A DNA stretch of 56,282 nucleotides from Kiritimatiellia bacterium. GTDB taxonomy: Bacteria > Verrucomicrobiota > Kiritimatiellia > RFP12 > UBA1067. Under the pieces are notes generated by a model. That model did not search any database. It saw only the letters and a program-made list of their open reading frames with translations, and had not been told where the DNA came from. Each line of letters starts with the position of its first letter. Position 1 is the first letter of the stretch. Both the position numbers and the translations under genes were made by a program. The stretch lies in contig JAGCVN010000032.1 of assembly GCA_017962315.1 (NCBI GenBank), positions 1 to 56,282 on the forward strand, given 5' to 3'. Of the stretch, positions 1 through 56,282 are shown piece after piece.

Positions 1-2
1 GC

Positions 3-470
3 GCGCTGGCCGGAGTGACCGCGCTGACGCCGTGGCGGAACACGGCGAAGCCGGCCTTCACGATGGACTGGGCGGTCGCCGGGTCTGGCGCGAAGGGAAG
101 CCTCGCCGCCGGGACGCGCACGGTCGCGCTGGACGGCGCGAAGCTCTCCGTCCTCGTGCCGGGGGCGATCGCGCAGACGCCGTTCGAGATCCTGTTGACG
201 GTGAAGGGCGCTAAGTGGGACGCGGGCAAGGCGGCGAAGGTCGCCTACAAGGGCGGCGCCCTGACGGTGAACGGCGCGAACGTCTCTGGTCTGAAGCTGA
301 CGTACACCGCGAAGACGGGGCTGTTCAAAGGCTCGTTCACGGTGTACGCGGTGAAGGGCGGCAAGCTCGTCAAGACGAAGTTCACGGTGAACGGCGCGGT
401 CACGGACGGCATCGGTTACGGTACCGCCGTGCTGAAGGGGAATGGCAGCGTCGCCGTTTCCGTCGAGTGA
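3..470 (+). CDS. C-terminal end of a large secreted repeat protein (5' truncated)
   Basis: The reading frame is open right to the left edge of the window, so this is the last ~155 residues of a longer protein. A GTG at 15 is in frame but nothing marks it as a start. The visible part is rich in Gly, Ala, Lys, Thr and Val, with alternating short beta-strand-like segments, and has no catalytic motif. Its C-terminal block (TGLFKGSFTVY, then KTKFTVNGAVTDGIGYGTA) is a style I associate with the ends of very large extracellular proteins of Kiritimatiellota-type bacteria. That association is from memory, not from a search. It is probably a surface-exposed beta-sandwich domain. It converges on the ABC permease gene, with only 66 nt between them and no clear intrinsic terminator. 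Confidence 0.55.
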   Translation, partial: ALAGVTALTPWRNTAKPAFTMDWAVAGSGAKGSLAAGTRTVALDGAKLSVLVPGAIAQTPFEILLTVKGAKWDAGKAAKVAYKGGALTVNGANVSGLKLTYTAKTGLFKGSFTVYAVKGGKLVKTKFTVNGAVTDGIGYGTAVLKGNGSVAVSVE

Positions 471-536
471 GGGAATGCCCCCGGCAAGGGGAATGAAGGC
501 GATACGGACGATGGGGGGCGGTTCCGGGAATGTTGC

Positions 537-1280
537 TCAACCCCGGAGGCGGAGGTAGACAAGGAGTTTGGAACAGCCGAAAAGAAAGAAGGCCGTGGCG
601 GTCAGGTAGAGTAGGACGACGGGTAGCGAGAAGAAACCCGTCGAGAAGTCGTACACGTGGATCATGATCGGCATCCACGGAACCTGCGCCCGCATCTCCG
701 GCATCCAGCAGAGCATCATCAAATAGATGCCGACGGGGGCCGCGCTGCACAAAAGCAGGGAACTGACCGCCGATGCGGCCGGATTGCGGAAGAAGGCGGA
801 GATCATCGTCCCCGCCGCGCACCAGGCCGCGGCCTGCAGCAGGAGGATCGCGAACACCGCTGCAAAGGGAAGCAGATGCACGGCCGCTTTCGCCGCAGGG
901 GCGAAGAAGGGGAGGACGCCCAGCGGGACGGCCGCCGAAAGTACGAGCGCGAATGCCGCGACGCTTAGTGCGGCAAGGAACTTCCCGATCGCCAAATCGC
1001 GTTCGCGGAGGGAGGTCGCGAACAGGATGTCCAACATCCCGGAAGCCCGCTCTTCGGTGAACAGCCGCATGGTGAGGACGGAACAAAAAATCGGCAGCCA
1101 GGGGGCGACTGCGCACCCCCAGACCGTCTGGAGTTGCAACGGGCCGCCCTCCGCCAGTCCGAGGGCCCGGACGAACGACCACCCGGTGACGGCGAGAAAC
1201 GCGCACAGCGGCACACCGCAAGAGAACAAGCCTTTGAACGCCCGGAGTTCGCGCAACCACGTAACCTGTACCGTCCTCAT
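537..1280 (-). CDS. ABC-2 type transporter permease (GldF-like)
   Basis: This 247-residue integral membrane protein has about six hydrophobic segments (near residues 18-40, 56-78, 102-128, 135-162, 168-195 and 218-240). After the second segment comes the sequence TMRLFTEERASGMLDILFAT, which matches the ABC-2 permease signature in which a cytoplasmic helix couples to the ATPase. The closest type by eye is the GldF-like branch of ABC-2 permeases. No cognate ATP-binding protein is present in the window; the only ABC ATPase, at 23.4 kb, belongs to the peptide-importer class. The gene starts 30 nt after the asd stop on the same strand and could be read from the asd promoter. Substrate unknown. Confidence 0.75.
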   Translation of the reverse strand: MRTVQVTWLRELRAFKGLFSCGVPLCAFLAVTGWSFVRALGLAEGGPLQLQTVWGCAVAPWLPIFCSVLTMRLFTEERASGMLDILFATSLRERDLAIGKFLAALSVAAFALVLSAAVPLGVLPFFAPAAKAAVHLLPFAAVFAILLLQAAAWCAAGTMISAFFRNPAASAVSSLLLCSAAPVGIYLMMLCWMPEMRAQVPWMPIMIHVYDFSTGFFSLPVVLLYLTATAFFLFGCSKLLVYLRLRG

Positions 1281-1310
1281 GTCCGCACCGCCTTCCCGAC
1301 CGCAGCGGGA

Positions 1311-2324
1311 TTAGATCAGTTTCCGCTCGATCAACTTTTCCGCGATTTCCACCGCGTTCAGCGCGGCACCGCGCAGCAGCTGGTCACCCGAAACGAACAG
1401 GTCGAGCCCGCGTCCGTCGGTGCGCGAAATGTCCTGACGGATACGCCCGACCAGCACGTCGTACTTCCCGGTCGCATCCATCGGCATTGGGTAGAGGTTG
1501 TTCGCCGGGTCGTCGACGACAGTGACGCCTTCCGACTTGGAGAGGATCGCGCGCGCCTCGTCGGGCGTGACCGGCTCCTCAAATTCCAGGTTGAGCGATT
1601 CGGAATGTGCGCGCGGGACGGGAATCCGGACGGAAGTGCAGGAGACCAGCAACTCCGGCGCATGAAGCATCTTGCGCGCCTCGTTGCGCATTTTCAGTTC
1701 CTCAAGGGTGTACCCGTTTTCCGGATCGAACTTGTCGATGTGGGGAATCAAGTTGTAGGCAAGCTGGTGGGCGAAAGCGGAAACGGTCGGGGTCCGCCCC
1801 TCGGCGATTTCGCGCGTCTGCAGATCCAGCTCCTCCATCCCTTTCGCGCCCGCGCCGGACGCGGCCTGGTAGGTGGAGGCGACGAGGCGGCGCAGTTTCT
1901 TGGCGCGGTGGAGCGGGGCGACCGCCTCCAGCATGATCGCCGTCGTGCAGTTCGGATTCGCGATAACCCCCCGGTTCCAGTCGAGGTCTTCCGGATTGAC
2001 CTGGGGGACGACCAGCGGGACGTCCGGCTCCTGGCGGAAGGCGCGGGAATTGTCGATCATCACCGCGCCGGCGGCGACGACCGCCTCGCGGAATTCGAGC
2101 GACGCGGCGGTGCCGCCGGAGAAGAGGACGATATCCAGCCCGTTGAAACAGTCTTTCGTCGCTTGGCTAACATGGAACATCTCGCCCGCGATTTCCTCGT
2201 CACGTTCACGCGAAGCGAAGACCTGAACCTTGCCGCACGGGAATTTCCGATCGCGCAAGACCTTGACCATTTCAGAACCGACCGCGCCGACACCGACGAG
2301 GCCAACCTTGTATTCTTTGCTCAT
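1311..2324 (-). CDS. asd: Aspartate-semialdehyde dehydrogenase
   Basis: This enzyme makes L-aspartate-4-semialdehyde from aspartyl phosphate with NADPH, the branch point toward lysine, diaminopimelate, threonine and methionine. The protein has 337 residues, the normal family length. It begins with a Rossmann motif (GLVGVGAVGSEMV, residues 8-20) and has the active-site cysteine in NPNCTT (Cys126), with the downstream PVPRAHSESL segment typical of the family. The ATG is preceded by AAGGAG at a suitable distance and by a strong promoter. It lies alone except for the downstream permease. Threonine synthase (thrC), a later step of one branch, is at 40.6 kb and not linked. Confidence 0.95.
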   Translation of the reverse strand: MSKEYKVGLVGVGAVGSEMVKVLRDRKFPCGKVQVFASRERDEEIAGEMFHVSQATKDCFNGLDIVLFSGGTAASLEFREAVVAAGAVMIDNSRAFRQEPDVPLVVPQVNPEDLDWNRGVIANPNCTTAIMLEAVAPLHRAKKLRRLVASTYQAASGAGAKGMEELDLQTREIAEGRTPTVSAFAHQLAYNLIPHIDKFDPENGYTLEELKMRNEARKMLHAPELLVSCTSVRIPVPRAHSESLNLEFEEPVTPDEARAILSKSEGVTVVDDPANNLYPMPMDATGKYDVLVGRIRQDISRTDGRGLDLFVSGDQLLRGAALNAVEIAEKLIERKLI

Positions 2325-2353
2325 GAAACCAGTCTCCTTGAAAAAACGGTGAC

Positions 2354-2382
2354 AGTCTACCAGAAAGCCGCCGGAACGGCAA
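2354..2382 (-). promoter_or_regulatory. Predicted sigma-70-type promoter of asd
   Basis: On the minus strand TTGCCG (2377-2382) and TAGACT (2354-2359) are separated by 17 nt. Transcription would start about 20 nt upstream of an AAGGAG ribosome-binding site and the asd ATG at 2324. Confidence 0.6.
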
Positions 2383-2449
2383 GCGCATAGAAAACAGATC
2401 AGTAACAGGGTAACAATGCAATTTTAGGATCGTACTTGAAATTTGCGTC

Positions 2450-2518
2450 ATGCTTAATCATGTGCGCATGGGTAAACGCCGGTTATCTTCACGTATGCGC
2501 GACGACGTGATTCAGCAT
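2450..2518. repeat. Imperfect inverted repeat between bioWF and asd
   Basis: The left arm (2450-2469, ATGCTTAATCATGTGCGCAT) is nearly complementary to the right arm (2495-2518), which begins ATGCGCGACG and ends GATTCAGCAT. The arms enclose a 25-nt loop. The structure lies 36 nt beyond the bioWF stop codon and upstream of the asd promoter. No T-tract follows the hairpin on the minus strand, so it is not a canonical intrinsic terminator. It may still protect or end the biotin operon transcript, or be a small interspersed repeat. Confidence 0.5.
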
Positions 2519-2554
2519 ATGCCGTTTCGGCGATCTCGCCTGCAATACAACCAC

Positions 2555-4447
2555 CTACAGGATGCCGGCGATGGAACGGGCGGCGAGGGAGAGGACGTCC
2601 TTCGTGTGCGAACTCATCATCGCGACGCGAAGGCGCGCCGCACCCTGTGGAACCGTCGGATAGCGTATGGCGGGGATGAGAAATCCGCGTTCGAGCAATT
2701 TTTCCGCCGCCTGGAGCGCGCGGCGTTCATCGCCGATGTGGATCGGTATAATCGCCGAATCCGTCCGGGCCTCGATCCCATGCCGCGCCAGCTCCGAAAG
2801 GAAAAACCGGACGTTTTCACGCAAGGCGTCCACACGCTCCGGCTCCGTTTCGAGCATCGTCAATGCGGCGTCTGCCGCCGCCGCCGCCGGCGCCCCTGGC
2901 GCCGTGGAGAAGATAAAGGGGCGCGCGGCGTTCATAAAGTGTTCAATCATCATGCGGGATGCACAAACGAAACCACCGGTCGAGCCAAGCGCCTTTGAAA
3001 GCGTACCCACCATCACGTCGGGATGCGGACAGCCGAAGTATTCGGACAACCCGCGCCCCGTGTTGCCGATCACTCCCGTCGAATGCGCTTCATCGACCAC
3101 AGAGAAAGCATTGTGACGGTTGCAGATGTCGAGAAAACGCGGAAGGTTGAGTAGATCACCGTCCATCGAGAACACGGCATCGGCGACGGCGATGCGTCTA
3201 CGGTAGCCACGGCATGAGGAAAGCTTGCGTTCAAGGTCTCCAAGGTCATTGTGGGCGTAGACGATCACGTCCGAGCCGGAAAGACGGCAACCGTCGATGA
3301 TCGAGGCGTGGTTCAACTCGTCGGAAAGAATCACGTCGCCTTTGTGCGCAAGGGCTGAGATTACGCCGACGTTCGCCATGTAGCCCGTGGAGAACACGAG
3401 CGCGGATTCCGTGCCCTTGAATCGGGCAAGGTGTTTTTCAAGCGCGACGTGCGGTGGCTGGGTACCGGTGGTAAGGCGTGAACCACCCGCCCCCGCCCCC
3501 CATTTCAGGGCTGCATCGGAAGCGGCAGAAACGACCGCAGGGGCGTTGGCAAGGTCGAGATAGTCGTTCGACGATAACACTACGACATCCCGCCCGTCCA
3601 TGCGCGTGAAGGCTCCCGTGGGCGCGTCCAGGGTACGGCAGAAACGAAGTAGCCCGCGTCCGGTACGGAGGGAACGTTCTTCGGCGATTGACGCAAACCT
3701 GTCTTTGGTAACATCGGCGGCGATTGACGGGACGTCTTCAACGAGTACGGTCTGCTGTTCAAGAAAACGGATGGTTTCTGGCACGTCCGAATGTGCGCCA
3801 CGATAGAGGAAGATGCGTCCGCCAAGCGGCGAACCACGTTCCTTGATGTTCGTGATTCGATGGTAACCGAGGGATCGCGTGGCGACGTAGCCCGTCGTGT
3901 AGTCGGGGTCGTCGGAGACGCATATCTCCGCGATGATACCTGGGGCGTTCTGCACTTTGGTGGCGAGGACGATTGCCTCGGCGAAATGGTTCTTTGCGGA
4001 TGGGACGCCCTTGAGGGTGGAATCGGTATCGTCCATGCATGTGGCGCGGATGCCGCGCTCGGGGTCGGGGTCGAGTCGTTCGAGGGTGTCGGCGTCAAGG
4101 AGCATTGCGCCGCGAAGTGTGAAGGTCTCGGCGAATTTCGCCATGATTTCGGCAACGCGGCCAATGCCATCTTTCGAGAGGAGTTCGGCGGCGAGGGAGA
4201 GTCCCTCTTCGGAGGTGTGCGCTACGTGGGTGGTGACGGGGAGCGATTTAAGGCGGATGATGGACGAAGGGCGTTCCAGCTTGATGTTGATGAAGTCGGG
4301 TGTCCCCTTTGAATGATTCAGGGCGCGGGCGACCAGCGCGGCGGCCGTGCGCGGGGCGGCAGAGGATGGAACGATGCGTTCTGCGCCGGAGATGTGCGCA
4401 CCCGATTCCGACGCCCGCATCTTGACGGAATAGAGAGGTTCATTCAT
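2555..4447 (-). CDS. bioWF: Fused 6-carboxyhexanoate-CoA ligase / 8-amino-7-oxononanoate synthase (BioW-BioF)
   Basis: One 630-residue polypeptide joins the first two steps of this biotin route. Residues 1 to ~245 are a pimeloyl-CoA ligase: the opening YSVKMRAS and GAHISGAERIV (residues 6-26) are BioW hallmarks. Residues ~255-630 are the PLP-dependent BioF, with SSNDYLDLA near its start, the VVDEAHSTGVIG segment and the PLP lysine in VGTLSKALGSTGG. The protein would activate free pimelate to pimeloyl-CoA and condense it with alanine to give KAPA. The start ATG overlaps the bioA stop by 8 nt, so translation is probably coupled. bioB is absent from the window. The frame is continuous through the linker, so this looks like a true fusion rather than two genes. 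Confidence 0.92.
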   Translation of the reverse strand: MNEPLYSVKMRASESGAHISGAERIVPSSAAPRTAAALVARALNHSKGTPDFINIKLERPSSIIRLKSLPVTTHVAHTSEEGLSLAAELLSKDGIGRVAEIMAKFAETFTLRGAMLLDADTLERLDPDPERGIRATCMDDTDSTLKGVPSAKNHFAEAIVLATKVQNAPGIIAEICVSDDPDYTTGYVATRSLGYHRITNIKERGSPLGGRIFLYRGAHSDVPETIRFLEQQTVLVEDVPSIAADVTKDRFASIAEERSLRTGRGLLRFCRTLDAPTGAFTRMDGRDVVVLSSNDYLDLANAPAVVSAASDAALKWGAGAGGSRLTTGTQPPHVALEKHLARFKGTESALVFSTGYMANVGVISALAHKGDVILSDELNHASIIDGCRLSGSDVIVYAHNDLGDLERKLSSCRGYRRRIAVADAVFSMDGDLLNLPRFLDICNRHNAFSVVDEAHSTGVIGNTGRGLSEYFGCPHPDVMVGTLSKALGSTGGFVCASRMMIEHFMNAARPFIFSTAPGAPAAAAADAALTMLETEPERVDALRENVRFFLSELARHGIEARTDSAIIPIHIGDERRALQAAEKLLERGFLIPAIRYPTVPQGAARLRVAMMSSHTKDVLSLAARSIAGIL

Positions 4448-5744
4448 GGAAGTCGGAGTCCATTGGGGTGGTGTCCGGCGGACGCGATGCGAGATCCATC
4501 ATGGCGGACGCAATGCGGCCGATGGTTCGTTCGTCCGAGACGAGAGGGGGCATGGCATAGATGAAGTTGCAGAATGGCCGGAGCCACACGTTGTGCTTGT
4601 CTATCACGTCGGAAATATCGGTTTGCGATGGCAGGCGTTGCATTTCCACTACGGCGACGGCGCCGAGGATGCGCACATCCACGACGTTTGGCAAATCCTT
4701 TAGCGGCATGAGGCGGCGGGAGAACCAGTCTTCGATCCGTTTTACGTTCGCGGCGTAGTCGCCGGACGTGAAAAGGTCGAGCGAAGCGGAAGCGGCGGCG
4801 CAAGCCAGCGGGTTGGCCATGAAGGTGGGACCATGCATGAAGGCGGTGGGGCGGCCGTTGGAAATCGCCTCCGCCACGCGGGCGGAGGCGAGTGTGGCGG
4901 CTAGGGTAAGATGTCCGCCGGTGAGGGCCTTGCCCACTGTCATAATGTCGGGCGTGGCGGAAGCGTGGTCTTGTGCCCAGCGCGGACCTGTGCGGTAAAA
5001 ACCGGCGGCGATCTCGTCGAAGATAAGAAGTGCGCCGGTCTCGTCGCAGAGGCGGCGCATTTCTCGAAGATACGCCGGATGGTAGAAGTTCATCGCGTTG
5101 GCGGCTTGGAAAACGGGTTCGCAAATGACGGCGGCGATTTCGTGCCGGTGGGCGTCAACCGTGTTCACGAGTGATCGGGCATCTGCAGGATTCCAGTCGC
5201 CGTCGAACGGACAGGCCGGTTTGTCTGCGAAAAGGTGGCTTGTCATCAGCCCTTTGAAAAGCGTGTGCATCCCGTCTGGATCGGAAAGCGCCATGCAGAG
5301 CGAGGTGTCACCGTGGTAGCCGCCTTTGAGGGCAAGGATGCGGCATCGTTCTGGATGGCCAAGGGCCGTGTGGTATTGAACCGCCATCTTTGCGGCGACT
5401 TCCACGGAAATGGAACCGGAGTCGGCGAAAAACACGCGGTCGAGTCCGGCGGGGGCGAACGCGGCGAGTTTTTCCGCGAGGACGACGGCGGGTTCGTGCG
5501 TGAAGCCCCCGAACATGACATGGCACATTTTCTCGCTCTGGCGGCGGATGGCCTCGACTATCGCGGGGTGGTTGTGTCCGTGCGCGACGCACCACCAGGA
5601 TGACACGGCATCGATGAGGCGGCGTCCGTCGGCAAGTTCGATCTCGACGCCGGAGGCGGAGCGGGCAAGGCGCACGGGCGGAGGTGTTTTAAGGGAGGCG
5701 TAGGGATGCCAGATGAAGGAACGGTCGTATTCAAGTGGCGTCAT
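4440..5744 (-). CDS. bioA: Adenosylmethionine-8-amino-7-oxononanoate aminotransferase
   Basis: BioA transfers an amino group from S-adenosylmethionine to KAPA, giving 7,8-diaminopelargonate. The 434-residue protein is a class-III PLP aminotransferase of normal length. It has the BioA-type N-terminus (YDRSFIWHPYAS), the SWWCVAHGHNHP segment, FDEIAAGFYRTG with the cofactor-binding aspartate, and the PLP lysine in TVGKALTGGHLTLA. The ATG overlaps the bioD stop as ATGA (5741-5744), and its own end overlaps bioWF by 8 nt. It is therefore the middle gene of a tightly coupled bioD-bioA-bioWF operon. Confidence 0.95.
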   Translation of the reverse strand: MTPLEYDRSFIWHPYASLKTPPPVRLARSASGVEIELADGRRLIDAVSSWWCVAHGHNHPAIVEAIRRQSEKMCHVMFGGFTHEPAVVLAEKLAAFAPAGLDRVFFADSGSISVEVAAKMAVQYHTALGHPERCRILALKGGYHGDTSLCMALSDPDGMHTLFKGLMTSHLFADKPACPFDGDWNPADARSLVNTVDAHRHEIAAVICEPVFQAANAMNFYHPAYLREMRRLCDETGALLIFDEIAAGFYRTGPRWAQDHASATPDIMTVGKALTGGHLTLAATLASARVAEAISNGRPTAFMHGPTFMANPLACAAASASLDLFTSGDYAANVKRIEDWFSRRLMPLKDLPNVVDVRILGAVAVVEMQRLPSQTDISDVIDKHNVWLRPFCNFIYAMPPLVSDERTIGRIASAMMDLASRPPDTTPMDSDFHE

Positions 5745-6421
5745 GCAAAAATCTCCGAAAAGTCCACGTCAGGGACGGACGACACGTCGATACCCGGTAT
5801 GGGTACGAGAACGGGCGGGTAACCGAGTCTTTCGAGATGGCGCAAAATCGCGTCGCGCGCATCGGTGTCAAGGCGGGGGTCTTGCGAAAAATACGTGTTA
5901 TGGACAACACCGGCGATTTCGATACCGCGCAGTTTCGCGGCGTCGAGAGAGAGAAGCGCGTGATTGATGGCGCCGAGGCGTCCGCACGTGACGAGGATGA
6001 CCGGCCAACCGCGACCTGCGGCAAAGTCCGCCGTGAGTGTGTCCCTTGTGAGCGGGACATCCAGTCCGCCGGCGGATTCAACCAACGTCACGTCATGTTT
6101 CGCCGCACAGATACGCACCGCTTCGGCAATTCTGTCGAGATCGACGGTCTTACCTTCGAGTTCGGCGGCGAGAAGCGGCGAAGAAGGGAACTTGAAGATC
6201 TGCGGCGCGGTAAACCCTTCCCGGTCTTCGGGAAAGCGTTCATGCCCCGAAAGCGCACGATGGGCGTCAAGGTCTTCGGAAAAACCATCGTTCCCGGTCT
6301 GTACCATTTTCACTGTGATCACATCCAATGCGCGCAAGGCGAGGTGGCGGGCGATAAGCCCCGTCGCGACGGTCTTGCCGATTCCTGTGTCTATCCCTGA
6401 TATAAGGTATTCTTTTTCCAC
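5741..6421 (-). CDS. bioD: Dethiobiotin synthetase
   Basis: BioD closes the ureido ring of dethiobiotin from diaminopelargonate, CO2 and ATP. I place the start at a GTG (6421), not at the distal ATG at 6628. The GTG has a strong ribosome-binding site (AAGGGAAGG) 6 nt upstream, lies downstream of a good promoter, and gives 226 residues, the family's usual length. The protein then begins MEKEYLISGIDTGIGKT, with the P-loop in place, and contains VESAGGLDVPL, the typical BioD substrate-loop motif. The extra 69 codons upstream read through the promoter and have no recognisable domain. It is the first gene of the biotin operon. Confidence 0.92.
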   Translation of the reverse strand: MEKEYLISGIDTGIGKTVATGLIARHLALRALDVITVKMVQTGNDGFSEDLDAHRALSGHERFPEDREGFTAPQIFKFPSSPLLAAELEGKTVDLDRIAEAVRICAAKHDVTLVESAGGLDVPLTRDTLTADFAAGRGWPVILVTCGRLGAINHALLSLDAAKLRGIEIAGVVHNTYFSQDPRLDTDARDAILRHLERLGYPPVLVPIPGIDVSSVPDVDFSEIFA

Positions 6422-6459
6422 GTTAACCTTCCCTTTGCCGATGCAAAGACGACGCGGAC

Positions 6460-6488
6460 AGTATACACCATCCAACGGAAGATGGCAA
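6460..6488 (-). promoter_or_regulatory. Predicted promoter of the biotin operon
   Basis: On the minus strand TTGCCA (6483-6488) and TATACT (6460-6465) are spaced 17 nt apart, with the -10 box followed by GTCCG. The expected transcript start is about 30 nt before the bioD GTG. I saw no BirA-operator palindrome. Confidence 0.7.
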
Positions 6489-6589
6489 CGCCGCGCCGAA
6501 TCGTGTTTCGCGATGAGGCGGACGCGTGGCCAGAACGCCGGACGTCTCGACATGCCGACGCAAACAAAACACATAAACAAAACACGGTG

Positions 6590-6618
6590 TTGCGCTTGCC
6601 GCCGTCGTTTGGTATACT
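6590..6618 (+). promoter_or_regulatory. Predicted promoter of fkp
   Basis: TTGCGC (6590-6595) and TATACT (6613-6618) are 17 nt apart, and the -10 box is again followed by GTCCG. It fires away from the biotin promoter, so the 314-nt region 6422-6735 is a divergent control region. Confidence 0.65.
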
Positions 6619-6735
6619 GTCCGGCCAATGAGCAATGACAACCCGTTCAAGGGAACGGAACCCGTCCGCATCGGACGGATCGGGGCGGCGGAGGTGTCTT
6701 CGTGCGGTTCACAAATCACAACAAAGGGTGACAAG

Positions 6736-9681
6736 ATGAAATTCGATTGCATCGTCTTGACGGCGGCGAACGAGGCGCAAGCCGCCGGGTATCGGGTCCA
6801 GCTGGATTGGCGCAGACGGAACGGTTTGATTCCCGCCGCGACCGATTATCTCGTCCTGTCCGACCCCGGCGGACGCCGGGTCGGTTCCCTTGGCGCGACG
6901 GTGAACGCCCTTGCCGTGTTGCGGGAACAATACGAAGGCGGCTTGTCCGGTAAGCGCATTTTAATCTGCCACTCCGGCGGGGACAGCCGTCGCACACCCG
7001 CCTACGCCGCGCAGGGGAAAGTGTTCACGCCCGTGCCTTGCGCTTCTCCTTCCGGCGTGCCGCTCGCCCTTTTCGATTTAATCCTGCGGACGTGCGAGGC
7101 CCTGCCCGTGCCAGAAGACGGGCATGTCTTGGTCGTCTCCGGCGACGTGCTGTTGACATTCGACCACGCCTCGGCCGATTTTTCCCGTGCGGGGATGACG
7201 GGGGTGGCCTATTTCGACACCGCCGAAACCGGTTCGCGTCACGGTGTCTATGTACCGTCTTCGTTCACGCCGCATCCTTCCCGCACAGTTTGCGCACCTG
7301 TGGCAAACTTCCTCCAGAAGCCAACCGAGGAAGCAGCCCGGACCGCCGGTGCAATGAATCTTCAAGGACTTGAAGCCGTCGATACCGGCATCCTCAGCCT
7401 CCGACATGATTTCTGCGGACAACTGTTGAAGGCGGTCGGCCGCGGACTGCTTTCCGACATCCGTAAAGGCGAGTCTCCTTCCCTCGACGTGTATGAAGAA
7501 CTGTGTATGGCGTTGACACCGGGAATCGGGGAAGCGGACTTCGTGAACCGCTGCGTCGTCTCGCGTGGTCTTGGCGCGAAACACGCCGCTCGCATGCGCC
7601 GTTTTCGTGCGGCCTTGCGCAATCAGCCTTTCCATGTGAACATCGTCCCGTACTGCTCCTTCTTCCACATCGGCAGCAGTGCGGAGCTACTGAACGGTTT
7701 CGCGGGACTCTCACGCACGGCACAGACCTACGGTTTCCGCAACCGGGCCGGTTCCTTCGTCGCGACAAAGGGCGAGTCGGAATCAGCCTTTCTCTTCAAC
7801 GCGAACATCACCGCGCCGTTTACGTCGAAAGGTCGCTCGCTGGTCGAATCCGTCGATGCCCGCGCCGCCGAAATCGTGCTGGAGGGCGGAAACCTTCTCA
7901 CCGGTCTGCCGCCGGAAGCGACTGTCCCCGTCAAGTTGCCGCGTGACACGGGGCTTGTCTGTCTGCCGATCGGGCGTTCTGGGTGGGCTGCGATCATCTA
8001 CGGTATCCATGATACATTCAAGGCGTCGGCCGAGACCTGTACGTTCCTGAACGAACCGTTGCTGCCGCGCCTCGAATCGTCCGGCGCAAAGAAGACGTGG
8101 CTGCCGGGATATGCGAAAGACGGCCTTTGGCGAGCGCGGCTCTGGCGTGTCGGTTCCCTCGACGACGTGTTGCGCGAGGCGTTGTCGTTCGCAAACGGCG
8201 CACCGCTTCCGTCGGGAACGAACCGCCGTTCGTTTGCCGAACTGATTCCGCTCACCGACCATAAACGCTTGTTGGCCGTCCGGGCGGAAATCCGCCGGCA
8301 GGTCGCGCTTGCCGACGCGCCGAACCAGATGCAGTCCGACTCCCGTTATTCCGCCGCCTCGCTGCGTTCGGAGATCAATACGAGGGAAGAAGCCCTTGAC
8401 GTCGCTGCGCGCCTTGCCCCCCTCTTTGACGACAAAGACCCGCTTGTCCGCGCCCGCGCCCATGCGTTTGCCGCCTCCGTACTTGGGAAGCCTCCCGCGA
8501 AAGAGGCGTTCGCCGCCGTGGCGGAAGCGGTCGCGGTCGATTTCAAACCGATTGAAGAATTGAAACCGGCCGCTATCCTTTACGATCAGGTGGTCTGGGT
8601 AACGACCCCCGTCCGCTTCGACCTTGCGGGGGGGTGGTCCGACACGCCGCCGATCTGCAGCGAACTGGGCGGTGCGGTCCTCAACGCCGCTGTCACGCTT
8701 AACGGCCTTTATCCGATCCAGGTCATGGCGAAACTCAACACGGAAGGCTGCATCCGCCTCTCCTCCATCGACCTCGGCGAACGCAAGGAACTGCGTAGCG
8801 CGGCCGAGGTGCTGGACCATCGGGATCCGCACGACTGGGGGGCGCTCGCGAAAGCCGCGCTCGTGTTGTCGGGTATCGCGCCGTCCGATCCGACGGTCTC
8901 GCTCGCCAAACGGTTGGACGCTCTGGGCGGTGGCTTGGACTTGACGATTTTCTCCGCGCTTCCGAAAGGATCCGGCATGGGGACGAGCTCCATTCTCGGT
9001 GCGGCGGTGATCGCCTGTCTCGATCGGGTGTTGGGAATCCCGTTCGATCGTGACCGGATCATCCGCATGACCTCCATCTTGGAACAACGGATGTGTACCG
9101 GCGGCGGCTGGCAGGATCAGGTCGGCGGTCTTGCGCCGGGCATCAAACTTATTCGCACGGATCCCGGCCCCGGACAGATGGTCTCCCTGCGCTGGTGCGA
9201 CGCAAGCCCGCTGGAGGATGGCGACTTCAAACGACGCTGCCTGCTGTATTTCACGGGACAGAAACGGATGGCCCGGAACATTCTTCAGAATGTCGTCACA
9301 CGTTACTTGGAACGAGACGCCGAGACGCTGTGCATCATCGAAAAGTTGAAGGCGGGGGCGCTCCGGGCGAAAGAGGCGCTTGACGCGCGCGACGTCGAAA
9401 CCTTCGCTTCGTGTGTTGCAGATTACTGGGAGTTGAAAAAACAGCTCGACCCCGGATCCACGAACATCCCCATCGAACGCCTCCTCACTTCCGTCCGGCA
9501 CGAGACATCGGCCGCCCTCCTGCCCGGTGCGGGCGGAGGCGGGTTCATCTTCTTTATCGCGAAATCGCCGGAGGCGGCGGAACGGATCCGTGCCTTCCTC
9601 GCGAAGCATCCACTCAACGCGAATGCCCGTTTCTTCGATTTCGCGATCGACCGGAAGGGGTTGAGTGTCACGGTCCTGTAG
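6736..9681 (+). CDS. fkp: Bifunctional L-fucokinase / GDP-L-fucose pyrophosphorylase
   Basis: This salvage enzyme phosphorylates L-fucose and converts fucose-1-phosphate to GDP-fucose for surface glycans. The N-terminal half is the pyrophosphorylase (GSLGATVNAL and GGDSRRTPAYAAQGKVF). The C-terminal half is a GHMP kinase with all three motifs: PVRFDLAGGWSDTPPI, GSGMGTSSILGAA and PGAGGGGFIFF. The ATG at 6736 follows AAGGGTGA and gives 981 residues, close to known Fkp proteins. An in-frame ATG at 6628 would add 36 residues and lies only 9 nt after the -10 box, so a near-leaderless longer form cannot be excluded. Its presence suggests use of host- or diet-derived fucose. tcdA follows after 16 nt. 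Confidence 0.93.
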   Translation: MKFDCIVLTAANEAQAAGYRVQLDWRRRNGLIPAATDYLVLSDPGGRRVGSLGATVNALAVLREQYEGGLSGKRILICHSGGDSRRTPAYAAQGKVFTPVPCASPSGVPLALFDLILRTCEALPVPEDGHVLVVSGDVLLTFDHASADFSRAGMTGVAYFDTAETGSRHGVYVPSSFTPHPSRTVCAPVANFLQKPTEEAARTAGAMNLQGLEAVDTGILSLRHDFCGQLLKAVGRGLLSDIRKGESPSLDVYEELCMALTPGIGEADFVNRCVVSRGLGAKHAARMRRFRAALRNQPFHVNIVPYCSFFHIGSSAELLNGFAGLSRTAQTYGFRNRAGSFVATKGESESAFLFNANITAPFTSKGRSLVESVDARAAEIVLEGGNLLTGLPPEATVPVKLPRDTGLVCLPIGRSGWAAIIYGIHDTFKASAETCTFLNEPLLPRLESSGAKKTWLPGYAKDGLWRARLWRVGSLDDVLREALSFANGAPLPSGTNRRSFAELIPLTDHKRLLAVRAEIRRQVALADAPNQMQSDSRYSAASLRSEINTREEALDVAARLAPLFDDKDPLVRARAHAFAASVLGKPPAKEAFAAVAEAVAVDFKPIEELKPAAILYDQVVWVTTPVRFDLAGGWSDTPPICSELGGAVLNAAVTLNGLYPIQVMAKLNTEGCIRLSSIDLGERKELRSAAEVLDHRDPHDWGALAKAALVLSGIAPSDPTVSLAKRLDALGGGLDLTIFSALPKGSGMGTSSILGAAVIACLDRVLGIPFDRDRIIRMTSILEQRMCTGGGWQDQVGGLAPGIKLIRTDPGPGQMVSLRWCDASPLEDGDFKRRCLLYFTGQKRMARNILQNVVTRYLERDAETLCIIEKLKAGALRAKEALDARDVETFASCVADYWELKKQLDPGSTNIPIERLLTSVRHETSAALLPGAGGGGFIFFIAKSPEAAERIRAFLAKHPLNANARFFDFAIDRKGLSVTVL

Positions 9682-9697
9682 ACGCGGGGAGGGTGGA

Positions 9698-10456
9698 ATG
9701 GAGATAGACGGCGCGATTCCATCTGAACAAACGGAGGCGTTCTCCCGTACGGAACGTCTGCTCGGTTCGGCGGCAATGGCGCGGCTGGCGCGTGCGCGGG
9801 TTGCCGTTTTCGGTGTAGGGGGCGTTGGTGGATATGCAGTCGAGGCGTTGGCGCGTTCCGGTGTCGGCGCCTTTGAACTGGTCGATCCCGATCGGGTCTG
9901 TCTCAGCAACCTCAACCGGCAGATCCTTGCCACCCGCGCCACGATCGGCGCGTACAAAGTCGATGTCGCGGCGGAACGGATCCGGTCGATCAACCCCGCC
10001 GCCGAGGTCGCGGGCCACCGCTTGTTCTTCCTGCCGGAAAGCGAGTCGCCCTTCGATTTCGCCCGGTGCGACTATGTGATCGACGCGGTCGATACGGTAG
10101 GTGCGAAGATTGAGATTGTGTTGCGTGCGCGTACGGCGGGTGTCCCCGTCATCAGCTCCATGGGAGCGGGGAACAAACTCGACCCTTGCGGGTTCGTGTG
10201 TACCGATCTCACGAAAACCTCGGTTTGTCCGCTTGCGCGCGTGATGCGCAAGGAACTGGGGAAGCGCGGTATCCGGCATCTCGATGTCGTGTGGTCCCGC
10301 GAGTCGCCGGTCAAGCCGTGCGAGGTGGCGGGAGGCGAAACCGTCCGTCCGGGGAGCGGCCGCCCCGTGCCCGGCAGCGTGGCGTTCGTCCCCTCTGTCG
10401 CGGGACTCATTCTGGCCGGTGAAGTCGTGCGGCGGCTCGCGGGGAATGCGGAGTAA
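9698..10456 (+). CDS. tcdA: tRNA threonylcarbamoyladenosine dehydratase (TcdA, E1-like)
   Basis: TcdA is an E1-like ATP-dependent enzyme that cyclises t6A at tRNA position 37 to ct6A. The 252-residue protein has the adenylating nucleotide-binding motif VAVFGVGGVGGYAVEALAR near residue 35. It also has the ELVDPDRVCLSNLNRQI segment, with the conserved Asp and Asn-Arg-Gln, and DAVDTVGAKI, as in the TcdA/CsdL branch. The start at 9698 is chosen for the strong ribosome-binding site GGGGAGGGTGG; an in-frame ATG at 9665 lies inside the end of fkp. It lies 16 nt after fkp and is probably cotranscribed. Confidence 0.9.
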   Translation: MEIDGAIPSEQTEAFSRTERLLGSAAMARLARARVAVFGVGGVGGYAVEALARSGVGAFELVDPDRVCLSNLNRQILATRATIGAYKVDVAAERIRSINPAAEVAGHRLFFLPESESPFDFARCDYVIDAVDTVGAKIEIVLRARTAGVPVISSMGAGNKLDPCGFVCTDLTKTSVCPLARVMRKELGKRGIRHLDVVWSRESPVKPCEVAGGETVRPGSGRPVPGSVAFVPSVAGLILAGEVVRRLAGNAE

Positions 10457-10509
10457 AAAACGGTGGGCTGCCCCCGACGCCTTTCACGGAAGATATGGTT
10501 TCGTGACAT

Positions 10510-10549
10510 AAAAAAGAAAGGACGAAGCGGCGAACCGTCCATCCTTTCT
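10510..10549 (-). terminator. Intrinsic terminator of the RRM gene
   Basis: On the minus strand AGAAAGGA pairs perfectly with TCCTTTCT (extended by a G-T and a G-C pair) around a short loop. A run of six T follows directly. It lies 25 nt past the stop codon of the RNA-binding protein gene. Confidence 0.85.
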
Positions 10550-10573
10550 CCAATGCCAAGCTGGGGCAAAGTA

Positions 10574-10912
10574 TTACCAGCGGGTTTCGCGGCGTCCGCC
10601 GGAACCACCGCCGTAACCGCCGCGTCCGCCGCCGTAACCGCCGCGTCCGCCGCCGCCGCGCTCACCGCGCGGTTTCGGCTGGGATTCGTTCACACGAATC
10701 GTGCGGCCGTCAAGATCCTGACCGTTCAACGCATTGATCGCGGCCTCAGCCTGTGTCTTGTCGGGCATCTCGACAAAACCAAACCCCTTTGAGCGTCCGC
10801 TCATACGGTCGGTAACAACGCGTGCAGAAGTCACCTCGCCGAAAGCGGCGAAAGCGGCTTTCAGACCGTCGTCTGTGGTCGAGTAGGCAAGATTGCCAAC
10901 ATAGATGTCCAT
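10574..10912 (-). CDS. Glycine-rich RRM RNA-binding protein (cold-shock type)
   Basis: A single RRM domain fills residues 2-78, with RNP2 (IYVGNL, residues 3-8) and RNP1 (KGFGFVEM, residues 42-49) intact. A Gly/Arg/Tyr-rich tail follows from about residue 82 to 112. This architecture matches the small RNA-binding proteins of cyanobacteria and of many PVC and Bacteroidota members, which bind RNA and are often cold-induced. Cold induction here is inferred. The gene stands alone with its own promoter, a roughly 170-nt leader and a strong terminator. The ATG follows AAAAGGAT. A 21-codon ORF in the same frame ends in TAA directly before this ATG, as described separately. Confidence 0.92.
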   Translation of the reverse strand: MDIYVGNLAYSTTDDGLKAAFAAFGEVTSARVVTDRMSGRSKGFGFVEMPDKTQAEAAINALNGQDLDGRTIRVNESQPKPRGERGGGGRGGYGGGRGGYGGGSGGRRETRW

Positions 10913-10978
10913 TTATGAATCCTTTTCAACTTCACGCTTGCCATGCGGTTCTCGCCTTGGGCGAAAGGGGGGAATCAT
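10913..10978 (-). CDS. Possible 21-codon leader ORF upstream of the RRM gene
   Basis: An ATG at 10978 with a good ribosome-binding site (AGAAGGGA, 5 nt spacing) opens 21 codons rich in Arg, Lys, Pro and Glu. They end in TAA exactly abutting the ATG of the RRM gene and in the same frame. The leader ORF contains the RRM gene's own ribosome-binding site and a small hairpin (TCGCC-CAA-GGCGA). It could couple or gate translation of the RRM gene. It could also be chance, since 21 open codons in GC-rich DNA are weak evidence. Confidence 0.3.
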   Translation of the reverse strand: MIPPFRPRREPHGKREVEKDS

Positions 10979-11092
10979 GGCCGTCCCTTCTTCCGTAGGC
11001 ACCTTGCCTAAGCCCTGCAGACGACCCTATGCCGCCCTCAGTAACCCCGTTCCAGCCCTCGGAAGTCCAGTAACCCCGAAAACTGTACGATT

Positions 11093-11121
11093 ATCTTACC
11101 CCTCTTTTTCCCCCGTGTCAA
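11093..11121 (-). promoter_or_regulatory. Predicted promoter of the RRM gene
   Basis: On the minus strand TTGACA (11116-11121) and TAAGAT (11093-11098) are 17 nt apart. The transcript would carry a leader of about 170 nt. That leader contains a repeated GGGGTTACTG element (in 11031-11080), a hairpin TAGGC-AAGGT-GCCTA (near 11000) and the short ORF at 10913-10978. Confidence 0.75.
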
Positions 11122-11374
11122 GCGAATGGAAGATTTTTTTTAAGCAGGGTTAAAAAGAAAGAGGTACATGGGAGGCGGCAAACGCGCAAACCGCGTGTTC
11201 AACGGGCAGGGGATGCCCCGCCGCATTCATTTGAAAAAAACAAAGCTGCTTGGAAAGCCGGATATTCGTTTATCCAAAAATGACGCCAACGGGGACGGCG
11301 AAAGGCTGCGGAGCAAAGAGTACAGCGGAAACATCCCCGTCACGGGCTCGGCAGACTTTGCATGAAGTTGAAGA
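11122..11374. other. Intergenic stretch without a supported gene
   Basis: This lies between the divergent RRM and amidase promoters. A 65-codon plus-strand ORF (11168-11365) has a possible AGAGG site, but its composition is unremarkable and I recognise nothing in it. A small hairpin (GGGG-ATG-CCCC core, 11205-11222) resembles a REP-like element. I see no further signal. Confidence 0.4.
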
Positions 11375-11402
11375 TTGACCAAGGCGTAGAATGTGGTATG
11401 CT
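11375..11402 (+). promoter_or_regulatory. Predicted promoter of the amidase operon
   Basis: TTGACC (11375-11380) and TATGCT (11397-11402) are 16 nt apart. The expected transcript start is about 8 nt before the ATG at 11417, leaving almost no leader. Confidence 0.55.
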
Positions 11403-11416
11403 TACGTTCATCTTTT

Positions 11417-12772
11417 ATGAATCAGGGTCGTGCATATCTTCAAGGGGTCTTAGCCGCATTCTGCCTGTTCGTCCAGGCGGCATCGGCTATCGTGTCTTTC
11501 CAGAACAACTTCCGTAGTCCGCGTAACAAGGAACGTCCCCTCCGCAAATCCACTTCACTGATCATCCTGCATACGACGGAGGCATCGTCGAGCAGCGCAT
11601 TGCAGAAGTTGAGCGCGTTGGGCGAGTGCCACTACTGCATCGCTGAGGACGGCAAGGTCTACCGCATCATCGACCGGACGCGCGTGGCGTTCCATGCGGG
11701 ACGTAGCATGTGGAACGGTCGCAGCAATGTGGATGACTTCTCGGTCGGTATCGAGGTCTGCGGATACCATAACAAGTCGCTGACGCCCGCGCAGTACCGA
11801 AGCCTCGCGGAGTTGATCGGCGAACTCCAGTACATCTACAAAATTCCCGACTACAGTGTCATTTCCCACTCGCACGTCGCCTACGGAACCCCGAACAGGT
11901 GGTTCAAACGGAGCCATCGCGGGCGCAAACGCTGCGGGATGCAGTTCGCGCTTCCGGCGGTGCGCCGCGCGCTGAACCTGGCGACGCGTCCCGGTTCTGA
12001 TCCGGACGTGAAGGCGAAACGCCTTGTCGTCGGCGACGCCTACCTTTCGCGCGTGCTCTACGGAACCGTCGTCTCCCGGCAGAAGCCTACGCCGGTAATC
12101 AGCGCGGCGAAACCGTCGACTCCGCCCACCCCTGAGTCCGTGAAAGCCGCCGCGAAAAAGGCGGACGGGAAGGCCGGGAAGAAGCGGGCCGCGCCTCCGC
12201 CCACACCCGAAGAGGCGATCCGCCAGCTCGCTCCGGACGTGCCGGATCCGGATGAGAACGTCGTCGGCAAGCGGCGCAGCGCGTGGGACATCGCAAGGGG
12301 CGCCTACAACGCGGAAAGCACGGTCTACACCTTCCCCGACGGTTCCAAGCGGCGCGGCAACCAGATTATCGACTTCAAGGCGATCCCCGTCGGCACGCGC
12401 GTCGCCGTACACGCGATGGACGAAAACCTTCCCGACACCTACCAGACAATCGGGGTCAACGGCGACGCGCGGGACATCGCGGGCGACGAGGCGTTGAGTT
12501 TCAAGACGATTTACGTCTATCCCGACGGCCATTACTTCCGGGGCAGCCAGCTCAACGCGGCGAGCGTCCTCAAACTCCCGTACAACACCAAGGTGTTGCT
12601 GGGTTACTCGGTCGGCGGGCCCGTCACGGCCAAGTGCCCGCCGTCCGTGATCTGCGGGGTGCGCTGGCGCGCGAAGGACACGTTCTACCTGATCAACGCC
12701 AGGCTGGTGCCGGGCGACAAGGTGGACGACGCGAAGATTCCGCCCGGCACGATGGTTTTCTTCAAGAGTTAG
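11417..12772 (+). CDS. Secreted N-acetylmuramoyl-L-alanine amidase (Ami_2/PGRP fold)
   Basis: The enzyme should cleave the amide bond between N-acetylmuramic acid and the peptide stem in the periplasm. Residues 1-24 look like a signal peptide (YLQGVLAAFCLFVQAASA). The amidase_2 domain follows, with candidate zinc ligands His52 (IILHTTEA), His151 (VISHSHV) and Cys173 (KRCGMQF). A Pro/Lys/Ala-rich linker leads to a C-terminal half of unknown fold with two similar blocks (TVYTFPDGSKRRGNQ and TIYVYPDGHYFRGSQ), probably a repeated binding domain. I choose the ATG at 11417; the GTG at 11393 overlaps the -10 region. It is the first gene of a six-gene operon. Confidence 0.85.
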   Translation: MNQGRAYLQGVLAAFCLFVQAASAIVSFQNNFRSPRNKERPLRKSTSLIILHTTEASSSSALQKLSALGECHYCIAEDGKVYRIIDRTRVAFHAGRSMWNGRSNVDDFSVGIEVCGYHNKSLTPAQYRSLAELIGELQYIYKIPDYSVISHSHVAYGTPNRWFKRSHRGRKRCGMQFALPAVRRALNLATRPGSDPDVKAKRLVVGDAYLSRVLYGTVVSRQKPTPVISAAKPSTPPTPESVKAAAKKADGKAGKKRAAPPPTPEEAIRQLAPDVPDPDENVVGKRRSAWDIARGAYNAESTVYTFPDGSKRRGNQIIDFKAIPVGTRVAVHAMDENLPDTYQTIGVNGDARDIAGDEALSFKTIYVYPDGHYFRGSQLNAASVLKLPYNTKVLLGYSVGGPVTAKCPPSVICGVRWRAKDTFYLINARLVPGDKVDDAKIPPGTMVFFKS

Positions 12773-12800
12773 CCGCGACAAGGCGGCAGGAGCAAGGACG

Positions 12801-13529
12801 ATGATCATTCTACCGGCAATCGATTTGAAGGACGGAAAATGCGTCCGTCTCCGCCAGGGCAAGGCGGAGGATGTCACCATCTATTCGGACAGTCCCGTCG
12901 AACAGGCGAAGACGTGGGTCGCACAGGGGGCGCGGCAGATGCACGTGGTGGATCTGGACGGCGCGTTCGCGGGCGAGCCCCGCCACACCGAGGTGATCCG
13001 CGAGGTGATCCGGGCCGCCGGCATTCCCGTCGAGGTTGGCGGCGGGCTGCGCACGGACGCGCACGCCGAGGCGTTGATCGAAGCGGGGGCGGCACGGGTG
13101 ATCCTCGGCACGCGCGCGCTGGAAGATGTCGATGCGCTGGCGCGCCTCACCGCCCGGTTCGGCGAGAAGATTGCCGTGGGGATCGACGCCCGCGACGGCA
13201 TGGTCCAGGTGCGCGGCTGGGTCGAGACGACCCGCACGACCGCGACGGAACTGGCCCGCCGCGTTGTTGAGGCCGGCGTCCGGACGATCATCTACACCGA
13301 CACCGCGACGGACGGAATGCTCGGCGGTCCGAACGTCCCCGCCATGGACCGGCTCTGCCAGGCGGTTCCGAAATGCCGGATCATTGCCTCCGGCGGGGTC
13401 AGTTCCCCGGAAAACGTGCGCGCGCTGGCGGCACTGAAACGCGAGAATCTGTTCGGCGCGATTGTCGGCAAGGCCCTCTACGACGGACGTACAACGCTCG
13501 CCGCGATGAATCAAGCTGCAGGAGGATGA
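12801..13529 (+). CDS. hisA: ProFAR isomerase of histidine synthesis
   Basis: HisA isomerises ProFAR to PRFAR, the fourth step of histidine biosynthesis. The 242-residue TIM barrel opens with the typical IILPAIDLKDGKCVRL, carrying Asp8. It has the two halves of phosphate-binding motifs (VEVGGGLRT and IIASGGVSSPEN) and the second catalytic aspartate in the YTDTATDGM segment. The start is supported by AGGAGCAAGGACG upstream. The gene is isolated from other his genes in this window and sits 28 nt after the amidase and 4 nt before the M16 protease, so it belongs to a mixed housekeeping operon. Confidence 0.95.
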   Translation: MIILPAIDLKDGKCVRLRQGKAEDVTIYSDSPVEQAKTWVAQGARQMHVVDLDGAFAGEPRHTEVIREVIRAAGIPVEVGGGLRTDAHAEALIEAGAARVILGTRALEDVDALARLTARFGEKIAVGIDARDGMVQVRGWVETTRTTATELARRVVEAGVRTIIYTDTATDGMLGGPNVPAMDRLCQAVPKCRIIASGGVSSPENVRALAALKRENLFGAIVGKALYDGRTTLAAMNQAAGG

Positions 13530-13533
13530 GGCG

Positions 13534-14820
13534 ATGATGGAGAATGTCAAGGTTACGAAGCTCGCCAACGGCGCGACCGTGGTTTCGTCCGAAATGCCGA
13601 CGGCGGAAAGCGTCTCGTTCGGGATCGCGGTCAGGATCGGAAGCCGTTATGAACGTCCCGCCCAGGCGGGGATGAGCCATTTTCTGGAACATATGCTGTT
13701 CAAGGGGACGCCGACGCGGACGCCGTTGCAGATTTCCCAGGCGATTGAATCAAAGGGCGGTTCGTTGAACGCCTACACGTCGGACGACGTGACGTTCTAT
13801 TACCTGCGCATCCCCCGCGAGTGGATCGGGATGGCGGTTGACGTCTGCATGGATATGTACCTCAACGCCTCGCTCCGCCACGAGGATTTCGAGAAAGAGC
13901 GCATGGTCATCCTTGAAGAGATGAAAATGTACGCAGACCGTCCGCACGATGTGGTTGTGGAGAATGCGACGAGCGCACTCTTCCACAACCATCCCTTGGG
14001 AGCGCCGATAATCGGCAATCTGAAGTCCCTCACGGCGATGAACGCCGAATCGCTCCGGGCGTACAAGCAGAAAAACTATGTCCCGTCCAACACGATTTTC
14101 TCGTTTGCAGGGTGTATCTGTCACGAACAGTGCGTCGCGTACATCGAACGGGCCTTGGCGGGCGTCCGCCGCGGCACCCCGCTCACGTACAAACCGGTCG
14201 ACGCTTCGACCGGGCAGCTTCCCTTTATCGAGGCGAAAAAGGACATCCAGCAGGTGCACACGGTGCTGGCGTTCCGTCTTTTTGGACGGCACGACAGCCG
14301 GATCTACGCCCTGCGGGTGCTGGACGGGTTGCTGGGCGACAACATGAGTTCGCGTCTTTTCCAGTCGATCCGCGAGAAACGGGGGCTTTGCTACGCAATC
14401 AGCTCCAATATCGCGCTCGCGGACGAGGTCGGTTTGTTCAGCGTCGCTTTCGGCAGCGCCGTGGATACGGCGGGGAAAGCGCTCCGCCAGGTCGTGAAGG
14501 AACTTCGGAAGATTACGGAACGCCAGGTCGGCGCGGCGGAATTACGGCGCGTCAAGGATTACTTGGACGGACGTACACGCCTCTCTCAGGAGGGGACGCT
14601 CGGACAGATGCAGTACCTTGCGGGAAGCCTGCTGCACTACGGCCGGTTCATCCCGCCGGAGGAGGTCTCCGGTTTCGTGAACGACGTCACGCCCACCGAT
14701 CTCGTCCGTCTCGCTTCTCAGATTTTCAATCCCGCGCGCATGACGCTCTCCGTTGTCGTGCCGGAATCCCAGAAGGAGACGCAGGAAGAATGGCTCGGTA
14801 TGCTTGAAGATCTTGCCTGA
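13534..14820 (+). CDS. M16 family zinc metallopeptidase (processing-peptidase-like)
   Basis: The 428-residue protein has the inverted zincin motif HFLEH (His49, Glu52, His53) in MSHFLEHMLFKGTP. The third ligand region is ~75 residues later (EEMKMYADRPHDVV), and the C-terminal half holds the LFQSIREKRGLCYAI segment that completes the active site in M16B enzymes. There is no signal peptide, so it probably acts on peptides in the cytoplasm, like the YmxG/PqqL-related mitochondrial-processing-peptidase homologues. Two consecutive ATG codons follow GGAGGATGAGGCG; the first is used here. It is tightly packed in the operon (4 nt after hisA, 11 nt before the GNAT gene). Confidence 0.92.
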   Translation: MMENVKVTKLANGATVVSSEMPTAESVSFGIAVRIGSRYERPAQAGMSHFLEHMLFKGTPTRTPLQISQAIESKGGSLNAYTSDDVTFYYLRIPREWIGMAVDVCMDMYLNASLRHEDFEKERMVILEEMKMYADRPHDVVVENATSALFHNHPLGAPIIGNLKSLTAMNAESLRAYKQKNYVPSNTIFSFAGCICHEQCVAYIERALAGVRRGTPLTYKPVDASTGQLPFIEAKKDIQQVHTVLAFRLFGRHDSRIYALRVLDGLLGDNMSSRLFQSIREKRGLCYAISSNIALADEVGLFSVAFGSAVDTAGKALRQVVKELRKITERQVGAAELRRVKDYLDGRTRLSQEGTLGQMQYLAGSLLHYGRFIPPEEVSGFVNDVTPTDLVRLASQIFNPARMTLSVVVPESQKETQEEWLGMLEDLA

Positions 14821-14831
14821 CGGGAGACGTC

Positions 14832-15338
14832 ATGGAAACAAACGCTGAAAAAAACTGGACGATCCGGACGGCGACGCTACGCGATGCCCTGTCCGTCTTT
14901 GAGATTGTCCGTACACACAAGGAAGATCTGATTTCACGACCGATCGGCGACATTGTCGAGAACATCGACCGATTCGTCGTCGCGGTGTCGGACGACCGGA
15001 TCGTTGGATGCGCTTCGTGGAAAATCCTGCCGGAGATCGGGATGCCCGAACGGGCCTCGGTCGAAATCCAGTCTGTCGCCGTGGATTCCGCGTTCCGCCG
15101 CCAGGGTATCGGTTCGGCGTTGATCCGGACGATCCTGGAACAGATCCGCCGCTTCCGCCCGCCGCATGTGATTGTGCTGACCTTCGCGCCGGAATTTTTC
15201 GCCGCGCTCGGCTTCCGTCGCATCCCCAAGACGCAGGTGATGCACAAACTCTATATGGGGTGCATCAACTGCACGAAACACGCGAACCCGTTTACCTGCC
15301 CGGAAATCGCGATGACGTTGAACACGGACGAGGATTGA
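14832..15338 (+). CDS. Short N-acetylglutamate synthase-like GNAT acetyltransferase
   Basis: This is a 168-residue single-domain GNAT with the acetyl-CoA loop RRQGIGSALI. Two features point to the short class of N-acetylglutamate synthases: the PEFFAALGFRRI segment, and a cysteine-containing tail (Lys-x-x-x-x-Cys-x-x-Cys, ending CPEIAM), which resembles their W-x-x-C-x-x-C tail. It could acetylate glutamate as the first step of arginine synthesis. No other arg gene is present to support this, so a different amino-group acceptor is possible. It starts 11 nt after the M16 gene and ends 23 nt before pgpA. Confidence 0.7.
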   Translation: METNAEKNWTIRTATLRDALSVFEIVRTHKEDLISRPIGDIVENIDRFVVAVSDDRIVGCASWKILPEIGMPERASVEIQSVAVDSAFRRQGIGSALIRTILEQIRRFRPPHVIVLTFAPEFFAALGFRRIPKTQVMHKLYMGCINCTKHANPFTCPEIAMTLNTDED

Positions 15339-15361
15339 CCGATATGAACGAAGGAGGGGCG

Positions 15362-15862
15362 ATGGACAAGTTCAAGAACTTTCTGGGAAGCGGATTCGGA
15401 CTCGGCCTGATGCCGATCGTGCCGGGGTCGTTCGGCGCACTGCCGGGACTCGCCCTGCACCTCGCGCTCTGGTGGGCGGCCGCGGAATTCGGTTGGGGCG
15501 ACCTCGCGATCCGTGCCGGATGCCTGGCCGGCGCGGTGATCACTGCTGTCGTCCATTACTGGCTCACGCCGTGGGCGCAGGCGTACTGGGGAGATCCGGA
15601 TCCGCGGCACTTCGTGCTGGATGAAATCGTCGGTTATCTTTTCGTTCCGGTCTTCGCGTTTCCGATCGTGAAGTTCGAGTATATCCTGCTCGGATTCGTC
15701 CTCTTCCGTATTTTCGACGCGATCAAGCTTCCCGGCGCACGGTACATCGACCGCAACATCCACACCGCTTCCGGCGTGTTGTTCGACGATGTTGTCTCCG
15801 CCGCCTATTCAGCCGTCGCGCTTTCCGCCGTGATGTACTTCTATCCGCAGGGGGTGTTATGA
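15362..15862 (+). CDS. pgpA: Phosphatidylglycerophosphatase A
   Basis: PgpA removes phosphate from phosphatidylglycerophosphate to form phosphatidylglycerol at the inner membrane. The start at 15362 follows GAAGGAGGGG and gives 166 residues, normal for the family. An upstream in-frame ATG (15344) lies before that site. Visible family features are GFGLGLMPIVPGSFGALPG near the N-terminus, DPRHFVLDEIVGY with the catalytic Asp and Glu, and FRIFDAIKLPGARYID. At least three hydrophobic segments are visible. Its end overlaps the following dynamin-like gene as ATGA, so the two are likely translated together. Confidence 0.95.
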   Translation: MDKFKNFLGSGFGLGLMPIVPGSFGALPGLALHLALWWAAAEFGWGDLAIRAGCLAGAVITAVVHYWLTPWAQAYWGDPDPRHFVLDEIVGYLFVPVFAFPIVKFEYILLGFVLFRIFDAIKLPGARYIDRNIHTASGVLFDDVVSAAYSAVALSAVMYFYPQGVL

Positions 15863-17196
15863 ACAAAACCGGTGATTCTGCAACCACGTTGGAACAGGAA
15901 CTCAACAAATTGTATGAGAAACACCGTAAAACGGCGGCGCGTTTCGGTTATTCGTACCAGCGCGAGGCCGTTTCGATCGGTGCGCTCCCGTGTGTGTTGT
16001 TCATGGGCAATCACTCCTCCGGCAAGTCTACGTTGATCAACCACCTCCTCGGCGGCGGTCCTGTGCAGGACACGGGTGTCGCGCCGACGGACGACGGTTT
16101 CACCATCCTCATCTACGGGGAAGAGGAGAGTGACGCCGTGGGGCTTTCCGCCCTTTCCCTCCTGCCGCGCGAGAACGGGAAACTGACGGCGTTCGGTCCG
16201 AACTTCCTGAACAAGCTCAAGGTCAAGGTGCGGAACCGCGAAATCCTGAAACGTGTCGTCCTGATCGACAGTCCCGGCATGATCGACGCGCTCGAGGAGA
16301 GCATTCGGCGCGACTACGATTTCTTCGGCGCGGTCCACCGGATGGCGGAACTTTCAGACCTTATCATGCTCATGTTCGATCCCGACAAGCCCGGCACGAC
16401 CGGCGAGGCGATCGAGGCCTTGACCGGGCCGCTCGTCGGCATGTCGTTCAAACTCCGTATCCTCCTCAACAAGTGCGACCTTTTCCAGAACGTGTCCGAC
16501 TACGCCCGTGCCTACGGCGCACTCTGCTGGAACCTCGCCCATGCGATGCCCATCAAGGACCTGCCCAAGATCTACAGCTGCTACGTGCCGCAACCCGGCT
16601 GCATTCCACGAATCGGCGCCGAGGCGGGGATCGACGCCCTGCATCAGGTGGCAGACGAGATCCGGAACAGTGGTGAACGACGGACCGACAACGTCCGTGC
16701 CGCCGCCCACAAGGACTTCTCCTGCCTCGGTCTCCAGATGCGGATGATTCTGCGGTTGCGCGAGAACTTCAAAGGGGTCCGGATGAACCTCCTCTTCGGA
16801 TCGCTTGTCCTCTTCCTCGCCGTGACGGGCGCCGCTTATTTCACGTTGACGGAGCATTTCCTCCGCGAAAACCCTTCCGGGTTTGTCGCGTGGGCCGTCT
16901 ACCTGTCCGTCGGGGTGATCGCGCTCCTGACGGCGTGGGGCGCGTTCCTGTTCTCCCGCAAAGTGCTGTGCATCTACCGCGAAAACGCGCTGGCGCACCT
17001 CGATGAAATATTCGAGAAAGAATACGCGGACGAACTGGTGCAGGAAACACGCGACGACCTCCGCCAGTACTGGGAGCTGGTCAAGGTCGGCATCCGGAAT
17101 GCGTTCGACCCTTCCCGGAGTCCACTCCGTATTCCCTTCTTCGCCACCCAAAAACTGCAAGACGTACAGGCGGTGGTCAAACGCCTGGAAAGCTGA
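15859..17196 (+). CDS. EHD/dynamin-like GTPase with two transmembrane helices
   Basis: The 445-residue protein carries a complete dynamin-superfamily G domain: G1 GNHSSGKST (50-58), G2 around Thr77 in VAPTDDGFT, G3 DSPG (137-140) and G4 NKCD (204-207). The segment after G3 (RRDYDFFGAVHRMAELSDLIMLMFD) follows the pattern of eukaryotic EHD ATPase/GTPases closely. Two hydrophobic helices (about 311-332 and 343-366) follow, then a charged helical tail with predicted coiled-coil character. A membrane-bending or membrane-surveillance role is the family expectation; the exact function is unknown. Translational coupling to pgpA ties it to phospholipid synthesis. It is the last gene of the operon. Confidence 0.85.
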   Translation: MNKTGDSATTLEQELNKLYEKHRKTAARFGYSYQREAVSIGALPCVLFMGNHSSGKSTLINHLLGGGPVQDTGVAPTDDGFTILIYGEEESDAVGLSALSLLPRENGKLTAFGPNFLNKLKVKVRNREILKRVVLIDSPGMIDALEESIRRDYDFFGAVHRMAELSDLIMLMFDPDKPGTTGEAIEALTGPLVGMSFKLRILLNKCDLFQNVSDYARAYGALCWNLAHAMPIKDLPKIYSCYVPQPGCIPRIGAEAGIDALHQVADEIRNSGERRTDNVRAAAHKDFSCLGLQMRMILRLRENFKGVRMNLLFGSLVLFLAVTGAAYFTLTEHFLRENPSGFVAWAVYLSVGVIALLTAWGAFLFSRKVLCIYRENALAHLDEIFEKEYADELVQETRDDLRQYWELVKVGIRNAFDPSRSPLRIPFFATQKLQDVQAVVKRLES

Positions 17197-17616
17197 TTCA
17201 TATTTGCCACCATAAAGGATTTTTCTTCCAATCTGCAACAAAACCGGTGTGTGGTAAAAGCGATGGAAATTCAGAAGAGAATCGGTCGATAAGACAAAGG
17301 AACGCGCCCTTTATGGGCATTGTCTGAATCTCGAAAGAAACAAACAAGACACCCGGCGCGTGTGTTGGCGTTAGCTTCTCATATCATTCTGGAAAATACA
17401 AGAAAAATTTTGATATTTTCTGTCTTGGATGGGCGCATCCGCGAATCGTGCAACCGGTCTTTTGTCTCACACGGAGGAACGAGACAACCGGGACAACCGG
17501 GACAAACAGGACAAACGGGAGGGACGGGCTTTGTCCCGTCCGCGTCGCGACTGTCGCCTGTCGCTTGTCGTGCGAGGGGGGATTGTTTACAGATCGCAAT
17601 TGCCAACAGCGTTACG
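17197..17616. other. 420-nt intergenic region without a gene
   Basis: This is a convergent region between the dynamin-like gene and the propeller-like gene. It holds a small hairpin (GCCC-TTTAT-GGGC near 17310), an A/T-rich stretch (17390-17430), and a 9-nt tandem repeat followed by a hairpin, listed separately. No ORF here has convincing coding character. No standard terminator with a T-tract was found. Confidence 0.5.
17483..17541. repeat. 9-nt tandem repeat plus REP-like hairpin
   Basis: Four tandem 9-nt units lie at 17483-17518 (GACAACCGG twice, then GACAAACAG and GACAAACGG). A 7-bp hairpin follows immediately (GGACGGG, 17522-17528, with CCCGTCC, 17535-17541). It looks like a non-coding repetitive element; copy number elsewhere in the genome is unknown. 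Confidence 0.7.
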
Positions 17617-19758
17617 TCAGCGTGAGAGGATTTTGAAGAAAAGGCGCGGAGCCTGTGTCCGGACGGTGACGGTCGTCGTCACGTCCGCCCCTTCGACCGT
17701 GGTGTATTCGGCGCCGCCGAAAACCGGTGTCGCGTTGGTCAGGACGGCATACGACACGTTCTGCGTCGAGACGAACGTCAACTGCCACCCCGCATCCGTC
17801 CGTGCGAACGTCGTGATGTCGGGAACGGGCGGAAGAACCACGGCGGAAGGATCCGGAATGGTGACCATGGTGTCGCCCTCTATCGCATATTGTTCGTTAC
17901 CCGAAGACAGGCCCAGAAGTATAGAACCGGTAAGGGTGTAATTTCCATACTCCCCCGTCACCGTGTAGGTGAAGGTGTGTATTTCTCCTGCCAAACTTGT
18001 ATACGGAAGGTAGATATACGAGAAAGAAGACTGGCTTGCCGTTATTCCTTGTGGGATTACCTCGGTCACAATAAAAAATTGTACCCCTTCCGGTAACGAC
18101 ACGGTCAATGTGACGTTTGTCCCGTTGATGGTTCGTTTAATAAGCGGCGGCGGAACCGCCGCATAGGCGACAAGCAACGAATTCGTCTGGGTGGACTCGA
18201 TGGTGACAGACTGCGATTCCGGCGTGTAGTATCCCTCTGCGTCACGGAATGTGACGGTGTAGTTCCCTTCCGTCAGGTCGGCGAGCGCCCCGCTGGCAAG
18301 CCACGTCGCACCGCCGTCCACACTCCATGCCGCGCCCGCGTCCACGGCCCCGGCGGGTTGCAGGAACACGTGGAGGGTGCCGGGAGGGTTCGGGATGAAT
18401 GTCTCGCCGAGCCAGACTTTGACGTAACCGCATGGCTCATACGGCTCGTCACTCCAACGCGCCTCGGCATTCCAGTTGGTGACGCAGAAACCGCCGGACG
18501 CGAGGTTTGTCGCTTTGGTGCTTCCGCCGACGGCAAGCACATTATCTGAAAAGGCGACCGCGTCAGCCGTCGTCTCTCCGTCGCCTCCGATCCAGCCGGC
18601 GAAGAGGAGGGCGTTCCCGTCGGAGGGGAGGATGGCGGCGAATCCGCTGCGCGGCTCGCTGAACGCCGTGCCGTCGGTCGCTTCGAACCAGGCGGAGGAT
18701 GCCGTCCCGGCAACGGCGACACGGTTCGAGGCATCGACCGCAAGCGCGGAGATGGAGGCGGAGGAGGCGAGGTTGGTCGTCCAGACCCGCGTGAATCCGG
18801 ATCCGGAATCCATGAACTTGTAGAGCGCGCCGCCCGATGAACCGCCGAGCAGGAGAGTGCCGTCGGGGGCGACGGCAAGCGCGGTGATCGGGCTTTCGCA
18901 CGTCGCCGCATATACCTCCGTCCCGGTTGCACGGTCAAGCCGCTTCAGGAAACCGACGGTCGCCCCCGTCCCGTTCGTGCCCGCCCCCGCCAGGTAGAGC
19001 GCATCGTCGCCGGGGGCGGCGCAGGCATTGACGCGGCAGGAGACGCCGCCGCCGAGTAGGTTCGACCAGGCGACACCGCCGCCGGAATTGAATTTGTAGA
19101 CAAGACCGCCGGGACGGAATCCGTTCGTCGCACAGTCCGTGGAACCGGCGGCGTAGACACTGCCGTCCGGGGCGGCGGAAACGGCGTAAAACGCACTGTT
19201 CGACAGGCAGTCGAAGGAAAGGGAGAAACGCCAGTCTTCATCGAGCGAACCCGCGTCATAGCGGACGACCGTCGCCTCGGCGACTTCCCCCATCATGTCC
19301 GTCCCGGCGCCGGCGCAGACAAGCGCTCCGTCTGCGACGGAGAGGGCGGCGAATAGGTTGCGGGTGGTGGCGTTGTCTTCCGACTCAAGGAGCGAAAACA
19401 CGGGACGCGCGTTCACGCCTCCCGATACGGGGAGGTAGGCGGCAAACGCATCGCTGCGGGAGTAACCGGGGTCGTTACATGCGTAAACGCTTCCGTTCTC
19501 GTCGGTGCCTCCCAGATAACTTTGTCCGAGTACGCCGGCTAGGAAGAGGGTGTTGCCCGCCAAGGCGAGCGCCGAGACAGAATCGGACGGTTCGACATCG
19601 CGGTGCGAGAAAAACGCGGACCAGCTGGACGAAAAAGCAATCCCCTCGCCGAACCCGCGCCCGGCGGCAGACGCCAACGCGAAAACGGCGATTCCTCGCG
19701 CGAGGGCGGCGAACGCCCTCCTCTCACGGCAGTGTTCTTTTCCCTTCATGTCCATCAT
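17617..19758 (-). CDS. Secreted beta-propeller-like repeat protein
   Basis: The start at 19758 is chosen because GGGGA lies just upstream and a -10-like TAGAAT lies further up; the ORF extends 27 codons further without support. The 713-residue protein begins with a basic stretch and a hydrophobic signal-peptide core (GIAVFALASAAGRGFG). The N-terminal ~400 residues repeat a pattern such as ALAVAPDGTLLLGGSS and AVSAAPDGSVYAAGST, typical of delta-60 or propeller-like repeats. The C-terminal part contains Ig-like or bacterial-surface beta domains. The protein ends RLFFKILSR, an ending seen in secreted proteins of this group. No catalytic residues are evident. Probably cell-surface or secreted; function unknown. 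Confidence 0.7.
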   Translation of the reverse strand: MMDMKGKEHCRERRAFAALARGIAVFALASAAGRGFGEGIAFSSSWSAFFSHRDVEPSDSVSALALAGNTLFLAGVLGQSYLGGTDENGSVYACNDPGYSRSDAFAAYLPVSGGVNARPVFSLLESEDNATTRNLFAALSVADGALVCAGAGTDMMGEVAEATVVRYDAGSLDEDWRFSLSFDCLSNSAFYAVSAAPDGSVYAAGSTDCATNGFRPGGLVYKFNSGGGVAWSNLLGGGVSCRVNACAAPGDDALYLAGAGTNGTGATVGFLKRLDRATGTEVYAATCESPITALAVAPDGTLLLGGSSGGALYKFMDSGSGFTRVWTTNLASSASISALAVDASNRVAVAGTASSAWFEATDGTAFSEPRSGFAAILPSDGNALLFAGWIGGDGETTADAVAFSDNVLAVGGSTKATNLASGGFCVTNWNAEARWSDEPYEPCGYVKVWLGETFIPNPPGTLHVFLQPAGAVDAGAAWSVDGGATWLASGALADLTEGNYTVTFRDAEGYYTPESQSVTIESTQTNSLLVAYAAVPPPLIKRTINGTNVTLTVSLPEGVQFFIVTEVIPQGITASQSSFSYIYLPYTSLAGEIHTFTYTVTGEYGNYTLTGSILLGLSSGNEQYAIEGDTMVTIPDPSAVVLPPVPDITTFARTDAGWQLTFVSTQNVSYAVLTNATPVFGGAEYTTVEGADVTTTVTVRTQAPRLFFKILSR

Positions 19759-19840
19759 CCAAATCCCCGCCCGTAAAGGACACTTCGATTCTAGCACATC
19801 GACGTGTGCAAGGCTATCTTCGTTTTCAAGAAAATTCAAT

Positions 19841-19869
19841 TTGACAGACGGCGTAAAATGAGATATAGT
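19841..19869 (+). promoter_or_regulatory. Promoter of the CAU tRNA
   Basis: TTGACA (19841-19846) and TATAGT (19864-19869) are 17 nt apart, very near the sigma-70 consensus. They end 16 nt before the tRNA. Confidence 0.85.
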
Positions 19870-19885
19870 GACGTCTCCTTTTTGC

Positions 19886-19961
19886 GGCGGGGTAGCTCAG
19901 TTGGTAGAGCATCGGAATCATAATCCGCCGGTCGTGGGTCCGAGTCCCTCCCCCGCCACCA
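19886..19961 (+). tRNA. tRNA with CAU anticodon (probably elongator tRNA-Met)
   Basis: The cloverleaf is clear: acceptor GGCGGGG/CCCCGCC, discriminator A with encoded CCA (19958-19961), D stem GCTC/GAGC, and anticodon loop ATCATAA with CAU. The class is elongator Met or lysidine-modified Ile2; I cannot separate them by eye. Several positions are unusual. The T stem has a U-U opposition (GTGGG/CCCTC), the T loop reads TCCGAGT so position 55 is C instead of U, and the top anticodon-stem pair is U-C. The gene has its own promoter and terminator. Confidence 0.9.
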
Positions 19962-19975
19962 CTGCAAAAGCACGA

Positions 19976-20005
19976 GAAACCCCAGTAAAAGCGGGGTTTT
20001 TCTTG
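19976..20005 (+). terminator. Intrinsic terminator after the tRNA
   Basis: GAAACCCC (19976-19983) pairs with GGGGTTT (19993-19999) around a 9-nt loop and is followed by a T-rich tract. It lies 15 nt past the CCA end. Confidence 0.8.
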
Positions 20006-20112
20006 TTTTTAGCCCCCAAAACGTAAAATTGTTCCAATCCAAAACAATTTTACTTGATTTTGTGCTTTATGTTATGGTACAAGAGCCGAATCACTTGTGT
20101 GTGAGTTGAGAA

Positions 20113-20721
20113 ATGAGAAAGTGGTTCTATATCTTCTCGGTCATTCTGCTTGCGAAGTTTGCCAGTGCGACTTCGGCATTATGGTTTTGTATCTTGGCTG
20201 ATCAGGAAATACGAGAGGATGGTATTACCAAGTGGGATGTCGCGGATTGGATGACGGGCGACTCTGGGGACGGCGGGGCTGCGGGAAAAGAGGTCGCCTT
20301 CCGTATCCGGGTGTTCGGCGAGGGGGTCGGCGAAGATACCTTTCTTCCGCTTTACTACACCTTGGTAGACCCGGAGACGGGAATTTCGGTAACCGATACG
20401 GCAACCGAGTTATCGCTAACGTTACCCTTGAATTTCCAGCAGGCTTCCGTAGGCGAATATGCGGATTACTCCCTCTCCCTTGAGTTGGGCACCATCGATT
20501 ACACGACGGATCCAGACGGTGAATTCATCACCTATGCCCGGACGGATGAGACGACGTTCGCGGCTCTTTCCTCCTACATTTCGGAGGGCGGTACTGCGCC
20601 GCCTCCGGGAGGTCAGTGGAATCCACTTATTTACGGCGTAGTGCCGGAACCGATGACAACGGGCCTTCTTTTCGCCGGCTGCATGTTGCTGGCGTTGCGC
20701 CGCCGTAATTTCGCCGCCTAA
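20113..20721 (+). CDS. PEP-CTERM sorted secreted protein
   Basis: The 202-residue protein has an N-terminal signal peptide (MRKWFYIFSVILLAKFASA). At the C-terminus is a textbook PEP-CTERM tripartite signal: VPEP near residue 178, the hydrophobic TTGLLFAGCMLLAL segment, and the basic end RRRNFAA. Such proteins are expected to be processed by an exosortase, which is not in this window. The mature part is acidic, Thr/Asp/Glu-rich and beta-rich, with no known domain. It probably sits on the cell surface or in exopolysaccharide. GAGTTGAG before the ATG is only a weak ribosome-binding site. Confidence 0.85.
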   Translation: MRKWFYIFSVILLAKFASATSALWFCILADQEIREDGITKWDVADWMTGDSGDGGAAGKEVAFRIRVFGEGVGEDTFLPLYYTLVDPETGISVTDTATELSLTLPLNFQQASVGEYADYSLSLELGTIDYTTDPDGEFITYARTDETTFAALSSYISEGGTAPPPGGQWNPLIYGVVPEPMTTGLLFAGCMLLALRRRNFAA

Positions 20722-20741
20722 ATTTCCATCCCGGAACAAGA

Positions 20742-20771
20742 TTGACAAACCGGGGCATAAACGGGGATAAT
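20742..20771 (+). promoter_or_regulatory. Predicted promoter of the isomerase/oxidoreductase operon
   Basis: TTGACA (20742-20747) and GATAAT (20766-20771) are 18 nt apart. The ATG follows 43 nt downstream, after the ribosome-binding site AAGAGGAAC. Confidence 0.75.
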
Positions 20772-20813
20772 GGGGTCTCACAATCGTGTTAACTTACCAA
20801 GAGGAACAAAACG

Positions 20814-21947
20814 ATGAACAATCCGATTTGGCTGATGACCTCGGCTTTCCCGAAACTCACCTTCGACCAGGTGGTGAAGAAAACGAAAGCGGCCGGTGCG
20901 CAGGGCATGGAACTGTGCGTCTTCCGTCGTGACGGAACCCGCAGGGATCATGTCGCGACGCACCTCAACTACGAGCGTTTCTCGCTCGAAGACGCGAAGA
21001 AGCTCATCGCCCGCCTGAACAAGGAACAGCTGCGCGTCTCCCTTGGCGCGTACGACAACATGATTGGCGGCGATCCCGCCGAGCGCGTCAAGAACCAGAA
21101 CCACATTCTGCGCCTTATCCGCATGGCGGCCCTTCTCGGCGGCGATGCGAACGACGTGGTGGTCGGTACGTTCGTCGGCTACAACCAGGAGCTGGGCAAG
21201 GAGGACGGCGGTTTCCAGAAGAACCTCGAAGAGTACAAGAAGGTTTTCGCGCCGATCGTGAAATATGCCGAGAGCCTTGGCGTCACGCTGGTCTACGAGA
21301 ACTGCCCGATGGAGGGATGGCAGGCGGCGACCGCGCCGACGACCTACAACAACCTGCCCTGCTGCCTCGCCGCGCGCAAGTTGATGTACGCCCTGATTCC
21401 CAGCAAGGCCCACGCGGAGACCTACGACCCTTCGCACGACGTGTGGCAGAACATCGATCCCGCCGACGTGCTGCTGGCGAGCGATTTCAAGCGTATCCGC
21501 CGCATCCACATCAAGGGTACGCGCTGCCTGAAGACCTCTGCCGCGATCCATTGGGGCCGTCTCTACCCGATGCAGCAGGTGGACGCCAAGCTCGCCAAGA
21601 AGGCGGGCGTGCCGCAGCCCGCCAACGAATGGGACCGCCATCACTACGAGCCTCGCCTTCCTGGTTTCGGCGGCAGCGACAGCATGGACTGGGCGTGTTT
21701 CCTCGAAGTGCTGAACGAGAAGAAGTACGCCTTCCCGTTCGTCATTGAGAACGAAGGCTGTAACTCTTCGCACACGGGCGATATGGGCGCCACGATGCAG
21801 GGGTTCGCCGCGACCGTCCTCAACACCGCGCCGATGGTCTGGCCGCTCGTCCCCGGCAAGGGCTACTTCTTCGACACGGCGAAGCTGCCCGCGATGAAGG
21901 AGACGGCAAAGAAGGATCTTCCCGTCGTCACGATGGATCAGCTGTAA
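20814..21947 (+). CDS. Sugar phosphate isomerase/epimerase-like TIM-barrel protein
   Basis: The 377-residue protein follows the AP-endonuclease-2/xylose-isomerase-like barrel: GAQGMELCVFRRDG near the start, the metal-ligand glutamate in TLVYENCPMEGW, and later FVIENEGC. Asp and His candidates are present in DPSHDVW and RRIHIKGTR. These families usually isomerise or epimerise sugars or inositols with a divalent metal. There is no signal peptide, so it is cytoplasmic. It is the first gene of a four-gene operon, followed after 23 nt by a Tat-exported FAD oxidoreductase. The pairing suggests catabolism of a sugar-like compound. The specific substrate cannot be read from the sequence. Confidence 0.8.
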   Translation: MNNPIWLMTSAFPKLTFDQVVKKTKAAGAQGMELCVFRRDGTRRDHVATHLNYERFSLEDAKKLIARLNKEQLRVSLGAYDNMIGGDPAERVKNQNHILRLIRMAALLGGDANDVVVGTFVGYNQELGKEDGGFQKNLEEYKKVFAPIVKYAESLGVTLVYENCPMEGWQAATAPTTYNNLPCCLAARKLMYALIPSKAHAETYDPSHDVWQNIDPADVLLASDFKRIRRIHIKGTRCLKTSAAIHWGRLYPMQQVDAKLAKKAGVPQPANEWDRHHYEPRLPGFGGSDSMDWACFLEVLNEKKYAFPFVIENEGCNSSHTGDMGATMQGFAATVLNTAPMVWPLVPGKGYFFDTAKLPAMKETAKKDLPVVTMDQL

Positions 21948-21970
21948 CCCGAAAAAAGGAAGAGGCCGTC

Positions 21971-23353
21971 ATGAACCTTTCCCGCCGTTCCTGGATGAAA
22001 AAGATGGGACTCGGCACCACCGCGTTCGGCGCGGGGATGCTGGGCGCGCGCGCCGATCAGTTCCCGACGGACGGCGATCCCGCGTATGCGGTGTTCGCCC
22101 GCAATCTGTTCAAGATCAAACCGACGATGCAGGACGTCCCTTCGGCCTTTCTGCGCGGCGGGAAGGTTGTCCAGCCGGAGCGCGAAATCCCCGTCTTTTC
22201 GACGGTGGACGTGGCGGTTGTCGGCGGCGGCTCGGCGGGATTCGCCGCGGCCGTCGCCGCAGCCCGCACGGGCGCGAAGGTCGCGCTCATCGAACGCTAC
22301 GGGAGCCTTGGCGGTCTTTTCACGAACGGGATGGTGTTGATCATCCTTGCGACGGTCTTCAAGGACGGCGGCGGACTGAAGCTCGCCACCGCCGGGCTTT
22401 GCAAGGAGTTTATGGATCGTCTTAAGGAGATGGGACCGGACGCGGTCACGCCGTTCCCGAAGAATTACGGTCAGCCGACGGCGGATCCCGAAGCGGCGAA
22501 AGTCCTGATGGACCGGATGGTCGAAGAGGCGGGCGTCGAAATGTTCTTCCATGCCTGGGGCGTGGATGTGATTCAGGACGGGCCCGCCGTTCAGGGCGTG
22601 GTTTTCGAGAGTAAGCAGGGCCGCCAGGCCGTGCTTGCCAAATGTGTCGTCGATGCCACCGGGGACGGAGACATCAACTTCCTCGCCGGCGGCGGTTTCC
22701 AGCAGATCTCCCATGCGATGGGATTCGTCTACCAGGTCGGCAACATCGACCGCATCGATTTCTCGAAAGCCCCCGCCGTGAAACGTCGCGCCTGGTCGGC
22801 GAATGAACCCGTGCGTTCCCTGCATTGGTTCAACAGCCTCGGCCCCAAAGGGAACGGGCTGGACGTCCGCGAACTCTCGAAGGCGGAGATCGCGCACCGG
22901 CGCGGTGCGTGGAACAAGGTTCAGAAGCAGAAGAAGGAACCGGGATTTGAGCAGATCTACCTCTCCAACACCTGCTCGATGCTCGGTCCCCGCGCGACGC
23001 GGTTGTTGGAGGGTGTCGCCACCATCAGCAAGGCGACGGCCCAGGCGCACACGACGTTCGACGACACGGTCGCCGTTTCGGGCGATGACAGGCGCGGACA
23101 TCCCACCCCGTTCGCGATCCCGTATCGTGCCCTGTTGCCGAAAACCGTCGATAACGTCATCTGTGCGGGGAGGTGTATTTCCTGCACGGCCGATCTGATC
23201 GACCGTGTGCGTTTGATCGCCCCCTGTTTCGTCACCGGGCACGCCGCCGGTGTCGCGGCTGCGATTGCCGCGAAATCGTCCACCCGTCCGCGCGATGTTC
23301 CGGTGAAGGCGGTTCAAGAAGTCCTGCTGAAACAAGGCGCGTATCTAGGTTAG
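21971..23353 (+). CDS. FAD-dependent oxidoreductase with Tat signal
   Basis: The N-terminus MNLSRRSWMKKMGLGTTAFGAGMLGARA is a twin-arginine signal with a hydrophobic core and a basic n-region (here read in two parts: the SRRSWMKK motif, then the GLGTTAFGAGMLG core). Export in folded, flavin-loaded form is expected. The FAD-binding Rossmann motif VAVVGGGSAGFAAA lies at residues 82-94, and KVALIERYGSLGG and CVVDATGDGDINFLAG complete the PF12831-type FAD_oxidored fold. The 460-residue length is normal. The substrate is unknown. Enzymes of this class in PVC genomes often accompany sugar isomerase-like genes, as here. Confidence 0.85.
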   Translation: MNLSRRSWMKKMGLGTTAFGAGMLGARADQFPTDGDPAYAVFARNLFKIKPTMQDVPSAFLRGGKVVQPEREIPVFSTVDVAVVGGGSAGFAAAVAAARTGAKVALIERYGSLGGLFTNGMVLIILATVFKDGGGLKLATAGLCKEFMDRLKEMGPDAVTPFPKNYGQPTADPEAAKVLMDRMVEEAGVEMFFHAWGVDVIQDGPAVQGVVFESKQGRQAVLAKCVVDATGDGDINFLAGGGFQQISHAMGFVYQVGNIDRIDFSKAPAVKRRAWSANEPVRSLHWFNSLGPKGNGLDVRELSKAEIAHRRGAWNKVQKQKKEPGFEQIYLSNTCSMLGPRATRLLEGVATISKATAQAHTTFDDTVAVSGDDRRGHPTPFAIPYRALLPKTVDNVICAGRCISCTADLIDRVRLIAPCFVTGHAAGVAAAIAAKSSTRPRDVPVKAVQEVLLKQGAYLG

Positions 23354-23362
23354 GCGGTCAAG

Positions 23363-24313
23363 GTGGGCACTTTACTCGAAGTTGAAAATCTCCGCACCTG
23401 GTTTCCGGTTAAGAAAGGTGTTTTCGCGCGCACGGTCGGGTACGTGAAAGCGCTCGACGGCGTCTCGTTCACGTTGGATGAAGGCGAAACGCTCGGCATT
23501 GTCGGCGAATCCGGATGCGGGAAGTCCACGCTCGCCCGGACGATTCTGCGGCTGGCGAGACCCCGCGAGGGCAGCATCCGCGTCGCAGGGCAGGACGCTT
23601 TCGCCCTGCGCGGGGCGGCGTTGCAGGCTTACCGGCGTACGGTACAGGTGGTCTTCCAGGACCCCCATGCCTCGCTGAATCCGCGCCATACGATACTGGA
23701 CATTCTGACAGAGGCGCCGATCGCGCACGGTTTGTTGAAACGGGAAGACCGGCGCGAGTTCGCCGCGAAACTGCTTGCCGACGTGGGAATGTCGGCGGAT
23801 ATTCTCGACCGTTACCCGTTCGCCTTTTCCGGCGGTCAGCGTCAGCGCATCTGCATCGCGCGCGCCCTTGCGCTGAATCCGCGCCTGTTGATCTGCGACG
23901 AGGCGGTGAGCGCGCTCGACCTCTCGATCCGTGCGCAGGTACTGAACCTGCTGGAGGACCTGAAGGCGACGCGCGGGCTTTCCTATCTTTTCATCACGCA
24001 CGACATCGGCGTGGTCGAACACATCGCCGACCGGGTGTTGGTGATGTACCTCGGCAGGGTTGTAGAGAGCGGAACCTGTGCGGAGGTGCTGGGTGCCCCG
24101 CTGCATCCATACACGCAGTTGCTGCTCGCCTCGGTTCCGGAAATCGGGAAACCGCTCCCGGAAGCCGCGCCGCTCGACGCCACGGCCGCACCCGCCGCGG
24201 GCGGCTGTCCGTTCGCTCCCCGCTGCCCGTTCCGCGCCGATGCCTGTGACAAGGGTGAACCTCCTCTTGAGAACGCGGGGGGTACACACGCCACCCGGTG
24301 TCGTAGGCATTGA
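23363..24313 (+). CDS. Oligopeptide/dipeptide-type ABC transporter ATP-binding protein
   Basis: The 316-residue ATPase has Walker A GESGCGKST (48-56), signature FSGGQRQR, Walker B LLICDEAVSALD and the switch His in FITHDIG. The C-terminal oligo_HPY extension with GCPFAPRCPFRADAC is the mark of the OppF/DppF class that energises peptide or nickel importers. Start is GTG at 23363, 9 nt after the oxidoreductase stop; the ribosome-binding site is poor, so coupling from upstream is likely. No permease, partner ATPase or binding protein lies nearby. It is therefore an isolated subunit in this operon and would have to pair with proteins encoded elsewhere. Confidence 0.88.
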   Translation: MGTLLEVENLRTWFPVKKGVFARTVGYVKALDGVSFTLDEGETLGIVGESGCGKSTLARTILRLARPREGSIRVAGQDAFALRGAALQAYRRTVQVVFQDPHASLNPRHTILDILTEAPIAHGLLKREDRREFAAKLLADVGMSADILDRYPFAFSGGQRQRICIARALALNPRLLICDEAVSALDLSIRAQVLNLLEDLKATRGLSYLFITHDIGVVEHIADRVLVMYLGRVVESGTCAEVLGAPLHPYTQLLLASVPEIGKPLPEAAPLDATAAPAAGGCPFAPRCPFRADACDKGEPPLENAGGTHATRCRRH

Positions 24314-24349
24314 CTTTCATTTCACACGAATCACGAAGGAGAAACACGC

Positions 24350-25453
24350 ATGGCTTCCCCCGTCTATTTTGCCGATTTCCGTACCACGCTCACGGAAAAC
24401 CGTCTTCAGAAACTGCAACGCCTGATCAAACGGGCGGGTATCGAGAAAATCGATTTCGCGAACAAATACGCTGCGATCAAAATGCATTTCGGCGAACCGG
24501 GGAACCTGGCGTTCTTGCGGCCCAACTACGCGAAAGCCGTCGCCGACGTCGTGCGGGAACTCGGCGGAAAGCCTTTCCTGACAGACTGTAACACGCTTTA
24601 CGTGGGCGGTCGCGGAAATGCGCTCGACCATCTCGACTCCGCGTTCGCGAACGGTTTCTTCCCGCAGGCGACCGGGTGCAACGTGATCATCGCGGACGGG
24701 TTGAAAGGCTCGGACGAGGTGTTTGTCAAGCCGCGCGTCAGCGAATACGTCAAAGAGGCGAAAATCGGACGCGCCGTGATGGATGCGGATGTGGTCGTCA
24801 GCCTGACGCATTTCAAGGGACACGAGGCGATGGGAATCGGCGGCGCGATCAAGAACCTCGGCATGGGGTGCGGTTCCCGCGCCGGCAAGCTGGAGATGCA
24901 CAGCGACGGCAAACCCTACCTCACGCCGGACATCTGCATCGGTTGCGGGATGTGCCGCCGCGTCTGTGCGCACGGCGCGCTTACGCAGAAAGGACGGAAG
25001 ATGACGTTCGACCGGAGCAAGTGCGCCGGATGCGGGCGTTGTGTCGGCGTCTGCCCCAAGGGCGCCCTGATGCCGGAATGGGGAGAACAGAGTTTCACCA
25101 TCCTCGATCGGAAAACCGCTGAATACGCGCTTGCCGTCGTGCAGGATCGTCCCGCGTTCCACATCAGCCTCATCTGCGACGTCTCGCCGAACTGTGACTG
25201 CCACTCTGAGAATGACGCCGCGATCATCCCCGACATCGGGATGCTGGCGAGTTTTGATCCGGTGGCGCTCGACGTCGCGTGCGTTGAACTGTGCCAGAGA
25301 GCCCCGCGCCTCAAGAACACCGCGTTGGACGGCACGGACGAAGGGGGCGACCTCTTCGATACCGTCCACCCGGTCACCCATTGGCGCGACGCGATCGACC
25401 ATGCCGTGAAAATCGGCCTGGGCTGCGCCGAATACGAACTGGTCAAGGTTTAA
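24350..25453 (+). CDS. DUF362 protein with two [4Fe-4S] ferredoxin motifs
   Basis: The 367-residue protein has the DUF362 barrel-like region interrupted by a ferredoxin insert with two complete cluster motifs, CIGCGMCRRVC and CAGCGRCVGVC. Each is followed by a CxxxC-linked Ala or Pro partner cysteine pattern. Typical DUF362 phrases are FGEPGNLAFLRP, the VSLTHFKGHEAMGIGGAIKNLGMGC region and the acidic SPNCDCH segment. These proteins are widespread in anaerobes and thought to be redox carriers, but no reaction is established. The ATG follows GGAGAAACACGC. It is the last gene of the four-gene operon, so an electron-transfer role with the FAD enzyme is plausible. Confidence 0.88.
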   Translation: MASPVYFADFRTTLTENRLQKLQRLIKRAGIEKIDFANKYAAIKMHFGEPGNLAFLRPNYAKAVADVVRELGGKPFLTDCNTLYVGGRGNALDHLDSAFANGFFPQATGCNVIIADGLKGSDEVFVKPRVSEYVKEAKIGRAVMDADVVVSLTHFKGHEAMGIGGAIKNLGMGCGSRAGKLEMHSDGKPYLTPDICIGCGMCRRVCAHGALTQKGRKMTFDRSKCAGCGRCVGVCPKGALMPEWGEQSFTILDRKTAEYALAVVQDRPAFHISLICDVSPNCDCHSENDAAIIPDIGMLASFDPVALDVACVELCQRAPRLKNTALDGTDEGGDLFDTVHPVTHWRDAIDHAVKIGLGCAEYELVKV

Positions 25454-25774
25454 ACCTGAAAAACGCAGTTGTGCTTGTATCGGGTTGAATTTGGCTCTTC
25501 AAGCATACGTGCGGGCATTTTCTGCCGATTTTCGGGCATTTCGCCGCAACATGGATTCTCCTTCACCGTCTTTCCGTTTGATTGAAACGCAGGGACGCGG
25601 AGGCGCAGGGAAGAACAGATTTCAAGGTGCGGGTGTTCGGCGCAGGGAACGCAAGGGGGACGGGCTGTCGTCGGCGATGTTTCCGGAAGGGGCAACGTCC
25701 CCGACTCCTTCGTTCCAACGGGGACGGTCGTTTTATCTCTGTGCCTCCGCGTGAGACAAAAAAGTTTGGCTCAC
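25454..25774. repeat. Convergent intergenic region with a 158-nt inverted-repeat element
   Basis: Between convergent genes, arms of 17 nt (25595-25611, ACGCGGAGGCGCAGGGA; 25736-25752, TCTCTGTGCCTCCGCGT) match as inverted repeats at 15 of 17 positions. Inside, CGTCCCC (25696-25702) pairs with GGGGACG (25720-25726). The arms resemble the GCAGAGACGCAGAGG-type intergenic repeats found in several environmental bacteria. That comparison is from memory. No transposase is present, so it could be a MITE-like or other non-autonomous repeat. I see no gene here. Confidence 0.55.
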
Positions 25775-27664
25775 TCACATTCCCGCGCCAAGCGCGGGCG
25801 GGTCGAACCGGACATAGCCGCCGGCGGGGACGGGCATCCGGCCCAGTCCTGCGGCGACAGGGACAGTTCCGGCCGCCGGTTTCCCGAAAGCGTCGAAAAC
25901 CGACGTCTTGCCGGGGACGGACGGGAGATCGACGACGATTCCCGCCGTCCCTGTCCCGTTTAACACGTAGACGGGCTTGTCCAGAGAACCGCAGGGGACG
26001 ACCGTTCCGGCGGTGTAGACACCGAAGATCCGCTCCGCCGCGCTTTCAGCTTTCAGCAACGGATATTGCGCTTCGGGATGATAGGCGCGGAACGTTCCCT
26101 TCAGCAGGGTTTTGCGGTGCCTCTGGGAAAAGTCCAGCCAGTGGCGGATCACCTCCTGATGCGTGGAGGGGAGGTTGCGGAGCATCATCGAGTACTGGAT
26201 GACGCCGAACATTGCCGAAAGAATCGGGCGGGCCGCGCCTTCCGGCGTGTCGGACGGATGCCACTCCAACATATCGGCGTGTACGGCGGAACGTCCGGCG
26301 GTTAAACGGAGGTTCGCAATCCGCAGACGGTTCAACTGGAGGTCGCCGGGGCAGTCCGTCGCCCGCATCATGTTTCCGAACTGGCGGATTGCCGGCCCGA
26401 TGTACTTCTGGCGGAATTCCAGGAGGAGGTCGGGTTTGATGGCCGTCAGGGCGGTGTGGATGTCGGTCATCAGACGGTTCACCGCATCGGGGAGCGAGCG
26501 GATGTCGCGTCCGGCGTAGTTCTGCTTCACGGCGGGATCCGCGCCCTGGAAGGTGAACGAGTCGATGAAGTCGAGCTTGAAACCGTCGAGGTTCCACTCC
26601 TTCAACGCCTTCACGTAGATATCGGTCAGGAACTCGCGGACTTCTGGGAAGCGGGGATCCAGAACTCCCGCGCCACGCGCGTCGCTCACGTAGAGGTAAC
26701 GCCCCTTGAACCGATTCCAGTTTGCGCTTTTCTTGCCGATGAAGGGGACGGAATACCAGACCATGTATTTCAGTCCCGCCTGTTGGACACGCTTGACGTG
26801 CGCGGCCATTCCGTGGAAGCGCCTGCGGGAAACCTTCCAGTCGCCGCAAAAGGCGTAACCCCGGTTGGTGTCCTCCGTCTGCCAGCCGTCATCGACGATC
26901 AACACCTTCATCCCCATCCTGGCGGCGCGCGCGCATTCCTCCTCGATATCCTTTGCGAAGACATCCTGATGGAAACTGTACCATGTGGAATAAAGCGGGT
27001 CGAAGGCACTTTCGGGGACGCGGCACGGGACGAGAGCCGCCGTCTTCGCAATCCAGTCGGCCGCCTCCTGCACCGCATCGCTCCAGAACAGGTCGCGCGG
27101 GTCGAACCGGATACGGACTTCGTACTCGCGGCAGGGCGCTTCCGGCGCGGTGAAGAAACGGAAACCGCCGGTGACGAGGCAGTTTTCCTCGCGGAGGGCG
27201 ATGCGCCATTCCACGCGCTTCAGCGCTTCGGAACAGGCCATCGTGAATCGGTTCCGGTTGTTCCCGTTGTGGACGGCGCAGAGCGGCTGCCCGTGCGTGA
27301 GGTCGCTCCAGTTCCACCCGGACCAGTCCGGCTTCATGTGTCCGCCGTCTGTCGCGAAATCGGTCCAAAGGTGGTGCATATCGCGCTGCGGGAAGGCGAA
27401 CGAGACCTCGAAACGCGGCGGGACGGCCTCTTTCGGGCACGAGAGTTTGACAACCAGTTCATCCGTTCCGCCGGACGACTCGCGCCGGATGTCGAACGAC
27501 CAGTCCGCTTTCTTCGCGCAGGAGAAACGGACATCCCCCGCGCACGTCCCTTGCACGACTGTCTCGAAGGAAGAGGAACCCTTCGACGCGAAAACGAGGG
27601 AGGCGGAAAGGAAAATGAACGCCATCGCGTGAAACCGCGAATTGTGAGGAATTATGTTTTTCAT
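25775..27664 (-). CDS. GH36-like alpha-galactosidase (secreted)
   Basis: The 629-residue protein has a signal-peptide-like N-terminus with a hydrophobic core at residues 14-27 (MAFIFLSASLVFAS). The C-terminal (alpha/beta)8 barrel fits clan GH-D: YSTWYSFHQDV, KVLIVDDGWQ, the nucleophile Asp365 in DGFKLDFID, and a candidate acid/base Asp437 in RATDCPGD. These match GH36/GH27 alpha-galactosidases and related raffinose synthase-like enzymes. It probably releases terminal alpha-linked galactose outside the cytoplasm. The ATG used lies only 7 nt past the -10 box, with no ribosome-binding site, so a leaderless mRNA is predicted. A start at Met14 (27625) is possible and would give a more standard signal peptide. 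Confidence 0.85.
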   Translation of the reverse strand: MKNIIPHNSRFHAMAFIFLSASLVFASKGSSSFETVVQGTCAGDVRFSCAKKADWSFDIRRESSGGTDELVVKLSCPKEAVPPRFEVSFAFPQRDMHHLWTDFATDGGHMKPDWSGWNWSDLTHGQPLCAVHNGNNRNRFTMACSEALKRVEWRIALREENCLVTGGFRFFTAPEAPCREYEVRIRFDPRDLFWSDAVQEAADWIAKTAALVPCRVPESAFDPLYSTWYSFHQDVFAKDIEEECARAARMGMKVLIVDDGWQTEDTNRGYAFCGDWKVSRRRFHGMAAHVKRVQQAGLKYMVWYSVPFIGKKSANWNRFKGRYLYVSDARGAGVLDPRFPEVREFLTDIYVKALKEWNLDGFKLDFIDSFTFQGADPAVKQNYAGRDIRSLPDAVNRLMTDIHTALTAIKPDLLLEFRQKYIGPAIRQFGNMMRATDCPGDLQLNRLRIANLRLTAGRSAVHADMLEWHPSDTPEGAARPILSAMFGVIQYSMMLRNLPSTHQEVIRHWLDFSQRHRKTLLKGTFRAYHPEAQYPLLKAESAAERIFGVYTAGTVVPCGSLDKPVYVLNGTGTAGIVVDLPSVPGKTSVFDAFGKPAAGTVPVAAGLGRMPVPAGGYVRFDPPALGAGM

Positions 27665-27671
27665 GGCGGAA

Positions 27672-27701
27672 AGCCTAACAAATCCCGAACGGGCGTGTCA
27701 A
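27672..27701 (-). promoter_or_regulatory. Predicted leaderless promoter of the alpha-galactosidase gene
   Basis: On the minus strand TTGACA (27696-27701) and TAGGCT (27672-27677) are 18 nt apart. The ATG at 27664 is 7 nt past the -10 box, so transcription would start at or next to the A of the ATG. Confidence 0.6.
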
Positions 27702-27728
27702 TCCCTTGAAACCAGGGTGCGCAAAAAA

Positions 27729-27757
27729 TTGACACACAGCCCGGTTGCTGGTACTCT
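27729..27757 (+). promoter_or_regulatory. Predicted promoter of the acyl-CoA synthetase operon
   Basis: TTGACA (27729-27734) and TACTCT (27752-27757) are 17 nt apart. It is divergent from the alpha-galactosidase promoter, with the two -35 boxes 27 nt apart. Confidence 0.7.
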
Positions 27758-27830
27758 TTCTGGCGCGTCCGGTTTCTCCTTTGACCGGATGGGAAGCAAG
27801 GATGTTCAACGCGAAGCGAGGTTTGGAAAG

Positions 27831-29474
27831 ATGCCCATTACACAGATTCTGACGGAAAACGCGACCCGTTACCCGAACGATGTCGCCCTGGTGGAGATTA
27901 ACCCGCAGGAATTGGAGACGAAGCACGCGACGTGGAAGGAGTATTCCTTGATCGAGCGGAGCCGCAACGATTCGTTCCGGAGCGAGATCACCTGGTCGGA
28001 GTTCGAGCAGAAGGCGAACCGGTTCGCCAACCTTCTTTTGACGCGCAACATCAAGAAGGGCGACAAGGTGGCGATCCTCCTTATGAATTGCCTGGAGTGG
28101 CTGCCGATCTACTTCGGCGTGTTGAAGGCCGGTGCCATGGCCGTCCCGATGAACTTCCGCTACGCGGCGGACGAAATCAAGTACTGCCTCGACCTCGCGG
28201 ACGCGAAGGCGTTGGTATTCGGCCCCGAGTTCACCGGGCGGATCGAACAGATCGCGGATTCCCTCCCCAAGGTGAAACTGCTTTTCTACGTGGGGGACGA
28301 CTGCCCGACGTTTGCCGAACGGTATCAGGATCTCGCCTCGTATTGTTCCAGCCGCGCACCGGAGATTCCGGTCGCCGACGAGGACGAGGCGGCTATTTAT
28401 TTTTCCTCCGGAACGACGGGGTTCCCCAAGGCGATCGTGTTGCAGCACAAGTGCCTCATGCATTCGTGTCGCGTGGAGCAGAACCACCACCGCCAGACGA
28501 AAGACGACGTCTTTCTCTGCATTCCGCCGCTCTACCACACCGGTGCGAAGATGCACTGGTTCGGCAGTTTCCTGACCGGCGGCCGGGCCGTCCTGCTGCG
28601 CGGCGTGAAGCCGGAGTGGATTCTGCGATGCGTCTCGGAAGAGAAGTGTACCATTGTCTGGCTGCTCGTCCCTTGGGCGGAGGACATCCTGGACGCGATC
28701 GAACGGGGGGATTTGAATCCGGCGGACTTTCAGCTCGACCAGTGGCGGCTGATGCATATCGGTGCGCAACCCGTTCCGCCCAGCCTCATCAAGCGTTGGA
28801 AGAAAACCTTCCCGCGCCACGATTACGACACCAACTACGGGCTTTCCGAATCGACCGGCCCCGGTTGCGTCCACCTCGGACTGGAAAACACGGACCACGT
28901 CGGCGCGATCGGCATACCGGGGTATGGGTGGGAGACGAAAATCGTCGATGAGAAACGCGAACCGGTGAAGCGCGGCGAGGTGGGCGAACTGGCGGTGAAA
29001 GGCCCCGGCGTGATGAAGGGGTACTACAAGGACGAGAAGGCGACGGCGGAGGTGCTGGACGCGAACGGATGGCTCTACACGGGCGACATGGCGATGGAAA
29101 CGGAAGATGGTTTCATCTACCTTGTAGACCGCAAGAAGGATGTCATCATCACCGGCGGCGAAAACCTCTATCCCGTCCAGATTGAGGATTTCCTGCGCGG
29201 CAACGACGCGATCAAGGATGTCGCGGTCATCGGCCTGCCCGACCAGAGGCTCGGCGAAATCGCGGCGGCGATCATCGAGACGAAGGAAGGTCGCACGTTG
29301 ACGGAAGAGGAGGTGGACGAATTCTGCAAGGCGCGTCCCCGTTACAAGCGCCCGCGTAAGGTTATTTTCGCTCCTGTGCCTCGCAACCCGACGGGAAAGA
29401 TTGAGAAACCCAAGCTCCGCGCCCTCTACTGTGGAAAGAGCGTGGTTGCGCAGCAGGTTGAACTTTCCAACTGA
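27831..29474 (+). CDS. AMP-forming acyl-CoA synthetase
   Basis: Starting at 27831, the protein has 547 residues, within the family range. An in-frame ATG at 27789 exists, and the ORF opens at 27654, but that part lies over the promoter. It has the adenylate-forming A3 motif YFSSGTTGFPKAIV, A5 NYGLSESTGPG, A7 NGWLYTGDMAMETEDGF and A8 DRKKDVIITGGENLYPVQIE, and the C-terminal lysine in NPTGKIEKPK. It should activate a carboxylic acid, probably a fatty or aromatic acid, with ATP and CoA. The acid cannot be told from these motifs. The xerC gene follows after 3 nt, so both are probably in one mRNA although functionally unrelated. Confidence 0.88.
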   Translation: MPITQILTENATRYPNDVALVEINPQELETKHATWKEYSLIERSRNDSFRSEITWSEFEQKANRFANLLLTRNIKKGDKVAILLMNCLEWLPIYFGVLKAGAMAVPMNFRYAADEIKYCLDLADAKALVFGPEFTGRIEQIADSLPKVKLLFYVGDDCPTFAERYQDLASYCSSRAPEIPVADEDEAAIYFSSGTTGFPKAIVLQHKCLMHSCRVEQNHHRQTKDDVFLCIPPLYHTGAKMHWFGSFLTGGRAVLLRGVKPEWILRCVSEEKCTIVWLLVPWAEDILDAIERGDLNPADFQLDQWRLMHIGAQPVPPSLIKRWKKTFPRHDYDTNYGLSESTGPGCVHLGLENTDHVGAIGIPGYGWETKIVDEKREPVKRGEVGELAVKGPGVMKGYYKDEKATAEVLDANGWLYTGDMAMETEDGFIYLVDRKKDVIITGGENLYPVQIEDFLRGNDAIKDVAVIGLPDQRLGEIAAAIIETKEGRTLTEEEVDEFCKARPRYKRPRKVIFAPVPRNPTGKIEKPKLRALYCGKSVVAQQVELSN

Positions 29475-29477
29475 ACG

Positions 29478-30491
29478 ATGGCAGCCCCGATCCAGCTTCT
29501 CGACCGCTTGGATTGTGCGGAAGACGCATCCGTCGCCGCGTTCGCCCGTCACCTCCGCGCCGAACGGAACGTCTCGCCGCACACGCTTTCCGCCTACATT
29601 CAGGACATCGGGCAGTTCGCCGAATACAAATGGCCGAAAGCCGCCTTCTCCACGCCCGTTTTCGCTTGGGGGGAGGTGACGCGGCAAGAGGCGCGCGGCT
29701 TCTTGATGACGTTTGCGAAATCCGGGGTTGAACCGGCGACGACGCGGCGTAAGCTTTCCGCGCTCCGGACGTTTTTCACCTACCTCCAGCGCGAACACAT
29801 TCTGGAAACCAACCCGTTTGCGGGTCTTCGCGGACCGAAACTGGCGAAGAACCTGCCCGTCGTGCTGGGCATCCCGGAGGTGGAAGCCCTGCTGGCCGCC
29901 CCGCTGGGCGCATTGAAGGAACGTCTCGCCAGACCGCCGAAACCTTCGCCGAAAGAGGAATATGCGTTTCTGCGCGATGCCGCGATTTTTGAGGTCCTGT
30001 ACAGCACCGGTTGCCGCGTCAGCGAAATTGCCGCCCTGAACTGGGGCGATCTGCAGCAGCTCGACGCAGTGAACGGCGGCACGGTGGTCGTGGAGGGGAA
30101 AGGGCGGAAACAGCGTCTGTGCGTCCTCGGTCGCCCGGCCTGTCACGCGCTTCTGCTGATGCACGAAAAGGCGGGCCTCGTCTGGGAAGGGGCGACCTCC
30201 GACGCCTCCCCCGTTTTTTTGAACACGGAGGGCGGGCGGCTGACGACGCGTTCCATCGAGCGCCGGATGAAGATCTGGCTGCGGGCGGCGGAACTTCCGC
30301 CGAACGTCACACCGCACAAACTCCGCCACAGTTTCGCGACGCACCTGCTCGACGCGGGCGCCGATCTCCGCAGCGTGCAGGAAATGCTCGGCCACGCCTC
30401 CCTCGCCACAACGCAGATTTACACGCACGTTTCCGTCCAGCGGCTTCAGGAGGAATACGCGAAAGCACACCCCCGCGCCGCCCGGCGGTGA
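29478..30491 (+). CDS. xerC: Tyrosine recombinase XerC
   Basis: XerC acts with XerD at dif to resolve chromosome dimers. The 337-residue protein has the N-terminal SAM-like core-binding domain (VSPHTLSAYIQDIGQF). The catalytic domain has the full set R (STGCRVSEIAAL), K in VEGKGRKQR, HKLRHSFATHLLDAG, the second H in LGHASLATTQ and the nucleophile Tyr in IYTHVS. Length and motif order fit XerC/XerD rather than phage integrases. No attachment-site duplication or phage genes are nearby. It is slightly longer than usual because of a Pro-rich stretch near residue 155 (RLARPPKPSPKEE). It starts 3 nt after the acyl-CoA synthetase stop. Confidence 0.9.
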   Translation: MAAPIQLLDRLDCAEDASVAAFARHLRAERNVSPHTLSAYIQDIGQFAEYKWPKAAFSTPVFAWGEVTRQEARGFLMTFAKSGVEPATTRRKLSALRTFFTYLQREHILETNPFAGLRGPKLAKNLPVVLGIPEVEALLAAPLGALKERLARPPKPSPKEEYAFLRDAAIFEVLYSTGCRVSEIAALNWGDLQQLDAVNGGTVVVEGKGRKQRLCVLGRPACHALLLMHEKAGLVWEGATSDASPVFLNTEGGRLTTRSIERRMKIWLRAAELPPNVTPHKLRHSFATHLLDAGADLRSVQEMLGHASLATTQIYTHVSVQRLQEEYAKAHPRAARR

Positions 30492-30536
30492 CCTTCGGAA
30501 CCAGTACTCCGGAAAACTTTGCGGTCAGAAATCCCC

Positions 30537-30566
30537 TTGCTACGAGCGCTGTCCCTATGATAGACT
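30537..30566 (+). promoter_or_regulatory. Predicted promoter of rpiB-glyA
   Basis: TTGCTA (30537-30542) and TAGACT (30561-30566) are 18 nt apart. The ATG at 30602 follows a ribosome-binding site (GGCTGGAGA). Confidence 0.6.
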
Positions 30567-30601
30567 AAAGGCGGTTTTTCACTCATTGAGGCTGGAGAAT
30601 T

Positions 30602-32278
30602 ATGAAAATCATCATCGGTTGCGACCATGGCGGTCTTGTGGTCAAGGAAGCGGTTTGTAAATACCTGCGCGAACGCGGAGACGCGGTGGAGGATTTGGGT
30701 GTCCGCACATCGGATCCGGTAGATTATCCGGATATCGCGGCATCGGCGGCGGAGGCCGTCATCGAAGGACGCGCCAATATGGCGATCTTGATTTGCAAAA
30801 CGGGCGAAGGCATGACCATTGCGGCGAACCGCTTTTCCGGTATCCGCGCCGCGCTCTGCTCGACGCCCGATGTCGCAGGGCTTGCGCGTTCCCATAACGA
30901 TGCGAACGTCCTTACGCTTTCCGGCGCGCTTGTCCCCGCCGAGGCGGTGAAGATCGCCGAGGCGTTCGTGACGACCGTCTTCTCTGGCGAGGAACGCCAT
31001 GCGCGTCGTCTGGAAAAGGTGGAACGCGGCGGTCGTATCGCGGAGTTTTCGTTCCTCGCCGCCGCCGACCGCCCCGTTTACGACGCAATCAAGGGGCAGG
31101 TGCAGCAGGAAGACACGACAATCAACCTGATCGCCTCCGAAAACACGACATCGCGCGCGGTCCGCGAGGCCGCCGGCAGCGTCCTCACCAACAAGTACGC
31201 GGAGGGTTATCCGGGGCATCGTTGGTACAGTGGGTGCCTTCCCGTCGACGCCGTCGAACAGCTGGCGATCGACCGTGCAAAACAGCTTTTCGGCGCGGAT
31301 CACGCGAATGTACAGCCGCACTGCGGATCCTCCGCGAACATGGCGGTGTACCTCGCCGTGCTGAATCCCGGTGACACCATCCTTTCCATGAGTCTCGACC
31401 AGGGCGGTCACCTTTCGCACGGCTCGCCGGTGAATTTTTCGGGCAAGTTGTACAACATCGTGCCGTACTGCGTCTCGAAGGAGACGGAGATGCTGGACTA
31501 CGACGCCCTTGAACAGCAGGCGTTGGAATGCAAGCCGCGCCTGATCCTCGCCGGGGCGAGCGCCTATCCGCGCACGCTAGACTTTGAGCGGTTCCGCGAC
31601 ATCGCGGATAAGGTAGGGGCCTACCTGATGGTGGATATGGCGCACATCGCCGGGCTTGTCGCGGGCGGTGCGCATCCCAGCCCGGTGCCTTACGCGGATT
31701 TCGTGACGACGACCACGCACAAGACGCTGCGCGGGCCTCGCGGCGGTCTCGTCCTCTGCCGCGAACAATACGCCAAGGCGATTGACAAGGCGGTCTTCCC
31801 CGGTATGCAGGGTGGCCCGCTGGAGAACATCGTTGCCGCAAAGGCGATCTGCTTCGCGGAGGCGATGACCCCTGCGTTCAAGGCGTACGCGCAGGGTATC
31901 GTGGCGAACTGTAAGGCGCTCGCCGGGGTGCTGGAGGCGCGCGGATTCCATCTGGTTTCGGGCGGCACGGACAACCACCTGATGCTCGTCAACGTCGCCC
32001 GGAGCGGGTTGACCGGAAAGGCGGCGGCCGCCGCGCTGGATGCCGCGGGGATCATCTGCAACAAGAACGCGATCCCCTTCGATACGAACAGTCCGTTCGT
32101 CACATCCGGCATCCGTATCGGTACGGCATCGGTCACGACGCGCGGCATGGGTGTCGCGGAGATGCAGCGGATCGGCGGGTGGATCGCTGACATCCTCGCC
32201 GATGTCGAAAACACCGAGCTGCAGCAAAGCGTGCGGGGCGAGGTCGCGCAGCTGGTCGCGAACTTCCCCGTTCCGTAA
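30602..32278 (+). CDS. Fused ribose-5-phosphate isomerase B / serine hydroxymethyltransferase
   Basis: One continuous 558-residue protein holds two enzymes. Residues 1-~145 are RpiB: GCDHGG with Asp7/His9 near the start, the catalytic-type Cys65 in [16 protein letters not shown] and His98 in RSHNDANVL. Residues ~152-558 are Gly[29 protein letters not shown], the [12 protein letters not shown] segment and the PLP lysine 374 in [14 protein letters not shown], all intact. It would join the pentose phosphate and one-carbon/glycine branches. The Cys-loop is CKTGEG instead of the usual CGTGIG, a divergent but cysteine-containing loop. The deoxyribosyltransferase-like gene follows after 11 nt. Both substrate pools feed nucleotide synthesis. 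Confidence 0.93.
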
Positions 32279-32289
32279 AGGAGGCTTTG

Positions 32290-32712
32290 ATGGGAGCGAA
32301 GAAGAAAATCTACCTGAGCGGGCCGATTATGGATGAACAGGGCGACGGCGCGACGACTTGGCGCGAACGCGCCAAGGCCGCGCTGGCGAAGGATTTCATC
32401 CTGCTCGACCCGATGCGCCGCAATTTCAAGGACCGCGAGGTGGACAGCGCGAACGAAATCGTAGAGTTCGATTTGCAGGACGTACGCGATGCGGACATTC
32501 TGCTGGTCAACTACAACAAAGCCTCGATCGGGACGGCGATGGAGATTTTTTACGCCGCGCACGACCTGGGCAAGTTTATCGTCGCTTTCTCGCCGTTCTC
32601 ATTCAAGGAGTGTTCGCCTTGGATCGTCCGCCATTGCACGAAGATCCTCCCATCCCTTGATGCGGCAATCGCGTATATCGATGACAACTTCGTGCAACGG
32701 CACATTGTGTAG
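32290..32712 (+). CDS. Nucleoside 2-deoxyribosyltransferase-like protein
   Basis: The 140-residue protein begins KKKIYLSGPIMD, the beta1-loop of the PF05014 family. It ends with the conserved nucleophile region GTAMEIFYAAHDLGK, where the Glu would be covalently glycosylated. DVRDADILLVNYN supplies the middle strand motif. The family transfers deoxyribose between bases or hydrolyses nucleotides; the precise substrate is unclear. Start is ATG 32290 after the near-perfect AAAGGAGG; the TTG three bases earlier is not needed. It directly follows the RpiB-GlyA gene, which fits a role near nucleotide sugars. Confidence 0.85.
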   Translation: MGAKKKIYLSGPIMDEQGDGATTWRERAKAALAKDFILLDPMRRNFKDREVDSANEIVEFDLQDVRDADILLVNYNKASIGTAMEIFYAAHDLGKFIVAFSPFSFKECSPWIVRHCTKILPSLDAAIAYIDDNFVQRHIV

Positions 32713-32745
32713 TGTGCAGAATCTTTCTAACGTGAGGGAAACAAA

Positions 32746-33765
32746 ATGCGTATCTTGGTCACCGGCGGTGCCGGATTCATCGGAAGCCACACCTGCGTCG
32801 AATTGCAAGAGGCGGGGCATGAAGTTGTCGTGGTCGATAACTTGAGCAACAGCTGCGAAGAGAGCCTGAAACGGGTTCAGGAGATCACCGGGAAGAAGTT
32901 GACTTTCCGCAAGGTGGATATTCTCGACCGCGCCGCGCTTAACGCTGTCTTCGAGCAGGACGGTCCGTTTGATGCCGTGATTCATTTCGCGGCGTTCAAG
33001 GCCGTCGGCGAATCCGTCAAGCTGCCGCTCAAATACTACGGGAACAACATCACCGGGACGATCGCGCTGTGCGAGGTCATGGCCGCTCACGGTTGCAAGA
33101 ACATCGTCTTCAGTTCCTCCGCCACGGTGTACGGGCAGCCGAAGTCTGTGCCGATCAAAGAAGACTTTCCGACGCCGGGCGCGACGAACCCCTACGGCTG
33201 GACGAAGCTGATGATGGAACAGGTGTTCCGCGACGTGCAGAAGGCGGACCCGGAATGGAACATCATCCTGTTGCGTTACTTCAACCCCATCGGTGCGCAC
33301 GACTCCGGCCGCATCGGCGAAGATCCCGCCGGCATTCCGAACAACCTCATGCCGTATGTCTCTCAGGTCGCCGTCGGGAAATTGAAGGAACTCTCCGTGT
33401 TCGGGAACGATTACCCGACGCGCGACGGGACGGGAATCCGCGACTACATCCACGTCGTCGATCTCGCTATCGGCCACGTCAAGGCAATTGAAAAGCTCGT
33501 TCAGAAACCCGGGCTCGCCATCTATAACCTCGGCACGGGACGTGGCACGAGCGTGCTGGAGATGGTCCGCGCGTTCGAGAAAGCCTCCGGGCGCAAGGTT
33601 CCCTACGTCATCAAGCCGCGCCGTCCGGGCGACATCGCGGAATGCTGGGCCGATCCTTCCAAAGCTGCGGCGGAGCTTGGCTGGCGCGCCGAACGTGACA
33701 TCGAGAAAATGTGCGAGGACGGCTGGCGCTGGCAGTCGAACAACCCGAATGGTTTCCGGGGATAA
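32746..33765 (+). CDS. galE: UDP-glucose 4-epimerase
   Basis: GalE interconverts UDP-glucose and UDP-galactose with bound NAD+. The 339-residue protein has the Rossmann motif [15 protein letters not shown], the catalytic Ser of SSSATVYG (residues 123-130), and the Tyr150-x-x-x-Lys154 pair in [11 protein letters not shown]. It also has the typical [10 protein letters not shown] and the [17 protein letters not shown] segment near the C-terminus. GAGGGAAACAAA lies before the ATG. It could feed galactose from the alpha-galactosidase at 25.8 kb into the Leloir route, but the other enzymes are not here. The uracil-DNA glycosylase starts 10 nt after the stop. Confidence 0.95.
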
Positions 33766-33775
33766 CCCGTCCGCC

Positions 33776-34645
33776 ATGTCCGAATGGTCTGACATCGTAG
33801 ACGGCATCATCGCCAACATCACCCTGTTGAAAGACCTCGGTGAGAAGAGTGTCCGGCTCTCGCCGGACACCATGTCGGGTTTTGCGCTGCCCACGGCGGG
33901 GGGCGGGACCGCGATGCCGGCATCGTCGGCAACCACCGAACCGGTTCCGTCTGTCGCGCAAAAAAACGCCGTCCCCGTGGCCGCACCGGCGGTCACCATG
34001 AGCGGTTCGGTGGCCCCGACGGTTTCGAATCCATCTGACGCCGCCGGTTCGCTGTCGGAGCTGGCGGTACAGATTGATGCGTGTTCGGCCTGCCCCCTGC
34101 GCGTGAACCGCACGAAGTCCGTCCCCGGAACGGGGAATCCGAATTTTCCTGACATCCTGTTCATCGGGGAGGCACCCGGTGCGGACGAAGACCTTCAGGG
34201 GCTTCCGTTCGTCGGCAGGGCGGGGCAGTTCCTCACAAAGATGATTGAGGCGATGGGGTACACGCGCGATCAGGTTTTCATCGCCAACATCTGCAAGTGC
34301 CGTCCGCCGGGCAACCGGACGCCGATGCCGGAAGAGATGCAGACCTGCCTTCCCTTCCTCAAAAAACAGATCGAGGTGATTCGTCCCAAAACCATCGTTT
34401 TGCTCGGTGCGACGGCGGCGAGGGCCATCCTGGAAACCCAGGCGGGTATCACGCGCCTCCAGGGGGAGTGGACTTCCTACAACGGAATCCCCGTCATGCC
34501 GACCTATCATCCCTCTTACGTCATCCGGTTCGACACCATGCAGGATGAAACGAAATCCCGCAGCGTGAAGCTGGAGGTCTGGCGCGCCTTGAAAAAAGTT
34601 CTGGCTTACCTCGGCAAGACGCCCCCGCCGATGCAGAAATCCTAA
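33776..34645 (+). CDS. Family-4-type uracil-DNA glycosylase with [4Fe-4S] cluster
   Basis: The enzyme removes uracil from DNA. I start it at the ATG 33776, ten bases past galE, giving 289 residues; upstream in-frame codons are inside galE and not plausible. The catalytic domain (about residues 95-285) shows family 4 features: CSACPLRVNR, GEAPGADEDLQGLPFVGRAG with the glycosylase loop, ANICKCRPPGNR, and PTYHPSY with the catalytic-side His. Cysteines CSAC, CKC and others are placed for an iron-sulfur cluster. Residues ~20-90 are a low-complexity Ala/Pro/Ser/Thr linker, an unusual N-terminal extension. Confidence 0.85.
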   Translation: MSEWSDIVDGIIANITLLKDLGEKSVRLSPDTMSGFALPTAGGGTAMPASSATTEPVPSVAQKNAVPVAAPAVTMSGSVAPTVSNPSDAAGSLSELAVQIDACSACPLRVNRTKSVPGTGNPNFPDILFIGEAPGADEDLQGLPFVGRAGQFLTKMIEAMGYTRDQVFIANICKCRPPGNRTPMPEEMQTCLPFLKKQIEVIRPKTIVLLGATAARAILETQAGITRLQGEWTSYNGIPVMPTYHPSYVIRFDTMQDETKSRSVKLEVWRALKKVLAYLGKTPPPMQKS

Positions 34646-34660
34646 CAGGAGGTTGTAACC

Positions 34661-36034
34661 ATGTTGACCGAACACGATGTACTTTCCACGATCCGGATGG
34701 TTCGAGAAGAAAATCTCGACGTCCGCGCCGTCACGCTCGGCATCAACCTCAACGGATGCTCGACGCCCGATCCCGACGCGCTGGTTGACGGGGTTTACCG
34801 TCGCATTGTCGAAAAGGCGGCGAATCTGGTACGCTTCTGCGACGAGGTGAGCGCAAAGTACGGTCTTCCCATCGTCAACAAACGGATCGCGGTCTCGCCC
34901 GTCAGCCAGCTGCTGGAGCGGCATTCCGTCGAAACGGCGATCCGCGTCTGCCAGGCGCTCGACCGGGCAGCAGAGGCGGTATGCGTCGATATCCTCGGAG
35001 GGTACACCGCGCTGGTTCAGAAGGGCATGACGCCGGGTGAGCGGACGCTCATTGAATCCATCCCCCGGGCGCTCGCCGTCACCAATCGCGTCTGTTCCTC
35101 TTTTAATGTCGGCACGACGAAAGCGGGAATCAACGTGGACGCGGTGAGGTTGATTGCGCGGAAAATTATCGAGACCTCTGCCTCCACGAAAAGTCAGCAC
35201 GGATTCGGGTGCGCGAAAATCGTCGTCTTTGCCAACCAGCCGGAAGACAACCCTTTCATGGCCGGTGCGATGCTTGGTGCGGGTGAACCGGAGTGCGTCA
35301 TCAACGTCGGCGTGAGCGGGCCGGGAGTCGTCAAGCGGGCGATCGAGCGGTTGACGCGCCTAGAGCCGGGCGCTTCGCTGGATGAAATCGCGGAGGAGAT
35401 CAAGCACACCGCTTTCCGCGTCACGCGGACGGGCGAGCTGATCGGGCGCGAAGTCGCCAGCCGGCTCGACATCCCTTTCGGCGTGGTCGATCTCTCCCTC
35501 GCGCCGACGCCGAAAGTCGGCGACTCCGTCGGCGAGATTTACCAGGCGATGGGCGTGAAGACCATCGGTGCCCCCGGTACGACTGCGGCGGTGATGTTGT
35601 TGAACGACGCCGTGAAGAAAGGCGGTTCGTTCGCCTCTTCGGCGGTCGGCGGGTTGAGCGGCGCGTTCATCCCGGTGATGGAAGACCAGGCGTTGAGCAA
35701 GGCCGTCAGAGACGGGACGCTCACGCTGGAGAAACTGGAGGCGATGACGGCGGTCTGTTCTGTGGGGCTGGACATGATCCTGCTTCCGGGCGATACGACG
35801 GAGGAAACGGTCGCAGGGATTATCCTCGACGAATCCGCGATCGGCATCACGTCGCGCAAGACGACGGGCGTCCGCGTGATTCCCGTTCAAGGGGGGAAGC
35901 CGGGCGACTACTTCGACTTCGGCGGACTCTTCGGGAGCGGCGTCATCACTTCGCCGAAAGCGCCGCTCGGGGCGGAAGGCTTTGTCCGTCGCGGCGGCCA
36001 CATACCCGCCCCCCTCCACAGCCTGATGAATTAA
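34661..36034 (+). CDS. DUF711/UPF0210 PFL-like protein
   Basis: The 457-residue protein matches the UPF0210 family. Its features are the EENLDVRAVTLGINL start, FSSFNVGTT-type motif (here CSSFNVGTTKAGIN), FGCAKIVVFANQPEDNPFMAG, VINVGVSGPGVVKRA and the C-terminal GGRIPAP-like RRGGHIPAPLHSL. The fold is related to the glycyl-radical PFL superfamily, but the radical motif is absent, and the biochemical function is unknown. In other genomes a small ACT-domain partner gene (UPF0237) is often next to it; none is seen here. AGGAGG lies just before the ATG. Confidence 0.92.
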   Translation: MLTEHDVLSTIRMVREENLDVRAVTLGINLNGCSTPDPDALVDGVYRRIVEKAANLVRFCDEVSAKYGLPIVNKRIAVSPVSQLLERHSVETAIRVCQALDRAAEAVCVDILGGYTALVQKGMTPGERTLIESIPRALAVTNRVCSSFNVGTTKAGINVDAVRLIARKIIETSASTKSQHGFGCAKIVVFANQPEDNPFMAGAMLGAGEPECVINVGVSGPGVVKRAIERLTRLEPGASLDEIAEEIKHTAFRVTRTGELIGREVASRLDIPFGVVDLSLAPTPKVGDSVGEIYQAMGVKTIGAPGTTAAVMLLNDAVKKGGSFASSAVGGLSGAFIPVMEDQALSKAVRDGTLTLEKLEAMTAVCSVGLDMILLPGDTTEETVAGIILDESAIGITSRKTTGVRVIPVQGGKPGDYFDFGGLFGSGVITSPKAPLGAEGFVRRGGHIPAPLHSLMN

Positions 36035-36143
36035 CGTCCGCCTTGCCTGCCGAACCAACCCCCGCAAGGCGTTTCCGTACGGAACCCTTTGCGAGGCGTT
36101 GGCGAAGGGTCCGATTTCCCGGCCCGATTCCTTGTTTTGGTTC

Positions 36144-36172
36144 TTCACAAGTTGGGTGGAAGGGAGTATACT
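36144..36172 (+). promoter_or_regulatory. Predicted leaderless promoter of the AAA-ATPase-like remnant
   Basis: TTCACA (36144-36149) and TATACT (36167-36172) are 17 nt apart. The ATG at 36180 lies 7 nt past the -10 box with no ribosome-binding site. Confidence 0.6.
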
Positions 36173-36179
36173 CGCTTGC

Positions 36180-37215
36180 ATGGAAGAGACGAGACCCATA
36201 CTTTACGGCGTGGCGGACTACGCATGGATCAGGAAGAAGAATGCCTGGTTCGTGGACCGCACCGCGAAGATACGCGACCTCGAGGCGATTGCGTATGCGG
36301 TGTTCCTGCGTCCGCGCAGATTCGGGAAGTCGCTTCTGACGTCCATCCTCGAGGCGTACTACGACGTGCGGTACGCCGACAGGTTGGACGAGTTCTTCGC
36401 GGGAACCGATATCGGCGCGGATCCGACGGACGAGCGCGGCAGCTACCTGATCTTGCGATTCGACTTTGCCTCGGTCACAAAGGAGCCTGGGAAGGTGCAG
36501 TCGGACTTCGACTGCAAGGTGGCGCTCCAGTGCGACACGTTCGCCAGACGGTACAGAGACGTCATCACCGGCGAACTCGCCGACCGTATTCTGAGCGCTC
36601 CCGACAGCGGAAAGAAGTTGTCGCAGATATACCAGGGGCTCAAGGGGACGGGACACAGGCTCTATGTGATCATCGACGAGTACGACAACTTCACGAACAC
36701 GATCCTCGCGGAAAGCGGCGAGGAGGCGTACAACGAGCTCTGCCATGGAGATGGATTCTTCAAACAGTTCTTCACCGAACTGAAGTCCGCCGCGTCAGGA
36801 ACGGAGGCGCCGGTGACGCGCCTCTTCATCACCGGAGTCTCGCCCGTGACGATGGACGACGTGACGAGTGGCTTCAACATTGGGATGAACATCTCGTTGT
36901 GGCCGCAGTTCGCTGACTTCACCGGTTTCCACCATGAGGACATCCACGCGATGGCGCAGTACTACGCGCCTCGACTGCTGGCCGGACATCGCCCACGCGG
37001 CGCTTATCGAGATGAAGTACGTGAAGGCGGGCGATCCCGTACCCACGCAGAAACAGCTCGCGAAGATCAAAGCCCGGGCCATCGACCGGCTCGACAAGTA
37101 CTCCGCTGCCCCAACTTTGCATCTTACGCATTACACGTCACATTCCTCCGTCACCTTGCACCGCCTCGTACTCGTGTTCCACGGCGGCGGGTATGTCCTT
37201 GCGGAGGAAGTCTGA
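36180..37215 (+). pseudogene. Broken AAA-ATPase-like / PD-(D/E)XK nuclease gene
   Basis: The first ~260 codons encode a typical AAA-ATPase-like (PF09820) protein: YAWIRKKNAWFVDRT, a P-loop-like FLRPRRFGKSLL and YVIIDEYDNF. Family members then continue into a PD-(D/E)XK nuclease domain. Here the frame breaks at about 36960-36990. The nuclease end reappears in another frame: AALIEMKYVKAGD with the E-x-K motif, then KARAIDRLDKY, ending VFHGGGYVLAEEV at 37215. The middle (rest of the ATPase region and first nuclease part) is missing, so an internal deletion with frameshift is the simplest reading. The role of the family is unclear; many gut anaerobes carry dozens of copies. Confidence 0.8.
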
Positions 37216-37258
37216 AACCCGTTTTCAAGTATCGAGTGTCAATGGAGGAAAACAACAA

Positions 37259-40200
37259 ATGAATCGATTGAATGTTGCGATGTGCGCGACGACGGCCGCG
37301 TTCTTTTCGACAACCTGCGGTCTCGCCGCACAGTCTGTGGCGGCGTTCCGCCCGCCGGCTGTCCCGCTTGTCTCGTGCGACCCGTTCTTCAGCGTGTGGA
37401 GCGCGGCGGATACGCTCACCGGGAAAGAGACTACCCACTGGGCGGGGGCGGAACAACCGATTTCCATCACGCTCACCGCCGACGGAAAGACATGGCGGCT
37501 CTGTGGCGCCGAACCGTCGTCCGTCCCCGCGCTCCCGCAGACCGGTGTGGAGGTAATGCCGCTTCAAACACGCTATGCATTTGAAGGCGGAGGGATAAGA
37601 GTAAAACTCGTATTCTCGACGGCGAAGCTGGTGGAGGATCTTGATGTGTTCTCGCGTCCCGTCACCTACGTGACCGCCCGTGTGGAGGGTGCGAAGGAGT
37701 GGAAGCTCGGCGCCGCGATCTCGCCCGCACTCGCGACGAATGACGACAAGGCGCAGATGGTTACGAACCGCTGCACGGTGGCGGGACTGCCGGCGATGTC
37801 GATCGGAAGGGCGGAACAGCGTCCGCTCGCCTACAGCGGCGACCGGGTGCGCTGCGACTGGGGTTATGCGTGGCTCGTAGGACCGGGCTCGGCGAAAGAC
37901 GGCGAGGCGCACTTCCTGCTCGCCTACGATGACGTGAAGGCGGTCCAGTTTTTTGGCGACGACCTTCCCGCCTGGTGGCGGCGTGACGGGCTTTCCTTCA
38001 CCGCGATGTTGGAGAAGGCGGAAGCGGAACGCGCCTCGATCCTGAAACGGCTCGACGCCTTTGACGCGGAGTTCCATGCCGATCTCGTGAAAACCGGGGG
38101 TGAAAAGTACGCGAAGCTCGCAAGCCTCGCCTACCGCCAGACGTTCGCCGCGTGCAAGCTTGCGGCAGACCGCAACAACCAGCCGCTCTACTTTTCCAAG
38201 GAACAGGATTCCAACGGTTGCATCGGGACGGTCGACATCCTCTATCCGCAGTCCCCGCAGATGCTCCTTGTCAGCCCCACGCTGATGCGTGCCATGCTCG
38301 CGCCGGTTCTCGTCTACGCCTCCCATCCTCGCTGGCCCTGGCCGTTCGCGCCGCACGACCTCGGGCAGTATCCGCTCGCCAACCAGCAGCGTTACGGCGG
38401 CGGCGAGAAGGGCAAGAACGAGTCGTTGTTGATGCCCGTGGAGGAGAGCGGCAACATGATCATCTGCCTTGCCGCGCTCGCGCAGGCGGAAGGCACGGCC
38501 GAGTTCGCGTCGTACTGGTGGCCCACCGTTACGAAATGGGCCGAGTATCTTGCGAAGTTCGGTTTCGACCCCGGCAACCAGCTCTGCACGGACGACTTCG
38601 CGGGACACCTCGCGCACAACGCGAACCTCGCCGCGAAGTCCATCGTCGCCCTCGCCTGCTATGCGCGCCTGGCGGAGACGCTCGGCCGTACGGACGTCGC
38701 CGCGAAGTACGCCGCGCTGGCGAAGGACATGGTTCCGAAATGGATGGATGCCGCGAAGGGTGGTGCGGAAGGGTCGTACCGTCTCGCCTACGACCGCCCC
38801 GGCACGTGGTCGATGAAGTACAACCTCGTGTGGGACCGCGTGCTGGGTCTCGGACTCTTCCCGCAGTCCGTGTTTGACGCGGAGGCCAACGCCTACTGCC
38901 GTCTCGCGCATCCGTTCGGTCTGCCGCTCGACAACCGCAGGACTTGGACCAAGACCGACTGGGAGCTTTGGTGCGCCGCGTTTACGGATCGCCGCGAGTG
39001 TTTCGACGCGATCGTAGACCGCGTTTACCGTTTCGCGGACGAGACGCCGAGCCGTGTGGCGTTCTCCGACTGGTATTGGACCGACAACTCCAAGTACGTC
39101 CACTTCATCGGTCGCAGCGTAATCGGCGGCGTGTTCATGCCGATGCTCCGCAACAAAGCGGTCTGGAGCAAGTACGCCTCCCGCGACAAGGCGAAGACCG
39201 GTGTGTACGCACCGCTCAAGGAGCGGGGGCGGCACAAGGTCATCGTGCCGGAGGGTCGTTCGTCCTCGAACATCAAATGGAAGTACACTTTCACCGAACC
39301 GCCGGCGGGGTGGGAGAAGCCGGAATTCGACGATTCCGGCTGGCAGACCGGCGCGGGCGGATTCGGTACGGACGGTACGCCGGGCGCCGCCGTCCGTACG
39401 GAGTGGAACACCAAGAACATCTGGCTGCGCCGCCACGTCACGCTTGCCGCCGCGCCGCGCAATCCGATCCTCTCCATCCACCACGACGACGATACGAAGG
39501 TATGGTTCAACGGCATTCTTGCGGGAGACTATAAGGGATATTCCTGCGACTACGAGCCGCAGAAGGTTTGCGATGCGGCCGCCAAGGCGCTTAAGAAGGG
39601 CGGCAACGTGATCGCCTCGACCACGTACCAGAACTACGGCGGTCAGTACATCGACTATGGCCTTGCCGTGGAGAACGACGCGGATGCGTTCAACCTCGCC
39701 TCCTTCAACGTCCGCTGTCCGAGTCCGTCCGACAAAGGTATCCATTTCTGGACGAACCGCTTCCCGTATGTCGTCAAGGTGATCAAGGACCACCGCTTCG
39801 ACATCGTGGGCATGCAGGAGCTTGCGTCGAAACAGCGTGTATACCTTGACGAGGCACTTGGTTCCGGCTGGGGCCGCATCGGTGTGGGGCGTCTGCCGGA
39901 CGACACGGGCGAGTCGATGACCATCTACTACCGCAAGGACCGATTCGAGTGTCTGGCGACGGACACCTTCTGGCTTTCCGAGACGCCGCGTGTACCCGGA
40001 TCGAGATCGTGGGACACCGCCTGCCCGCGCTGCTGCACGTGGGGACTTTTCCGCGACAAGCGTACCGGACGCAAGTTCCGCTACTACAATACCCACCTCG
40101 ACCACGTCAGCAACGAGGCCCGGTTGAGGGGCATGCAGGTGTTGCTCGCTGAGATGCGCCGCCTCTCGCAGGGCGAGACGGTGTTCCTGACCGGCGACAT

Positions 40201-40528
40201 GAACGCGCATTACAAGCACGTTCCGGAGGCGGACCGTACGCGGCTTGAGGCGGGCGGCGGTCCCGTCATAGACGCCCCTGAAACGATCGGGGATCCGATC
40301 TCCGCCGCGTTGCACACGCTTTACGACACACGCCTCAAATGCGAGACGCCGCATGTTGGTCCGCTCTTCACCTTCAGCGGGTACAGGCCGCACAACAGCT
40401 GCCTTATCGACTTCGTGTTCGCGACGGGCAACGTGCGCGTGTTGCGCCACATCACGTGCCATGAGCGTCCGGACGGGGTGCATCCGAGCGACCACGACGC
40501 GGTCATGGCCCGGATGATGATCCGCTGA
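37259..40528 (+). CDS. Secreted fusion: glutaminase-like region, jelly-roll domain, EEP hydrolase
   Basis: This 1089-residue protein starts after GGAGG and has a signal peptide (TTAAFFSTTCGLAAQS). Residues ~30-620 match the DUF4964/DUF5127/DUF4965/DUF1793 series of the GtaA-type glutaminase family (FRPPAVPLVSCDPFFSVWSA; SWYWTDNSKYVHF-like FSDWYWTDNSK). Residues ~670-805 are a jelly-roll carbohydrate-binding-like domain with EFDDSGWQTGAGGFG and HHDDDTKVWFNG. Residues ~810-1089 are an endonuclease/exonuclease/phosphatase (EEP) domain with a complete catalytic set: ASFNVR, GMQEL, YNTHLDH, TGDMNAHY, LIDFVFAT and PSDHDAV. The combination is uncommon. The glutaminase name is inherited from fungal members; the substrate here is unknown. 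Confidence 0.85.
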   Translation: MNRLNVAMCATTAAFFSTTCGLAAQSVAAFRPPAVPLVSCDPFFSVWSAADTLTGKETTHWAGAEQPISITLTADGKTWRLCGAEPSSVPALPQTGVEVMPLQTRYAFEGGGIRVKLVFSTAKLVEDLDVFSRPVTYVTARVEGAKEWKLGAAISPALATNDDKAQMVTNRCTVAGLPAMSIGRAEQRPLAYSGDRVRCDWGYAWLVGPGSAKDGEAHFLLAYDDVKAVQFFGDDLPAWWRRDGLSFTAMLEKAEAERASILKRLDAFDAEFHADLVKTGGEKYAKLASLAYRQTFAACKLAADRNNQPLYFSKEQDSNGCIGTVDILYPQSPQMLLVSPTLMRAMLAPVLVYASHPRWPWPFAPHDLGQYPLANQQRYGGGEKGKNESLLMPVEESGNMIICLAALAQAEGTAEFASYWWPTVTKWAEYLAKFGFDPGNQLCTDDFAGHLAHNANLAAKSIVALACYARLAETLGRTDVAAKYAALAKDMVPKWMDAAKGGAEGSYRLAYDRPGTWSMKYNLVWDRVLGLGLFPQSVFDAEANAYCRLAHPFGLPLDNRRTWTKTDWELWCAAFTDRRECFDAIVDRVYRFADETPSRVAFSDWYWTDNSKYVHFIGRSVIGGVFMPMLRNKAVWSKYASRDKAKTGVYAPLKERGRHKVIVPEGRSSSNIKWKYTFTEPPAGWEKPEFDDSGWQTGAGGFGTDGTPGAAVRTEWNTKNIWLRRHVTLAAAPRNPILSIHHDDDTKVWFNGILAGDYKGYSCDYEPQKVCDAAAKALKKGGNVIASTTYQNYGGQYIDYGLAVENDADAFNLASFNVRCPSPSDKGIHFWTNRFPYVVKVIKDHRFDIVGMQELASKQRVYLDEALGSGWGRIGVGRLPDDTGESMTIYYRKDRFECLATDTFWLSETPRVPGSRSWDTACPRCCTWGLFRDKRTGRKFRYYNTHLDHVSNEARLRGMQVLLAEMRRLSQGETVFLTGDMNAHYKHVPEADRTRLEAGGGPVIDAPETIGDPISAALHTLYDTRLKCETPHVGPLFTFSGYRPHNSCLIDFVFATGNVRVLRHITCHERPDGVHPSDHDAVMARMMIR

Positions 40529-40607
40529 TCCCCATTTTGCATTTTCTTTCCCCGGTGAATGTGGTAAGATGCCGAAATCTTTCCACGCATTACGGAGCGA
40601 GAAAACC

Positions 40608-41987
40608 ATGCGATATGTCAGTACACGAGGCGGCGGCGAACCGTTGTCTTTTCAACAGGTCGTTCTTGCCGGGCTTGCCCGCGACGGCGGGCTCTACCTT
40701 CCCGAATCTGTCCCCGACATCCGGGCGAAGTATTTGGCGTGGCGCACGCTTCCATACCGAAAACTCGCGTTCGAGATTATGCGCCTGTTCGCGGATGACA
40801 TCCCCGCCGGGGATCTGGAGGAGTTGATCGAGCGCAGTTACGCGGCCTTCCGCGAACCGGAGGTCACGCCCGTCCGCGCCGTCGGTCCCGTCTTCATCCT
40901 TGAACTTTTCCACGGCCCGACCCTTGCGTTCAAGGATGTGGCGCTCCAGTTCCTCGGTAACTTGTTCGAGTACGTCGTCAGCCGGAAGGGCGGCGAGATG
41001 AACATCGTCGCGGCGACAAGCGGCGACACCGGGAGTGCCGCCATCAGCGGTGTCCGGGGGAAAAAGGGGTTGCGGATCTTCGTCATGCATCCGAACGGCC
41101 GCGTCAGTCCCGTGCAGGAACGCCAGATGACGACGGTACTGGACGCCAACGTGTTCAACCTCGCGGTGGACGGCACCTTTGACGACTGCCAGAACATCGT
41201 CAAGGCACTCTTCAACGACCTCCCGTTCCGCGACGCCTGCAAACTCGGCGCCGTCAACTCGATCAACTGGGCGCGTGTCCTCGCGCAAATCGTCTATTAT
41301 TTCTATGCCGCATTCCGCGTCCAGGAGGCGACAGGTGCGCCGGAAGTCGATTTCACTGTTCCGACCGGAAACTTCGGCGACATTTTCGCCGGGTACATGG
41401 CGCTCAAGATGGGTGCCCCGATCCGTCGCCTCGTACTGGCGACGAACGAGAACGACATCCTTTCCCGTTACTTCAATACCGGCGAATACGTTGTCGGTGG
41501 GGTCGTCCCCACGCTCAGTCCGTCGATGGACATTCAGGTGGCGAGCAATTTTGAGCGGTATCTCTACTATCTTGCCGGCGGCAACACCGCGGAGGTACGC
41601 GACTGGATGGAGACGTTCAAGGCGGAGGGCCGCTTGAAACCGCCTGCGCCGCTGCATTCCGACATCACGGCGGGACGCGGCGACACGGAGGCGACGCTCG
41701 CCGCGATTCGATCCTTCTGGACGCAATACCGTTATCTGCTCGACCCGCACACGGCGGTCGGCGTGAGCGTCGCCCTCGGAAAGCGCACCGCAGACACCCC
41801 GATGATCTGCCTTGCGACGGCGCATCCCGCGAAGTTCGGCGAGGCGATCCGCCGTGCCACGGGGGAGGATCTGGCGCACCATCCGATTCTCGACGCGCTG
41901 ATGTCTCTTCCGGTCCGCAAGCAGGTCGTCCCAGCGGATGTTGACGCTGTCGGGGCGATCGTCCGCAAGGAGATTCTGGGCGCGTGA
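40608..41987 (+). CDS. thrC: Threonine synthase
   Basis: ThrC converts O-phosphohomoserine to threonine with PLP. The ATG at 40608 gives MRYVSTRGGGEPLSF, the typical N-terminus, and 459 residues; the ORF opens 13 codons earlier inside the promoter-like region. The PLP lysine is Lys109 in GPTLAFKDVALQF. TSGDTGSAAISG binds the cofactor phosphate. GGAGCGAG is the ribosome-binding site. A TAAGAT box lies 38 nt upstream with a poor -35. The stop overlaps the start of the helicase gene (TGATG). Nothing else of the threonine pathway is beside it. Confidence 0.95.
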   Translation: MRYVSTRGGGEPLSFQQVVLAGLARDGGLYLPESVPDIRAKYLAWRTLPYRKLAFEIMRLFADDIPAGDLEELIERSYAAFREPEVTPVRAVGPVFILELFHGPTLAFKDVALQFLGNLFEYVVSRKGGEMNIVAATSGDTGSAAISGVRGKKGLRIFVMHPNGRVSPVQERQMTTVLDANVFNLAVDGTFDDCQNIVKALFNDLPFRDACKLGAVNSINWARVLAQIVYYFYAAFRVQEATGAPEVDFTVPTGNFGDIFAGYMALKMGAPIRRLVLATNENDILSRYFNTGEYVVGGVVPTLSPSMDIQVASNFERYLYYLAGGNTAEVRDWMETFKAEGRLKPPAPLHSDITAGRGDTEATLAAIRSFWTQYRYLLDPHTAVGVSVALGKRTADTPMICLATAHPAKFGEAIRRATGEDLAHHPILDALMSLPVRKQVVPADVDAVGAIVRKEILGA

Positions 41988-44113
41988 TGCCGTTGAACGA
42001 AGAGCAGCAGGCCGCCGTCCGGGCGACGGAAGGCGCGGTGCGCGTGATTGCCGGCGCGGGATCCGGCAAAACGCGCACCCTTGTTTCCCGTTATTGCTAT
42101 CTGGTCTCCGAACTGGGCATCGCTCCGAAGAACATCCTTTGCGCGACTTTCACGAATCGGGCCGCCAACGAGATGAAGCGGCGTGTCCGCGAGGCCGTCG
42201 GCGACCTTGACCTCTCCTACATCTGCACGTTCCATGCGTTCTGTGTGCAATTCCTGAAAGAAGAGATTCATCGCCTCTCCTTTCCCCGCGAGTTTCTGAT
42301 TCTCGACGCCGAAGACACCAAGGGTCTGCTGCAGAACGTCTTCACCGACATGGGGCTTTCCCTGCGCGACAAGACCATTCAGAAAGCGTATGACGAGGTG
42401 TATGAGGCGCGCAAGCTGAAGGCGGACACCTACATCGCGGACATCTGTCTGCTGGATAACGAACAACTGAAGGCGCGTTACGAAGCGGCCACCGAACAAA
42501 ACGATGAAATCTGGTACCGCTACCTCTACGAGCAGAAGAAATGTTTCGGATGCGACTTCAACGACCTGATCAACTTCACCGTCTACATCCTTGAACATTT
42601 CCCGGATGCCCGTGACGACTGGCAGGACCGGATGCAGTACGTGATGGTCGATGAGTTCCAGGACGTCAGCGCCAAACAATATTCCATCGCGCGGCATCTC
42701 TCAGGAAAACACGGAAACCTGTTTATCGTCGGAGACCCCGACCAGACCATCTACTCCTGGCGCGGTTCGCACATGAAGCTGCTGTTGGAGTTCGACCTGC
42801 TGTATCCAAAATCAAAGACGTTCACGATCACGCGCAACTACCGTTCCACACCGCAGATCCTCAAGGCGTCGGACACCGTGATCGCCCACAACGCCGTCCG
42901 TTACCCCAAAACACTGCAGGCGGTGAAACCGGACGGCAAGAAACCTCTTTACTGCCACGCGCTCAGCGAGAAACAGGAAGCACGCTGGATCCACGACACC
43001 ATCCGCAAACTGCACGAGGACGGACTTCCTTACGGCGCGGTCGCCGTCCTCTATCGCGCACACCACCTGACCCGCCCGCTTGAAGAGTGCTTTATCCGGA
43101 ACGGGCTCCCGTACAAAATCTACAGCGGCGTGGAGTTCTACGGTCGCAGGGAAGTCAAGGACGCGGTTTGTTACCTGCGGATGCTCACGGCGGCGGACGA
43201 CCTCTCCTTTCTCCGGACCATCAACACGCCGAGCCGTAAAATCGGCAAGAAGAAACTGGACACGCTGAAGGCGTACGCCCGCCGGGAGAACCTGTCGCTT
43301 TACCAGGCCTTGGAACGGACGGCGGACACGCCGGAGTTTCGCGGCACGCAGGCCAAAGCCTACCTTGACGCCATCGAATCGTGCCGCCGCAAACGCGGTT
43401 CGCAGTCGTTGCAGAACCTTTTGCAGGCATTGCTCGACCAGAGCGGGTACGAGGCGTATATGCGGCAGCAGGGCGACCAGGAACGCCTCGACAACCTGGC
43501 CGAGTTCAAGCGGGGCGCAGTACAGGCCGACGCGGATGAAACCTCGCTGGAAGAATTCCTGGACCGTATCGCGCTCTTTACCAACCTTGACCGGAAAAGC
43601 GCGGACGACACGGTCAAGTTGATGACGATCCACGCCGCAAAAGGGACGGAATATCCCGCCGTCTTTGTCTGCGGGCTTGCGGAGGGCGTCTTTCCGGGAA
43701 AAAAAGTGGATACGCCGGAGGAGATGGAGGAGGAACGCCGGCTCGCCTATGTCGCGATGACGCGCGCGGAAGACCGCCTTTTCCTGAGCGATAGCGAGGG
43801 CGTGGCGAACGACAACACATTCAAGTACCCGTCGCGTTTCCTTTTTGAGGCGGGGTGGGGGAATATCGATGTCGTGAAGCCGCTGGACGCCTCGCTTCTC
43901 GAACGGGCGCGCCGATTCATCGATGCGTCGGAGAACGCATTGACGGCGCGGGCGAACCTGTTCGCGGAAGGCGACCGTGTGGTACACCCCGTCTTCGGCG
44001 TGGGCACGGTCGTCTCCCTCGATCCCGCCCGGACGAGCTACCTCATCCAGTTTGATGGACTGGCGACGGCGCGCTCGCTGCTTTTCACCGCAAACTTGAA
44101 GCGTGCGGAGTAG
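41987..44113 (+). CDS. pcrA: UvrD/PcrA-type DNA helicase
   Basis: This SF1A helicase of 708 residues, close to PcrA/UvrD length, unwinds DNA 3' to 5' in repair and replication. It has Walker A AGAGSGKTRTLVSRY near residue 22, the Walker B VDEFQDVSAKQY, motif III GDPDQTIYSWRG, motif IV ITRNYRS, motif V TIHAAKGTEYPAVFV and motif VI YVAMTRAEDRLFLS. The C-terminal VRVVHPVFGVGTV-like Tudor segment (DRVVHPVFGVGTVVSL) is the PcrA RNA-polymerase-binding domain. Start is ATG 41987, overlapping the thrC stop; a GTG 3 nt upstream is possible. Confidence 0.95.
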   Translation: MPLNEEQQAAVRATEGAVRVIAGAGSGKTRTLVSRYCYLVSELGIAPKNILCATFTNRAANEMKRRVREAVGDLDLSYICTFHAFCVQFLKEEIHRLSFPREFLILDAEDTKGLLQNVFTDMGLSLRDKTIQKAYDEVYEARKLKADTYIADICLLDNEQLKARYEAATEQNDEIWYRYLYEQKKCFGCDFNDLINFTVYILEHFPDARDDWQDRMQYVMVDEFQDVSAKQYSIARHLSGKHGNLFIVGDPDQTIYSWRGSHMKLLLEFDLLYPKSKTFTITRNYRSTPQILKASDTVIAHNAVRYPKTLQAVKPDGKKPLYCHALSEKQEARWIHDTIRKLHEDGLPYGAVAVLYRAHHLTRPLEECFIRNGLPYKIYSGVEFYGRREVKDAVCYLRMLTAADDLSFLRTINTPSRKIGKKKLDTLKAYARRENLSLYQALERTADTPEFRGTQAKAYLDAIESCRRKRGSQSLQNLLQALLDQSGYEAYMRQQGDQERLDNLAEFKRGAVQADADETSLEEFLDRIALFTNLDRKSADDTVKLMTIHAAKGTEYPAVFVCGLAEGVFPGKKVDTPEEMEEERRLAYVAMTRAEDRLFLSDSEGVANDNTFKYPSRFLFEAGWGNIDVVKPLDASLLERARRFIDASENALTARANLFAEGDRVVHPVFGVGTVVSLDPARTSYLIQFDGLATARSLLFTANLKRAE

Positions 44114-44155
44114 CAGGCCCCGTTCGTCCGCGAAGCAGAATTTTTTAAAAATTTC

Positions 44156-44184
44156 TTGCATTTACGGCGGGTTTAGGCAATAAT
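44156..44184 (+). promoter_or_regulatory. Predicted promoter of the alpha-2-macroglobulin gene
   Basis: TTGCAT (44156-44161) and AATAAT (44179-44184) are 17 nt apart. The leader of about 50 nt ends with AAGGAG before the ATG at 44242. Confidence 0.6.
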
Positions 44185-44241
44185 CCAATCGTCATTTTTT
44201 CCCCCTTTTTGTTTTCTTCCTTTTGGACAAGGAGAATAATC

Positions 44242-47200
44242 ATGTTTTCTACCAAACACACCGTTTTTGCCGTTTCCGCCCTCGTCGCCGCCGTATGTTC
44301 CGCCGCCGTCAAGGAACTCGGTCTTGACGCCATCTATCTCCGGTCTCCTTCTTTCGGGAATCCGTCTATCCATCTGGATTTCACGGGGAACATCGCTCCG
44401 GACGAATTGCAGGGGAAAGTCGAGTTTTTCCCGCCTGTAAAAGTGACGAAGGTTGCCCCATACTACAGTTGGAGCAGTTTTTCTACTGATGACGTACGGA
44501 TCGATGGCGAGTTCCAGCCGGGGCAGACGTACGAGATGATCATCCGGCGCGGCCTTGCCTCTACGGAGGAAGGCTTCAAAGCGCTTTCTTACGATATTGT
44601 CCGCGTGCTGGAGTTTCCTGACCGTGAACAAAGCGTTTCGCTTGAACTTTCCGGCAGCTATCTGGCACCGGAGGCTGACATCAATCTGCCGATCGCCACG
44701 ATGAACATGGACGAGGTGACCGTCCGCGCCGAGGCGGTCCTTCCCCAGAACATCGTGATGTATGCGCAGAGCAAACAAGGTCGTTTGTATTCATCGGAAA
44801 AACTGTTTGCCGCCGAGGGGGAAACCGTCACGTTCAAGGTGAAGAACGAGTTAAACAAACTGGTTCATACGGATATTCCCCTCGCGCAGGTGATCGGGAA
44901 AGGGGAACGCGGCATCTTCTGTGTCCACGGTCTTGGGAATGAGAGCATGATCTGCGTGAGCGATATCGGTCTGATGGCGACTGTGGATGAAACCTCCACG
45001 CGCGTGTGGGCAACCTCGCTTACCACCGGAAAACCGTTGGACAAGGTCAAATTGTTGGTCTACACGGGGAATAACATCATTCTCGGGGAAGGCGAAACCG
45101 GGGCGGACGGTATCGCAACCTTTACGTATGAGAAGGGGATCGGCAAACCGTTCCTCGTTTTGGCGATCTCTCCGGACGAAACGGACATGACGTATCTGCC
45201 GTTCACCCAGAACCTGGATACGACGGAACCGTTCACCGGGAAAACCTTTGGAAGCGTCCCTCCCGAATACCTGGAGGAAGGCGCGTGCGACGCCTACGTG
45301 TTCCTGGACCGCGGCATCTACCGTCCTGGGGAAAAGGTGTTCGTCCAGGCGCTCCTGCGCGACAAAGACTGCCGCGCTCCGAAACCGTTCCCGGTCCTCG
45401 TCGAACTCTGCCGTGTAGACGGTGGTGCGATACTTCAGACGGCGCAGGTGATGCCGGACGCGAACGGCGCGGTCATCCCCCCGCAAGAGTTTGAAATCCC
45501 GGACAATGCGATGGGTGGGCGTTGGTACGTCAGGGTCAAAACGCCGGAGACCGATGACAACGAAGGCCGTATCCTGGGCGAAGCGGAGTTGCGGGTCGAA
45601 TCCTTCGTACCGAAACAGATCAAGGTGGTCGTGGAAGACCTGCCCCCCGAAACCGCCTACTGCGCGACGAACGAATTCACGGTACGCGCGGATTACCTCT
45701 TCGGGAAGCCCGGCGCAAATCTTGACATTAGTGCAAAAGTCGTCTTTTCTGACACGCCGTTCAAGCCGGACGGCTGGAAGGGGTGGTCGTTCGAGAACCC
45801 GGAGCGGAAGTTGAAACCGTTCAACAACGATTACGAAAAAGAAAAACTGGACGAGGCCGGAAAGAAGAGGTTTGAGCTTTTCCTCCCGTTGGATACGATG
45901 ACGTGGAACAAGCCGGCGTCCGCCGTGAAAGCCCTCTTCTCGACGACGGTACTTGAACCGGGCGGGCGTCCTGTCTCCGCGATCGCCGAGACGTTGATGC
46001 ACGCCTATCCGTATTACATTGGGTTAAAGCCGGAAGCGTTCAACCCGCGCCCAGGCGTCACGAACACGCTTTCCGCCGTGCTGGTCACCACGGATGGAAC
46101 GCTCAGACAGGGTGCGCAGCCAGCGAAGCTGGTCCTCTCTTCCGTCAACTATTTCTACGGGTACATCCGCAACGCGAACGGTTCCTACTCCTGGGTCAGC
46201 GAACGGCGCGTGAAGAAAATCTCAGAGCGTTCCATTTCGCTGGATCGGATCACGAAAATTCCGTTCGCCCTGCCTTGTTCCGGTTCGTTCCTGCTGACGG
46301 TCAAGACGCCTGATGACGTGGAGAACGCCTATGCGTTCGATGCTTACGGCTCGGACGGGTATGCCCCGTCCGCGAACCTCGAAAACCCCGGCAAGGTTGA
46401 GCTTTCCTTCGACAAGCCGGTGTATAAGGAAGGCGAGACGGCACGCCTGAAGATCAAGTCTCCGTTCAAAGGAACGGCCGAGTTGACGATCCTCCACAAG
46501 ACCGTCCTTTCCCAGCGGGTCATCCCGCTGCAGGAGACGACGTGCGACGTGGCGTTGAAGGTGGAGCGTGACTGGTATCCGAACATCTATGCCGCGATCC
46601 GTGTCGTCAATATCTCCACGAACACGCTCGGCTGGAGCGCCCGTCGCGCGTGCGGGCGCGCCACGCTGCGGGTCGAGCGCCCGGAAAACGAATTCCATGT
46701 CGCGGTTGATGCGAATGTACGGATCGTGCCGGGCGGTTCGCGGCTTACGGCAGATGTCGCCGTGCCCGGCGCCCCGGCCGGTTCACACGTCACGCTGATG
46801 GTCGTGGACGAGTCGATCCATCAGTTGACCAACGAGCCTTGCCCGGACCCGTTCGGCTTTTTCGCACGCGAACGCAAATGCCTCGCCTGGATGTACGACG
46901 TCTATTCGGAGATTATGCTGGTCACGCCGTCGCCTGCGGCACGCGCCGCCATCGGCGGCGACGACGAAGCGGAGTTGATGAAGCGGGTCAGCCCCGTCCG
47001 CTCGCGCCGGTTCAAGCCGCTCGCCCTTTGGAAGTCCGGCGTGCCGCTCGTCAACGGAGCGGCGCACGTGGATCTGGAGCTGCCTGAATTTTCAGGCGAA
47101 GTCCGTGTCACGGCCGTTGCCTGGTCCGGTACGGCGGCGGGTGCTTCCAAGGTTCAGGCGAAGATCGCCCCGAAACTGGTCGTCCAGCCGGACGCCCCCC

Positions 47201-48975
47201 GGTTCCTCGCCGGCGGCGACAGGGCGGATATGACCCTCACGATGCACAACAACAGCGACCGGGATGACACCGTGGCCTACGAGGTCAGTTTCAACGGCGT
47301 CTTGGGGGATTCCGCCGTGCAGAAGAACGTGATCCCGCTCGTCAAGGGGGCCTCAAAGACATTGCGTTTCCCGATCGGTGCGCGGCAGACCGGATACGGC
47401 GAGGGTGTCATCACCGTGAAGACGCAAGGATGCGGCGAAACCCACGAGCAGACGCTGTATATCCCCGTGCGCCCCGCCGTGCCGTTGACCACGACCTACG
47501 AGTACGTTACCCTGAAGGCGGGAGAATCCAAGACCTTCCTGCTGCCCCAAGGCGTCGTCACCAATGCCGTCCGCCAGAACGTGGTCGCCCGCAAGTCCGC
47601 CTACACGCAGTTCCTCCCTGCGTTGCAGTACCTGTTGAACTACCCCTACGGCTGTCTGGAACAGACCACCTCGTCTGTCTTCCCCCTGACCGCGGCGGAC
47701 GGCGTGTTCGGTCGGCTTGGCTGCACGAACGCCGCGCAGCTGGCAGAAGCGCGTGCAAAAATCAAGGAGGCGATTCGCCGTATCGACAGCATGTGCACGG
47801 GCTACTCCTACACGATGTGGCCGACTAGCTCGGAGTCTGACGATGGACTCTCCTGCTACGCCGGGTATTTCATCGCCTCCGCCTGGCGCGCCGGCATCGA
47901 TGTCGCTGAGAGTAGCCTCAGTCAGGCCCGTTCCGTTCTCCGCAACATCGCCAGCAAGTCACAAGCGAGTGTCAACAACCGGGCTTACGCCTGCCAAGGG
48001 CTCGCTACGCTGGGCGATTTCCGCCATCAGTTGATGCTGCATCTTTTGGACCGCCAGGCCGAGTTCAGCACGGAGGGCAAATTCCACCTCGCCGCCGCGT
48101 TCGCCCTCTCGGGCCGCCGTGATCTAGCCCATGCGTTGATTTCGAAAATCGGATATGCAGACTCGCTCCGCGCCGCCGCCTTCGGTATCCTCGCCTGGAT
48201 CGAGCTTGAAACGCCGGATCGCGAGGCACACATCCAGAAGTTCTTCCATCAGATCGTCTCCAAACGGAAGAAATCCGGTCACTGGGGCAACACGCAGGAC
48301 AACGCCCTTTCGCTGCTCGCCGCCGCGACTCTCGCCCGCCGTGAGAAGCAGGATGAACGCGGGTTCGCGCTGGAGGTCACCGATGCGGAGGGGAAGAGGA
48401 TCTGCTCGACCTCGAAAGACGGTTTCTCCTTCTCCGCCGACAACGCCGCGTTCATTGTGCGCAACGACGGCCCCGGCCCTGTCACGCTGGTCCGCACCGT
48501 CAAAGCCTATCCGTTGCTGGATGCGTTGAAGGAACATGAAAACGGGTTGCGGATCACCCGTACCTTCTATCAGCCAGACGGTACCCCCCTTAACGGTTCG
48601 CTCAAGGTGGGTGACTCGGTGATTGTGAAACTCCAGCTTCAGTCCCTCCCCTCCGACGAAGTACGCTCGGACGTGGTGATCGACGAACTTCTCCCGGCCT
48701 GTCTGGAGGTGGAGGAGGTTGGCGGTAAAGTGCTCGAACAGTTCCCCGCGCTGGATTCGTTCCCGGACTCCTGGCTACGGAACACGGAGGTTCTGGACGA
48801 CCGTGTGTTGCTCTTCAGCAAGTCGTTCGATTCGAGGAAGGTGGTCGTCTATTACGTTGCGCGTGCCATCTCTTCCGGAACGTTCATCATCCCGCCGTGC
48901 AGCGCGGAATGCATGTACGATACGGAGTATTCCTGCCGCGGGCTTCCGGGGACGTTGAAGGTCGAAACGAAGTAG
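44242..48975 (+). CDS. Bacterial alpha-2-macroglobulin with intact thioester
   Basis: The 1577-residue protein is a large protease-trapping factor of the periplasm or outer surface. It has an N-terminal signal peptide (TVFAVSALVAAVCSAAV). There is no standard lipobox, since the residue before the Cys is Val. Repeated MG-type beta domains follow, including FLDRGIYRPGEKVFVQALLRD and the YGYIRNANGSY stretch. The thioester motif YPYGCLEQTTS is complete, with Cys1138 and Gln1141. It should trap attacking proteases covalently. Bacterial homologues often neighbour pbpC (a penicillin-binding protein 1C gene), which is absent here. The start at 44242 follows AAGGAG; an ATG at 44209 is rejected. Confidence 0.9.
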   Translation: MFSTKHTVFAVSALVAAVCSAAVKELGLDAIYLRSPSFGNPSIHLDFTGNIAPDELQGKVEFFPPVKVTKVAPYYSWSSFSTDDVRIDGEFQPGQTYEMIIRRGLASTEEGFKALSYDIVRVLEFPDREQSVSLELSGSYLAPEADINLPIATMNMDEVTVRAEAVLPQNIVMYAQSKQGRLYSSEKLFAAEGETVTFKVKNELNKLVHTDIPLAQVIGKGERGIFCVHGLGNESMICVSDIGLMATVDETSTRVWATSLTTGKPLDKVKLLVYTGNNIILGEGETGADGIATFTYEKGIGKPFLVLAISPDETDMTYLPFTQNLDTTEPFTGKTFGSVPPEYLEEGACDAYVFLDRGIYRPGEKVFVQALLRDKDCRAPKPFPVLVELCRVDGGAILQTAQVMPDANGAVIPPQEFEIPDNAMGGRWYVRVKTPETDDNEGRILGEAELRVESFVPKQIKVVVEDLPPETAYCATNEFTVRADYLFGKPGANLDISAKVVFSDTPFKPDGWKGWSFENPERKLKPFNNDYEKEKLDEAGKKRFELFLPLDTMTWNKPASAVKALFSTTVLEPGGRPVSAIAETLMHAYPYYIGLKPEAFNPRPGVTNTLSAVLVTTDGTLRQGAQPAKLVLSSVNYFYGYIRNANGSYSWVSERRVKKISERSISLDRITKIPFALPCSGSFLLTVKTPDDVENAYAFDAYGSDGYAPSANLENPGKVELSFDKPVYKEGETARLKIKSPFKGTAELTILHKTVLSQRVIPLQETTCDVALKVERDWYPNIYAAIRVVNISTNTLGWSARRACGRATLRVERPENEFHVAVDANVRIVPGGSRLTADVAVPGAPAGSHVTLMVVDESIHQLTNEPCPDPFGFFARERKCLAWMYDVYSEIMLVTPSPAARAAIGGDDEAELMKRVSPVRSRRFKPLALWKSGVPLVNGAAHVDLELPEFSGEVRVTAVAWSGTAAGASKVQAKIAPKLVVQPDAPRFLAGGDRADMTLTMHNNSDRDDTVAYEVSFNGVLGDSAVQKNVIPLVKGASKTLRFPIGARQTGYGEGVITVKTQGCGETHEQTLYIPVRPAVPLTTTYEYVTLKAGESKTFLLPQGVVTNAVRQNVVARKSAYTQFLPALQYLLNYPYGCLEQTTSSVFPLTAADGVFGRLGCTNAAQLAEARAKIKEAIRRIDSMCTGYSYTMWPTSSESDDGLSCYAGYFIASAWRAGIDVAESSLSQARSVLRNIASKSQASVNNRAYACQGLATLGDFRHQLMLHLLDRQAEFSTEGKFHLAAAFALSGRRDLAHALISKIGYADSLRAAAFGILAWIELETPDREAHIQKFFHQIVSKRKKSGHWGNTQDNALSLLAAATLARREKQDERGFALEVTDAEGKRICSTSKDGFSFSADNAAFIVRNDGPGPVTLVRTVKAYPLLDALKEHENGLRITRTFYQPDGTPLNGSLKVGDSVIVKLQLQSLPSDEVRSDVVIDELLPACLEVEEVGGKVLEQFPALDSFPDSWLRNTEVLDDRVLLFSKSFDSRKVVVYYVARAISSGTFIIPPCSAECMYDTEYSCRGLPGTLKVETK

Positions 48976-49009
48976 CCCTGTCCCTTCATCTTCCGACCCA
49001 AAAAAGAGG

Positions 49010-49038
49010 TTGTCAGTTGAGGTTGCGGGTGCTAGAAT
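49010..49038 (+). promoter_or_regulatory. Predicted leaderless promoter of the small membrane protein
   Basis: TTGTCA (49010-49015) and TAGAAT (49033-49038) are 17 nt apart. The ATG at 49046 follows after 7 nt without a ribosome-binding site. Confidence 0.6.
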
Positions 49039-49045
49039 AACCACT

Positions 49046-49264
49046 ATGAAAATCAAGAAAACAACTGTTGACGCGGAGACGCCCGCTGCACCTGAAAACG
49101 GCGGAGGCGGCGCGTTTATCGCGGCCCGTTTCCGGAACCCTGCGGATGACTACGCGCCTACGGGGACTACGACGGGCGAGAAAGTCTGCGCGATCATCGC
49201 GATTGTGTCGACGTTGATTCTCGGCGCCGTCTGCGCGATGCAGTACCTGCAGTACGCCCAGTAG
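49046..49264 (+). CDS. Small membrane protein of unknown function
   Basis: A 72-residue protein with a charged, Gly/Ala/Pro-rich N-terminal half and one C-terminal transmembrane helix (about residues 46-66, containing IIAIVSTLILGAVCAM). I recognise no family. Start is ATG 49046, directly beyond a TTGTCA-17-TAGAAT promoter. There is no ribosome-binding site, so the mRNA is probably leaderless. The rhomboid gene begins 11 nt after its stop, so it leads the rhomboid-nadC-coaX-nucleotidyltransferase operon. A partner of the rhomboid (substrate or accessory) is conceivable but unsupported. Confidence 0.6.
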   Translation: MKIKKTTVDAETPAAPENGGGGAFIAARFRNPADDYAPTGTTTGEKVCAIIAIVSTLILGAVCAMQYLQYAQ

Positions 49265-49274
49265 GGAGGTGCCG

Positions 49275-50027
49275 GTGCTGGAGGCGATACGCAGGTTCTT
49301 CTGGCGTGTCCGTTGGTTTTGTGCCGTTTCGCCGGCCGTCTGCTGGCTGACCGGTATTTGTCTTGCCGTTTATTTCGCCCAGTCGCGGTTGGACGCGGTT
49401 ACGTTTGCCTACGGGTATTCGTTCGCCGATGTCGTCCTGCCGTGTTTCGCGATGGACGTCTTCTTCTTCAAGGGGTTCTTCTGGCAACCGGTCACCTACA
49501 TGTTTCTGCACGGCGGCGGCTGGCATCTGGCATGTAACCTCTTTACGGTCGTCTTCTTCGGTTCAGCGCTGGAGCGCGCCATCGGGGCAAGGCGTTTCTG
49601 GAAAGTCTTTTTCTTCGGCGGCGTATTGGGCGGGATCGGCTGGTTGCTCGTCACCTATCTGCTGAATGCCTTTCCCGCATTTTCGTCGCTCACCGCCTGG
49701 ATTCCGGAGTCCATTCGTGCGCGTTGGCACCTTGGGATGGGGAGTGTCCCCGAAGCGGAGGTCTGCATCGGCGCCTCCGGCGGCGTCTTCTCCCTGATCG
49801 GCGCGTATGCCGCGCTCTTTCCGTATAACGAAGTCCGCGCCCTCCTGTTTTTTGTAATCCCGGTCAAGCTCAAGGCGCGCACCTTGGCCGTCCTGATCGG
49901 CGTGTTCACGATTGCCGAAGCCGTTTTTGTCCAATCCCAAATCGCCTACGCCGCACATCTCGTCGGCGGCGTGGCGGGTTACCTCCTGGCGAGATACTGG
50001 AGCGTCCACTATGGTCGATATCGCTGA
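49275..50027 (+). CDS. Rhomboid family intramembrane serine protease
   Basis: The 250-residue protein has about six transmembrane helices. The catalytic dyad is visible: Ser168 in GASGG (166-170) and His228 in AAHLVGG. The FLHGGGWHLACNLF segment carries His84 and Asn88 of the H-x-x-x-N oxyanion region. Rhomboids cleave transmembrane segments within the lipid bilayer; the substrate here is unknown. Start is GTG 49275 with GGGAGG 5 nt upstream; a GTG at 49269 overlaps that site. The nadC start overlaps the end of this gene by 17 nt, so these genes are cotranslated. Confidence 0.88.
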   Translation: MLEAIRRFFWRVRWFCAVSPAVCWLTGICLAVYFAQSRLDAVTFAYGYSFADVVLPCFAMDVFFFKGFFWQPVTYMFLHGGGWHLACNLFTVVFFGSALERAIGARRFWKVFFFGGVLGGIGWLLVTYLLNAFPAFSSLTAWIPESIRARWHLGMGSVPEAEVCIGASGGVFSLIGAYAALFPYNEVRALLFFVIPVKLKARTLAVLIGVFTIAEAVFVQSQIAYAAHLVGGVAGYLLARYWSVHYGRYR

Positions 50028-50868
50028 AACCCCGCAGGCGGCCCTCCGCGTCCGTGAAGCCCTGGAAGAAGATGTCGCATCAGGCGATGCCACGACCCTT
50101 GCCTTGGTCAACCCCGGTGCGGAGGCATCTGCGCTCCTCCTCACCCGCCAGCCTTGCGCCGTGAGCGGGGGCGGTGTCGCCGCGCTCGTCTTCCGAACGG
50201 TCGATCCCACGCTCCGTGTCGAAACACGGCTCCCGGACGGGGCGCGTGCGAATGCGGGGGAGGGGATTCTCCGTGTTTCAGGGAAAGCGGCGTCGATCCT
50301 CACGGGCGAACGCGTCGCGCTCAATTTCATGCAGCGGATGTGCGGCATCGCGACGATGACCGCACGGTTTGTCGATGCGGTCAAACCCTATGGGACGCTG
50401 GTTCTGGACACGCGCAAGACAACGCCCTGCCTCCGCGCTTTCGAAAAATATGCCGTCACCTGCGGCGGCGGCACAAACCACCGTTTCGGGTTGTACGACC
50501 GTATCCTCATGAAGGACAACCACCGCAAGCTCTGGCTCGGCGGCGACCCCGACCGGCTCGATCTTGCCGTCGAAGCCGCCCGTGCGAAGTATCCGGATTT
50601 GATGGTCGAAGTCGAAGTCGAAACACTCGAGGAATGTAAATCCGCCCTGCGCGGCCGTCCGGAATGGTTGTTGCTCGATAACATGACGTGCGACTTGATG
50701 CGCGAATGTGTCGCCCTCGCCAAGGGAATCAGCAAGACCGAGGCGTCCGGCGGTATCACGCTTGAACGCGCAGCCGAGGTCGCGGCGACGGGGGTTGACG
50801 CGATTTCGCTTGGATGCCTTACGCACTCCGTCCCGAGTATCGACCTGAGTCTCGAAATCACGCTGTAG
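50011..50868 (+). CDS. nadC: Nicotinate-nucleotide pyrophosphorylase
   Basis: NadC converts quinolinate and PRPP to nicotinate mononucleotide, CO2 and PPi in de novo NAD synthesis. The 285-residue protein has DVASGDATT near the N-terminus, and LDTRKTTPCLRAFEKYAV with the catalytic Arg/Lys cluster. GGGTNHRFGLYDRILMKDNH and EVEVETLEE follow, with FGGITLERA-like SGGITLERAAEVAATGVDAIS for phosphate binding. The ATG at 50011 overlaps the rhomboid gene by 17 nt. coaX begins 7 nt after its stop; nadC next to coaX (often with birA) is a recurring arrangement in bacteria. Confidence 0.95.
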   Translation: MVDIAETPQAALRVREALEEDVASGDATTLALVNPGAEASALLLTRQPCAVSGGGVAALVFRTVDPTLRVETRLPDGARANAGEGILRVSGKAASILTGERVALNFMQRMCGIATMTARFVDAVKPYGTLVLDTRKTTPCLRAFEKYAVTCGGGTNHRFGLYDRILMKDNHRKLWLGGDPDRLDLAVEAARAKYPDLMVEVEVETLEECKSALRGRPEWLLLDNMTCDLMRECVALAKGISKTEASGGITLERAAEVAATGVDAISLGCLTHSVPSIDLSLEITL

Positions 50869-50875
50869 GAGAGCC

Positions 50876-51655
50876 ATGAACGTCGCGGTCATCGATGTCG
50901 GGAACACCTCTACGGGTATCGCGTTGTATGCCCGGGGAAAGATCTCCCGCGTCACCCATGTCAAAGGCGGTATTGTGAAAAACGGAAAGGCGTGCGCGGA
51001 CGCCCTGCGCGGACTCGCCTACGGAAAGGCTCCGCTCGACGGCGTGGTGCTCGCCTCCGTCGTCCCGCCCGCGCTTGCCGCCTGGAAACGATTGGTCAAA
51101 CGCGAACTGGACTTTACTCCGCTCGTGGTTGACGCGACGCTTCCGCTTCCCGTTGCGGTGGATTATCCGGCGCCGGCGACGATCGGCGCAGACCGTCTTG
51201 CCGATGCGGCGGGCGGCGTCGCCCGGTACGGTGCACCGTTGTTGATCTGCGACTTCGGGACCGCCCTCACGTTCGATGTCGTCACGCCGGATCGCCGTTA
51301 TGTCGGCGGGGCGATCTGTCCGGGACTTCCGCTCATGAGCGACTACCTGAACGAACGCACGGCGAAGCTTCCCCGCGTCGAATTCAAAGGTGCCGCGCCG
51401 AAAATCGGCCGTTCGACGGAAGAGGCGATGCGCCTCGGCGCGGCGGTGGGGTATCGCGGCATGGTCCGCGAATTGACCGCGCATTTCCGACGGGCGCTCG
51501 GATACCCCTTCACGCTTGTCGCGACGGGCGGATACGCGCGCTGGGCGCTGAAAGACAGCGGACTTGATTTTATCATTGACCCTGCGCTTACGCTTTACGG
51601 TCTGGGCGTGATCTGGGAGTATTCCCGCCAACGGGAAAGGAGTGAGACACCATGA
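50876..51655 (+). CDS. coaX: Type III pantothenate kinase
   Basis: CoaX phosphorylates pantothenate, the first step to coenzyme A. The 259-residue protein has the ASKHA nucleotide-binding opening VAVIDVGNTSTGIAL, the GADRLADAAGG substrate motif and DFGTALTFDVVTPD with the catalytic Asp. The CPGLPLM and VATGGYA segments also fit the family. The ribosome-binding site is GGAGAG before the ATG. The end overlaps the next gene by 4 nt (ATGA). The absence of birA between nadC and coaX is a small departure from the common layout; biotin synthesis is encoded at 2.5-6.4 kb. Confidence 0.95.
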   Translation: MNVAVIDVGNTSTGIALYARGKISRVTHVKGGIVKNGKACADALRGLAYGKAPLDGVVLASVVPPALAAWKRLVKRELDFTPLVVDATLPLPVAVDYPAPATIGADRLADAAGGVARYGAPLLICDFGTALTFDVVTPDRRYVGGAICPGLPLMSDYLNERTAKLPRVEFKGAAPKIGRSTEEAMRLGAAVGYRGMVRELTAHFRRALGYPFTLVATGGYARWALKDSGLDFIIDPALTLYGLGVIWEYSRQRERSETP

Positions 51656-52554
51656 AGAAACCAACCTTGCTTGTCCTCGCCGCCGGTATGGGAAGCCGGT
51701 ACGGAGGCTTGAAACAGCTCGATCCCGTCGGTCCTTCCGGCGAAACCATCCTCGATTACTCGGTGTTCGATGCCGTGCGTGCGGGATTCGGGCGCGTCGT
51801 CTTTGTCATCCGGAAGGACTTTGAAGAGGTTTTCCGTCGGCATGTCGGTTCTAAATACGCCGGACATCTTGAGGTAGACTATGCCTTCCAGTCGATCGAC
51901 GACCTTCCAGACGGATTCACTCGCCCGGAGGAACGCGCGAAACCGTGGGGAACCGCTCACGCCATCCGCGCCGCACGCGGAGTCGTGGACGCCCCCTTCG
52001 CCGCCATCAACGCCGACGACTTCTACGGGCGCGACGCAATGGCGCGCGTCGGCGCGTTTCTGCAAGGCGATCGCGCCCCGATGCAGTTCGCGATGGTCGG
52101 TTACCTGCTGGAACGCACGCTCTCCGACTTCGGTTCTGTCGCACGCGGCATCTGTTCGGTGACGCCGGACGGACGGCTCGCCGACGTGGAGGAGATGACC
52201 AAGCTCGTTCGCGTCCCCGGCGGGGTGGAAAACCGCGAGGACGGGAAACCCGTCGTCTCGCTCACGGGACGCGAACGTGTCTCGATGAACCTCTGGGGGT
52301 TCGGTCCGGAACTTTTCGACGCCCTGGAGGCGCGTTTTCCTGCCTGGCTCAAGGCGAACGCCGCTAACCCGAAGGCGGAGTGGTACATCCCCTTCGTGGT
52401 GAACGAACTGGTACGGGAACGGAAGGCGGAGGTTTCGTTGCTTCCGACGGAAAGCGTCTGGTTCGGCGTGACCTACCGCGAGGACAAACCGTTCGTCGTG
52501 GAATCCATCCGTAAACTCGTCGAGGCCGGCGAGTATCCGGAACACTTGTTCTAG
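51652..52554 (+). CDS. Nucleotidyltransferase (sugar-nucleotide type)
   Basis: The 300-residue protein begins KKPTLLVLAAGMGSRYGGLKQLDP, the nucleotide-binding glycine-rich signature of NTP-transferase (PF00483-like) enzymes. It has AINADDFYG as the metal-binding Asp motif. SVTPDGRLADVEEMTK and MNLWGFGPELFDAL are also family-typical. It probably makes a nucleotide-activated sugar or choline-like headgroup, but the substrate is not readable. The start overlaps the coaX stop by 4 nt. It is the last clear gene of the operon that starts at 49.0 kb. Confidence 0.8.
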   Translation: MKKPTLLVLAAGMGSRYGGLKQLDPVGPSGETILDYSVFDAVRAGFGRVVFVIRKDFEEVFRRHVGSKYAGHLEVDYAFQSIDDLPDGFTRPEERAKPWGTAHAIRAARGVVDAPFAAINADDFYGRDAMARVGAFLQGDRAPMQFAMVGYLLERTLSDFGSVARGICSVTPDGRLADVEEMTKLVRVPGGVENREDGKPVVSLTGRERVSMNLWGFGPELFDALEARFPAWLKANAANPKAEWYIPFVVNELVRERKAEVSLLPTESVWFGVTYREDKPFVVESIRKLVEAGEYPEHLF

Positions 52555-52580
52555 GGAGATCGCACGAAGATCCGAGTTGT

Positions 52581-52610
52581 TTGCCCGGTAGGTCGATGTA
52601 TTGATATGCT
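52581..52610 (+). promoter_or_regulatory. Predicted promoter of the propeller-like gene at 52.6 kb
   Basis: TTGCCC (52581-52586) and TATGCT (52605-52610) are 18 nt apart. The start would be about 25 nt before the chosen ATG at 52642. Confidence 0.5.
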
Positions 52611-52641
52611 GTTCCCAAAGCGAAAAAAGTCCGGGACAGGC

Positions 52642-54108
52642 ATGGCAACGGTTGTTTCGGCAATGGTTCCCGTGTCGTTCACGCTGGCTTTCGGCGCTGC
52701 GCTTATCGCGGCGGCCGTTGAACCGTGTAAAGTGGAGGTGGTGGACGACGAGAACGGCTGGCCCGTTCCGCTTGTCTTTCTCACCACCACCCACGGACAG
52801 GTGTACGTCACGGACAACGCCGGCGTGGCGGCGATCGATTCGCCCGAACTCATGGGGCGCGAGACGTGGTTCTCGGTGAAGAGCCACGGGTACGGGAGGA
52901 AGAAGGACGGTTTCGGCAACGCCGGACTCCGCTTCGTGCCGCGCCCCGGCGGCGAGCATGTGGTGAAGGTGACGCGCCGCCAGATCGCGAAACGCCTCGG
53001 CCGCGTGGGCGGCGCCGGCCTCTTCGCCGAAAGCCAAAAGTGCGGTCTGCACTTGGACGTACGCGAGAGCGGAGAGTTCGGGCGCGACAGCGTGCAGACC
53101 GCGCTCTACCGCGGGCGCGTGTTCTGGCTGTGGGGCGACACGAACATGCAGAACTACCCGCTCGGCATCTTCAACGTCACCGCCGCCACCACGCCCGCGC
53201 CTGCGTTCATGCATCCGGTTCCGCCCGTCGATCCGCCGTACCGGGGCTTCACGAACGAGAACGGGAGACTGCGCGGCGTGATTAAACGTCAGGGCGGCGG
53301 GCCGATCTGGATATTCGGTCTCGTGGCGCTCACGGACGTGAGGGGCAAGGAACATCTGTGCGGCGCATGGAGCCAGATCAAGGAGTTTTGCACACCTGAA
53401 AAGAACGGACTCTGCGAATGGGACGATGCAAGCGAGAACTTCAAGATCGTCAAGACCGTCTGGACGCGCTCGAAGGGTCAACCCAAGGCCCCGCGCATAC
53501 CCGACGGCACGGTGTGTCGGTACCGTGACGCCAACAGGAAGAAGTGGCTGCTCTTCGGCAATCCGTTTCCGTTCCTGCGGATTCCGGATTCGTACGAGGC
53601 GTACCTCGACGAGTCGAAATGGGAAAAGGTGGAGACGCCCAAGACGATCCGTGCGCGCGACGGTTCGGAGGTGACGCCGGCCGCCGGGCACATGGTGTGG
53701 AACGGATACAGGAAGAAATACCTCGCGATCGTCCAGCAGAAGTTCGGGAAACCCTCCGCCTTCGGCGAGGTGTGGTACGTGGAGAGCGCATCGCCGTATG
53801 GTCCGTGGGAGAACGCCGTCAAGGTGGTCACGCACGACAACTACACGTTCTACAACCCCGTGATCCATACAGAGGGGTGCGATCCCAATTCGTCCGTGCT
53901 ACTCTTCGAGGGCACGTACACGGTCAGCTTTGCGGACCGTCCGCCGAAGACCCCGCGCTGGGACTATACCCAGGTGCTGTACCGCCTCGACCTTGACGAT
54001 CCCCGTCTAATCGCGCCCTCGCTCGCGGCTTCGGGACATGTCAGGCCCGACATCAAGTACGTTGGTGCTTGCGCCATTCCTTGGGGGCGATGCCCTCCGA
54101 GTCCCTGA
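52642..54108 (+). CDS. Secreted propeller-like protein of unknown function, C-terminus atypical
   Basis: From ATG 52642 the protein has 488 residues and a signal peptide (VVSAMVPVSFTLAFGAALIAAA). An ATG at 52606 sits inside the -10 box and is rejected. After a short beta domain, the main part has propeller-like features: FGRDSVQTALYRGRVFWLWGD, then YGPWENAVKVVTHDNYTFYNP and a tail at LYRLDLDDPRL. It resembles DUF4185- or GH43-like five-bladed propellers, but I see no assured catalytic set. After DDPRL the frame continues for about 34 residues (APSLAASGHV and onward), reading into the convergent regulator gene. The natural C-terminus may have been lost at a junction near 54000. Codon composition resembles its neighbours. 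Confidence 0.6.
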   Translation: MATVVSAMVPVSFTLAFGAALIAAAVEPCKVEVVDDENGWPVPLVFLTTTHGQVYVTDNAGVAAIDSPELMGRETWFSVKSHGYGRKKDGFGNAGLRFVPRPGGEHVVKVTRRQIAKRLGRVGGAGLFAESQKCGLHLDVRESGEFGRDSVQTALYRGRVFWLWGDTNMQNYPLGIFNVTAATTPAPAFMHPVPPVDPPYRGFTNENGRLRGVIKRQGGGPIWIFGLVALTDVRGKEHLCGAWSQIKEFCTPEKNGLCEWDDASENFKIVKTVWTRSKGQPKAPRIPDGTVCRYRDANRKKWLLFGNPFPFLRIPDSYEAYLDESKWEKVETPKTIRARDGSEVTPAAGHMVWNGYRKKYLAIVQQKFGKPSAFGEVWYVESASPYGPWENAVKVVTHDNYTFYNPVIHTEGCDPNSSVLLFEGTYTVSFADRPPKTPRWDYTQVLYRLDLDDPRLIAPSLAASGHVRPDIKYVGACAIPWGRCPPSP

Positions 54109-55189
54109 AAATGTTGGTGAAATACGCCGGGTTGCAGTAGCCGAGCCTCGCGGCGATCTCGGCGAGCGTGAGGTCGGTGGTCGCCATCAGGCGCTTCGCC
54201 TCGTCCAGCCTCAGGCGCATCAGCATCTTGGATGGAGACAGGCCGATGTCGTCCGCGAAGGCATGGTCGAGCATGGCGCGTGAGACGCCGAGACGTTCCG
54301 CAAGCTGCGCGGTTGACGGAGGGTTTGCCATCTCGGCCATGAAGATGTCCCGCACCCTGCGGACGGTGTCCGACGAGATGGCCAGCGTGTCGGTGGACGC
54401 CCGCTCGGCGACGCCGCTCGGCTTGACGAGAATCGGCGCGGGCGGCGGCTCGCCCCCGTTCATCAGCCGGTCCAGCAGGGCTGCGCCTGTGTAGCCGATG
54501 CGGTGGATGTTGTGCTGCACCGAGGAAATCGGCACGGCCTGGTTCTCGCAAATCACCATGTCGTCGCCGACGCCCAGCACGGCCACGTCGCCCGGCACCG
54601 ATAGCCCCGAGTCGATGGCGACGGACTCGACGCGCGAGGCGTCGGCGTCGTCGAAGCAGAACACGGCCAGCGGACGCGGCGCCTTCCACAGTTTCGCCTT
54701 CAGCCAGCGAGAGAGGGCGTTCCAGTTGTCGGCGCCGGACTTGCGCGAGGCGAGCGCCCACGCCCACTTTTCGCAGTGTCCTTCCATCGTCTCGGAGAAC
54801 GCAGCATGGCGCAGTTCGTGCTGGTGTCCCCATCCCGTCGAGAACCACGCCGCGTTTTTGTATCGCTTCGACTTGAAATGTTCGGCCGCCATGCGCCCGA
54901 TCGCCGCGTTGTCGCCCGCGACGCGGGGCATCTTGACGTCGGGACGCGACAGGCTGAGGTCAACGGTGACGACTCCCTGCCTGCGGAGCCTGCGCACGTA
55001 TGAGAGCATCCCCGCGTCGTCGCGCAGGGTGACGAGCGCGCCGTCGCCGCTCCAGCCGTCCAGCGAGTGGGTGAGGTGGTCGGCGATCGTGAGATGCCAC
55101 GATCTGCTCTTGGCAAAAAGCGCAATGCCCTCCAACCGCCTTGGGTTCGACGGCGTGAGGAGCAGCAGAACATTACGCATTTTCTTCAT
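54053..55189 (-). CDS. XylR-type transcriptional regulator (periplasmic-binding-like domain plus AraC HTH)
   Basis: The start is placed at ATG 55189, since the ORF opens with a TTG at 55204 and neither has a good ribosome-binding site. Residues ~1-260 form a LacI/PBP-like sensor domain, with the VAVLGVGDDMVICENQAVPISSV region typical of XylR-family regulators. Residues ~280-378 form a double AraC helix-turn-helix (LAERLGVSRAMLDHAFA; LAEIAARLGYCNPAYFTNIFR). Such proteins activate sugar-use genes on binding a sugar or metabolite; the effector is unknown. It converges with the propeller-like gene, overlapping it by 56 nt, and starts 7 nt after the truncated PIN toxin. Confidence 0.88.
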   Translation of the reverse strand: MKKMRNVLLLLTPSNPRRLEGIALFAKSRSWHLTIADHLTHSLDGWSGDGALVTLRDDAGMLSYVRRLRRQGVVTVDLSLSRPDVKMPRVAGDNAAIGRMAAEHFKSKRYKNAAWFSTGWGHQHELRHAAFSETMEGHCEKWAWALASRKSGADNWNALSRWLKAKLWKAPRPLAVFCFDDADASRVESVAIDSGLSVPGDVAVLGVGDDMVICENQAVPISSVQHNIHRIGYTGAALLDRLMNGGEPPPAPILVKPSGVAERASTDTLAISSDTVRRVRDIFMAEMANPPSTAQLAERLGVSRAMLDHAFADDIGLSPSKMLMRLRLDEAKRLMATTDLTLAEIAARLGYCNPAYFTNIFRDSEGIAPKEWRKHQRT

Positions 55190-55196
55190 GGTGGTT

Positions 55197-55352
55197 CTAT
55201 GCAAGCAGCCGGTTTACTTTCACTACTTCTGCCAGGACTTCGGGCAATAGAAATGCGCCGTTGCATATCGTCTGCTCTGCGACCTTGAACATGGAGTCGT
55301 CGTCGTGGAGCATGTAGCGCAGCAGGATGTTGGCGTCAACGAGCGTTCGCAT
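55197..55352 (-). pseudogene. Truncated PIN-domain toxin
   Basis: The 51-codon fragment begins MRTLVDANILLRYML with the first catalytic Asp of a PIN nuclease and continues with GAFLLPEVLAEVV. It stops after that, at about 40% of a normal 130-residue PIN toxin. It lacks the later acidic residues needed for RNase activity, so it is presumably inactive. Its start overlaps the antitoxin gene by 17 nt, as expected in a toxin-antitoxin operon. The end of the gene appears to have been replaced by the upstream region of the AraC-family regulator. Confidence 0.7.
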
Positions 55353-55617
55353 GCTTGGCCTCCATTGCGCGGGCAAACGCACCGGCTTCAAGTTTCCGCT
55401 TTTCTGAATCAGCGTACTGCGAGAACGCGCCGCTGGCTGTTTCATGGTGCGGCATAGCTATGGCAATTGGCATGGAGCGTGTCAAAACGCACTGCCGCGC
55501 AAAAATACGCAGAGCCTCGGCGAACGACGTGCCAAGCTCGCGGAACAGTTCTTCGGCGTCTTGCTTTAGCCCTGCATCCATGCGGAACTGCATGACGGTA
55601 GATTTTGTAGCGTACAT
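55336..55617 (-). CDS. RelB/DinJ-family antitoxin
   Basis: The 93-residue protein starts with a short beta strand (STVMQFRMD) followed by LKQDAEELFRELGTSFAEALRIFARQC, matching the ribbon-helix-helix domain of RelB/DinJ antitoxins. The C-terminal half should wrap its toxin. A strong promoter lies upstream, and AAAAGGAAA precedes the ATG. It pairs with the truncated PIN gene 3' of it. Relatives usually neutralise RelE-family toxins, but RelB-PIN combinations are known. With the toxin broken, this antitoxin may be a relic or could act in trans on another copy. Confidence 0.8.
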   Translation of the reverse strand: MYATKSTVMQFRMDAGLKQDAEELFRELGTSFAEALRIFARQCVLTRSMPIAIAMPHHETASGAFSQYADSEKRKLEAGAFARAMEAKHANAR

Positions 55618-55650
55618 TGATGTTTCCTTTTCGTGGTCAAGATATAAAAG

Positions 55651-55679
55651 ATTATACTACAAATGTCTGACAAATGCAA
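55651..55679 (-). promoter_or_regulatory. Promoter of the toxin-antitoxin remnant
   Basis: On the minus strand TTGCAT (55674-55679) and TATAAT (55651-55656) are 17 nt apart. The spacer contains TGTCAGACA, a short palindrome that could bind the antitoxin. Confidence 0.75.
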
Positions 55680-56034
55680 TAGGATTGTAAGAACGGGCGC
55701 ACAATCCACCGCCCTGAGGCATGGGTATGACCGCCGTCCGCCGCGTCGTACTTGCAGTCAATGGTCTTGCGCCCGCAGAGGGCGCATCTCCGTTTTTCAC
55801 CCATGCGTATTGGGATTTGGAAACAACCAAGACAACTTTCAAGAACAACATTGTCCTGCGGACGCACCTTGAACATTCAGAATCGTGGCAGTTTGAGGAT
55901 CGGCAAATGGGCGCGGGCGAGTTAGCCCGCGCGCCGAAGGCCAGTTGTTTCAAATAGTTGTTTCCAATCTTCAGAAGACTCGGCGGTGAATTTCGCAGAT
56001 GCGCCCGCCCGCAGAAAACGCCGCCGCGGGGGGA
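55680..56034. other. Intergenic region with no supported gene
   Basis: Short ORFs on both strands (for example 55652-55876 minus, with a CALC fragment) have no start site or family signature that I recognise. I see no gene here. It could be degraded sequence next to the toxin-antitoxin remnant. Confidence 0.4.
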
Positions 56035-56064
56035 TTGACAAATCATAGAAGGATGTGCTATAAT
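56035..56064 (+). promoter_or_regulatory. Near-perfect sigma-70 promoter reading out of the window
   Basis: TTGACA (56035-56040) and TATAAT (56059-56064) are exact consensus boxes 18 nt apart. About 70 nt downstream, GTGGAGGC precedes a 10-codon, Arg-rich ORF (56129-56161). The gene served is outside this window. Confidence 0.8.
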
Positions 56065-56209
56065 ACCGCCCGTCTTCTTTGGGAGACCAACGACGTTGAA
56101 CGGTAAATCGCATAAGACGCCAGTGTGGAGGCATGGAACGGCATCGGAAACGACGCCGCGTATAACCACGCACAGACGCCCCGTGGCGCGTCCGCGCATG
56201 GCGCAAATA

Positions 56210-56259
56210 CCCCCCCCCCTCATGGCCTGACGGCGCTGGGACAGCGGGCATCTTGCCCG
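56210..56259. repeat. C10 tract and REP-like hairpin
   Basis: A run of ten C lies at 56210-56219. A small hairpin at 56245-56259 (CGGGCA-TCT-TGCCCG) follows. The hairpin resembles short intergenic palindromes common in this kind of genome. Confidence 0.6.
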
Positions 56260-56282
56260 TTGAAATCAACCACAACAAACCC

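Follow-up and report, generated by a model that had tools for sequence, protein, structure and literature searches.

An EHD-like NTPase with a predicted transmembrane hairpin overlaps pgpA in a Kiritimatiellae genome

Background

On this contig pgpA, which encodes phosphatidylglycerophosphatase A, runs directly into a gene for a dynamin-superfamily NTPase. The question raised by the locus is whether the two genes form a membrane-maintenance unit, as an earlier note on this DNA had proposed, or whether their adjacency is incidental and the second protein is better understood on its own terms. Our analyses indicate that the overlap with pgpA arose by chance from the local gene order and does not mark a conserved unit. 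The interest of the locus lies in the EHD-like NTPase family itself, and the pgpA link gives no lead. Throughout, the window is the whole stretch of 56,282 nucleotides that was analysed.

Results and discussion

Gene order at the pgpA locus

The pgpA gene (15362..15862, + strand) starts at the ATG at 15362, with an AAGGAGG just 5' of it, and stops at the TGA at 15860-15862. Its product gives a near full-length match to the PgpA family in Pfam (PF04608, E=1.9e-29, with a score of 102.9 bits where the cut-off is 28, and covering 2-140 of the 141 profile positions) and is otherwise unremarkable. The second gene (15859..17196, + strand) extends from the ATG at 15859 to a stop codon at 17194-17196 and encodes an EHD-like NTPase of the dynamin superfamily, 445 amino acids long, recognized by its matches to EHD2 and EHD4 and by a Dynamin_N score above the cut-off. 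The four-base stop/start overlap that had been claimed for the two genes can be read directly from the sequence as ATGA at 15859..15862 (+ strand). A genome search found a single copy of each gene in the window genome.

Upstream of pgpA, on the same strand and tightly spaced, are genes assigned with Pfam to a hisA-like His_biosynth protein (12801-13529), an M16 peptidase (13534-14820) and a GNAT acetyltransferase (14832..15338, + strand; PF00583, E=1.1e-12; spacing to pgpA read from the sequence), so that pgpA and the NTPase gene are the last two in a run of five. Hits in promoter and terminator scans were at chance level (1 hit where 1.2 were expected, and 5 where 5.7 were expected), and for this reason a shared transcript was inferred from the gene spacing, by which the GNAT acetyltransferase gene is probably transcribed together with pgpA and the NTPase gene. 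In a run of five tightly spaced genes on one strand, the ATGA overlap is therefore ordinary. On the 3' side of the NTPase gene, positions 17480-17525 of the window hold short imperfect repeats of the type GGGACAACC/GGGACAAAC.

The pgpA neighbourhoods were listed for eleven loci, with no pgpA frame picked for four of them (L087, L088, L090 and L095). The window pgpA is 59-65% identical to pgpA in six other genomes (L089, L090, L091, L093, L094 and L104), and yet, in tblastn with an E limit of 1e-4, it finds no match in the pgpA regions of two congeneric genomes (L087 and L088). The family therefore holds two divergent pgpA types, perhaps as a result of replacement.

An EHD-type G domain

The G domain of the NTPase (residues 41-245 approximately; 15979..16593, + strand) was delimited using an alignment of 17 family members and a HMMER alignment to EHD2/EHD4, and carries GNHSSGKS, PTDD, DSPG, RxYDF, NKCD and W224. 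It matches Dynamin_N in Pfam at E=6.1e-7 (30.1 bits, with the cut-off at 27), and all 17 members match this family at E up to 0.1. When the single NTPase sequence was compared with PDB sequences using phmmer, EHD2/EHD4 were found at E of about 1e-27 and the next best match at 0.35. A profile of the 17 members matched six EHD sequences at about 6e-42, followed by the next solved structure (5owv) at 0.0023, the best Der chain at 0.0031 and BDLP at 0.038. In a G-domain tree, which is limited by long branches and is weaker evidence for EHD kinship than this gap in score, EHD2/EHD4 and 17 bacterial rows grouped together with support of 83/83, apart from the two dynamin-like rows of the window genome and from those of its rows that we take, from their P-loop stretches, to be Der-, HydF- and MnmE-like. 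The tree places EHD2/EHD4 within the bacterial rows, at a branch length of 3.98, and we do not trust this placement. By sequence comparison, the G domain is of the EHD type, its similarity to EHD proteins exceeding that to other dynamins and GTPases, in agreement with the earlier note.

Mean pairwise identity among the 17 members is 61.7% in the G domain and 20-32% in the remainder of the protein. The P-loop, PTDD, DSPG, RxYDF and the NKxD region are conserved in the alignment, with either D or N at the fourth place of RxYDF and, in one of the 17 members, S for the N of NKxD. Since NKxD is common to ATP-using EHDs and to GTP users, the motifs do not tell ATP from GTP. W224 aligns with W238 of EHD2 in the HMMER alignment and is invariant (17/17); the available text of PMC9741607 describes W238 as the conserved Trp in the dimer interface specific to EHDs (interface 1). 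The N-terminal helix of EHD2 is matched from profile position 10, and similarity to EHD sequences stops at about profile position 243-273, the C-terminal part not being alignable. The KPF loop motif, which serves oligomerization, is missing in 17/17 members, with an invariant Glu (E105) at the position of its P, and a Pfam search to E=0.1 gave neither an EH nor an EF-hand match for any of the 17, the window protein ending at residue 445. With neither an EH domain nor a KPF motif, the NTPase is therefore termed EHD-like and not an EHD.

A predicted transmembrane hairpin

Two hydrophobic segments follow the G domain, residues 311-329 (mean hydropathy 1.94) and 347-365 (2.04), and together constitute a predicted transmembrane hairpin (16789..16953, + strand); hydropathy thus bears out the two membrane helices that had been noted before. 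By hydropathy both segments exceed 1.5 in 16 of 17 relatives, the second segment of L025 reaching 1.44. In the window protein, five Lys/Arg residues are found in the 20 residues before the hairpin, one in the 17-residue loop and three in the 20 residues after it, and these basic flanks around a charge-poor loop suggest that both ends of the protein are cytoplasmic. The exception to this charge pattern is L026, where the script took another first segment with a long basic loop; L027 has only one Lys/Arg before the hairpin.

Phe322 of EHD2, which is the membrane-inserting tip according to the available text of PMC13427840, lies 84 residues past W238. The first predicted helix starts 81-98 residues past the conserved Trp in 16 of 17 rows, and L026 offers two near-equal candidates. 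By this argument, which is one of distance and not of structure, the hairpin appears to sit at roughly the position of the membrane-binding tip in EHDs. Structure prediction from two sequences (the window protein and L018) gave a mean pLDDT of 36.7, too low to use, and so both the fold of the helical domain and the position of the hairpin are argued from distance along the chain. The C-terminal region beyond it (residues 373-445 by alignment; 16975..17193, + strand) is probably cytoplasmic and shows a mean pairwise identity of 29.5% in the 17-member alignment, against the 61.7% of the G domain. A DDLRQxW motif is common in this region of the 17 sequences and is not invariant.

Occurrence and neighbours of the NTPase

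Genomes were sampled within Verrucomicrobiota, and the distribution in other phyla rests on the available part of PMC7016017. Counting the window genome in each case, the NTPase was found in 17 of 60 near relatives, in 45 of the 345 genomes of the class and, at a strict threshold of 1e-20, in 11 of the 387 genomes of the phylum sample; 43 of the 45 fall in two families of one order. Among the 45 matches, that of G561 is a C-terminal fragment (1.3e-9), and those of G493 and G503 each have one TGA inside. Neighbours were covered at 37 of the 45 loci (all except G488, G493, G497, G551, G561, G562, G564 and G567); the contig starts at the NTPase in G004 and G499 and less than 600 bases upstream of it in G549 and G490. 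Neighbours vary across the 37 loci, and the patchy occurrence together with the shifting neighbours lends little support to any particular role.

The sole stable order was that of family f4, a different family of the order from that of the window genome, in which eight of the 12 NTPase-carrying genomes were examined. Here the order is coiled-coil protein, adk, EHD-like gene, tsaB (L026, L027, L028, L030, L033, L128, L138 and L140), with the coiled-coil protein and adk upstream in 8/8 and tsaB downstream in 7/8. The adk and tsaB counts were made using tblastn because mechanical gene calls got some neighbours wrong (for example, adk at G044). One possibility is that the NTPase is tied to adenylate kinase or TsaB, for instance as an ATP-using housekeeping factor, and the f4 order would fit this, as would the ADK and TsaD-type Pfam matches. 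However, none of the three genes was found by tblastn near the NTPase at the remaining 29 loci, that of the window among them. Both adk and tsaB are housekeeping genes that often occur in mixed operons, and we consider such a tie improbable.

Just as improbable, in our judgement, is that the NTPase acts in defence or in the response to phage, as a dynamin of the LeoA kind or one like it. Such a role would account for the patchy occurrence (45/345 class genomes), and weak PADLOC matches were obtained to LeoBC (0.0014) and LeoA (0.007). The LeoBC match covers only residues 313-411, the helices, however, and the LeoA match only residues 41-68, the P-loop region, at 13.5 bits; moreover, the neighbours are housekeeping genes, and neither the plasmid search nor the viral scan matched NTPase relatives in plasmids or viral contigs. 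Membership of the LeoA/BDLP type was rejected in its own right, the G domain not being best matched there (BDLP at 0.038, LeoA over the P-loop region only).

The proposal with which we began, that pgpA and the NTPase work together in membrane maintenance and that the NTPase senses or uses the phosphatidylglycerol made by PgpA, has some points in its favour: the four-base overlap makes translational coupling probable, the pair is kept in a sister genome, and phosphatidylglycerol is anionic. EHDs tubulate negatively charged liposomes, as stated in the available text of PMC9741607. The distribution argues against it. The two genes are adjacent in only 2 of the 45 NTPase genomes, namely the window genome and its nearest sister G003 (L018, JAGAEL010000170.1, a Kiritimatiellae MAG from water buffalo rumen, 90% identical and the sole genome to come from the contig scan). 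Of the 43 others, 38 (15 + 23) carry pgpA on a contig other than that of the NTPase and five gave no pgpA match, and G001 and G002, which belong to the same genus as the window genome, have the NTPase at 52% identity with no pgpA alongside. Furthermore, almost all near relatives have pgpA, whether or not they have the NTPase (57 of 60, nearly always in single copy, against 17 of 60 for the NTPase). The earlier note had regarded occurrence of the pair in one genome only as fatal to its proposal, and occurrence in the window genome and its nearest sister alone comes very close to that. As a conserved unit, pgpA and the NTPase are already largely refuted, and a functional partnership between them is improbable.

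Finally, a translation or tRNA-modification GTPase of the Era, Der or MnmE type can be dismissed on both score and tree, since alongside the weak matches to MMR_HSR1 (4.1e-6) and Era (1.8e-5) the protein stays below the curated cut-offs (Era 24.2 against 237 bits, Der 12.4 against 306.7), EHD sequences outscore the best Der chain by the gap given above, and the grouping with such GTPases that the earlier note had named as a second way to fail did not appear.

Proposed mechanism and significance

The reading that we prefer, with a probability of roughly 0.7, is that the product of the second gene is an EHD-like NTPase which its hairpin anchors in the cytoplasmic membrane and which works through an EHD-type cycle, the pgpA overlap giving no sign of a functional partnership. 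The available text of PMC9741607 describes EHDs as binding adenine nucleotides, dimerizing through alpha6, assembling through the G interface and tubulating negatively charged liposomes, and proposes hydrolysis as a timer for disassembly. Given that the protein has the G domain and the dimer Trp in common with EHDs, an EHD-like cycle is likely at the cytoplasmic face, in this case with a built-in anchor. The predicted hairpin of two helices would hold the protein in the cytoplasmic membrane, nucleotide-bound dimers would form via the alpha6/W224 surface, and these dimers would line up next to one another via the G interface at the inner face of the membrane. The resulting assembly may scaffold or bend the membrane, and nucleotide hydrolysis would dismantle it. 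The NTPase is thus likely to be an inner-membrane ATPase or GTPase that dimerizes, assembles, and scaffolds or remodels membrane, while the overlap with pgpA would come from the present position of its gene as the last in a series of housekeeping genes.

A wider reading is more tentative, and we hold it to be possible and somewhat doubtful. The Kiritimatiellae clade may possess a permanently membrane-anchored EHD-type motor in which a transmembrane hairpin replaces the peripheral EHD tip at the same place, with the same dimer and filament machinery acting on the inner membrane, and it could then be a living example of the form ancestral to eukaryotic EHDs. Bacterial EHD relatives are the named source of eukaryotic EHDs in the available part of PMC7016017. 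With 45 genomes, a conserved G domain, an invariant dimer Trp and a predicted hairpin at the EHD tip position, a pre-eukaryotic EHD filament mechanism becomes testable with one protein. The window organism is a gut bacterium with a predicted membrane-anchored relative of the membrane-bending EHD motors of animals, of a kind already noted in bacteria.

Comparison with known systems

Among openly licensed PubMed Central papers, we found no experiments on EHD-like proteins of bacteria, nothing relevant on Kiritimatiellae dynamins and nothing on a phosphatidylglycerophosphatase-dynamin operon. The type of GTPase itself is already in print. As far as the available part of PMC7016017 (Front Genet 2020) goes, that study presents trees and domain architecture, describes the closest bacterial homologs of EHD/sarcalumenin as having two transmembrane helices after the GTPase domain, and suggests a role for them in membrane dynamics. 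The window NTPase has this same arrangement, an EHD-type GTPase domain followed by two predicted transmembrane helices, and we infer that its clade is that of the published homologs, a likeness drawn from the published description and not from sequences. It is a further, Kiritimatiellae member of the type, whereas the source named for the eukaryotic EHD/sarcalumenin genes in the available part of PMC7016017 is proteobacterial.

Like the bacterial dynamin-like proteins (BDLP 2j68; 5owv), the NTPase is a bacterial, membrane-linked member of the dynamin superfamily, but its G domain is only weakly similar to theirs (profile 0.038 and 0.0023, respectively). The window genome also has two adjacent, slightly overlapping dynamin-like ORFs of 565 and 650 amino acids (L085:4128-7687; G000 contig C54), which look like a pair of bacterial dynamins distinct from the EHD-like gene.

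Among solved structures, the closest likeness by sequence is to the eukaryotic EHD1-4 ATPases (PDB 2qpt, 4cid, 5mtv, 7sox and 9rbu), with which the NTPase shares the G domain, the RxYDF after switch II, the interface-1 Trp and the N-terminal helix. It differs from them in having no EH domain and no KPF motif, and in the predicted transmembrane hairpin that would take the place of their peripheral tip.
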